From the NCBI RefSeq assembly GCF_000003815.2, contig NC_049996.1:2164647-2228646 (forward strand): a stretch of 64,000 bases of DNA. Reading direction: 5' to 3'. The notes under the pieces are model-generated. The model had not been told where the DNA came from, searched no databases, and was given only the letters and a program-made list of their open reading frames with translations. Origin of the DNA: Branchiostoma floridae (taxonomy: Eukaryota; Chordata; Leptocardii; Amphioxiformes; Branchiostomatidae). Below, piece by piece: positions 1 through 64,000 of this stretch (positions within the stretch are counted from its first letter, which is position 1; the number at the start of each line of letters is the position of its first letter). The translations under genes and the position numbers were made by a program.

Positions 1-1422
1 GCAAGTACGTCGACGAGACTGTCATTTTGTCCGAAGCGCTTGTAGTATTTTCACTAGGAACACTAGTATATTTGGGATTTGCTGTGGTATCTAAACTTGG
101 TTCTGTCGAGGTATTTTTAAATGAAAATGAAGGAGATTGAAAAGTCGTATTTGCTTTGTCCTGTGCCCCATTTGTTGCGTCTGCTGTATTGTTGATATCA
201 TGCAAAGAACTCACACTATGATATTCGTCAACGATTGTTGTGACTGAGCTATTTGTAATGAACCCCTCTGTTGTTTGGTATACACTCACATTTTTACTTT
301 GATTCTGGGGGTTTGCCGTGGAATTCAGAGTTGGCTCTGATGTTGTATTTATAAAAGGAAATGAAAGAGATTCAAGTGTCGTATTTTCATTTGGTAATGT
401 CATAACGTCTACAAGTCCTGTATCCGGTGTCGTATTTGTGTCACTGTTATTTGTAACGTTACGTACTCCAGTAGTTGCTACTGTTGTAATGTGGATATCA
501 TGCAACCTAATAACACTGTGAGAATCTTCACCAAGGCCTGTGACTGAACTGTTTCTTAGCAATTCATCAGTGGGGTTGCCTGTCATTTGGTACACACTCG
601 TATTTTCACTGGTAAATTGGGGATTTGCTGTAGAATTCAGAGTTGGATCCGTTGATCTATTTAAAGAAAGAAAGTCGAGATATTCGAATGTTGAATCTAC
701 ATTTTCATTCGGTGTTGTCATAACGACATTTTTACTGGAATTTTCTGGTTTTGCTGTGGAATTCAGAATTGGCTCTGTTAAGTTATTTCTAGAAAGAAAG
801 TCAAAAGATTCAAATGTAGAACTTCCATTTTCATTCGATAACGTCATAACGTTAGGCCTTTTTGTCTGCAGTAACGTCGTATTAGTCTCGCGAGAGTTTG
901 TCACGTGATCTGTGACGTATGCGCCAGTCGTGGCTACTGTCGTTAGATTGGCATCATGCACGTTACGTATACTTTGAGACACGCTTGTTCTTGTGACTGA
1001 ACTATCGCCGATAACTCCGTCTGTCAGTTGCTCAGAAGGACTTACATTTTCCACAGAGTCACTAGTGATTTTCGTATTTGCTGTTGAGCTCAGATCTGGC
1101 TGTAGTGTGATATTTGTGAGAGGAAAAAGAGTTCCCTCGAGTGTTGAACTCCCATTTTCTATTGGCAACGTCATAAAGTCTAGAAGTCTCGTTTGCTCTA
1201 GTGTCGTATTTGTCTCGCGAGAGTTTGTCACGTGACTTGTGGTGTTGTACACTCCTGTCGTAGTCTTGTCCGAACCAATACCTGAGGGTGAAATCGTTAA
1301 AATAACTCTAGTACATAAATGTCACAGGACCACTATCTCCTTCATTCTTCTTGAAGCATACTACAGACAAGAATATAGTGAAGAGTATGATATTCGAATA
1401 GCAGAGACCGTAAAGTGCACAT
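1..1422 (-). CDS. Gene A: N-glycosylation-rich repeat ectodomain (partial, 3' end outside window)
   Basis: Read on the minus strand, 1281 to 1 is one uninterrupted frame that runs off the left edge. It encodes diverged repeats rich in Asn-X-Ser/Thr sequons; a recurring piece reads roughly E-S-x-x-F, then N-x-T-x-P, then LNSTANP. Copies lie near 1100, 800, 670, 360 and 120. A CAG acceptor precedes 1281. A 58-bp upstream exon (1422-1365) starts with ATG, encodes MCTLRSLLFEYHTLHYILV and ends at a GTAGTA donor; its phase fits the next exon (codon TGT across the junction), though the 83-bp intron is short. The protein would be secreted or membrane-bound and heavily glycosylated. By position and orientation it is probably a third member of the gene B/C family, but its tail cannot be seen. 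The repeat frame is certain as an open frame; the first exon is tentative. No function is assigned. Confidence 0.6.
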
Positions 1423-1689
1423 AATCAACCGTAAAGACAGATATACGTATAAAGGCTAAGGTCACGTAGTATCACGTCGTGCGATCGAAGCATGCAAACT
1501 AAGGTCATACTTGAGATAGTCATGCACGTGGCCTATAACATTTGGTTGGTTCTTTTACCGGCTGCTTAAAAATCCTACAGTATCAATTTCGTACGACGAC
1601 CTATACCGTATGGTATAGATCAACGAATGATTTTAAGTCTAAAGAAAATCATTGCCTAATAAAAGTCTAGGGAAGAAAAAGCAAAACAG

Positions 1690-1940
1690 CGAAAAAAATG
1701 TATGCTCAAGATGCTTTGAAAGGCTGTCAAGATGCTTCAAAGAGACCGCAAGGTGCTTTGAAAGATCTCAAGATGTTTTAAAAAGACCGCAAGATGCTTT
1801 GAAAAGATCTCAGGATGCTTTGAAAAGATCTCAACGTGCTTTAAAATGGTCTCGATAGGCTTTGGAAAAATCTCAAGAGGCTTTAAAGATCTGAAGATGC
1901 TTTGAAAAGATCTCAAAATGCTTAGAAAGATCTCAAGTAG
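1690..1940. repeat. ~20-bp tandem repeat
   Basis: About twelve imperfect copies of a unit close to gatgctttgaaaagatctca. A plus-strand frame is open through part of it only because the unit lacks stops; it is not a gene. Confidence 0.85.
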
Positions 1941-2437
1941 GTAAAGAAAGGTTCACTGTGACTTTCACCCAATCTGCTTTCCACTACATATGAAATACCT
2001 CCTTCTGCGCCGCCAGGTGCCACGCTTGGTGTTGCCATGGTTGGCGCTCCAACTGATTGTCCGGTAATCAAACATGGCAGCACTAACAAGGAGAGACAGA
2101 GAGATCATACGATTAGAGAGAGTCAAGCTACAACACGGAAACGCGTCCTGCAAAGGCATTGTATGAGCAACGTTCAGTCACGGAAGGCTTAGACTTTGAT
2201 TTTTGTGAAAAGAAAAAATGAAAGACTGTACTTGACATCTTAATGGACTAATGCCAGTTCCTCTCTTTGTAAGCCAGCTTAAGCCTGCTTACACATGTAA
2301 GACTGCGTGATAGGAATCAAGTATTAAAACAGTGTAACATGCAGTAACCGTAAAATAATAGTTACATGTTGAGACCATTCACGGAAATATGAAGTAGTTT
2401 TGTTGATATTTGCAAAAGAGAAAATATGGGTTTGCAT
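1941..2437. other. No confirmed gene
   Basis: Non-repetitive sequence up to the assembly gap. A minus-strand ATG in good context at 2038-2036 opens a short frame (MATPSVAPGGAEGG) ending in a possible GGT donor. This could be a first exon, but no partner exon was found. Confidence 0.4.
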
Positions 2438-2537
2438 NNNNNNNNNNNNNNNNNNNNNNNNNNNNNNNNNNNNNNNNNNNNNNNNNNNNNNNNNNNNNNN
2501 NNNNNNNNNNNNNNNNNNNNNNNNNNNNNNNNNNNNN
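2438..2537. other. Assembly gap (100 N)
   Basis: Exactly 100 N, the conventional length for a gap of unknown size. Confidence 0.99.
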
Positions 2538-5039
2538 ATCATGTTGTAGTTGAATCCTAGCCATGTGGATATCGTTTGTTCACCGCCAGATGTCAGACAG
2601 TCACGCTATCTTACATGTATAATCATTTTGCAGAGAACAAGTGGCATGTTATAGATGGAGCGAAAAAATAAGAGACAAGATGTAGTGGGACTATATTAGT
2701 GGAAACATTGTATTGGTATTTCCAGGATTTTTCGCCTCTTAAGTACTAATCATGTTAGATGGTTAATCTTGTGAGCAAATTAGATAATCAACAAAAGTAA
2801 TCTATTTTGAAGTCTCCTGTGAATATTCGTCATGAAATGCGTTCGAAAATCATGCAAAGGAATGAAATAAACAACACGAACATTTCAGAATGCGATCGGA
2901 ATACTCATTGGAATGGAAGCATAAGTGAACAATGCTGACATGACCTGGTTGCAAATGATGTCCATTCAAGACTATAATAGTAGTAAGGGCGTAACTGGTC
3001 TTGCCCATCATTTACAACATTGGACATGCATTTTTCATATGTTCACAAGGAAACAGAAACATAAATGCCAAATCATATCATATGTCTAAGATTAGGACAA
3101 GAGTAAACTGTTTGTGTGATGTACATAGTAACAAATACATGAAACTCCAACGGATATGATAAATACAATACCAAAGCAAAGTGTTTCTCCAAGAGCAGAT
3201 TATTAGACCAATATGCTGTATTTTTGTATTGTAAAATCATAATCAAGAGACACTCCAACGAATATAAAGTAAAATACTAAAACACAGCATTTCTCCAAGA
3301 GCAGATTATGAACAAAAATTAGCTGCAGTTTTGTGCTGCAAATTCCATCAAATACATACTCTTGAGACACCCCAGTGATAATAAGAAAGAGGAAAAAGCG
3401 TTGGATGTTTTGTTCGTCAAATAGCTTATTTTATGCTCAAGTATACATTCGCAAATTACTTAGCTGTTCAATTAACGTTAACACAATACCACTCACCTTG
3501 TATTGTAATGATGATCACCACAACCGTCCTTTTAAGATCCTTCATATCAAAAAGTCGAATCTGCGCTGAAAAGTTTTTACAATTCCTATTCCTGGGTTCT
3601 CCGGTGACAACTCTCAGGCAATTTTCGTATGTTCCTCCCGTACAAAATCCACCATCTTGTTCGTAGACGTAGCTGAAATATACTCTTCAGAACAGGTTGC
3701 TCACCACAAGCATACTGTATGTTTGACGCGTATCTTAGTCCCTCTCTATATGCATTAGAGAACGGCGTAACTCTATATTCCCCCGGGTGGAATCGTACTC
3801 TCAGAGGGAACATCAGCAATTGATCGAGTTAATAGGGCCTTTGTTGGGCTGCCGTTACCGGGATATGTTCGTGCCTGTAGGAAATTGATTGTCAAACTGA
3901 TTACTTTTTCATTTCTGCTTGATAAATCTTCTTAGTATGTAAATTGGGTTATGTCTCATGCATGGCGTCACCGGAGCAAAAAATCGATAAATTACTTTTC
4001 ATATCTGTTCTTTAAACATTGATCTTTATTCATACACCCTTTTGCATATGCTTTACTATTATATGAGACACTAAAGGTAAAATAGCGTTAGTTGTAGCAA
4101 TGATATTGAACAAAGGGAAAACAAAACTGCTGAACTTATCCTACCACTGAATATATCTTTTATAACACAGGTTTAAAGCACATAAAACTATGCTACCACT
4201 AAATATATCGTTATAATGTACACAACAGTTAACCAGACAAGCCTTAATTAAGAAAGGGTTGCTAATAGATGCAATATGTCAGAATGGTCCCAAAACATTC
4301 ATTTAAAAGGAACAAATGTCGTTTTCAATTATCCTTGTTAATTGTAATCGAAAGTCGGATTACGTATGATACTTTACTTTACATCTTGGTTGAGTAGATA
4401 ACTTATAAACATATAAACAAAATGTATACGGTTAAACATAGAACTTGAATAGGTACATACAATGCTATTTTATGGTTATTGTTCCAAATTATCCAATAAA
4501 ATTTATCATCAACGGAATGGAAATGATTCCCTGCAATTCCTGTGTACATAAAACTAATATACTGAATTTAGTTGGTTAGCAATGGTTCATACATCTATGT
4601 ATTTGGCGCTGTGGGCATATATGTACAATTATCCTTTCCTTTACAGCTTTGTACGTCTTTCACAACCCTCGCTCTTGTGATCATTAACCTATTTCCTACT
4701 AAGCTAGCTCTTTTAGCACATAATTTGTATTGGTTACGATGTTAGGTAGCAGGAAGAAGGTTAAAATTACAATGAGTAAACACCGGTCGATCAGAGGGTA
4801 AGTGCCATGATGGATTAGTACTAGACTATCAGCTACAATTGCCAATAACAATTTACTCCCAACATCCATCATTGCAATAATGGCCATCGATCTAGCTTAA
4901 GTAGATGGCATTGATTGGTCTATTGAGAAATCAGCATTGAAAGACTACTACACTGTAAGACATCTGTGATACAGGTGATACGCTATCTGAAACGTTTGTT
5001 TTATTGTTGTAATTTCTGAATTATATAGATATACGAAAA
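2538..5039. other. Intergenic stretch, no gene seen
   Basis: AT-rich non-coding sequence with no convincing exon on either strand, apart from the tandem duplication at 3140-3370. It separates gene A from the 3' end of gene B. Confidence 0.6.
3140..3370. repeat. ~106-bp tandem duplication
   Basis: Two diverged head-to-tail copies. The segment tttctccaagagcagatta recurs at 3184 and 3290, and the matching segment with actccaacg recurs with the same offset. Confidence 0.75.
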
Positions 5040-5332
5040 CTGATACAGATACATGCCTAGGTTATCGTATTGCCATTGGAATAAATTGAAACGAAATGCG
5101 TAACTGATTAAACACATCAAGTAAGAACATATGTCCTGTCGTGGGTAGCAATGATATCATACGTTTGGTCCCTCTTGCCGAAGTGCAATCACCATTTGGC
5201 CTATATGTAGCCGAAGTATTCACATGTGTACGTCCAGGTAGACATTGTCTTCATATTCCGACATCTCAAGTGCTTCATGATTCTTGTCCTTAGCAGCGTC
5301 AATACGATAACCTAGGCATGTATCTGTATCAG
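5040..5332. repeat. 33-bp perfect inverted repeat joining gene B's last exon and its 3' flank
   Basis: Positions 5040-5072 are the exact reverse complement of 5300-5332, with about 227 bp between. The right arm lies inside the last coding exon of gene B (the part encoding DTDTCLGYRID); the left arm lies 150 bp beyond its stop codon. A transcript reading through both could fold into a 33-bp stem. Confidence 0.95.
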
Positions 5333-8300
5333 CCGCGACGGCACCCTGGTCTCCAACAAATGCCATATTCTGGTAGAAAGATGTTTCTTTTGCTGACTCA
5401 TGACCAAGGCTTGTATATGTGCTTTCGTTCTTATCTTTCTGTTTCTCTTCGCCCAAATTTGTGTAAGTCTTGGATTCCATGGTGTCAGGGTTAAGCGCTT
5501 GGTAGGGAGATTCCTCTTCTTTGTTTTGTAGGTGACGTGGCGAGGCGGTGTTGGTTATTCCAGGCGATGTCGATGCTGCCTGTTGGCCTGCAGTACCAAC
5601 AGATGTCGCTGGGGTGTAGGTGTTTCTCACAGCGGTACGCTTTGATTTCCTCCGCGGAGGAGCGACCGGAGAACTCCCTCCGCCAATAGTGGCATATTCC
5701 GTACCAAAGGCGTCTTCGGTAAGATCTGCCTTTTTCGACATTCTGTGAGAAAAAGCAACAACAATATTATATAATTATTTTGGATTTGCATAATTCATTC
5801 ATTCATTCATTTCTTTCCTTTCCATTCTTTATCCCTCCAGTCTGGACAGCCATAATGTAAAATAAATGTACATACATATACACAATAAGACTTTGGCATA
5901 AATAGTTTTGTTCATAGGGTACAGCACTGTCCGATTGTAACGCTATCTACATTATTTTATAACTCTTTTATACTGATATATTTGTGGTGACCATCAAATT
6001 TCAATGTTAAATAACCGTTACCCATGAAACTTGCGAACGTAGAAGACGATTACGCCAAAGGCGGCTACAAGAAGAACTGCAAGAACGACCACAACTGCTG
6101 TGAGGGCCGACACCGTGTTGCAACAGTTGGCTGTTTTAGCTGATATATTCTGGAAAGGACACATCAATTAGTCATTGTTTCTAATACATCATTAATTGTT
6201 TCTGTCTCTCGAGTTGATACATCAAAAGGAGAATTGGGAAAAAGATACTAACAGCCAAAAAAGATAGAAAGGAGACATAATAGGACCGCCTGAAGCTTGG
6301 AGATCTGCGTGAAAATACCAACAATATTGCAAAATCAATTAGGAAATGTGTGTGTTTACCTGACAGACACCGTTGCCAGCCGGGTAGTAGTTCTCTTCAC
6401 ACGCACACTCCGAGATCACTACGCCTGGGTACTTTTCACTCAGCTGACAGAAACTACCCTCCCCACACGTTAGATTACAAAAACTTGGGTCGTTTGATAT
6501 CAGATGAAGCTCTGTAGTAGAAAAAGACACAGAATAAGCAACTGACTGTAAGTCGTTCAAAATTGAGAAAGTTGTCGACTAGCCTTTACGACTTTCACTG
6601 ACAATATTACTTAATCAACTACATTCTTCTCTTCTTGAAAATGAATTTTACTTTCTTTAGTTATCCATCTTAAAATATGTTCAAAAATGCCCCTGCAGTT
6701 CCATAGAAAATTGTTGGGGGAGGGGCGCAAAATCTACATCAAAAGCTACCAAAATATCAAGACCATGGTATTTCCCGGAGAAAAAAGTGGAAGTTCTGCT
6801 GCAGTACCAAGGTCACACACTAGTGGGTCCAAAATCGAGCTTGACCTTTGTCTTTTCAACTCTTGCCTAACCCATACCTGATATCATTATCACCAAAAAA
6901 CAATACATAGATTATATTGAGGTAAAACCAAAGCAACCTCTTACCTTCTGCGGTAAGCGTAGTTTGCTGTAGTCCAACTCCACCTGTGAAGTTCAGTGTG
7001 TTGACGAACGTTCCGTTGTTGATTAGTTGTTGTAGATGGGCCCTAGCTTTCTGAGTAATAATCAAGTCTGGTTCCGATCCTACTGTGCTGAAGACGGTAA
7101 CGAACCTGGCCACAACGCTTCCCGGGCTAGAAGGTTGTGACCGGCATGTGAATGTTTTTTCTTAATCTTTTTTTTATTTGTTTATTCCGGGTATGAAAAA
7201 CCATAGATCACACAACACATACATAAATACATATACTTACAAAATCTACCTGTACAGCAAACCATAAACATTACTTTCTGCAGCAGATTACAGAGTTCAG
7301 CAAATTAACGTTTGATGATACAATTATCGGAGAATAGTCCACATTCCAGTTACGGCGGCCATTTTGGATTTTCCGGTGTCATTGCAACCAAAACGAGGCT
7401 GTTCATATTAGAAAGTTTAGTCAGTTGTTAGGAAATAAGTAATCATTTGATTAACATTGCAATTGCCAGATAGATCATCAAATTTTAGCACATATGTACC
7501 AAACTGTACTTACATGAATTGGATCAGTCTAATATCAACGTATGCTGGCTGCCCGACAAACACTGGAGAAACCTGGAACATGTTTCAAGGGTAAATAGTC
7601 AAGAATTTCAAAATTTGCTATATCTTACGTAAACATCACAACAAATATTACGCGTATGGATTATGTGAGGGACCAAGTAAAATGACTTTTTGCTTGAGTT
7701 AATTAATTTTAATAGACTTAATGAAAATACTGTGTTCATGATGCTACATCCTACATCCTAATACAATAGATATTCTCTAAGTCCATCCCGAACTTACCGA
7801 TTGTATAAAAGCATTCTCAAGCGCCATGAATTCAACTGCTGTCCTGTCGTTGTACACTGGTCGAAAAGGTAAGTCCATAACCAACTGGGACGGTATAACC
7901 CTTCTTGGAGTGACGAGTAGAGAAGATGTAGGTGCTGCAGTCGTTCCCCCTGTAGCCGTGCCCCCGGGTGTATTCGTACCCCCTGTAGTTTTGTCCCCTT
8001 GTATAGTCGTGACCCCTGTAGTCGTGGTCCCTGGTATAGCCGTGTCCCCTGTACTCGTGCTCCCTGGTATAGTGGCGACACCTGTAGTCGTGCCCCCAGG
8101 TATAGTGGTGACCCCTGTACTCGTGCTCCCAGATATAGTGGTGACCCCTGTACTCGTGCTCCCAGGTATAGTGGTGACCCCTGAAGTCGTGCTCCCTGGT
8201 ATAGTAGTGACCCCTGTACTCGTGCTCTCAGGTATAGTGGTGACCCCTGTACTCGTGCTCTCAGGTATAGTGGTGACCCCTGTAGTCGTTCTCCCTTGTA

Positions 8301-10696
8301 GAGTCGTGTCCCCTGTAGTCGTGGTCCCTGGTATAGTGGTGACCCCTGTACTCGTGCTCCCTGGTATAGTCGTGGCCCCTGTACTCGTGCTCCCAGGTAT
8401 AGTGGTGACCCCTGTACTCGTGCTCCCAGGTATAGTGGTGACCCCTGTACTCGTGCTCCCTGGTATAGTCGTGTCCCCTGTACTCGTGCCCCCGGGTGTA
8501 TTCGTACCCCCTGTAGTTTTGTCCCCTTGTATAGTCGTGACCCCTGTAGTCGTGGTCCCTGGTATAGCCGTGTCCCCTGTACTCGTGCTCCCTGGTATAG
8601 TGGCGACCCCTGTAGTCGTGCCCCCAGGTATAGTGGTGACCCCTGTACTCGTGCTCCCAGATATAGTGGTGACCCCTGTACTCGTGCTCCCAGGTATAGT
8701 GGTGACCCCTGAAGTCGTGCTCCCTGGTATAGTAGTGACCCCTGTACTCGTGCTCTCAGGTATAGTGGTGACCCCTGTACTCGTGCTCTCAGGTATAGTG
8801 GTGACCCCTGTAGTCGTTCTCCCTGGTAGAGTCGTGTCCCCTGTAGTCGTGGTCCCTGGTATAGTGGTGACCCCTGTACTCGTGCTCCCTGGTATAGTCG
8901 TGGCCCCTGTACTCGTGCTCCCAGGTATAGTGGTGACCCCTGTACTCGTGCTCCCAGGTATAGTGGTGACCCCTGTACTCGTGCTCCCTGGTATAGTCGT
9001 GTCCCCTGTACTCGTGCTCCCTTGTAGAGTCGTGTCCCCTGTAGTCGTGCTTCCTTGTAGAGTCGTGCCCCCTGTAGTCGTGCTCCCAGGTATAGTGGTG
9101 ACCCCTGTAGTCGTGCTCCCAGGTATAGTCGTGTCCCCTGTAGTCGTGCCCCCAGGTATAGTGGTGACCCCTGAAGTCGTGCTCCCTGGTATAGTCGTGT
9201 CCCCTGTACTCGTGCTCCCAGGTATAGTCGTGTCCCCTGTAGTCGTGCTCCCTGGTAGAGTCGTGTCCCCTGTACTCGTGCTCCCTGGTATAGTCGTGTC
9301 CCCTGTAGTCGTGCTCCCTTGTAGAGTCGTGTCCCCTGTAGTCGTGCTCCCTTGTATAGTCGTGTCCCCTGTAGTCGTGCTCCCTTGTAGAGTCGTGTCC
9401 CCTGTAGTCGTGCTCCCTGGTATAGTCGTGTCCCCTGTAGTCGTGCTCCCTTGTAGAGTCGTGTCCCCTGTAGTCGTGGTCCCTGGTATAGTCGTGTCCC
9501 CTGTAGTCGTGCTCCCTTGTAGAGTCGTGCCCCCTGTAGTCGTGCTCCCTTGTAGAGTCGTGCCCCCTGTAGTCGTGCTCCCTTGTATAGTCGTGACCCC
9601 TGTAGTCGTGGTCCCGGGCATAGTCGTGTCCCCTGTAGTCGTGCTTCCAGATATAGCGGTGACCCCTGTAGTCGTTCTCCCTTGTAGAGTCGTGTCCCCT
9701 GTAGTCGTGCTCCCTGGTATAGCCTTCTTGGAGTGACCCCTGTACTCGTGCTCCCAGGTACTGCAGTGGTGCCCCCTGTACTCTGTGCTCTCAGGTATAG
9801 TGGTGCCCCCTGTAGTCGTGCTCCCTGGTATAGTCGTGTCCCCTGTAGTCGTGGTCCCTGGTATAGTCGTGTCCCCTGTAGTCGTGGTCCCTGGTATAGT
9901 CGTGACCCCTGTACTCGTGCTCCCTGGTATAGTGGTGACCCCTGTACTCGTGATCCCAGGTATAGTGGTTGACCCCTGTACTCGTGCTCCCTTGTAGAGT
10001 CGTGTCCCCTGTAGTCGTGCTCCCTGGTATAGTGGTGACCCCTGTACTCGTGCTCCCAGGTATAGTGGTGACCCCTGTACTCGTGCTCTCAGGTATAGTG
10101 GTGACCCCTGTAGTCGTGCTCCCTGGTATAGTCGTGTCCCCTGTAGTCGTGGTCCCTGGTATAGTCGTGTCCCCTGTAGTCGTGGTCCCTGGTATAGTCG
10201 TGACCCCTGTACTCGTGCTCCCTGGTATAGTGGTGACCCCTGTACTCGTGATCCCAGGTATAGTGGTGACCCCTGTACTCGTGCTCCCTGGTATAGTCGT
10301 GGCCCCTGTATTCGTGGTCCCTGGTATAGTCGTGTCCCCTGTAGTCGTGCTCCCAGGTATAGTCGTGGCCCCTGTACTCGTGCTCCCAGGTATAGTCGTT
10401 GCCCCTGTACTCGTGCTCCCAGGTATACTGGTGACCCCTGTACTCGTGGTCCCTGGTATAGTCGTGGCCCCTGTATTCGTGGTCCCTGGTATAGTCGTGG
10501 CCCCTGTAGTCGTGCTCCCAGGTATAGTCGTGGCCCCTGTACTCGTGCTCCCAGGTATAGTCGTTGCCCCTGTACTCGTGCTCCCAGGTATAGTCGTGGC
10601 CCCTGTTGTCGTGCCCCCAGGTATAGTCGTGGCCCCTGTTGTCGTTGCAAGGAGAAGCAACATTCTCGTTGTTAGATATCCACAGTAAGCAAGCAT
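5220..10696 (-). CDS. Gene B: mucin-like receptor with SEA, EGF-like, membrane span and ITAM-like tail
   Basis: Six exons on the minus strand: 10696-7798, 7572-7514, 7126-6945, 6511-6360, 6149-6022, 5742-5220. All introns are GT-AG and all phases agree. The start encodes MLAYCGYLTTRMLLLLA, aligned to gene C's MSAFVGHL start, followed by about 80 repeats of the type TTIPGSTSTGV. A SEA domain follows (begins LVMDLPFRPVY, contains FIPGSVVARF with the GSVV autocleavage motif), then an EGF-like module with six cysteines (CNLTCGEGSFC to GVCQ), then the span LTAVVVVLAVLLVAAFGVIV. The tail carries YATI, YQAL, YTNL, YTSL, YQNM, YEDNV and YLDV. Known: SEA domains cleave at G/S and stay associated in transmembrane mucins. 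Inferred: cell-surface mucin with tyrosine-phosphorylation signalling. Exon 1 has one surplus base near 9969, which breaks the frame (sequence error or null allele). Predicted length is about 1,313 residues without that base. Confidence 0.85.
7930..10650. repeat. 33-bp coding minisatellite of gene B
   Basis: About 80 head-to-tail 33-bp units encoding 11 residues on the minus strand, with T/S/P/G-rich variants that fit O-glycosylation. A block of 16 units is duplicated at a 528-bp offset (7968 and 8496), and a nine-unit block recurs near 9820 and 10112. Recent expansion is implied by long identical runs. All six frames are largely open because the unit contains no stop. Confidence 0.97.
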
Positions 10697-11409
10697 GATG
10701 TCTTTTGCCACTGTTCAGGGATCGTACCAGGGGATTTTTTCATATGCCATTGACCGTAACTGCGCCCTGAGAAGAAAAGATAAGCACATTTTGCTTAGTA
10801 ATATGTTGATGACGATTCAATATACAATATGTGACAGCACTGAAGAGTGAGGTAGTCAAGAGACGACAATTAAGTTTTTGTGGTACCCACCAGTTGTAAA
10901 GAAGCCTATTGTTCAACTTCAAGACACATACTTCCACATAATACAGTTGACTAACATTACTGTGTTATGGAGTACCTTGCCCCCTAGCAAGACTTAGTAA
11001 CCTTATCCTTGCCGCATATACGCGATCACATATCTTGATAAAGAAACCCACAGAGCATTTGTCCTTCGCGTTCGGAATGCCATGGCGACTTAACGTTGGT
11101 GTTCTCTATGAATGGATAACACTGCATCGTGACTACACGTTAAAGTCGTTGTTCGACTAAGATACTGTAGATTTTGACATTTTCGCGGTTTCGTAGTGAG
11201 CTCTTACCGCTGACTCATCACAACGTAAACATATATTGCATTGTGAGCTCAAAGATACTACAATATCATGAAAAACGTTAACGTGCCGCAAACTGTTGGA
11301 ATTTACAGTTACAGTACCATGAAACTTGACTACTTTTGGCATGAAAAGTTCAACTCTACTCACTCTTCGTGTCATATTATTCCAATACACATATTCAGAA
11401 TACCTTTCT
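10697..11409. other. Upstream region of gene B, no other gene
   Basis: Non-coding sequence that should contain the gene B promoter and any 5' UTR. No TATA box or other clear element could be assigned. Confidence 0.5.
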
Positions 11410-11785
11410 CTCTAGTAACGGCGAGGTAGAATTCGCCGTAGGCTGTTATACAATTTCAGAGTCGTGGAGTTTTCGGATAGGCTGTGACAGAAAAGGAACA
11501 TTGATAACAATTTAAGACAGTCTTTTCTGTACTAAGACAGATGAAATTTGTAGGCCACACGCACCAATACCCCCCAAATATCCTCAGTTTCCCTAATCTC
11601 CAAGCAGATCCTACGTTGCCATATATAGCCGGCCAAAGGGAGTCAAACGGGCGGCCATTTGACTCCCTTTGGCCGGCTACGATACTCCTTGGCCAGCTTT
11701 GATACTATATATCATCGTGGGATCTGCTTGGAGATTACAGTTTCCCATCGTAGGACGATCGTGCGACAGTCGTGAGACAACTTTT
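11410..11785. mobile_element. Diverged MITE-like element, host of a nested MITE
   Basis: Shares segments with the element at 36590-36806: a stretch around aggctgtgacagaaa, one around ctgtactaagacag, and a terminal part resembling cgatcgtgcgac. It is interrupted by the MITE at 11594-11737. Ends are approximate. Confidence 0.6.
11594..11737. mobile_element. 144-bp palindromic MITE with 9-bp target duplication
   Basis: Terminal inverted repeats begin taatctccaagcagatc and end with its complement. A second inner inverted repeat is gccggccaaagggagtcaaa. The 9-bp direct repeat cagtttccc flanks it (11585-11593 and 11738-11746). A 9-bp duplication is typical of Mutator-like elements. Family copies or fragments lie at 27582-27668 and 61613-61735. 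Confidence 0.9.
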
Positions 11786-11889
11786 ATCTGACTCCCTACA
11801 AAGCATTCAAACGTTCTCTCACAACAGTTTTCTATCATTTCTCACATCTAAGGGAAAGCTTGTTTACATTTTGGGAAGACAGCGTCACT

Positions 11890-12215
11890 CCAAACATTTT
11901 TTTCCTTGTAACATCTGGTGTAAACAAAGTGAGCACTAAACCATACATAAACTCATTAACTATTCTGAAAGCATCTACTGCATGCAATGTTGGAACGACG
12001 CCAAGTCACACACCTAGTCTATTTACGTGTTTACTTTCTTGTCGCGCTTCCTTGACTCCAGAAGTTTTTCTTCCTTGTAACATCTGGCGTAAAAAGTGAG
12101 CTCTAAACCATGCATAAACTCATAATCCGTTCTGAAAACATCAACTGTAATGTTGGAACGACGCCGAGTCACGCACGCCTATTTACGCATTTACTTCCTT
12201 GTCGCTCTTCCTTGT
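11890..12215. repeat. ~165-bp tandem duplication
   Basis: Two copies share ccttgtaacatctgg (11904 and 12073), a run around aaccatgcataaactcat, and tggaacgacgcc (11991 and 12154). The remainder of 11786-12806 shows no gene. Confidence 0.75.
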
Positions 12216-12809
12216 TGAAATTACATGTTCGCCAGCATACAACGCATCTCACCTAGGCGTAATGTAAAGTACTGTACATGTGTTACTCCTTTATTATTTC
12301 ACGACAAATGCTCAGCAGAACTTCACTTGCTTGTGCCTCTGCTCTACTACGAAATTTTCTCAGCAAGCACACTTCTTGCCACGGCCATGGAAGCAAAAAC
12401 CCTTTCTTCTTCCAAAATCCACCTCTTTTGAGTAAGTTCTACGCAAGTACTTCTTGCTTAAAACTATATTGCTTTGAAACAAGCTACCTTGATGGGTAAA
12501 ACCTGAAACTTTTCAAGTCAAGCGTAAACAAACATCTGACAACAAAATCTTGTAAAGGAATCCAAATTGTTTAATTGGCTCTTTGTGCTTTGTTTTGTGC
12601 AAAATTTAGAGTAAATAAAAAACTAATGTGAGCTCGTATATAGAACATACTGTTAACGTCGTTGTTATACAACTTATACTTTTTGATCACACAAAACACT
12701 ATGCGTTCATTGTATGACTCAAATGATAAATGTTGTATAATCTTTCTATTGTCAGATTAACTTCATTATTCCTGCCAATGCGGAGTTGTCTGGGAATAAT
12801 ACCTGATAA

Positions 12810-14024
12810 GGCCATACCAATTTAATTTGTTGGTTCTCGGATTTTTTCATGAAAAATATGAAGCGACAGGGCGAAAAAAAAAAAAAAAACTTCTCTGATG
12901 GCAAAGCCATTGCTGAATCTGGCCATGGGGGCTCTCGTATCATACTCACTGAGACACTAACGGTACAGTAAGTGCTACCGGTACATACATTGCTATTTTC
13001 GTATGTTATTTTCACGATAATTGATTTTATTGATTTCTTTCAGTTTACCGAATTGTACTAAAACATTAGAATTATGGTTATTGATAAAATGTGACATTGT
13101 AATTATGAATTTTATATGTACCATCCTGGTTTGATTCAATTGGAAACAACAGTCTGAAAATGCAGTCTTCATTTTTGTCTTTTATTCATGGAGGTCAAAA
13201 ACAAAGTGTCCATCTTACAGTAACTGAAACTTATCAACAAACCCCAAGGGGAACTCAAAATAATTTAATATTTGCTCTGCTTGACAAGAATTCCCAGTCT
13301 CACTGCAACTCTGTGCTACCTACTTTGTCAAAATTCTACTCTTTAAAAGTCAAAAACCCCTGTGAACTTACTACTAATTACTAGTACTTTGGGTGTATAT
13401 GAACAAGCCCCAATTTGGCCAAGGGAACTCATATTTTTCTGTTGGCTAAATACTTCGAAATAATTTTTGGTTTGTCCATCAAATATCAAGGAAATTATAT
13501 TTCATCAAACCCACCTGCACATCGTTTGGGCCCTCGATGCATATCTGTTAATTATGTGACAGAAGAAGAAGAAGACATGTTTTCATAAATAAATTTTGTC
13601 TGTTGGCCAAGAAGTTTCTTCTGACTTCTGTCCCCGGTTAAAAACTGTACACACCACAAAAAATGTGGCTTTCCTGGATCCACAGACATGGTATTTTCTT
13701 CTCCTGCTACTGCACTACCTTCTACTACACTTCTTCAAGCTCCAATTCTACTCTATTTGTACTCAAAATTATCCGACTCCGGTACTCCTTCCCCTTCTAT
13801 TTTTCTGGTGGCGCCATTTTGATTTTAAGAATGATGCTTCTGATTGGCTAATCTCCGTCACATGATCACCTAGGTCACAACTTCAAAGAGAGACACCTAT
13901 CGACTTATTGAAAAACTGCAGCCTTCAGATAGCCTGGGGAGAAAAAATTTTTTTTTTTTTTTTTTGGTTTTGCGATTTTTTGAAGCGGCGATTCCGAGAA
14001 CCAACGAATTAAATTGGTGTGGCC
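12810..14024. mobile_element. 1.2-kb non-autonomous DNA transposon, TAA target duplication
   Basis: Imperfect terminal inverted repeats of about 31 bp: left begins ggccataccaatttaatt and continues to ggttctcgg; right ends in the complement (attggtgtggcc). TAA flanks both ends (12807-12809 and 14025-14027), matching the 3-bp TWA duplication of PIF/Harbinger elements. Poly-A and poly-T tracts lie inside both ends. No transposase frame was found inside. Confidence 0.8.
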
Positions 14025-14689
14025 TAAGCTGCCTTTGAAGCTAAAGGTGTTTAGGGGAAACTTACAATGCAGTGACAGGGTAACTTCTTTACTGTAACGT
14101 TAACGTAATTTGGTGCTTAAATGATCTAACAAAGAAGCTTAAAAGGGGAACGTTTGGTGTTGGAAAGCAACATCAAAGCACTGGACAGTCTAGTACGTAA
14201 ACGAATGTTACCAATAAGTATGGTACAATTTAGATACTATGCTACACGCAGTTTTAAAAACATGTACACAACATGTAGTCATTAATTCACTCAAAATTGA
14301 TATATATCTAGCACATGAAATTAATATACGAGAAAACAGGAACCATTCGGTCTAACAGAAAATGTCAAAGTCACTAAGTGTTGACTCCCTATGTTCTAGC
14401 CTTAGACGACCTTGGCCGCCATTTTGTTTCCTTCACTACGTTCGTCCCACCTGACACCTGTTAACGTTAAAGCTCACCAGAGCACAAATGTTGCTTGCAC
14501 AACAAAAACAAAGAAAGTTTTACCTGTGTCAGAGTAATAGTGTTGTCTTCAAGACAAAACTACTTCTTCAAGATTCACTGTCAAGGAAGTAGCACCTGTG
14601 CTGAGAGCACCTGACTTAGTGTGTCTCCCTTGATGTCATCACTGAAGTGTAACCAAGGGCTCGGTGGGAAAGTGCGCTGCGGGCGGAAC
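14025..14689. other. No gene seen
   Basis: Non-coding. A CCGCCATTTTG-containing stretch near 14410-14430 resembles ones near 7350 and 25860 and is probably dispersed repeat sequence. Confidence 0.4.
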
Positions 14690-15490
14690 AGGTATGTAGC
14701 TGTAACGGGATACGCCTGTTTATTTTTGTCTGGTTGTCTTGGCAAAAACACGTCTATGTAAAACCCCTGCTGACTCTTCTTGAGGTCATCGGATGTGACG
14801 TACCGGATGTGACGTATTATCTACACTTTCTCACCCTATGAGGACATTGAGGTCTTGTAATGTTGTTCTATATGTGTGCCTAATGTTTTATCTAGTATAT
14901 TGTGTCTAGAGATCCACGAACTCATACCTTTGACAAGTACTTTTGTCACATTACAATGCAATTTTTTAATGTAGCTGTAGGTGTACAGGTGTTTATTTTT
15001 GTCATGGTTATCTTCGTTAGAACAAGTCTATGTAAAAACTCCACTAACTCTTCTTGGGTTCACCGGATGTGACGTATCATCTACACTTTCTCACCCTATG
15101 AGATCATCGAGGTCTCGTAATGCTTTTCTATATTATGTGCTTAATGTTTTATCTAGTACATTGTGTCTAGAGTTCCACGAACTCATACCTTTGCCAAGTA
15201 CTTTTGTCACATTACAATGCAATTCTTTAAATGTAGCTGTACATAGCGGATACAGGTGTTTATTTTGTCTTTGTTGTCTTGATAAAAACACGTCTATGTA
15301 GAACCCCCATTGACTCTTCTTGGGGATACCGGATGTGACGTATCATCTACACTTTCTCACCCTATAAGGACAGTGAGGTCTTGTAATGTATTCTATATGT
15401 GCCCAGTGTTTTATCTAGTACATTGTTTCTACACTACAGTTCAACGAACTCATACCTTTGACAAGTACTTTTGTCTCATTACAGTGTGAA
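14690..15490. repeat. Three tandem copies of a 262-bp unit
   Basis: The marker tttatctag recurs at 14887, 15148 and 15410. Each copy includes ggatgtgacgta, a run at cactttctcaccctat, and acgaactcatacctttg. No coding potential. Confidence 0.92.
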
Positions 15491-16156
15491 TGATATACAA
15501 AGAAGTCTCCGGTGTAACGAAGTGTAGTCATTTAGCAATAAGCAGGTACTCTTAGCCTCGGTTCGTTGTCGGTATCGCTACGTCCTAAATCAAATTTGTG
15601 TTTTCCTTTACTTTATGATAGTAATATCATGAAAACATACTAGAATGGTTAAGAAGACTTTAGTGAGATACCCGATTAAACTACATACATTTAGTACATT
15701 CAATATTACCATATCAACTTCTATTGTGGCTGACGAAAGACAGCGAATGATGTCTGAATCGTCTAACCGTTTCTAAAATATATCCTAGTTGTTTGAGTAA
15801 CTGCTACCTCACGTAGTTTATTAACTGGATGTCTAAACTTCATCGAAGTATTGATGGTATAATATTTTATCATGGAAGCTTATCTATGTTGGTTGTAATA
15901 GTAGTACAATGCTTAACTTTTTTCCAACACAAATGTAAACACAGCTAAAATTTTCTTCAGGATAAATACTGATGACCAATCACTTCAAAACGTAAACTCA
16001 CAAGATGTCATCAGTATTGTTTGTGAATAAGGCAACAGTGATTGTTATACAAATTTGATTCGTGTACACCTTTAATTTGTGTTGGAAGAAGGTTTGGCAT
16101 TGTAACATGATATCATACATTCGGATAGTCGAACGTATTACGCTACTTGTCCTATC
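15491..16156. other. 3' flank of gene C, no gene
   Basis: AT-rich non-coding sequence downstream of the gene C stop codon. Nothing identifiable. Confidence 0.5.
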
Positions 16157-18513
16157 CTAAGCATTTAAGTCCAGGTAGACGTGGTCCATCTCTATCGCCT
16201 CTTCTACTCTCCGAGTTCTTCCACCCGACCTAGCCGCACCTCTTCCGGCCGTTGTTCTCCTAGATGCCTCCGCCCAGATGGCACCCTGGTCTCCCACGAA
16301 GGCCATGTTCTGGTAAAAAGCTGTACCTTTTGGGCAAAGACTTGTATATGTGCTGTCGTTCTTTGGTTTCTTATTCCTTATGTCCAAACTTGTGTACGTG
16401 TTGGATTCCATAGTGTTAGGGTTGAGAGCTTGGTAGGGAGATTCCTCTTGTGTGTTCTGTAGGTAGAGGGTTGGGGCGTTGTCTGTCGTTGCCATGGCAC
16501 CGCTGTTAGTTATTCCGGTGGCTGATCTTGCCCGTTGACCTGCAGTTCCGACGGATGTCGCTGGCGTGATGATGGCGTCTCCTCTCGGATCTGCTGGAGA
16601 GCTCCCTCTACCGATTGTGTCATATTCTGCACCAGTAGGGTCTTCCGTATTAATTTCCTTTCTAGACATTCTGTAGAAAAAAATGACAAATTTTACCATT
16701 TTGATTATTTGTCTAATAACATGCTACTGCAATTGAAAGTTAACATACCAGCGTTGTCCTACTACCATGCTATTTTCATGCTTTACATCAAAGACATCTG
16801 TCTCCATAATTGTCTTGATTGGCATAAGAAATATGTCTAGACTTGTTTTGTGTTGTTTGTCTAAGGGGCCTTCACCTTTGACATATTACCCACAATTCAT
16901 CTCGCCCGGCACACGTACTCGGAACGGTAAACGTATCTATTAGGAATTTTGTGAGGTAGACCTATAAAAATCAGTGTTTGTTACCTCCTAAGCTTGAGGA
17001 CGAGAAAGATGATGACACCCATGGCGGCTACGACAACAATCACCAAGAAGACCACAACTCCTATGAGGGCCGACACAGTACTAGTGTTTGCTGTCGAGGA
17101 TGGGATATCCGGGAAAATCGAAGTCGTAAGTCCAGGCGAAGTCGTGAGTTCAAACAAAGTTGTATGTCCAGCAGATGTAGAAAATTCAGGCGCGTATGTA
17201 GGCCAAGGAGTACTCGTGGCTGCAGGCGCATATGTGGGCCATGGTGTACTTGTGAGTTCAGGTGCATATGTGGGCCATGGTGTACTTGTGAGTTCAGGCG
17301 CATATGTGGGCCATGGTGTACTTGTGAGTTCAGGTGCATATGTGAGCCAATGTGTACTTGTGACTTCAGACACATAAGTTAGTCCAGGCGAAGTCGAGAG
17401 TTCAGGCGCGTATGTGGGCCAGGGTGTACTCGTGAACCAAGTTGTACTTTTGAGCTCAGGCGCATATGTTAGTCCAGGAGAAGTCATAAGTCCAGGAGAT
17501 AAGGAGAGTCCAGGCGCGTATGCGGGCCAGGGTGTACTCGTGACTTCAGACGCATATGTGGACCAAGTTGTACTCGTGAGTTCAGGCACATATGTTAGTC
17601 CAGGCGAAGTCGTGAGTCCAGGCGAAGGCGAGAGTCCAGGCGCGTATGTGGGCCAGGGTGTACTCGTAACTTCAGACGCATATGTGGACCAAGTTGTACT
17701 CGTGAGTTCAGTCACATATGTTAGTCCAGGCGAAGTCGTGAGTCCAGGCGAAGGCGAGAGTCCAGGCGCGTATGTGGGCCAGGGTGTACTCGTGACTTCA
17801 GACGCATATGTGGACCAAGTTGTACTCGTGAGTTCAGTCACAAATGTTAGTCCAGGCGAAGTCGTGAGTCCAGGCGAAGGCGAGAGTCCAGGCGCGTATG
17901 TGAGCCAGGGTGTACTCGTGACTTCAGACGCATATGTGGACCAAGTTGTACTCGTGAGTTCAGGCACATATGTTAGTCCCGACGAAGTCGTAAGTCCAGA
18001 CGCATATGTAGGCCAGTGTGTAGTTATCAGTTCAGACGCATATGTTACTCCAGGTGCATATGTGTACCATGGTGCCGTAGTGAGTCCAGGCGAATCCGAC
18101 ATCGTGTTGATCGTGAATCCAAATGAATCCAATGCCAATAATTGTGGTCGTCGATCTAAGCCGTGTAGTTGTCTCGGCGTAGTTATGAGTCCAGGCGTAG
18201 TTATGAGTCCATGTGTAGACTTGAGTCTAGGTGTAGTGTTGATTCCAGGTGTAGCCTTGATTCCAGGTGTAGCCTCAAGTCCAGGTGTAGCCTTGATTCC
18301 AGGTGTAGCCTTGAGTCCAGGTGTAGCCTTGATTCCAGGTGTAGCCTCGAGTCCAGGTGTAGCCTTGAGTCCTTGTAAAGCCGTGAGTCCATGTGTAGCC
18401 GTGAGTCCAGGTGTAGTCGCTGCTGTAGTCGTAATTGCAGCCCTAGTTATACTTGAAAAGACCAGAGAAAACAGCAGCAGTTCCTTTGCTAGATGTCCAA
18501 CGAAAGCAGACAT
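16157..18513 (-). CDS. Gene C: mucin-like receptor with ITAM-like tail, no SEA or EGF
   Basis: Two exons on the minus strand, 18513-16985 and 16670-16157, joined by a GT-AG intron in phase 2; predicted 680 residues. The signal peptide starts MSAFVGHLAKELLLFSLVFS. Two repeat zones follow: a TPGLxATPGI-type zone, then 42-residue (126-bp) units containing STPWPTYAPGL and TTWSTYASEV, and shorter 12-residue units. The membrane span (ALIGVVVFLVIVVVAAMGVI) aligns with gene B's. The tail begins MSRKEINTED and carries YDTI, YQAL, YTSL, YTSL, YQNM and YLDL with spacing like gene B, including YQAL-x9-YTSL, which fits the ITAM consensus (YxxL/I, 6-12 residues, YxxL/I). The tail is far better conserved than the ectodomain. 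It lies about 5.5 kb upstream of gene B in the same orientation, so a tandem duplicate. Function is inferred, not shown. Confidence 0.88.
17400..18060. repeat. 126-bp coding repeats in gene C
   Basis: About five 126-bp units (marker gcatatgtggaccaagt near 17550, 17676, 17802 and 17928) encode 42 residues on the minus strand. A related 36-bp array lies at 17200-17350, and a proline-glycine array of about 18 bp per unit at 18180-18410. Confidence 0.92.
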
Positions 18514-19107
18514 GATTTCGTTTTCTACTGTCCATGTATCGTGTCGAGTGATTCTTTGCACAGAATTGATGAAGACGGTCTTCTAAGGATAAAACATGTA
18601 GTACACGTCTTAGTACTCTTTTTATATGTCAATATCTGTAGTAAAATTTATACGCCGTGGTTGTCAAGAAAGCAGAATTTAATTTTTTTCATATATTTGT
18701 AATGTATGCCAGCTACGAAGAAGCCTAATATTGTTTTCAGACCAATTACTCTTTCAAACAGTTAAACATAGGGGGCGGTTCATAGCAATGGCAGTTTCAC
18801 AACTATTATAATACATTTTAAGTGAGCCAACGTCAATTGCTTACACATAAGTCAACTTTGCCCCAATACAACACTGTTGACAAAGCCAGGCCAATATGAA
18901 TATTCAGCATTCCTTTTGCTCCAGTCTCTACCGTTCAAATAGCAAACTTAACACCTGTACTAGTGCCTAGCGGTCTTAGTGGTTGACGAACGTTACGAAA
19001 ATATAAAAAAAAGAATACAGCGACAGAAAAAATTTCCAGTTGAGGCTGAATGCCAGAAGAATGCCTACGAACACCAAGGGTAGACTCGCTATGTACTAAC
19101 TTTAAGA
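18514..19107. other. Upstream region of gene C
   Basis: No second gene. Should hold the gene C promoter; no element could be assigned. Confidence 0.4.
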
Positions 19108-19159
19108 TTGTTGACCGCCGAAAAGAGGCACAAGACATCGTCACGGAAAAACTCGATAG
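19108..19159. repeat. Left arm of a 52-bp perfect inverted repeat
   Basis: Exact reverse complement of 25799-25850. The pair encloses the 105-bp satellite. Confidence 0.95.
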
Positions 19160-19465
19160 TTCAGTCGCAATAGGTCCAATCAGGCACAGCAAGGTATTGT
19201 ACGAATCAGGACAAGATGGCCAAGCAACTGCAGTTTATTGCACGAAATATCCATATAAGAGGATGGAGATTCATCGAGTTAAAGTTGACCCCTTCTCCCA
19301 GAATTTCCTATGGGTTTCACCATTGTTAGCAAGCCAAAATACGCACCATATGGGGGTTTCGAGGTGTCCGTTTATAGGGCGAGGCTCGACTGTTTCCGGG
19401 TTACACTGGCAGTAATACGGCAGTGGGCGATAGCATGATTTTAGCAACCTCAACCAGCGGTTTCC

Positions 19466-19517
19466 TGTTGGCCTGATATTCAGCCGTAATATAGTTATAT
19501 TACGGCTGGATACCAGG
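19466..19517. repeat. Imperfect palindrome
   Basis: Arms gcctgatattcagccgtaat and its near-complement (two mismatches) flank a short AT spacer, giving a hairpin of about 23 bp. Probably a MITE remnant. Confidence 0.7.
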
Positions 19518-19959
19518 CTAGTTCCCTGTTGATATAGCCGTACGGTTACCCCCAAGTATGCTGTATACGTTCAGTCCCTGAACAAAGAGTGTAAGGAGCG
19601 GTTAATGAGGAGCGGTTACATGAGGTAACAACTCCTACCAAACCAAAGGCATCTACGTATACACCGTACGGCTGTACACTTCTTTGGAATTCGAAGTAAC
19701 AATAGATTGTACGCTATGCAGACCGGCCACTTGGTACAGATAGAAGTTTTTGTGTCATAATATTCTACGGGCAAGGTAAGGATAAATGTTGATAATGCGC
19801 TATTGAGAAACAAATAGACACTAGATGACTGGAAGTTAGATTCTACGTACTAGTAAAAAGTTTACGGTTGCCTTTGCTAGTTGTGTGGGAGATGGAAACT
19901 ATGTCAAACCTTTCGGACAGCTCATTTCAAAGTGTATACGAAACCTAACTGAGGATGAC

Positions 19960-22900
19960 AAACGTGTCAGGAGAAAAGGTGTGTCAAGCCCAAGACACAC
20001 TTAAGAACTGCACCTTTAAAAGAGTATAGTAAATAACTAAGGTGTAAATTTACATACTAAAGAAGAAAGCTTAAGAAGGAAACCTTTTTCTAAAACATAA
20101 GATGGTCAAGCCCCTGACACACCTAAGAACTGTGTTCTGTAAGTGTTTACTAACAGAAAACGAAGAGAAATCTGTTAATGAAACCTTTCTCTTTTTCTGA
20201 AAGAAAAGTGCGTCATGCCCATGATACACCTACGAACTGCACTCTCTATTTGTATAGAGTTTGCTCTTTTTGTATAGAGTTTGCTCTTTAAGAGTTTGCT
20301 CTTTTCAGAGTACGAAAAGAAATCTTTTAAGGAAACCTTTTTCTAAAAGAAAAGTGCGTCACACTTAAGAATTGCGCTCTCCAAATGTATACTAACAGAG
20401 AACGAAGAGAAACAGTTTAAGGAAATCTTTCTCTTTTATGAAAGAAAAGTTCGTCATCATGACACACGTAAGCATTGCGCTTTCTAAGTGTATACTAACA
20501 GAGAACGAAGAGAAATAGTTTAAGGAAATCTTTCTCTTTTATGAAAGAAAAGTGCGTCATGCCATGACACACTTAAGAATTGTGCTCTCTAACTGTATAC
20601 TAACAGAGAACGAAGAGAAATAGTTTAAGGAAATCTTTTTCTTTTATGAAAGAAAAGTGCGTCATGCCATGACACACTTAAGAATTGTGCTCTCTAACTG
20701 TATACTAACAGAGAACGAAGAGAAAAAGTTTAAGGAAATCTTTTTCTTTTATGAAAGAAAAGTGCGTCATGCCATGACACACTTAAGAATTGCGCTCTCT
20801 AAGTGTATACTAAGAGAAAACGAAGAGAAATCTTTTATAGAAACTTTTCTCTTTTATGAAAGAAAAGTGCGTCATGCCATGACACACTAAAGGATTGCGC
20901 TCTCTAGGTGTATACTAACAGAGAACGAAGAGAAATAGTTTAAGGTAATCTTTCTCTTTTATGAAAGAAAAGTGCGTCATGCCATGACACACTAAAGGAT
21001 TGCGCTCTCTAGGTGTATACTAACCGAGGACGAAGAGAAATAGTTTAAGGAAATCTTTCTCTTTTATGAAAGAAAAGTGCGTCATGCCATGACACACTTA
21101 AGAATTGCGCTCTCTAAGTGTATACTAACAGAGAGCGAAGAGAAATAGTTTAAGGAAATCGTTCTATTTATGAAAGAAAAGTGCGTCATGCCATGACACA
21201 CTTAAGCATTGCGCTTTCTAAGTGTATACTAAGAGAAACGAAGAGAAATCTTTTATAGAAACTTTTCTCCTTTATGAAAGAAAAGTGCGTGATGCCCATG
21301 ACACGCTAAAGAATTGCGCTTTCTAAGTGTATACTAACAGAGAACGAAGAGAAATATTTGGAAGAAACTTTTCTCTTTTATGAAAGAAAAGTGCGTCATG
21401 CCCATGACACACTAAATAATTGAGCTCTCTAAGTGTATACTAACAGAGAACGAAGAGAAATAGTTTAAGGTAATCTTTCTCTTTTATGAAAGAAAAGTGC
21501 GTCATGCCATGACACACTAAAGAATTGCGCTCTCTAAGTATATACTAACAGAGAACGAAGAGAAATATTTGGAAGAAACTTTTCTCTTTTATGAAAGAAA
21601 AGTGCGTCATGCAATGACACAACTTAAGATTTGCGCTCTCCAAGTTTATAGTAAGAGAAACAGTTTAAGGAAATCTTTCTCTTTTATGAAAGAAAAGTGC
21701 GTCATGCCATGACACACTTAAGAATTGTGCTCTCTAAGTGTATACTAACAGAGAGCGAAGAGAAATAGTTTAAGGTAATCTTTCTCTTTTATGAAAGAAA
21801 AGTGCGTCATGCCATGACACACTAAAGAATTGCGCTCTCTAAGTATATACTAACAGAGAACGAAGAGAAATATTTGGAAGAAACTTTTCTCTTTTATGAA
21901 AAAAAGTGCGTCATGCTATGACACACTTAAGAATTGCGCTCTCTAAGTGTATACTAAGGGAGAACGAAGAGAAATATTTATAACAAACTTTTCTCTTTTA
22001 TGAAAGAAAAGTGCGTCATGCCATGACACACTAAAGAATTGCGCTTTCTAAGTGTATACTAACAGAGAACGAAGAGAAATATTTGGAAGAAACTTTTCTC
22101 TTTTATGAAAAAAAAGTGCGTCATGCTATGACACACTTAAGAATTACGCTCTCTAAGTGTATACTAAGGGAGAACGAAGAGAAATATTTATAACAAACTT
22201 TTCTCTTATATGAAAGAAAAGTACGTCATGCCATGACACACTAAAGGATTGCGCTCTCTAAGTGTATACCAACAGAGAACGAAGAGAAATAGTTTAAGGA
22301 AATCTTTCTCTTTTATGAAAGAAAAGTGTGTCATGCCATGACACACTTAAGAATTGCGCTCTCTAAGTGTACACTAAGAGAAACGAAGAGAAATCTTTTG
22401 TAGAAACTTTTCTCTTTTATGAAAGAAAAGTGCGTCATGCCCATGACACGCTAAAGAATTGCGCTCTCTAAGTGTATACCAACAGAGAACGAAGAGAAAT
22501 AGTTTAAGGAAATCTTTCTCTTTTATGAAAGAAAAGTGCGTCATGCCATGACACACTTAAGAATTGCGCTCTCTATTTGTATATTACACAGTACGAAAAG
22601 AAATCTTTAAAGGAAACATTTTTCTGAAAGAAAAGTGCGTCATACACATGACACACTTACGAATTGCGCTCTCTAAGTGTATACTATCAGAGAACAAAGA
22701 GAAATATTTTAAGGAAACCTTTCTGAAAGAAAAGTGCGTCATGCCCATGACACACTTAAGAATTGCGCTCTCTTTTTGTATACTAAAAGAGTACGAAGAG
22801 AAATCTTTTAAGGAAATCTTTCTCATTTTCTGAAAGAAAAGTGCATCATACCCATGATACACCTAAGAATTGCGCTCTCTAAGTGTATACTAACAGAAAA

Positions 22901-25290
22901 CGAAGAGAAATCTTTAAGGAAACTTTTTTCTAGAAGAAAAGCGCGTCATGCCCATGATACATCTAAGAATTGCACTCTCTAAGTGTAGACTAACAGAGAA
23001 CAAAGAGAAATCTTTTAAGGAAACTTTTTTTTTTTAAGAAAAGTGCGTCATGCCCATGATACACCTAAGAATTGCGTTCTGTAAGTGTACACTATCAGAA
23101 AACGAAAAGAAATCTAAGAAAACATTTCCCTTTTTCTGAAAGAAAAGTGCGTCATGCCCATGACACACTAAAGAATTGCGCTCTTTAAGTGTGTACTAAC
23201 AGAGAGCAAAGAGAATTGTATCAAGGAAACTTTTCTGAAAGAAAAGTGCGTCATGCCATGACACATTTAGGAATCGCGCTCTCTATTTGTATATTACAGA
23301 GTACGGAAGAATTCTTTAAAGGAAACATTTTTCTGAAAGAAAAGTGCGCCATACACAGGACACACTTACGAATTGCGCTCTCTTCTTGTATACTATCAGA
23401 GAACAAAGAAAAATATTTTAAGGAAACAATTTTCTGAAAGATAAGTGCGTCATGCCCATGACACACTGAAGAATTGCACTCTTTTTTTTGTATACTAACA
23501 GATCACAAAGAGAAATCTTTAAAGGAAACCTTTGTATGAAAGAAAAGTGCGTCATGCCCCTGACACACCTAAGAACTGCGTTCTGTAAGTGTATACTAAC
23601 AGAAAACAAAAAGAGATCTTTTAAGGTAAAATTTCTCATTTTTTGAAAGAATAGTGCGTCATACCCATGACACACTTAAGAAATGCGCTCTCTAAGTGAA
23701 TACTAACACAAAACGGAGAGAAATCTTATAAGGAAACCTTTTTCTGCAAGGAAATTGCGTCATGCCCATGACACACTTAAGAATTACGCTCTCTATTTTT
23801 ATATTGCAGAGCGCGGAAAGAAATCTTTTAAAGAAACTTTTTTTCGGAATCAAAAGTCCGTCATACCCATGACACACTTACGAATTGCGCTAAGTGCATA
23901 CTATCAGAGAACAAAGAGAAATCTTTTAAGGAAACCTTTCTCTTTTTCTGAAAGAAAAGTGCGTCATACCCATGACACATTTAAGAATTGCGCTCTCTAT
24001 TTGTACATTAACAGAGAACGAAAAGAAACCTTTTAAGGAAACCTTTTTCTAAAAGAAAAGAAGGTCAAGCCCCTGACACACCAAAGAACTGCGTTCTGTA
24101 AGTGTAATCTAATAGAAAACTAAGACAAATCTTTTAAGGAAACCTTTCTCTTTTTCTGAAAGAAAAGTGCGTCATGCCCATGACACAACTACGAACTGCG
24201 CTCTCAAAGTGAATACTAACACAAAACGGAGAGAAATCTTTTAAGAAAACCTTTCTCTTTTTCTGAAGGAAACGTGCGTCATACCCAGGATCTTGAATTG
24301 CGCTCTCTATTTGTATATTAACAGAAAACTAAAAGATTAACAGAAAACTAAAAGAAACCTTTTAACTTATTTAAGGAAACCTTTTTTTTGATGAAGGAAA
24401 AGTGCGTCATGCCATGACACACGTAAGAATTGCGCTCTCTACTTGTATATTACAGAGTACGAAAAGAAACCTTTTAAGGAAACCTTTTTCTGAAAGAAAA
24501 GTGCGTCATACCCATGACACACTTAAGAATTACGCTCTCTATTTGTACATTAACAGAGAACAAAGAGAAATCTTTTAAGGAAACTTTTTTTCTGAAATAA
24601 AAGTGCGTCATGCCCATGACACACCTACGAACTGCCCTCTCTAAGTGAATACTAACACAAACCGAAGAGAAATCTTTTAAGGAAACCTTTCTCTTTGTCT
24701 GAAAGAAAAGTGCGTCATGCCCATGACACACGTAAGAATTGCGCTCTCCAAGTGTATACTAACGGAGAACAAAGAGAAATATTCTAAGGAAACTTTTTTC
24801 TGACAGAAAAGTGCGTCATGCCCATGACACACTTAAGAATTGTGCTCTCTTTTTTTATACTAACAGAGTACGAAGAGAAGTCTTTTAAGGAAACCTTTTT
24901 CTGAAAGAAAAGAAGGTCAAGCCCTTGACACACCTAAGAACTGCGTTATGTAAGTGTATACTAACAGAAAACGAAGAGAAATCTTTTAAGGAAACCTTTC
25001 TCATTTTCTGAAAGAAAATTGCGTCAAGCCCATGACACACTTAAGAATAGAGCTCTCTATTTGTATATTAAGAGAGAACAAACTTTTTTCTGAGATAAAA
25101 GTGCGTCATGCCCATGACACACCTACGAACTGCCTTCTCCAAGTGAATACTAACACAAAACGAAGAGAAATCTTTTAAGAAAACCTTTCTCTTTTTCTGA
25201 AAGAAAATTGCGTCAAGCCCACGACACACTTAAGAATAGTGCTCTCTATTTGTATATAAGCAGAGTACGAAAATAAATCTTTTAATAATG
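19960..25290. repeat. 105-bp satellite array, about 50 monomers
   Basis: A head-to-tail array. The monomer contains gtgcgtcatgccatgacaca, then ttaagaattgcgctctctaa, gtatactaacagagaacgaa and a pyrimidine/purine tract ending gaaagaaaa. The core (about 20.4-22.56 kb) is homogeneous, with gtcatg-c-catgac and ttttatgaaag; the flanks, mainly 22.6-25.3 kb, have gtcatg-cc-catgac and ttttctgaaag and are more diverged. Multi-monomer blocks are duplicated (for example 21462-21599 and 21766-21900). Short frames inside it are not genes. Confidence 0.97.
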
Positions 25291-25798
25291 AAACTTTTTT
25301 TCAAACTGGCAAAAACGTTATCAGGCTGGGGCAAAGTTGCTTGGTATGTCAGGTGCTGGCCACAGACTCCCTTGAAATAAGCCTGTTTGTTTAACCGTCA
25401 GACAGCAGATTCTCAGCGTGGACCAAGGCTCACAGTGTAATAAGGTCCTTGGCCACATCAAGTAAACAGTCCATTTCTGAACTCAGCTGAACCTCCTTGC
25501 TTCCAACGATACTGAGTCAGGACACGCGAACTCCACGGCTACGCGTTCTGGTATGACCTCTCTGTTGCGACCCGGAAGTATACTGAATATACTGGAAAGC
25601 GGTAGCCCAGAAACCCCCATGCAGTACGAAATCGTCGCCGAAATCAGGCATTTCACGGCAGTTTGAAGGCCAACTTTAGCTCTTGAAATCTCGCCGTAAC
25701 ATAATATCTAAAAGTTCAAATGCACTGCATGTGATAGATCAACTTGTCAGGATAACGTAGATAACTTTTATAGCCTCATCTGGCAAATATTATCTTTT
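25291..25798. other. Unique spacer after the satellite, no gene
   Basis: Non-coding sequence between the last satellite monomer and the right arm of the 52-bp inverted repeat. Confidence 0.4.
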
Positions 25799-25850
25799 CT
25801 ATCGAGTTTTTCCGTGACGATGTCTTGTGCCTCTTTTCGGCGGTCAACAA
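25799..25850. repeat. Right arm of the 52-bp perfect inverted repeat
   Basis: Matches 19108-19159 in reverse complement with no mismatch, about 6.6 kb apart. Confidence 0.95.
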
Positions 25851-26151
25851 GTTGACATTTGCCGCCATTTTGTTTTCCTTTCCTGCGTGATTTCGACCTC
25901 AGATTATTTGATTTTTAAGTGAGCTTGAGCAAAAATGCTGCCCGTGTCCATCTAAACGAAGACAGCGTTTACCTGCGTGTGTTGTAGACTCGTGGGGTCT
26001 TCAAGATAAATCCAGCGACATTTTACGGTCCTCTGTTAGCTACAAAGTGCCTTTAGAGTAGCTGACTCAATAATTGTTTCTCCCGTTGTCATGACTCAAG
26101 TGTTACTAATTAACAAAGACGTGCATCCAGCAAGGAGTGCGTACGTGCACT

Positions 26152-26336
26152 AATGCTAGGGTCAAACCGGGGCCCGACCGGGCTATTTACGGGAACGAAA
26201 AACAAATCTGAACGTCACGAAATATACACAAATCATATTCATTATCATTTTGTTACGTTTTGTGAGCTTTATCACACTTTGAGTCTCACAAACAGCCCGA
26301 CCGGGACCTAATTCAGAAATGTGACTCTAGCATATT
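26152..26336. mobile_element. MITE with GC-rich inverted ends
   Basis: Left end tgctagggtca followed by ggcccgaccggg; right end cccgaccggg with tgactctagca. The interior is AT-rich and non-coding. Related in style to 28377-28706. Confidence 0.65.
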
Positions 26337-26694
26337 ACTAGTATTAAGAAAAACAAGGACGTACCTGTAATCAACAGGAAACTCGGTAGGAGGCGTCTTA
26401 GGTATATGTACATTGACCGTTTAGCATTTTCAGCGACACTCCTTTAGCTTTCAAGTGATTTACTTTGAAATCATTATTTTGTTGTATTTTCGTCCAAAAC
26501 TATACTTTTCTGTTTGAACATTTGTGTGTGGTTGTTCAAGGAATCCCTTGTAGCCTGGATAAACATACGTGTAATAAAATTAAACTCATGTTTACAGGGT
26601 ATTGTAACGTGGTATTTGAATTAACATATAACGGTGGTTTAGCTAAAAACGTTCAGATGTAAAGATGGTGGAAGAAACCATTTTTGTGTCTGAT

Positions 26695-26710
26695 GGGGGG
26701 GGGGGGGGGG
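26695..26710. repeat. G16 homopolymer
   Basis: Sixteen consecutive G. The length may be unreliable. Confidence 0.9.
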
Positions 26711-27079
26711 TCACATTGACCAAGATCTATTGTTAACGAAAAAAGCGAACGCAGGTTGACCATAGAACACATGTACTACATATTGGAAAGCAACGAAAAT
26801 GTCAGGAGAGTAGTTATAACGTTCCTTTGTAGTCTTTTATGTAATTGAACATTTTCTTGCTCGTTTACCCATAGAGAAATGGCCTGGTTCATTTTCAGTG
26901 GATGCCTCCATTTTGAAGGAGCAGCTTGGTGAGTCAATAATACATTTTCTAACTCTCTCATTTCTCCTCTTCAAATCTCCGTCAATAACGCGTCAACATC
27001 ATATATTTCCTACTGATAAGGTAGTTATCCAACTTACAATGAAAAGATAAAGCGCCCCCTCCCAGAGGAATATGTAATT

Positions 27080-27181
27080 ACCTTCAAGTCGCCAGAGGGC
27101 GCGCCTGTACTGCATGATGAGGGGGTATTCAGCCGGACACTCAGGCCTCGGCACCGTATGCTTTGTGCGATCCCACGTTAA
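27080..27181 (+). pseudogene. Orphan 3' end of a P450 last exon
   Basis: In frame this reads TFKSPEGAPVL, then HDEGVFSRTLRPRHRM, then LCAIPR and TAA. It aligns with the C-terminus of P450-2 (TFKSPEGAPVL to ICAIPR). The first 34 bases are identical to P450-2 exon 7 (from 51555); the middle has diverged. The heme-binding part and all other exons are missing, and no splice acceptor is apparent. It looks like a dispersed fragment from the cluster 14 kb away, though it could be the last exon of an undetected gene. Confidence 0.85.
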
Positions 27182-27581
27182 TCGTGTTAGGAAGACGTTA
27201 TGTTAGAATTTACTCCGAAAAGGAGGTTTACCTCCGACAGGGGTACTGTTTTGGGTTGATATGAAGATGTTAGGTCCCGAAAAAAACATTGTGATTTTTG
27301 GCACCCAAGCTGTATTTTCAGGTATTGCAGCACGTACAGACCATCATCCCCTTGTTGAAAATTGTGTGGTACAGTCCATGTACAGCTAGCTAGCCGTTCC
27401 CGAAGAATGACACATTATGGGGGATGGTACATTGTAGCCGGAATTGGTTATGGGAAGAAGGCAAGGGGAGGATCACTAAATCTGTGACGGCTAGGGATAT
27501 GGCATGAAGAACTTGACGCAACAAATCTAATCTCGAACCAGATCAAGTAAGGTGCGTAATGTATAGTATCAAACTTCCCGG

Positions 27582-27668
27582 TGCCCGTTTGACTCCCTTG
27601 GCCGGCTACACTCCTTGGCCAGCTTTGATTCTATCTTATGGCACCGTAGGATCTGCTTGGAGATTACA
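27582..27668 (+). mobile_element. Truncated copy of the 11594-11737 MITE
   Basis: Starts in gtttgactcccttggccggc, continues ctccttggccagctttgat and ends gatctgcttggagatta. The left half is missing. Confidence 0.85.
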
Positions 27669-28376
27669 ACAAATCCACGGTGGTACTAAATGTTCGATTA
27701 TTTTTGTTCCTACTTCTTTTATTCAACATGCAGGAAATAGACCGAAAGAATCAGATGCAAAACTAAGTATAAATTGTTTGGTTAGGATTATGTACTTTAA
27801 ACGTTGCGAAAAACTACAAAAACATTCTTGGGAGGTACGGAAGTCTCTTACAATGACTAGTCTATGTGCTATTGGTGGACATACGATATAAATATACCTT
27901 CTGTTGAGGTAGAACTTTAGTCCCGTGTGAACTAAAGGGTTGTCACAACTTAAGTTCAACGACCCAATATCCGTCTCTCGACGGTTTCAACCTAATCAAT
28001 ACGACTGACTAATATATTCTTCTCACTCATTATGCAAACCATTGTAATGACCTCATTTATTTGCATAAATCGTATATCTTAATTATCTTCTCCATGATCC
28101 ACTGAAACAACAGGAGTAGACAAATTCCATATCTCATCTCGTTTCAAGGTCTCAGCAAGACCCTCCCACATACCAAGTAGTTATGCTCTCCATCCATACA
28201 CACAAACACACACGAGAGCGCGCGCGCGTTTTAGACAGAGAATGTGGTGCCGTAGTTCACGTTTGTAGTGAATTGAACCTCATTTCTCTTTACACTCAGA
28301 AAAAACTGTAATCCACGACAGAATTAGACTACAACATGTAGTACGATAGTTTGGAAAAAAAATGTGTAAAGCCTGC
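27669..28376. other. No gene seen
   Basis: Non-coding. Contains a CA/GA/GC microsatellite at about 28195-28230. Confidence 0.4.
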
Positions 28377-28706
28377 CTTATGCTACAGTCCCATTTGGAA
28401 AAGGGGCCCGTTCGAGTATAGTTTGCGGGTTGTTTTTTCTGCACTTTGTGGCCCCGTGGGACTAAATGGCTATTTTGTGGCTCGGCCGGGGCCCTGAATT
28501 TTAAAACTCGCCGCTAAAATCAACCCGGGACCCGGTGACAAAGTCAAATAGACGCAGTTACCTATTGGTAAATATTAAAAACATCGATAGGTACCCCGTG
28601 GTATCTAATAGTCTATGGGGACAAATTTGAGGTTTTAGAGCCCGGCTGGGGCTAGCTACAACCCCACGGGCACCGGTGCAAAAAGCCGGGACCGTAGCTT
28701 TAGCTA
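28377..28706. mobile_element. GC-rich MITE-like element
   Basis: Begins ttatgctacagtcccattt with ggggccc and ends gccgggaccgtagcttta. Its end sequence recurs in the opposite orientation at about 36006-36033 and 51008-51046. Confidence 0.6.
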
Positions 28707-28759
28707 GTCAGTACTGACTTGTTGGTAAACATAGCTGTCATTCCGCCACACCTCTAGTG

Positions 28760-29163
28760 GGCCACGTGACGCAATAACGCATGACCCTCGCAAACACACA
28801 CCAGTGCTTGTAAACACGTCGGTAGAACGTACTGCGCCTGCGCGAACACTGGTTGTCTTTTTAACGTTGCATTGAAATCCCGCTTGTTGCACAGTATATG
28901 TTAGAGATATGGTTTCATGTAAAACGTACACGGAGTTTTACCCTTATATACGCACGCAATTTCTTAAATGCGGACCTTTAGTAAACCGGGAGATTAGCAT
29001 GTCTATACTTTTCGCGCAGGCGTAGTACGTTCCGGTGACGTGCTGTGCTTGTACACAGTAGCACACACAGGGATACGCGCAGTAGAGTGGACTCTCTTTT
29101 ACCACACAACTGGTCACCTTTTTTTTATTTTCTTGAGAAAGTGGCTGAATTTTTCCTGCGAAA
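28760..29163 (+). promoter_or_regulatory. Putative promoter region of the carboxypeptidase gene, with 22-bp inverted repeat
   Basis: A 22-bp element at 28825-28846 (gaacgtactgcgcctgcgcg plus aa) recurs inverted at 29011-29032 with one mismatch. The core TGCGCCTGCGC resembles an NRF1 site. A CACGTG E-box lies at about 28761 and a TGACGT half-site near 29036. No TATA box near the start. The inverted repeat may instead belong to a foldback MITE. Confidence 0.4.
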
Positions 29164-40014
<10,851 letters not shown>

Positions 40015-40288
40015 GGCGTCACCAAAAATAATTCTTTCTGTGCCATCATTACGAACCCGTAAGAAACACGCTATTCTAAACTGTTGCCACAATTTCTCCG
40101 AGCTTTTACTATCTAGAAGGTCACAGAAAAGTGTTTTTATCAAAATCACAAAACCCACTTATTTTGCAGAACGTGGGACAGTTCATTCACGACTGCTTTG
40201 AAAGAAAAAGTCAAACCCAACAATAGTAAATGTAGTGCCTTAAAGTTTATTGGAAACTAGTGTTTTTACTGACTTAAATTACTTTAAG
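40015..40288. other. 3' flank of carboxypeptidase gene
   Basis: Non-coding. No clear AATAAA was placed with confidence. The P450 segmental duplication begins at its right edge. Confidence 0.4.
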
Positions 40289-41217
40289 ACTGTATGTGCA
40301 ATTAGTCCTCGGACATGATTTTGAAAATAGACAAAAGTATTCCGCCAATTATACCACCAACTTACAAGCTTATCAATAATATTATACTAACGATCTCTCC
40401 ACACAAATTTAAAAATGCCTGGTTTAAGTTTGAGTTTGTTACTTCAAAACATGTAACGTAACGTACGAATGTTTTTAAATTTATCAGAAAGTACACGACT
40501 CAAACCGAATAAATATGTTTTTTTATTCATTGGAAAGCAATGATTGCGTAATATATGGAATATCATGACATTTAGCTCTGCATTTACAGTATCAAAACGC
40601 CACCGTGCGAAATTTGAATGCATGACAGTAGGCTAGACTATGTATCTTATATACATGTACACCCTAGTTGTACACACTTCATGTAACACACCAGCTTCAC
40701 AGGCAAGCGGTGCTGCAACAGCTGGTTAAGGCCTGGTTATACCACACTTATACACACTAACTTTGCATATCTATCTGCTAAGCGTTGTTTTGAAGCTATC
40801 TGATGAGAATACCCCAAATGTTCTTGGTGGCAACGAGTTCAACTATACGACAGTTGTCGGGAAAAACAACACGTGGTCTAGGCCTCATAATAGAAATATT
40901 ACTTGGGGTTAGAATGAATGTTGATTTTGGAAATTTATAATAATTATTATTATAGTAATGATTATCCTTTTGTGATGAATAATAACCAGGCTACACCAGA
41001 AAGTATCATAAGTAAATTAGAGATATTCTGAGATTAACTGAGATTATAGATATGGCCAAAACAATTACTGTTATGTTGATTATATACGTGAACATACACA
41101 CATCAGCAATTAGATTAGCAAAAAAATCATTTTAGACATGCAACTATCGGTATTATCATGTCAAAACATTATGACATGCAAAGTATGCATCCCTTTATGT
41201 TACAAATGAGATGTCGA

Positions 41218-42493
41218 TCAACGCGGAATGGCGCATATCTTGTAGGAAGGAGGAGTTAGTGTGAGCCTCATACTGCCTTCAACAGACAGTGCAGGCGCGC
41301 CCTCTGGCGACTTGAAGGTGAAGTTCTGCAGCAGGCTGGAGAAGAGCAGAAACAGCTCCATCTTGGCGAGCTGCTCTCCAGGCACCCGCGTNNNNNNNNN
41401 NNNNNNNNNNNNNNNNNNNNNNNNNNNNNNNNNNNNNNNNNNNNNNNNNNNNNNNNNNNNNNNNNNNNNNNNNNNNNNNNNNNNNNNNNNNNNNNNNNNN
41501 NNNNNNNNNNNNNNNNNNNNNNNNNNNNNNNNNNNNNNNNNNNNNNNNNNNNNNNNNNNNNNNNNNNNNNNNNNNNNNNNNNNNNNNNNNNNNNNNNNNN
41601 NNNNNNNNNNNNNNNNNNNNNNNNNNNNNNNNNNNNNNNNNNNNNNNNNNNNNNNNNNNNNNNNNNNNNNNNNNNACTATCCGCAAGAGGCGCTCTTCTG
41701 ACTTTTGCCGCTGACCACATTACTCAGGACAAACAAACGTACACGTCCGAGACTGTCAAAAGTACACAAGCTTTTCATCTCAAATCTTTTTCTATGAGGA
41801 GGGGGTGATGAATTTATTATCAACGATTTGGGGGCCCAATTTTATTTTGGAAGGGACTCTTTGAGAGTGCCAATTCGGAGTAGTACAGGTGTGAGACCTT
41901 CAGATCCTCTAGTTACGTTTCTCCTAAAACACGGGACCTCAGACCCCCCCCCCCCCTCCCGACATCCTTCAGCAAAGCTAGGTAGTCATTTTCACCTCAG
42001 TCAAATGAGGAAATAGGTGCAAAAGCGGCATTGCAATTACATGTTTCAGCAATCGTTTTTTGTCGCTTTTTTTTACTCAAGATTTCGCCAAATCCACGAG
42101 ATTCGTTCCCATTAGCTCACAACAGTGTCCTGCATCGGATTCAAATCGAGAACTTCAAGATTCTAAGTGAACAAACCCAGCCAAAATACCACTTTTCCAT
42201 CTTTTACAGATATAGAAAAAGGAGAGATGTGGTATTAAACAAAACATGTTAGCCAAATTTTATCAGGCTTATTACCTCCAGAAAAAGGCATGAAGGACTT
42301 AGGCTTGCTGATGACCTTCCCTTCTGCGTCCAGAAACCTTTCCGGGTCAAACCGGTCCGGGTCAGGCCAGTAGGCGGGGTCCATGTGGAGGGAGTGCAGA
42401 TTCGTCAGGACCTATCAGAGACACAGGCACCTAGGTGAACTTTCAATGTACGATTATAAACTTGTTACTATGTGCATATATATATATATATAT

Positions 42494-42526
<33 letters not shown>

Positions 42527-45500
42527 AATGTGGCCACTATAGACAAGTGGCCACTATAGAGAAAATGTCGGGAACTCCAAATCCTCGCAAACTATGATTT
42601 TAAACCAGCGCAGTGTGACATACGGCCGCTGTATGGTCACAATAGGCAGTGTTTCTGTATCTACGGGACCAGAAATCGTGTGGCCGTGGCCGCGTGGGAC
42701 AGGTGGCCGCTATAGACTATTTTTGTAATGCTTAGGTCAATGGGAAAAATCCAAGGGACGGACAAAAAGTGACCACAATGGCCAGGTGGTCGTTTTGCAA
42801 AGGTGGCCGCTAATACAGGTTTGACTGTAGTTAGTGGAGAGTGTTTACATAAAGTCTATATACCATAACTCCCGCTGGTAGATCAAACTCTCCGAAAGTG
42901 ACGTCTTGCGTGGTGGAGTGCGGCAGGCCTAGAGGAGCAACAGCGCGCATCCGCTGTACTTCCATCAGTGTAGCCTCTGTGTAGGGCAGCTGGGCACGGT
43001 GGGACAGGGCGGGCTGGGCGCCTCCAACAACTGCATCAAGCTCCGACTGGACCTGTGAGGTTCAACCACGAGAAAGCAGACAGCGTTGACCAGATGATTG
43101 TCAAAGGCAGGCATCGTTCATTTGAAAAAGTTTGTTCACACTTCCGAGTGCGCATGCACGTCGACCTGGATTTTTGGGTCATATGTCAAAGGTTAAGGCC
43201 CCTGACCTTCAACAGTTCTCATCTAGACCTTTGTCTCGATTTGCATAAAAATGTGATTTGTTTATGTCTCAGGGGCCTTCATCTTTGACATAGTGCCCAT
43301 AGTTCTTGTCGCCACGCATGCGTCCTTGAAGTGTGAACGATTCTTAGTCAGGGACCTTTATCTATGACTTATTACCCACAGAGCATTGCGCTGCGCATGC
43401 TCAGGTAGAGCTGTGAACCTCCATGTGTCACCCACAAGGTATTTCGCTGCGCATGCTCGTTCGCTAAACATACGCAGCGAAATGCACTGTGGATAATATG
43501 TCGCAGTTGGAACAACAAACACCATACGTGTGGGTAATTAATTTATAGAATTTAAAAGATACGTACCTTCTTTTGTACGTCCGGATACAGAACCATGTAC
43601 AGCAGACACCATCGCACGGTACTAGTGAGTGTGTCCAGGCCACCAAAGAGGAGCTCAAAGGTCATGTACATCACGTGTTCCTCGGTGAAATATTCTATCT
43701 TTTCCCCCTTTTCAAGTTCCACCAGGCAACAATCGAGGAAGTCTCGCGGATTCTCGCGGTCCAGTTTCTGGCGATGGCACGAGATTTCGTCCCACAGAAA
43801 CGCGTGGATCTTCTCATTGTATTTCTTGACATCATGGAGAGACATATTCACTGGACATTGGGATATAAATTGTGCTTTGATTTATCTATTATATACATTT
43901 GGTGAGGGTTGAACACCAAGTTTTCTCTATTGCAACAAGGAATCACTAACTTTAAAAGTTGATATCTTTATGCTGATTATTCGCCTATATACTGCAGGAT
44001 TTTAATTAAACATTGAGAGAAGGCCTGGTGCAGGCTAGTAGGACAGCCTGGTGGAGGCTAGTAGGAAGGCCTGGTAGAGACTAGTATGTAGACCTTGTGG
44101 ATGGAGGCTAGTAGGAAGGCCTGGTGGAGGTTAGTGCGAAGGTCAGGTGGAGGCTAGTAGGAAGGCCTGGTGGAGACTAGTATGTAGACCTTGTGGATGT
44201 AAGCTAGTAGGAAGACCTGGTGACGGCTATTAGGAAGGCCTGGTGGAGGTTAGTGCGAAGGTCTGGTGGAGGCTAGTAGAAAGGCTTGGTAGAGACTAGT
44301 ATGTAGACCTTGTGGATGGAGGCTAGTAGTAAGACCTGGTGGAGGCTAGTAGGAAGGCCTGGTGGAGGTTAGTGCGAAGGTCAGGTGGAGGCTAGTAGGA
44401 AGGCCTGGTGGAGACTAGTATGTAGACCTTGTGGATGTAAGCTAGTAGGAAGACCTGGTGACGGCTATTAGGAAGGCCTGGTGGAGGTTAGTGCGAAGGT
44501 CTGGTGGAGGCTAGTAGGAAGGCCAGGTGGAGGCTTGTAGGAAGGCCTGGTAGAGACTAGTATGTGGACCTGTTGGATGGAGGCTAGTAGCAAGACCTGG
44601 TGACGGCTAGTAGGAAGACCTGATAGAGGCTAGTAGAAGGCCTGGTGGAGGTTAGTGCGAAGGCCTGGTGGAGGCTAGTAGGAAGGCCTGGTGGAGGTTA
44701 GTGCGAAGGCCTGGTGGAGGCTAGTAGGAAGGCCTGGTGGAGGTTAGTGCGAAGGTCTGGTGGAGGCTAGTAGGAAGGCCTGGTGGAGGCTAGTAGGAAG
44801 GCCTGGTAGAGACTAGTATGTAGACCTGGTGGATGGAGGCTAGTAGGAAGACCTGGTGGAGGCTAGTAGGGAGGCCTGGTGGAGGCAAGTAGGATGTCTT
44901 GGTGGAGGCTATACTTACCACCGGGAACAAATCGCAGAAAAGGGAACACGTTGATGATTTGCCCAGCCCCAAGTCGGTCCATTGTGACGAGCACGGCGTC
45001 CGACAAGTCCCTGAACCTCCCATCACCATAGTCGAAGCGATTTCCAAAGACTATGGAGCAGATGACGTTTGCTATTGTGAAGTGTAGGTCACTCTCGGGG
45101 TCAAATGGCTGTCCTCCGTATTTTGCAACCTAATACATGGGGCGAAAATGGCTGTCCTGAAGGCTGGCTGGCTGATCTATCAAAGCTTTTTGCTTTTGCT
45201 TCCATATAAAGAATATTGAAACCATGACACTTGTTAAAAAGAGTGAGGGTTCTTCTCGATGTAAGTGGATCAAACCTTGGAGCCTAGTCTCTGTCGGGTT
45301 GATACCTTGTGTGATAATCGCCTGTTATGTTATTTTTCCAAATCTCAATAGATAAGTGAGTCAAGTCAAGATCTTAGATTTACCTTGGCACAAAGAAAGC
45401 CTGTTTCTTCTCGAATCTTTTCTTCAATGCTGCCCATTCCTTCTTTCACACCGAGAGTCCGCAGGATTGTCGAAGCAAACTTTCTCTTCTGTTTGAACGC

Positions 45501-46621
45501 CTTACCCCATTGGGTACTGACGATAGCTTTTTTTTTATTAAAAACAAAAACAAAAAATAAGAATTGTAACAAAGTAGTATATAACGTGCAAGCTATACGT
45601 TATCATTTGACGGGCCTGCAACTCTTGAGTGGAGCTTACCTCGAATAAACGGGGCAAGTACCTTCCAGGGATTTGAAACAAGAACCTAGTCAATAATCCG
45701 AACAACAATAGTAACTTTCCACCTAGTACCTTCTCAAGTTGCAATGCTGTATCAACAAGAGTTCGTAGACCTCAGGCCTGCATGAAATGTATTGGGTGTC
45801 CGTAGACCTATTGTGTATTTTTTTTTCCTTTTTGTCTGCGGTACGTGGTTGGAAATGTGAGCTTTTTACCGTGTTGGTTGTGCACCATGAAAAAGTCTGA
45901 AATTCTATTTCCTGACTTTGTAAGTTTGGACATGGATGAACATTACTTATTTTGGATTTCTTAAGTACATAACCAACCACAGTACCTTGAAGTTGTTGAG
46001 ACAACTTTTTGCTACTTTTTTTTCTCAGATGGCCCATGCAGCTATTCTGTCACATGATATATTCAGTACTGATATCTTCCTACATGCAGGCAATAACTAT
46101 CCTTAATATGTGCATTGTTTCTTCCTTCATACTTCTTAAATACATGTAGAAAAGACTTGAAATAGAATTCACGAATCATTTTTGTGTAGACCTCAACAAT
46201 GTTTGACCTTCAAATTCAAAGCTTTGACCTTGAAAGAGGCTTGGTGTCACATACCCTTCCCAAAACCGTTGATGAGGTCGAATATGTAGTTTTGTGGCCT
46301 GGACGCGAACAGCTCGGACCTGTCCACAAGCGCGTCCTTGACGGCAGTGTAGCCGTTCAGAACCACCACATCTTCCATCCCCATCCTGACGGTGAAGACG
46401 TCCCCGTACTGCCGCCTCCACGCCGTCAGCTGCAGGTGAGGCGCTCGGCCCAAGGCGAGGAGGTGCCCGAGAACGGGCCAACATCCTGCCGGGTAAGGAG
46501 GGAGGTTTCGGGGTCGCCTAAGATACAGGCACGCTAGAAGAAAGGCAAGGAAGAACACGAGAAACGTCTGAAGATTCAGACCGGAGAGCTGAAAAATCTC
46601 AGAGAATGCGCCATCCACCAT
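41218..46621 (-). CDS. P450-1: cytochrome P450, CYP2 clan
   Basis: Seven exons on the minus strand: 46621-46255, 45526-45384, 45129-44919, 43850-43567, 43052-42864, 42411-42276, and last exon 41391-41218 with its 5' part in the assembly gap. The N-terminus has a membrane anchor (FLVFFLAFLLACLYLRR) and proline-rich hinge (NLPPYPAGCWPVLGH). The C-helix reads FKQKR, with Phe where the usual WxxxR motif has Trp. I-helix GGLDT, K-helix EVQR and PERF are present. In the last exon the heme loop reads CGCGGGTGCC next to the gap, then lacks one base relative to P450-3 (between 41380 and 41381), which would shift the frame. Lying 11 bases from a contig end, this may be a sequencing error. Known role of the clan: microsomal monooxygenase, substrate unknown. 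Divergent to P450-2. Confidence 0.88.
41392..41675. other. Assembly gap (284 N)
   Basis: Covers the start of P450-1 exon 7 and part of intron 6. By comparison with P450-3, the missing DNA should hold the acceptor, about ten coding bases and the adjoining intron. Confidence 0.99.
42474..42527. repeat. TA/GA microsatellite
   Basis: (TA)n then (GA)n in P450-1 intron 5. It replaces the left end of the adjoining DNA element. Confidence 0.9.
42528..42829. mobile_element. DNA element, left-truncated copy in P450-1 intron 5
   Basis: Right end caggtttgactgta. Aligns along its length to 61000-61324, so it predates the P450-1/P450-3 duplication. Confidence 0.8.
43100..43500. mobile_element. MITE-derived sequence in P450-1 intron 4
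   Basis: Segments cacacttccgagtgcgcatg, ctcaggggccttcatctttg and a run at cgctgcgcatgctc, with inverted partners. A related block sits in the same intron of P450-2 (50038-50410). Confidence 0.6.
44015..44915. repeat. 23-bp minisatellite in P450-1 intron 3
   Basis: About 38 copies of ggtggaggctagtaggaagg-type units, ending a few bases from the exon 3 donor at 44918. Confidence 0.96.
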
Positions 46622-47189
46622 TTTCTGCCATGAATGTTGTCCCAAGAACACTGATCGTATTGGGTCGCCTCGGGTCACTTGCACCACTCGAGCGAGCTAC
46701 ATGTAACATGTAACTGTAAACACGCCTGTCTTTGTAAGGTAAACCGGTTGTCCTTGAAAAAGGCGAGGCATGCTAAGATTCAGGTGATGGCGTTCTGGCA
46801 ATCGGGACATGCATTTTTCGTAAGCGTTTTTTTCTTTGCGCGTCCAAGTAATTTGAAAAAATACAATTTTTGAAAATGTGCTTTATATAGCGGAATTGTT
46901 TTTTTTTATACAAAACTATCAATAACCAGGACATATTCAAATATATCGAAATATAGGTTCTCGGATTAATTGAGATTAAGCTTGCCATTCAAAATTGCAA
47001 AAGCCATGTCATCGCCACCAAATTCAAGCCCTATTCACATGAATCTCATATACATGTATGTCTTGCCCTTTAATTTCAAGGATAACCGGTTCACGTTTCA
47101 AGGACAGGTGTGTTTACATTTACATGTAGCTCGCTCGACTGGTGTAAGCGACCCGAGATGACCCAATACGACAACATTCCTGGCAGAAA
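46622..47189. promoter_or_regulatory. Divergent promoter region between P450-1 and P450-2
   Basis: 568 bp between the two start codons. The flanks are mirror images: tttacatgtagctcgctcga, a block around gacccaatacga, ggcagaaaatgg before the ATG, and aaccggtt further out all occur inverted on both sides. This shows the head-to-head pair arose by inverted duplication including promoter sequence. Confidence 0.75.
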
Positions 47190-50100
47190 ATGGCGGCTGG
47201 CGTACTCTTTTCAGAGATTTTTCAGCTTTCCTGTCTGAATCTTCAGACGTTTCTCGTGTTCTTCGTTGCCTTTCTTCTAGCGTGCCTGTATCTTAGGCGT
47301 CCTAGAAACCTCCCTCCTTACCCGGCAGGATGTTGGCCCGTTCTCGGGCACCTCATCGCCTTGGGCCGAGCGCCTCACCTGAAGCTGACGGCGTGGAGGC
47401 GGCAGTACGGGGACGTCTTCACTGTCAGGATGGGGATGGAAGATGTGGTGGTTCTGAACGGCTACACTGCCGTCAAGGACGCGCTCGTGGACAGGTCCGA
47501 GCTGTTCGCCTCCAGGCCGCAGAACTACCTATTTGATTTTGTAACTAGTTTTGGAAAAGGTATGCTCAAAACCTCCCTGGGCCTGTTGTTTTTGTAATAA
47601 CAGAATGTTGAAGAAGCATATACATTCAATGACATATAAAAGGCCACGGAACTACATATTGGACCTCGTCGTTGGTTTAGGGAAGAGTATGCGATAATTT
47701 CTTTCAAGGTCAAAGTTACATTGTTGGGATCCAGCAACTTCATTTAAGGAAGGTGGAAAAGTGGTTTTGCGGTTAGGGCTATTGAATATACAAGTTCTGG
47801 GTTCGAATCCCTGGTAGGCCCCGCCCAGTGTTGTGTCGTTGGGAAGGTCGCTTTACATACATTTCCTTGCACGACTCAGTTGAAATTGATTTGCATGCTT
47901 CGGTTAGCGACGTCCTTTTTATTTCTTTTATTGACTAAATATAAGGTATCAGCAGTGCACAGTGGGGAAAGGCATTCAAACAAAAGAGAAGGTTCGCTTC
48001 GACAATCCTGAGGATCCTCGGCGTGAAAGAAGGAATGGGAAGCATTGAAGAAAAGATTCGAGAAGAAACGGACTGTCTTTGTAACAAGGTAAATTGTAAA
48101 TCTTAAGACTTTCAGAGAGATGCAAGCAGCATTATATATTATATATATATATAATAACAACTATTATCCTTGTAAATGTGACAATACTTTAAGTTTAGGA
48201 CCGCTTGCATGACAAGCCTTTACGTTTGGGAACGCATTGTTACAAGCGACACCTTAGCTGCAGTATGGAATAGAGCCAGTCATAGTTTTCTTATACATTT
48301 ATTCATGTCTGTAATGTTTTCAATCATTTCAAGACGCTTAGTTTGAATACCACCAAAATCTTGGACAATGAAGTAGATTTTGACAATATAATGGCTTGTC
48401 ACTCTCGCATTCTACTAGGGCGACGACCAGGCTAAGCGACTGGACAGAGAACTATATGTTTTTTTCGCTTTGTATGACTTAGTGCCTTTTAAATCATACT
48501 TTACACTTTTTACCTTGTATCAATTTCTTATTGTAGAATCCTTTCCTTTCCTTTCCATTCCATGTAGGTTTCACAATACGAAGGACAGCCATTCGACCCC
48601 GAGGGTGACCTACAGGTCACAATAGCAAACGTCATCTGTTCCACGGCCTTTGGAAGTCGCTTCGACTACGGTGATGAGAGGTTCAAGAAACTGGGGGAAG
48701 CAGTTCTCATCATAGTGGACCGACTTGGGGCTGGGCAGATCATCAACGTGTTCCCATTCCTGCGATTTGTTCCAGGTGGTGAGTATCGTGTAGCTTCCAC
48801 CAGGCCTCCCACTAGCCTCCACCAGGCCTTCCTGTTAGCCTCCACCAGGCCCTCCTACAATAGCCTCCACCAGGCCTCCTACTAGCTTCCACCAGGCCTT
48901 CCTACTAGCCTCCACTATATATGCCCTCGCACAATAACCTCCATCAGGCCTCCTACTAGCCCCCAACAGGCCTTCCTACAATAACCTCCACCAGGCCTCC
49001 CTCCACCAGGCCTTTTGATTAGCCTCCACTAGGTCCTCCGACAATAACCTCCCTCAGGCCTCCTACTAGCCTCCATCATGCCTTCCTATTGGCCTCCACC
49101 AGGCCTTCCTACTAGCCTCCACCAGGCCTACTTTGTAGCCTCCACCAGGCTTACCTTCTAGCCTCTACCAGGCCTTTCTACTAGCCTCCACCAGGCGTAC
49201 CTTTTAGTCTCCACCAGACCTACCTTGCAGCCTCCACCAGGCCTACCTTGCAGCCTCCACCAGGCCTACCTTGTAGCCTCCACCAGGCCTACCTTGTAGC
49301 CTCCATCATGCCTTCCTACTAGCCTCCACCAGGCCTTATTACTAGCCTCCACCAAACCTACCTTGCAGCCTTCACCAGGCCTACCTTGCAGCCTCCACCA
49401 GGCATACCTTGTAGCCTCCACCAGGCCTACCTTGTAGCCTCCACCAGGCCTTCCTACTAGCCTCCACCAGGCCTTCCTGCTAGCCTCCACCAGGCCTTCC
49501 TAGTAGCCTCCATCAGACTTTCCTATTAGTCTATACCAGGTCATCTCTCAATGTTAAAGAGAAGTCCTGCAGAATATTGGTGAATTAAATAAAGCATAAA
49601 GATATCAACTGTTAAAGTTAGTAATTCTTTGTTGCAATAGAGAAAACCTGGTATTCAACCGTCATCAAATGTTATTGCACATGATAGATAAACCAATGCA
49701 CATCTTATATCCCAACTCCCAGTGAACAAGTCTCTCCGTGATGTCAGCAAATACAATGCGAAGATCCACGCGTTTCTGTGGGACGAGATCTCGCGCCACC
49801 GCCACAACCTGGACCGCGAGAATCCGCGAGACTTCCTCGACTTCTGTCTCGTTGAGCTCGAAAAGCGGGAAAAGGTGGAAGATTTCACCGAGGAACAAGC
49901 GATGTGCCTGACCTATGAATTCTTTATTGCTGGAGTGGACACCCTCACTAACACCATGCAATGGTGTCTGCTGTACATGGTCCTGTATCCTGACGTACAA
50001 AAGAAGGTATGTTTCTTTTGATTTGATGAACAAGATGTTACACACTTCCGAGTGCACATGTGCAACGACATGAATTGTGGGTAATATGTCAAAGATGAAT

Positions 50101-51656
50101 GTCCAGTCATGCTATGTTTATGTCTCAGGGGCCTTTTCCTTTGATATACTGCCCACAATTCCTGTCGCTGCTCATGCGTAATCGGCAGTGTGAAAGAGGT
50201 CATAATCTATCCAAGCGTATGATGTTCATGGTTCCAACTCCGCATACACAGCGAAACGAATTGTGGGAAATATGTCAAATGTTAGGGCCCCTGAGACAAA
50301 GAAAACACGATTGGACATGTACAGTAGAAAACGTGGTCTAGACCTGTTTACAAGTTAGGGTCCTTTACCTTTGACATATTACCCACAGTACATTTCGCTG
50401 TGCTGCGCAGTTAGAACTACTTACCTCCTTATTCAAATGAATGACACATAACTTTGATAAACATCTGGTCAACGCTGTCTGCTTTCTCGTGGTCCAACCT
50501 CACAGGTCCAGTCAGAGCTTGATGCAGTTGTTGGAGGCGCCCAGCCCGCCCTGTCCCACCGTGCCCAGCTGCCCTACACAGAGGCTACACTGATGGAAGT
50601 ACAGCGGATGCGCCCTGTTGGTCCTCTAGGCTTGCCGCACGCCACCACGCAAGACGTCACAGTTGGCGTGTTTGATCTACCAGCGGGAGTTAAGGTAAAC
50701 TAGACCGCCACGTACATAGTGTCAAGTTTACACTATATAGTATAGTATTACACTCTCGTCACATGTGTACATATAGGGCCGTATAGAAACATGCTAAACT
50801 TGAAAGCTTAACTTGAAAGTCATTTTGATCTCTGGATCAAAGATGGCACTGTCATTTCGAATTTCCAACACAGATTGAGAAATTGGACTTACCCAAATTT
50901 TCGACTGCCAAGCACCAGACCAACATACAGAGGCACCTGGATTAGTGGTCTCACTGAACAAAGCAAGTGGGGAACATGCAGAAAAAAATGATCGTAAACT
51001 ACCCAGAGGGGCCCCCTTTTTAAATGGGACTGTAGCATAAACAGATACATATAGGCTTTTTTTCCTCTTCTACAGATCCTGACGAACCTGCACTCCCTCC
51101 ACATGGACCCAGCCTACTGGCCGGATCCGGACCGGTTTGACCCGGAAAGGTTTCTGGACACAGAAGGAAAGGTCATCAGCAAGCCCAAGTCCTTCATGCC
51201 CTTTTCTGGAGGTAATTGACCAAAGAATATTTCACTGACTAACCCCATGTTTTGTAACATCACTCCTATATCTGTAGCCCTAGTTTCTGGCAAAGTGATA
51301 TTGTGGTTAGGGATCTATAGGTTCTGGGTTTGAATCCCTAGCATGCCTCAATGATGTGCCCCTGTACGTATTGTACAAAACTGTTGTATTAAACATTGCA
51401 ACAGGCAGTTTATCGGATATGCGAAACAAACAAAAGAGCTCATGAGAATGTTTTAACACACCGTAACACCTCCCCAGGTAGACGTGTGTGCCTTGGAGAG
51501 CAGCTCGCCAAGATGGAGCTGTTTCTGCTCTTCTCCAGCCTGCTGCAGAACTTCACCTTCAAGTCGCCAGAGGGCGCGCCTGTACTGTCTGCTGAGGGCA
51601 TTTTGAGGATCACACTAGCTCCCCCTTCGTATAAGATATGTGCCATTCCGCGTTGA
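47190..51656 (+). CDS. P450-2: complete cytochrome P450, CYP2 clan
   Basis: Seven exons: 47190-47559, 47946-48088, 48568-48778, 49723-50006, 50506-50694, 51076-51211, 51478-51656. All GT-AG; phases 1,0,1,0,0,1; 503 residues, normal for a microsomal P450. Start chosen at MAAGVLFSEIFQLS, matching P450-1. Anchor FLVFFVAFLLACLYLRR; hinge NLPPYPAGCWP; I-helix AGVDT at 311-315; ExxR at 367-370 (EVQR); PERF at 422-425; heme loop PFSGGRRVCLGE with Cys449. The C-helix WxxxR position is FKQKR. All catalytic motifs except that Trp are intact. Known for clan 2: NADPH-P450 reductase-dependent monooxygenase in the ER membrane; the substrate cannot be told. Inverted neighbour P450-1 shares the promoter region. 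Likely functional. Confidence 0.95.
47755..47880 (+). mobile_element. tRNA-derived SINE in P450-2 intron 1
   Basis: B-box-like gttctgggttcgaatccctg, then the tail with ttgggaaggtcgctttac and cacgactcag. Confidence 0.7.
48785..49545. repeat. 23-bp minisatellite in P450-2 intron 3
   Basis: About 32 copies of cctccaccaggccttcctac-type units, the complement of the P450-1 unit as expected from gene orientation. Begins within 20 bp of the exon 3 donor. Confidence 0.96.
50038..50410. mobile_element. MITE-derived sequence in P450-2 intron 4
   Basis: Contains cacacttccgagtgcacatg, gtttatgtctcaggggcctt and gtgggtaatatgtcaaag; related to the block in P450-1 intron 4. Confidence 0.6.
51285..51400 (+). 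mobile_element. tRNA-derived SINE fragment in P450-2 intron 6
   Basis: ttgtggttagggatctatag followed by ggttctgggtttgaatccct; same family as 47755-47880. Confidence 0.7.
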
Positions 51657-51883
51657 ATGGCCATCTCACCATGGAACGAAAAGGGGTGCATACTTTTGCA
51701 TGTCATAATGTAGTTAGAATACAATACTGACATTGTGTATATCTAAAGGATTTTCTTTCTTTTGCTTGACCTTATTTGTTTATAATATGTATGTAAGTTA
51801 TCTCTATAATCTATCTTGATCCCAGTACATCTTTAATTTACTTGCCTTATGAGCTTTTGATGGTATTTTGCATTTATTACTTA

Positions 51884-52708
51884 GGCCATGTTGATTTGAT
51901 TACTAGTATATAGATGACATCCTCTGGGAACTCCAAAACTGATGCGAGCGAGCGAATAAAAAAAAAAGTTTGGCCAAAAAAAAAGTTGCCTTCAGTATGA
52001 AATCTAAGTGGTCAATACATGTAGGACTAAACACACATAGTATGGTATACCAACAGTTAGATGTAGGGGCCAGTACATTGAACGGGTGCAAAAGTTTTTT
52101 TTTCTTGGACCGATCCAATAAAAACAGACCTGAAAAAAAATATTATAAAATGGACATGTCGGCAGTCGTTTGGGGTCTTACCAGGCCAAGAAGACAACAA
52201 GAGCGAAGTCGAGTACTGTAGAGTTTATAGTCATTTGTACGAAGTTTCTGCAGTCAAAGGTACAGAGACAGTTAGCCTTTATTACATGGAGATGGGAGTC
52301 GTATAATCCTCCAAACAGATTCCTTTGTAGCAATATTGACCAAATTACCATTGTTTTAAGTATTGCCAAGTTTCCACAGACAATCAGGTCCAGGTTCAGG
52401 TCCGGACCTGGAAATGATCCTCTGGACCTGAACGGGACCTATACCTGAATTTTCTGTACTGGTACCTACCCCTACCAACAATAGATTTTTTTCTATCTGT
52501 CCTTTCACATCTTATTCTTTTACTTTAGATTTAGTTTGGCTTTCTATGGCATTAGTTTTCTGATACTTTTTTTTAATCTATGGCATATATGTGCTCATTT
52601 TACAGCTGCTTTGCACAATTTACTGTGTGGTCAAAAACTTTTTTTTTGGAAACGGCCGAAAATTGATGCGAGCGCGGATGTCATCCATATAATCAAATCA
52701 ACATGGCC
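51884..52708. mobile_element. 825-bp non-autonomous DNA element, TTA target duplication
   Basis: Ends ggccatgttgatttgatta and its complement, extending to gatgacatcc and gatgcgagcg. TTA at 51881-51883 and 52709-52711. Same GGCCA start and TWA duplication type as 12810-14024. It contains a palindromic block at 52384-52460 (caggtccggacctg) that recurs inverted at 32262-32335. Confidence 0.85.
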
Positions 52709-52711
52709 TTA

Positions 52712-53117
52712 TTGTAAAAAAAAACTGAATTCAGCTGTATGTTGCGAAATCCCCCAAATCAACATTAATACTAACCCCAGCTGGTATTTCTGGAAAGACC
52801 CATGGGTCCTAAACCACGTGTCGTTTAGTTAACTTTTCAGTAGCATGGGAGTGTGTGGAAGAGACTTATCCGGCGCTATATCTCCAGAACCAATCTTGGG
52901 ATTGCCATGATAGAAGTTTCTTTGAGGATTAGAATAATTTATTTGAGATTACTTCATTGAAAGCTCACAATCAATTAAGAGGACTAGTTTTTGTCAAAAT
53001 TTATCATATGTTTGAAAGGCAAACAAACATTTGTTGTTTTCTAAATAAACTGGCTTAAATCAATGGTTTTAATCAGTGGAAAAAAGTTTCTTCTACCATG
53101 AAATGTGCCACACAAAG
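52712..53117. other. No gene seen
   Basis: Non-coding spacer downstream of P450-2. Confidence 0.4.
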
Positions 53118-53276
53118 CGTTCTGCTAGTTCATTCTAGTGACGCTGAAGAAGAGTGATGGATGTCACTCGAAACGTCCGGAAGTAAATATCCGTTTTTTT
53201 ATCCAGTTGTTGAGATTGAATTGTATTTGAATATTGCTTACCTGGATGTCTAACCTTCATAAACGTGTAAAGCTAT
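53118..53276 (+). mobile_element. Solo Penelope-type terminal repeat fragment
   Basis: Same sequence as the right end of the element at 53855-55298 (agaagagtgatggatgtcac, cgtccggaagtaaatatccg and beyond to ccttcataaacgt) but with no coding part. Confidence 0.85.
53138..53183 (+). ncRNA. Hammerhead ribozyme motif, degenerate stem I
   Basis: CTGAAGA, stem II GAGTGA/TCACTC, GAAA and CGTC are present in order. The upstream stem I strand does not pair as well as in the two other copies. Confidence 0.55.
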
Positions 53277-53901
53277 ATCATTCTATACAAAATGTGGTGA
53301 ACACGATGGTAATATCCATGTCTATATATTTCTATGATTTTCTAGCTCAAAATTGCATACGTTTATCAATTCATTATAATATGTATTCTGATGAGTACTT
53401 TGCATTTTATTTTTCTGTTCTATTTCTAAGTTTTTGACTTAAAAGCTACACGAGGACCCACCCCGCATGGTCTTTTTAGCGAATGCCCACAAACGCCCAC
53501 TCTAGAGAAGTCCGCGCTGCACGAATCTCACTTTTTTTGCTTGGAATATGTCCACGTTGTGCTCCCATGTATTAATCCTGAGTTTCAAGTCAATCCATCG
53601 ACCTGAAGTGACATAAATCAAAGTTTTCGATTCTCGATGGTCTTTTTAGCGAACGCCCAGCAAAATGTCTTTTTAGCGAATGCCACTTTATCCACAAAAA
53701 TATCAGTCGTCGCGCAACGACACCTACCGCCACAAACATGTTCAAGATGGTGTCCCATTGATGTGTACGGAGTTTCCGTGCTTTACAAGCATTTTAAGTC
53801 CCTGTTTTTGGTCAAAATGTAGGACGCCGATACTGCCATACATTAACAATGGCATTCAAATACAATTCAATCTCTACAACTGGATAAAAAACGGATATTT
53901 A

Positions 53902-53947
53902 CTTCCGGACGTTTCGAGTGACATCCATCACTCTTCTTCAGCAAAAG
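53902..53947 (-). ncRNA. Hammerhead ribozyme motif (sense to the Penelope reading frame)
   Basis: Exact complement of 55171-55216. Lies after the coding region in the sense orientation. Hammerhead ribozymes in Penelope-like terminal repeats are established. Confidence 0.8.
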
Positions 53948-54099
53948 CAGAATGAACTAGTCAGAACAATTCAATACCAGTACAGCTAACTAGAAAAACT
54001 GGTTTAACCACTAACTCGTTAGGATCATATGCAAAAGGTTACACAAATGTAAATCATGTTAGGATAGTTCCTATGGTCAGACAATACCATAGGAAAAAA

Positions 54100-55143
54100 C
54101 TATTGTCCTTTGTGTTGCAAGGCGGGGTCCCATGTACTGGAAAGTTCTACGCGCAGTCCTCCCTTCCGGTTTAAGGTGGGGTTGTAGATCCGCTCGTAGA
54201 TGGCCTCCTTGACACCCCGTTCGTACCACCGTGGTTCGCGGTCAAGAATGTCTGTAGTATCCAGTCTGAAGGAATGTCCTTGGTGTAGCTGAGTGTGGTG
54301 GTAGATGGCAGAAGAGTATCCACTTGCTGTAGCCCTGCAGTGTTGTTTGTACCTTGCCTTCAGTGGTTGACTGGTTTCTCCAATGTAGGTGTCGTTGCAC
54401 TGTGGACCTTCACACTTAAGTCTGTAGATGACGTCAGACTTGGTGCCTTTCTGTACACGGTCCTTTGGATGGACCAACTTCTGTCTGAGGGTGGAGTGAG
54501 GCTTAAAGTTGGTGGCAATGTTGAAGTTCTGTAGGATTCGCCGGAGTTTCTCTGATACTCCTTGGATGTACGGGATTGTGGCATTCACTGTTGTCTTCTT
54601 CTTGTCCAGTGGCTTACTGTTTGAAGGTTTCTTGGACTCATCACATGGTTTCAGGTCTTTGTTGAAAGACCATTGTCTGTAGCCACACTTGTTCAGGGCG
54701 TCCTTCAGGTGTCGGTGCTCGTTGGATTTGGCTTTCTCTGAAGTGATGATGGTGTCCGCTCTGTGAAACAGGGTTTTGATAACGCCCAGTTTCTGCTCTA
54801 AGGGATGATGGGATTGAAAGGCCAGGTATTGGTCGGTGTGGGTTGGTTTCCGGTACACCTCTACATTGATAAGTCCGTCTTCCTCTACAATGACTTTGGA
54901 GTCCAGGAAGGGTAGTGCGTTGTTCTGGCTCATCTCCTGTGTGAACTTGATGTTGTCGTCTATTTGGTTGATATGTTGGAAGAACTTGTCTGCATTTGTC
55001 TTCTTCAATCTGGAGAAGGTGTCGTCCACATACCGGAACCAGTTGGCGGGCGGAGTGTCCGGGAACGTGCTCAGGGCTTCTGTCTCAAATCTCTCCATGT
55101 ACAAGTTGACAACTATAGGGGATACTGGAGAACCCATAGCGCA
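54100..55143 (-). CDS. Penelope-like reverse transcriptase plus GIY-YIG endonuclease (N-terminally truncated)
   Basis: One open frame of about 350 residues on the minus strand. The reverse transcriptase part starts at AMGSPVSPIVVNLYME and has the YVDD catalytic box (FRYVDDTF), then NALPFLDSKV and VYRKPTHTDQYL, typical of Penelope-like enzymes. The C-terminal GIY-YIG-type endonuclease has VIYRLKCEGPQCNDTYIGET followed by an arginine-containing helix (ARYKQH). The frame continues into the terminal inverted repeat (to 55200) where no enzyme sequence exists. The fingers part of the polymerase is absent, so it is a truncated copy. Confidence 0.93.
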   Translation of the reverse strand, partial: CAMGSPVSPIVVNLYMERFETEALSTFPDTPPANWFRYVDDTFSRLKKTNADKFFQHINQIDDNIKFTQEMSQNNALPFLDSKVIVEEDGLINVEVYRKPTHTDQYLAFQSHHPLEQKLGVIKTLFHRADTIITSEKAKSNEHRHLKDALNKCGYRQWSFNKDLKPCDESKKPSNSKPLDKKKTTVNATIPYIQGVSEKLRRILQNFNIATNFKPHSTLRQKLVHPKDRVQKGTKSDVIYRLKCEGPQCNDTYIGETSQPLKARYKQHCRATASGYSSAIYHHTQLHQGHSFRLDTTDILDREPRWYERGVKEAIYERIYNPTLNRKGGLRVELSSTWDPALQHKGQ

Positions 55144-55170
55144 TTGAATTGTTCTGACTAGTTCATTCTG

Positions 55171-55216
55171 CTTTTGCTGAAGAAGAGTGATGGATGTCAC
55201 TCGAAACGTCCGGAAG
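55171..55216 (+). ncRNA. Hammerhead ribozyme motif
   Basis: Stem I CTTTTG (55171-55176) pairs with CGGAAG (55211-55216) with two G-U pairs. Core CTGAAGA (55177-55183); stem II GAGTGA with TCACTC around a six-base loop; core GAAA (55203-55206); then C-GTC with an expected cleavage site after the C at 55210. Stem III is minimal, as in known Penelope-type hammerheads. Confidence 0.8.
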
Positions 55217-55590
55217 TAAATATCCGTTTTTTATCCAGTTGTAGAGATTGAATTGTATTTGAATATTGCTTACCTGGATGTCTAACCTTCATAAACGTAT
55301 TAACAATGGCAATTCAAAATGGCGGGCACTAGTCATGTGACCTCCTTATGGGACTGTTCTATAAGTATCGCGGGAGGGACTGTTGTAGCATAGCTTATCA
55401 TACAACCATTTTAGAGTGAATTCTGAACAAGATTTTCAATTCATAGTGCTATCATCTGACTGATATTTACATTGTGGTCCTTTTTTCTGTGCTATAATTA
55501 CCCAGGTTTGAGGAACTTAGTGCAAATATGGATATTGATTCTCCTCAGTGCCCAATTAATGTACAAAAGGCTCAGACACATTAGTGTTAT

Positions 55591-56049
55591 GAACATGTAA
55601 ATTCTGTGACCACTTGTTTATCGAAGACGAGACACATTTTTTACTAGATTGTACATTATATGAATACGAACGCCAATCCCTATACAATGCCATACGAATA
55701 GACAACAATTATAAGAAAATGTCAAGACAAGGCTTATTCAAGTACTTGATGTCATGCACGGACGGTCATGCTATTGACGCAATATGTGAATATGTCTCCA
55801 TGTGGTTCAAAAAGAGAGAAGAACATGTTAGATGCAGCCATTAACGATTGTAACACATAGTGTCTTAGTTCCCTCTCCATTTAGCCTAGTTTAAAATCAC
55901 TGTATAGCTTAGCCTAGTCTAAAACCATTGTATTAGTTAAGTTTCTTTTTTCTCTGCATCCATAAGACCACATGAGGTCCTTCTGTGCATTTAGCCCTCA
56001 GGCATGAATATGCAATAAAGATTATTATTATTATTATTATTATTATTAT
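55591..56049 (+). mobile_element. 5'-truncated LINE with ATT repeat tail
   Basis: Encodes a LINE C-terminus with a CCHC-type motif (CKFC, then HFLLDC) to about 55844, then a 3' UTR ending gcaataaag and (ATT)n. The uninterrupted sequence in the right arm of the foldback element shows the insertion point after gtgttat. Confidence 0.85.
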
Positions 56050-56528
56050 AAACCTGACTAGGGGCAGGTAACCAATACTAGAAAAACATAGCTATTCATT
56101 ATTAACAATACTATTTACATTATAATAATAACTCTTCACCAAACTGGACTTTTCTTATCTTTATTTGTCACAGAAACATTGCTACAATGAGGATTTGATT
56201 AGATGAGTATCTGTTACAGTGTGTACAAACTTATTTCAAATACAAAAATGTATTTCATTTCACTTCCTAAATATTTTTAAAGTATTGGAAGAAGTTGACA
56301 AATAAACAATATCAATTGCATTATTTGTGTGCAGTAAAATGTGACCACATGCTATCAATAGCCTAATAAAATGTTGGAACATGGCACAAGCGGGCTCCTC
56401 TTCTGAGTACAGAAAGGAAATGTTTTATAACATTTAGTTATGACGTAGAAAATTTCAATTGTAAAATGTACCTTTATTAACATTTACAAACAAATTGTTT
56501 TTTTCTCTTCTTAATAAATGACAACAAT

Positions 56529-57535
56529 ACAGGTAAGTAAGGTGTGTTTCCTTTTATAGCAGACCAGGTAAGACACCGTACAGGTGAGTAACGTGTGTTT
56601 CCTTTGCCTATAGACCAGATAGGGTATTATACAGGTAAGTAAGTTGCTTTACTCACCTGTATAATACCTATCTGGTCTATAGGCAAAGGAAAGACGCCTT
56701 ACTCACCTGTATAATGGCCTATATGGTATATAGGCAAAGGAAAGACGCCTTACTCACCTGTGTAATACCCTATCTGGTCTATAGACAAAGGAAACACACC
56801 TTACTCACCTGTGCGGTGTCTTACCTGGTCTGTAATGGAAGGAAATACACGTTACTCACATGTACGGTGTCATACCTGGTCTGTTATAAAAAGAAACACA
56901 CCTTACTTACCTGTATGGTGTCTTACCTGGCCTGTTATCAAAGGAAATACACGTTACTCACCTGTATGGTGTCTTACCTGGTCTGTAATCAAAGGAAATA
57001 CACGTTACTTACCTGTAAGGTGTCTAACCTAGTCTGTAGTCAAGGAAACACACCTTACTCACCTGTACGGTGTCTTACCTGGTCTGTACTGAAAGGAAAT
57101 ACACGTTACTTACCTGTACGGTGTCTTACCTAGTCTGTTATAATAGGAAACACACCTTACTCACCTGTACGGTGTCTTACCTGGTCTGTACTGAAAGGAA
57201 ATACACGTTACTTACCTGTACGGTGTCTTACCTAGTCTGTTATAAAAGGAAACACACCTTACTCACCTATACGGTGTCTTACCTACTCTGTAGTCAAGGA
57301 AACAGACCTTACTCACCTGTACGGTGTCTTACCTGGTCTGTAATCAAAGGAAATACACGTTACTCACCTGTACGGCGTCTTACCTAGTCTGTAGTCAAGG
57401 AAATACACCTTACTCACCTGTACGGTGTCTTACCTGGTCTACTATAAAAGGAAACACACCTTACTTACCTGTACGGCGTCTTACCTGGCCTGTTATAAAA
57501 GCAAACACACCTTACTTACCTGTATTGTTGTCATT
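56529..57535. repeat. 51-bp minisatellite at the centre of the foldback element
   Basis: About 17 units of cttacctggtctgtaatcaa / aggaaatacacgttactcac type, preceded by two units in opposite orientation (56529-56645). The plus strand is open in frame (17 codons per unit), but this follows from the repeat and is not taken as a gene. Confidence 0.93.
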
Positions 57536-59468
57536 TATTAAGAAGAGAAAAAACAATTTGTTTGTTAATGTTAATAAAGGTATATTTTACAGTTGAAATT
57601 TTCTACGTAATAACTACTAGTAAATGTTATAAAACATTTCCTTTCTGTACTCAGAAGAGGAGCCCGCTCGTGCCATGTTCCAACATTTTATTAGGCTACT
57701 AATAGCATGTGGTCACATTTTTCTGCACACAAATAATGCAATTAATATAATGTAAATAGTATTGTTAATAATGAATAGCTATGTTTTTCTAGTATTGGTT
57801 ACCTGCCCCTAGCCAGGTTTATAACACTAATGTGTCTGAGCCTTTTGTACATTAATTGGGCACTGAGGTGAATCAATATCCATATTTGCACTAAGTTCCT
57901 CAAACCTGGGTAATAATAGAACAGAAAAAAGGACCACAATGTAAATATCAGTCAGATGATAGCTCTATGAAATGAAAATCTTGTTCAGAATTCACTCTAA
58001 AATGGTTCTATGATTAGCTATGCTACAACAGTCCCTCCCGCGATACTTATAGAACAGTCCCGCAAGGAGGTCACATGACTAGTGCCCGCCATTTTGAATT
58101 GCTATAGTTAATGTATGGTAGTATCGTCGCCGTACATTTTGACCAAAAACAGGGACTTAAAATGCTTGTAAAGCACGGAAACTCCGTACACATCAATGGG
58201 ACACCATCTTGAACATGTTTGTGGCGGTAGGTTTAGGTGTCGTTGCGCGACGGCCGATATTTTTGTGGATATAGTGGGCATTCGCTAAAAAGACATTTTG
58301 CTGGGCGTTCGCTAAAAAGACCATCGAGAATCGAAAACTTTGATTTATGTCACTTCGGGTCAATGGATTGACTTGAAACTCAGGATTAATACATGGGAGC
58401 ACAACGTGGACATATTCCAAGCAAAAAAAATGAGATTCGTGCAGCGCGGACTTCTCTACAGTGGGCGTTTGTGAGCATTCGCTAAAAAGACCCTCCCGCA
58501 ATTAGCCCTCGGGCATGATTTTGAAAATAGCTATAGACTAAATTATTTCTACGATTATCCAACCAACTTACAAGCTTAATATAATTATAATACATAACTA
58601 TTTCTCTACCAAAATTAGATATGTAGGGTTGACGTTTTGTGTCGTTATTTCAAAACATATCACAACGAACGAATGTTTTGGATTCCGATAGCCAGGCATT
58701 CTGTCTTTTGCACTGTATGAAACCATACATAAAGTGTAATTTATTAGAAAACACACGACCCAAACCAATTGTAAGTTAATCTGTTTTTTATTCGTTGAAA
58801 ATCAGTGATTGAGTAATCATAGGGAATACTGCATTTACAGTATCAATACGCCACCGTGCGAAATTTGAATGTATGACATCAGGCCATAATGTACACCCAA
58901 CTTAATAATAACACCTTTCGATGTAACACACCAGCTTCACAGGCAAGCGGCGCTGCAACAGCTGGTTTAAACCTGGCTATACTGCACTTATACACACTAA
59001 CTTTGCATATATATCTGCTAAGCATTGTTTTAAAGCTATCTGATGAGAATACCCCAAATGTTCTTGGTGGCAACGAGTTCAACTATACGACAGTTGTCGG
59101 GAAAAACAACACGTGGTCTAGGCCTCATAATAGAAATATTACTTGGGGTTAGAATGAATGTTGATTTTGGAAATTTATAATAATTATTATTATAGTAATA
59201 ATTATCCTTTTGTGATAAATAATAACCAGGCTATACCAGAAAATATCATAAGTAAATTAGAGATATTCTGAGATTAACTGAGATTATAGATATGGCCAAA
59301 ACAATTACTGTTATGTTGATTATATACGTGAACATACACACATAAGCAATTAGATTAAGCAAAAAAGAAATCATTTTAGACATGCAACTATCGGTATTAT
59401 CATGTCAAAACATTATGACATGCAAAGTATACGTATGCATCCCTTTATGTTACAAATGAGATGTCGAT

Positions 59469-62400
59469 TCAACGCGGAATGGCGCGTATCTTGTAGGAAG
59501 GAGGGGTTAGTGTGAGCCTCATATCGCCTTCAACAGACAGTGCAGGTGCGCCCTCTGGCGACTTGAAGGTGAAGTTCTGCAGCAGGCTGGAGAAGAGCAG
59601 AAACAGCTCCATCTTGGCGAGTTGCTCTCCAAGGCACCCGCGTCTACCTAGGGAGATATTACAGTTCGTTGAAATATAATGAGCTTTTCTCGTCTGTTTT
59701 GCATAGCCGGTAAACCGCTTGTCCCTGGAAGTAATATAACAGTTTTGTACAGCTGGTTTAATGTATTAATACGCAAATTTTGTGTTCGCAAATCCAATCC
59801 AAAAGAAACAGTTTTTTCTGGAGATATTTTACTTTCAGTTGCAAGAGCACTTGTTCAATAATCAATAAAAAAAAATTCCCCAAAATCCGACCGTTGAATC
59901 GATTTTCTGGCATCTACAACTGTACTTTTTGTTACTATCCGCAAGAGGCGCTCTTCTGACTTTTGCCGCTGACCACATTACTCAGGACAAACAAACGTAC
60001 ACGTCCGAGACTGTCAAAAGTACACAAGCTTTTCATCTCAAATCCTTTTCTATGATGAATAGGGATAAAAGGGATTTTATTATCGACATAAACACACGAT
60101 TTGGGGGCCCAATTAAATTTTGAAAGGGACTCTTTGAGAGTGCCAATTCGGAGTAATACACCATACAGGTGTGAGACCTTCAGATCCTCTAGTTACGTTT
60201 CTCCTAAAACACGGGACCTCAGACCCCCCCTCCCCCCTGACATCCTTCACCAAAGCTAGGTACTCATTTTCAACTCAGTCGAATGAGGAAATAGGTGAAA
60301 AGCGGCTTTACAATTGCGGGATTCAGCAATCTATTTTTGTCGTTTTATGACTCAAACTTTTGTCAAATCCAAAGAGATTCGTATTAATCTTCGTACACAT
60401 CAATGGGACACCTTCTTGAACATGTTTGTGGCGGTAAGTGAAGGTGCTGCTGCGCGAGGGCCGATATTTTTGTAGATATAGTGGGCATTCGCTAAAAAGA
60501 CTTTTTGCTGGGCGTTCGCTAAGAAGACCATCGAAAATCGTCAACTTTGATTTATTTCACTTCGGATCGATGGATTGACTTGAAACTCAGGATTAATGCA
60601 TGGGAGCACAACGTGGACATATTCCAAGCAAAAAATACGAGATTCGTGCAGCGCGGACTTCTCCAGAGTGGTCGTTTGTGGGCATTCGCTAAAAAGACTC
60701 AAATAGTATGCGTACAGAAAAAGGAGAGATGTGGTATTAAACAAAACATGTTAGCCAAATTTTATAAGGCTTATTACCTCCAGAAAAAGGCATGAAGGAC
60801 TTGGGCTTGTTGATGACCTTCCCTTCTGCGTCCAGAAACCTTTCCGGGTCAAACCGGTCCGGATCAGGCCAGTAGGCGGGGTCCATGTGGAGGGAGTGCA
60901 GGTTCGTCAGGACCTATTAGAGACACAGGTACCTAGGTGAACTTTCAATGTACGATCGTAAACTTGTTGCTATGTGCACAGATATATATATAAGGTAGGT
61001 ACAGTCAAACCTGTCTATAGAGGCCACTCAAGGGTCTGGGGAAATGTGGCCACTATAGACAGGTGGCCACTATAGAGAAAATGTCCAAATCCTCGCAAAC
61101 TACGATTTTAACCCAGCGCAGGGTGACATACGGCCGCTGTATGGTCGCAATAGGCAGTCTTTCTGTATCTACGGGACCAGAAATCGCGTGGCCGTGACCG
61201 CGTTGAACAGGTGTCCGCTATAGACTATTTTTCAATGGGAAAAATCAAAGGGACCGACAAAAAGTGACCACAATGGCCAGGTGGTCGTTATGTAAATGTG
61301 GCCGCTAATACAGGTTAGACTGTAGTTAGTGGAGAGAGTTTATATAAAGTTTATATACCATAACTCCCGCTGGTAGATCAAACTCTCCCACTGTGACGTC
61401 TTGCGTGGTGGCGTGCGGCAGGCCTAGAGGAGCAACAGCGCGCATCCGCTGTACTTCCATCAGTGTAGCTTCTGTGTAGGGCAGCTGGGCACGGTGGGAC
61501 AGGGCGGGCTGGGCGCCTCCAACAGCTTCATCAAGCTCTGACTGGACCTGTGAGGTTCAACCACGAGAAAGCAGACAGCGTTGACCAGATGTTTGTCAAA
61601 GGCAGACATCGTAATCTCCAAGCAGATTCTGCGTGGTATAAGGGAGAGGAGTAAATTGGCCACGCGAAGATCTCAATTTACTCCTCTGCCGGCTAAACTC
61701 CTTCCCCAGCTTATGTTATTGTCTTCTGCCACAAACACCATACGTGTGGGTGATTAATTTATCAAATTGAATATACTTTTTTTAATTTATTTATTTTTTA
61801 TTCATAAGAAAGCTAGGTTACAAATTACAATTACAAATTAAATATACGTACCTTCTTTTGTACGTCCGGATACAGAACCATGTACAGCAGACACCATCGC
61901 ATGGCGTTGGCAACTGTGTCCAGTCCGGCAAAGAGGAGCTCATAGGTCATGTACATCACGTGTTCATCGGTGAAATCTTCCACCTTTTCCCGCCTTTCGA
62001 GTTCCACCAGGCAAAAATCGAGGAAGTCTCGCGGATTCTCGCGGTTCAGGTTCTGGCGATGGCGCGAGATCTCGTCCCACAGAAACGCGTGGATCTTCGC
62101 ATTGTATTTGCTGACATCACGGAGAGACTTATTCACTGGGAGTTGGGATGTAAACTGCGGGTTAATCTACCTATCATATACCAATTCCATCTGACGAGGG
62201 TTGAATGGCAGGTCATCTCTGTTACAACAAGATATCACAACATTTTACATCTTCATGCAATAGGACTAGTGGCCACTTAGATACATAGAGATACATAGAG
62301 AAGGACACAAGCTATTGTAACAACATATATACCGTACTAATTAGTACTTATTATTCAAATGAATTTTGCGGAAAGCTACTTTCCATAACTGTGAAGAGAA

Positions 62401-63382
62401 GCCTGGTGGAGGCTAATAGAAAGACTTGGTGGAGGCTAGGACGAAGACTTGGTAGAGGCTATTACGAAGGCCTAGTAGAGCCAGTACAAATGCCAAGTGG
62501 AGGATAGTAGGAAAGGCTGGTGGAGGCTAGTAGAACGACTTGGTGGATCCATGGAGGCTAGTAGAAAGACCTGATGAAGGCTAGGACGAAGACTTGATAG
62601 AGGCTATTACGAAGGCCTGGTAGAGCCAGTACAAATGCCAAGTGGAGGATTGTAGGAAAGGCTGGTGGAGGCTAGTAGAAAGGCCTGGTGAAGGCTAGTA
62701 GGAAGTCTTGGTGGAGGCTAGTAGAAAGACCTGATGGAGGCTAGGACGAAGACTTGTTAGAGGCTATTACGAAGGCCTGGTAGAGCCAGTACGAATGGCA
62801 AGTGGGGAATAGTAGGAAAGGCTGGTGGAGGCTAGTACAAAAACTTGGTGGAGGCTAATAAAGATACCTGATGGAGGCTAGGACGAAGGCTTGGTAGAGG
62901 CTATTACGATAGCCTAGTAGAGCCAGTACAAATGCCAAGTGGAGGATGGTAGGAAAGGCTGGTGGAGGCTAGTACAAAGACTTGGTGGAGGCTAATAAAA
63001 AGACCTGATGGAGGCTAGGATGAAGACTTGATAGAGGCTAGGCTATTATGAAGGCCTGGTAGAGCCAGTACAAATGCCAAGTGGAGGATAGTAGGTAAGG
63101 CAAGTGGAGGCTAGTACAAAGACTTGGTGGAGGCTAGTAAGAAGTCTTGGTGGAGGCTACACTGTACTCACCACCGGGAACAAATCGCAGGAAAGGAAAC
63201 ACGTTGATGATCTGCCCAGACCCAACTCGGTCCATTGTGACGAGCGCAGCGTCCGACAGGTTCTTGAACCTCTCAGCACCGTAGTCGAAGCGACTTCCAA
63301 AGGCCACTGAGCAGATGTCGTTTGCTATAGTGAAGTGTAGGTCACTCTCGGGGTCAAATGGCTGACCTCCGTATTCTGCAAC
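59469..63382 (-). CDS. P450-3: cytochrome P450, CYP2 clan (partial, 5' exons outside window)
   Basis: Exons 3-7 on the minus strand: 63382-63172, 62135-61852, 61547-61359, 60913-60778, 59647-59469; identical lengths and phases to P450-1 and P450-2. Exons 1 and 2 (anchor and C-helix) are not in the window and should lie beyond 64000. I-helix reads AGLDTVANA, K-helix EVQR, PERF present, heme loop GGRRGCLGEQ with the Cys intact, C-terminus IRAIPR then TGA. All visible exons are open. It is a sister of P450-1 by shared flanks and the shared intron 5 element, with private insertions in introns 4 and 6. Probably a functional monooxygenase if the unseen exons are intact. Confidence 0.9.
60395..60697. 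mobile_element. Solo arm fragment of the foldback transposon in P450-3 intron 6
   Basis: Matches 58190-58490 (for example tttttgctgggcgttcgcta and gagcacaacgtggacatatt). Absent from the equivalent place in P450-1, so inserted after the duplication. Confidence 0.9.
61000..61324. mobile_element. TA-flanked DNA element in P450-3 intron 5
   Basis: Ends tacagtcaaacctg and caggttagactgta; TA termini fit a Tc1/mariner or pogo-type target duplication. Interior repeats of gtggccactatagac. No transposase. Confidence 0.8.
61613..61735. mobile_element. MITE, same family as 11594-11737, in P450-3 intron 4
   Basis: Starts taatctccaagcagattctg, has a ggagtaaatt/aatttactcc inverted pair and gccggctaaactcctt. 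Right end diverged. Confidence 0.75.
62400..63165. repeat. Minisatellite in P450-3 intron 3
   Basis: Units of ggtggaggctagtaggaa type, more diverged and organised in larger blocks of about 195 bp containing gtagagccagtacaaatgcc. It ends within 20 bp of the exon 3 donor at 63171. Confidence 0.95.
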
Positions 63383-63479
63383 CTACATGGGGCGACAAAT
63401 GGTTGTCCTAAAGTGAACACATTAACCGGTTTGATCTATCAAAGCATTTTGCTTTCATATAAAGAATATTGAACCCATG

Positions 63480-64000
63480 ATACTTGTTCCCTCCATGAAA
63501 AATGGAGATATGTTTTTTTGTGAGTCTGCATGTCTGTCTGTGTGTTTGTGTTTTTTTCCGGATTTTTAAAGTCAACCTAACTCAAGAACCTTTGAATGGA
63601 TTGCAATGGTATTTGGTACATAGGTGTTGGGAAGACAAGGGTCAAGGTCAATTTTGGGCCCCCTGGTATTTGATCCTGATACTGCAGCAGAAATTCTGTT
63701 TTTTTTTAATATCTCTTGACCTGGACGCGCTATGCTTTTGATGTTGTTGTCGTTGTCTCTTTAACCGCTTCAGTTCGTCGGTATATGGTCACATGTGCTT
63801 TCCCTCACTTCCTTCGCTTTTGATTTCTCATTGGCAGATAGCTTGTGATGTAATAAAAATAGTGGTATATTGCTCAGCACCTTGCTCTCGAACTGCAAAG
63901 TGGAGCTTTTGTTAAAATCTTCAAAGGAGAATAAGTAAACCAAGGAACAGTGGATTTCCATGATGTTTGGTATGTATGTAACCAAGACAAAGATGTACAT
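63480..64000. other. P450-3 intron 2 sequence, no exon seen
   Basis: Contains a probable dispersed repeat (63490-63720: a Ccctccatgaaaaatggag hairpin, then cctttgaatggattgcaatg). Expected exons 1 and 2 of P450-3 were not found here. Confidence 0.45.

Follow-up and report, generated by a model that had tools for sequence, protein, structure and literature searches.

Two neighbouring genes on the minus strand of a 64,000-nucleotide stretch of the lancelet Branchiostoma floridae genome (hereafter, the window) raise the question of whether a mucin-like surface protein can also be a receptor that signals through an ITAM-like tail. The preliminary description had placed these genes, B and C, within 5220..18513, and the exon models confirm their positions on the minus strand. 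The modelled introns, five in gene B and one in gene C, are all GT/AG. The features of the two genes are as follows.

10696-5220, minus strand: gene B as a whole, six exons, with a Thr-rich mucin stalk, SEA domain, EGF-like exon, one membrane span, and tail
7798..10696, minus strand: gene B exon 1, with signal peptide, 33-bp (11-aa) Thr-rich repeats, and the start of the SEA domain
7939..10645, minus strand: gene B 33-bp repeat array, 81.6 copies
7514..7572, minus strand: gene B exon 2, SEA (Pfam SEA on the spliced model)
6945..7126, minus strand: gene B exon 3, SEA, containing GSVVA
6360..6511, minus strand: gene B EGF-like exon, six cysteines, assigned by cysteine spacing
6022..6149, minus strand: gene B membrane-span exon
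5220..5742, minus strand: gene B tail exon, encoding 173 residues, six of them YxxPhi tyrosines
5454..5516, minus strand: gene B ITAM-like cassette EESPYQALNPDTMESKTYTNL (genome C18:2170100-2170162)
16985..18513, minus strand: gene C exon 1, with signal peptide, Thr/Ser/Pro-rich repeats, and membrane span, assigned by open frame and splice donor
17082-16984, minus strand: gene C membrane span, within exon 1
16157..16670, minus strand: gene C exon 2, encoding the 170 residues of the cytoplasmic tail with its six YxxPhi tyrosines, assigned by phase-2 acceptor and motifs
16385..16447, minus strand: gene C ITAM-like cassette EESPYQALNPNTMESNTYTSL (genome C18:2181031-2181093)

The mucin-type stalk of the preliminary description was borne out by Thr-rich stalks in both genes (T+S+P 58% and 56% in two stretches of gene B, and 48% over the 451 aa of gene C, where the repeats have periods of 18, 36, 108, and 126), except that gene B is an SEA-type membrane mucin with an EGF-like exon and not a bare stalk. 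The SEA domain was detected by Pfam on the spliced model (E 9e-9), and the GSVVA sequence sits where the SEA site is expected. It resembles GSVVV, given as the self-cleavage site of MUC1 in the available part of PMC4456727, and the gene B product is perhaps self-cleaved there. The six-cysteine exon had no Pfam EGF match, and a search of PDB found no relatives of the SEA/EGF part at E 0.2 or better (best 0.21) and none of the gene C tail. The gene C model (two exons, 18513-16157, minus strand) encodes 680 aa with no internal stops and a signal peptide called by inspection only; a Pfam scan of this model found no SEA domain, and EGF is absent too. Gene A, on the minus strand from window position 1 to about 3550, was considered as a third member and rejected, as no B- or C-type tail was found over 20 kb on its left; two pieces scanned from the gene A side had no Pfam match above the cut-off.

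Judged from their sequences, B and C are tandem-duplicated genes with homologous tails. The close match of their spans and tails claimed earlier held, with 113 of 190 aligned residues identical over span and tail together and 18 of 33 over the spans alone, and tblastn within the window recovered the gene C span with that of gene B (60% identity over 30 aa, E 1.7e-7). In both genes, the tail is spliced in frame to the span exon across a phase-2 intron. The ectodomain repeats had been called unrelated; the stalks are indeed divergent, but the DNA around the start codons aligns between the genes (0/1000 shuffles as good), as does a short repeat stretch (0/300). The shuffles behind these two figures moved single bases, which controls only weakly for repeats. 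The idea that the genes share an intron or flank was not supported, because shuffles aligned as well in 96/1000 cases for the last intron, 73 for the upstream region only, and 28 for the 3' flank.

All of the tail motifs named in the preliminary description were present in both genes, namely YQAL-x9-YT(N/S)L followed by YTSL 12 residues on, YQNM, an N-terminal Y(A/D)TI, and a terminal YLD(V/L). The YxxPhi tyrosines are kept between B and C in 6/6 cases, compared with 0/5 for the other tyrosines (of these, one is a span residue and another faces a gap). When the residues of each tail were shuffled 100,000 times, the pattern Y..[LI]x6-12Y..[LI] arose by chance 994 times for B and 1138 times for C; the triple YxxL arose 17 and 18 times, respectively. 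The ITAM assignment itself stood in part: the spacing of 9 fits only the wide definition of 6-12, whereas neither tail matched the classical x6-8 spacing and the Pfam ITAM model had no match in these or any of the four further tails described below.

The substitutions between B and C point to constraint over the span and tail (pN/pS 0.52, 95% interval 0.40-0.68, with 0/5000 bootstraps at or above 1), although a pairwise ratio cannot show which branch was constrained, and the cassette core had the lowest pN among 101 same-sized windows. These values bear on the idea that gene B is a decaying copy and that only gene C is functional in the window. In this assembly, the gene B repeats fall out of frame near 9969, and two more frame changes that cancel each other lie between about 9800 and 9710. 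Against this, the gene B exons for the SEA domain, EGF-like part, span, and tail have open frames and undamaged splice sites, and long repeat arrays are easily misassembled; together with the constrained substitutions, this makes a pseudogene quite improbable.

Searches of the same genome located the cassette YQAL-[ND]PxTM-x4/6-YxxL in four further tails, those of genes D, E, F, and G. The exons near these tails encode mucin with LDLa, fibrinogen/Ig/FN3, and WSC/CUB (twice). In gene D, whose cassette was recovered at E 2.8e-4, the span exon is joined in frame to the tail exon, the stalk has a T+S+P content of 54%, a Pfam scan found no SEA domain, and the 21 cassette codons differ from those of gene B by eight synonymous and four non-synonymous changes. 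The ectodomains of genes E, F, and G were judged from neighbouring exons, which are of the fibrinogen/Ig/FN3 or WSC/CUB type, with an Ig exon upstream in gene E. The tail had been described as belonging to a mucin-like family; this fits B and C, but the cassette is not specific to mucins. Ten cassette columns are invariant across all six tails, including both tyrosines and both +3 leucines, and thus the tyrosine conservation on which the preliminary description had staked its claim extends to the other members found. The spacer measures 9 in five tails and 11 in the sixth, that of gene G, so that YxxL/I-x6-12-YxxL/I occurs in 6/6, and the phase-2 span-to-tail junction is common to all six genes. 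The cassette in E, F, and G is not independent evidence, because those genes were found by cassette similarity. A genome search with the gene C tail returned seven matches, four with the cassette (B, C, D, and E) and three without it (L014, L016, and L018). The link between the B/C/D and E/F/G tails is statistically weak, consisting of one match at E 1.46, and none of the searches with the D, E, F, or G tails bridged the two groups; two further weak matches in the tail searches lay on C8 (E 6.45) and C10 (E 5.79).

Every YxxPhi doubles as an endocytic sorting motif, and tyrosine motifs are known to mediate the endocytosis of membrane mucins. The six conserved B/C tyrosines, all of which fit YxxPhi, could therefore be AP-2 type sorting signals, with the tails governing the endocytosis and recycling of surface mucins and not kinase signalling. 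We regard this as unlikely. One YxxPhi suffices for sorting, yet 6/6 tails keep two of them, set 9-11 apart by a spacer with the invariant [ND]PxTM. Moreover, an acidic residue lies at most five positions upstream of 29 of the 31 YxxPhi tyrosines, compared with 57% of all positions (0/20,000 permutations), which resembles tyrosine-kinase sites.

The reading that we favour as probable is that B and C encode surface receptors that cross the membrane once, bear a mucin stalk, and carry an ITAM-like cassette, YQAL-[ND]PxTM-x4/6-Y[TIM][NS]L, on its own tail exon, and that these receptors signal to a tandem-SH2 kinase. Its observed basis is the gene structure, the homology, the tyrosine pair conserved in six genes, and the presence of partner-type SH2 genes, including a gene for a SHARK-type kinase (SH2, ankyrin, SH2, kinase) with exons on C12. 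Contact with or pull on the glycosylated stalk would cluster the receptors, and in gene B a self-cleaved SEA domain would perhaps part under pull. A Src-family kinase would then phosphorylate the paired cassette tyrosines, and a SHARK/Syk-type tandem-SH2 kinase would bind the phosphorylated pair, while YQNM and YTNL would recruit PI3K or Grb2-type adaptors. Such receptors may serve an epithelial or immune role.

The same tyrosines could instead make the tail a general phosphotyrosine scaffold for SHP-2, Grb2, and PI3K without a Syk/SHARK step, with an output that may be inhibitory or growth-related. YQNM and the YTNL, YENI, and YINL also carried by the tails give Y-x-N or Y-x-x-M, SHP-2-like and p85-like SH2 exons are present in the genome, and the available part of PMC8211107 reports inhibitory action for an LRR receptor of amphioxus whose tyrosines are ITIM-like. 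The best-conserved element, however, is the YxxL pair and not YxN or YxxM, and YQNM is missing from the D, E, F, and G tails, which leaves the scaffold reading rather doubtful.

Beyond kinase signalling by B and C, we tentatively propose, as a possibility and no firmer, that one extended ITAM cassette on a separate phase-2 tail exon is an interchangeable module placed beneath four or more types of ectodomain, and that membrane mucins act as ITAM receptors via a SHARK-type kinase, wiring glycocalyx sensing to the immunoreceptor pathway outside vertebrates. ITAM signalling is best known from vertebrate blood cells and some invertebrate recognition receptors. If the proposal is true, the surface coat would itself be an ITAM sensor by virtue of a mucin tail that carries the cassette. 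The recurrence of the cassette beneath several ectodomains within a single genome would then suggest, in a form that can be tested, how ITAM receptors originated, with one signalling exon joined to many binding heads. The constant spacer and its single natural shift from 9 to 11 lend themselves to direct binding tests.

In the literature, which was covered in part, no mucin-type ITAM receptor of lancelet was found. Among the SEA transmembrane mucins (MUC1, MUC3, MUC13, and MUC17), gene B shares the Thr-rich repeats, GSVV-type SEA, EGF-like exon, span, and tail, but the tails of B and C carry an ITAM-like cassette and gene C lacks both SEA and EGF. The genome contains five paralogous SEA exons, which were considered as carriers of the tail and rejected; among the ORFs listed for the 5.6-6 kb that follow each of them, after filtering by length and pattern, there was no cassette, and the span-like exons there were of a different type. 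Gene C resembles the endothelial cell-specific chemotaxis regulator ECSCR as a small mucin-like single-pass protein, and its span and juxtamembrane region scored 26.1 bits (E 8e-6) against PF15820. Membership was rejected, as the curated cut-off, at 27 bits, lies above this score and the match depends on the span; the span alone and the tail alone did not match, and neither did gene B.

The vertebrate ITAM receptors and adaptors, such as CD3, DAP12, and the Fc receptors (with Fc-gamma-RIIA as the example of wide spacing), likewise are surface proteins that cross the membrane once and have, in the tail, two YxxL/I motifs within 6-12 residues of each other. Their ectodomains are short or Ig, whereas those found here are mucin, LDLa, fibrinogen-type, or WSC/CUB, with a spacing of 9-11, a conserved [ND]PxTM spacer, and no Pfam ITAM match. 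Invertebrate receptors with such tails include the Botryllus fester co-receptors and the Hydractinia allorecognition candidates, for which ITIM, hemITAM, or ITAM tails are described in the available part of PMC12065747. As described there, they are Ig-type (with sushi too in Botryllus), whereas a Pfam scan found no Ig domain in B, C, or D. In Drosophila, the ITAM-like tail of Draper works with the kinase Shark (SH2-ankyrin-SH2), and this pairing is paralleled here by an ITAM-like tail and an SH2-ankyrin-SH2 kinase in the same genome; Draper is an EMI/EGF-repeat engulfment receptor, whereas B and C are mucin-like.

The two neighboring mucin-like receptor genes of the window, B and C, are real gene structures: exon models with GT/AG splice junctions bear out the proposal that each encodes a mucin-like stalk, a membrane span, and a cytoplasmic tail. 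Their positions, and those of other features, are as follows.

Features of the window
1 to about 3550, minus strand: gene A, mucin-like, with many Asn-X-Ser/Thr sites; extends beyond the window
5040–5072, plus strand, and 5300–5332: 33-bp perfect inverted copy of the gene B tail-exon stretch coding DTDTCLGYRI
10696–5220, minus strand: gene B
18513–16157, minus strand: gene C
20360–25079: tandem array, 105-bp unit, 45.4 copies
about 29100–40000, plus strand: zinc carboxypeptidase gene (one exon Peptidase_M14, E = 1e-23; others by inspection)
about 42800–63400, both strands: several cytochrome P450 copies (ORF inspection; one exon p450, E = 1.7e-12)
54100–55230, minus strand: reverse-transcriptase-like ORF (RVT_1 20.6 bits, under the cut-off of 29.6)

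The inverted copy lies ~175 bases past the gene B stop codon. It may explain the difference between the B and C tail ends, and the B mRNA might fold into a hairpin there. No B/C-type tail for gene A was found in the next 20 kb. The P450 exons are separated by 23-bp tandem repeats, and the reverse-transcriptase-like ORF, which is perhaps a Penelope-like element, has an end resembling GIY-YIG.

In gene C, the first exon encodes the signal peptide, Thr-rich repeats, and span, and is spliced at phase 2 to the tail exon, giving a product of 680 amino acids. Gene B encodes a signal peptide with 11-aa repeats, a SEA domain in three pieces (Pfam E = 9e-9), an EGF-like exon, the span, and the tail. Its repeats are read here in pieces only, with a frame shift near 9969, and the EGF-like exon was assigned from its six cysteines, with no supporting model in the Pfam scan. 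The third SEA exon contains GSVVA, which closely resembles the MUC1 cleavage site GSVVV as given in PMC4456727. The ectodomain repeats had been described as unrelated, which overstates the case at the 5′ ends, where the DNA flanking the start codons aligns (0 of 1000 shuffles as good); in an alignment test against shuffles, the introns and flanks of B and C gave no match. Five paralogous SEA exons, 47–51% identical, occur elsewhere in the genome, at additional mucin loci (L042–L046, L051–L055) with EGF-like exons and a span of another kind, and the cassette was not found among the ORFs listed there. Because of this different span and the cassette-free ORFs, B looks like a SEA-mucin ectodomain joined to the span and tail seen in C, unless the SEA part was lost from C.

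Over 190 aligned codons of span and tail, B and C share 113 identical residues (pN/pS 0.52, 95% interval 0.40–0.68), and of the 101 tail windows of equal size, the core (EEESPY to DQGA) shows the lowest non-synonymous rate. All six YxxPhi tyrosines of each tail are common to both genes, and none of the remaining five (one in the span, one facing a gap) is shared, a split expected once in 462 random draws. The wide ITAM pattern turns up in ~1% of residue-shuffled tails and a triple YxxL in ~2 per 10,000. The preliminary description of the tails as conserved and ITAM-like is upheld.

In the searched genome (513,431,437 bases, 431 contigs, including the window), a query with the 21-residue cassette, which holds the paired-tyrosine element YQAL-[ND]PxTM-x4/6-YxxL, matched three places: B, C, and gene D on contig C11 (E = 2.8e-4). 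The model of D has four exons and 459 amino acids, comprising mucin repeats (54% T+S+P), an LDLa domain (Pfam E = 8.8e-6), a span, and the tail YENI-x9-YQAL-x9-YINL, with a phase-2 span-to-tail intron as in B and C. Over the 21 cassette codons, B and D differ by eight synonymous and four non-synonymous changes, and D is therefore no recent copy.

A search with the C tail gave seven matches, of which one beyond B, C, and D, gene E on C15 (E = 1.46), bears YQALDPRTMCSTEYTSL; the peptide is absent from the three others. The E tail in turn matched genes F (E = 2.8e-11) and G (E = 0.0086), both on C18. Same-strand exons upstream of E match Fibrinogen_C (E = 4.6e-63), Ig, and fn3, and the region upstream of F and G has WSC (2.7e-14 and 2.8e-18) and CUB (7.2e-15 and 8.5e-14), with sub-threshold matches to sushi (F) and SUEL lectin (G); none of the three models is spliced end to end. 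When the six tails were aligned, 10 of the 11 invariant columns fell inside the cassette, among them the two tyrosines, the leucine at +3 of each, and the spacer P, T, and M. The spacer has nine residues in five tails and 11 in G, and in all six genes the junction where the basic stop-transfer stretch ends is phase 2. From the peptide pattern and splice position that they share, we judge a common origin of the B/C/D and E/F/G cassettes to be likely. Convergence is a possible alternative, given that the bridge between the groups is the single match at E = 1.46 and that each of the four tails D, E, F, and G, used as a query, recovered its own group and weak matches only, with no crossing.

With moderate confidence, we read these genes from their sequences as receptors in which phosphorylation of the cassette tyrosine pair would be the signaling step and a tandem-SH2 kinase would be recruited to the phosphorylated pair. 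Upstream acidic residues are often seen in kinase substrates. Of the 31 YxxPhi tyrosines, 29 have one among the five preceding positions, which holds for 57% of tail positions overall (0 of 20,000 permutations). A chief rival is that the tyrosines are endocytic sorting signals, as each tail motif also fits YxxPhi. The other is that the tail serves as a scaffold for SH2 proteins in general, with no Syk-type step involved. An SH2 search of the genome gave 60 exon matches (E ≤ 0.001). The genome has SHP-2-like (E = 2.3e-41) and PI3K p85-like (E = 1.5e-6) exons, and a stretch of C12 encodes, in order, an SH2 domain, ankyrin repeats, a second SH2 domain, and a tyrosine kinase domain (Pfam), a layout that we take to be that of SHARK/HTK16. 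The best PDB match of its first SH2 domain is ZAP-70 (3.7e-21), with RasGAP, SYK, and SHP-2 almost as close; because of these near ties, the kinase was identified by layout rather than by score. The gene also contains a tandem repeat array with units of ~276 bp (L031, L040).

PMC12065747 describes receptors with ITIM, hemITAM, or ITAM tails in two invertebrates, Botryllus and Hydractinia, and PMC8211107 reports an inhibitory role for an amphioxus LRR receptor that carries ITIM-like tyrosines. No mucin-type ITAM receptor was found in the literature searched. We class B and C as ITAM-like receptors, a known kind, whose ectodomain is here unusual and whose conserved spacer is extended.
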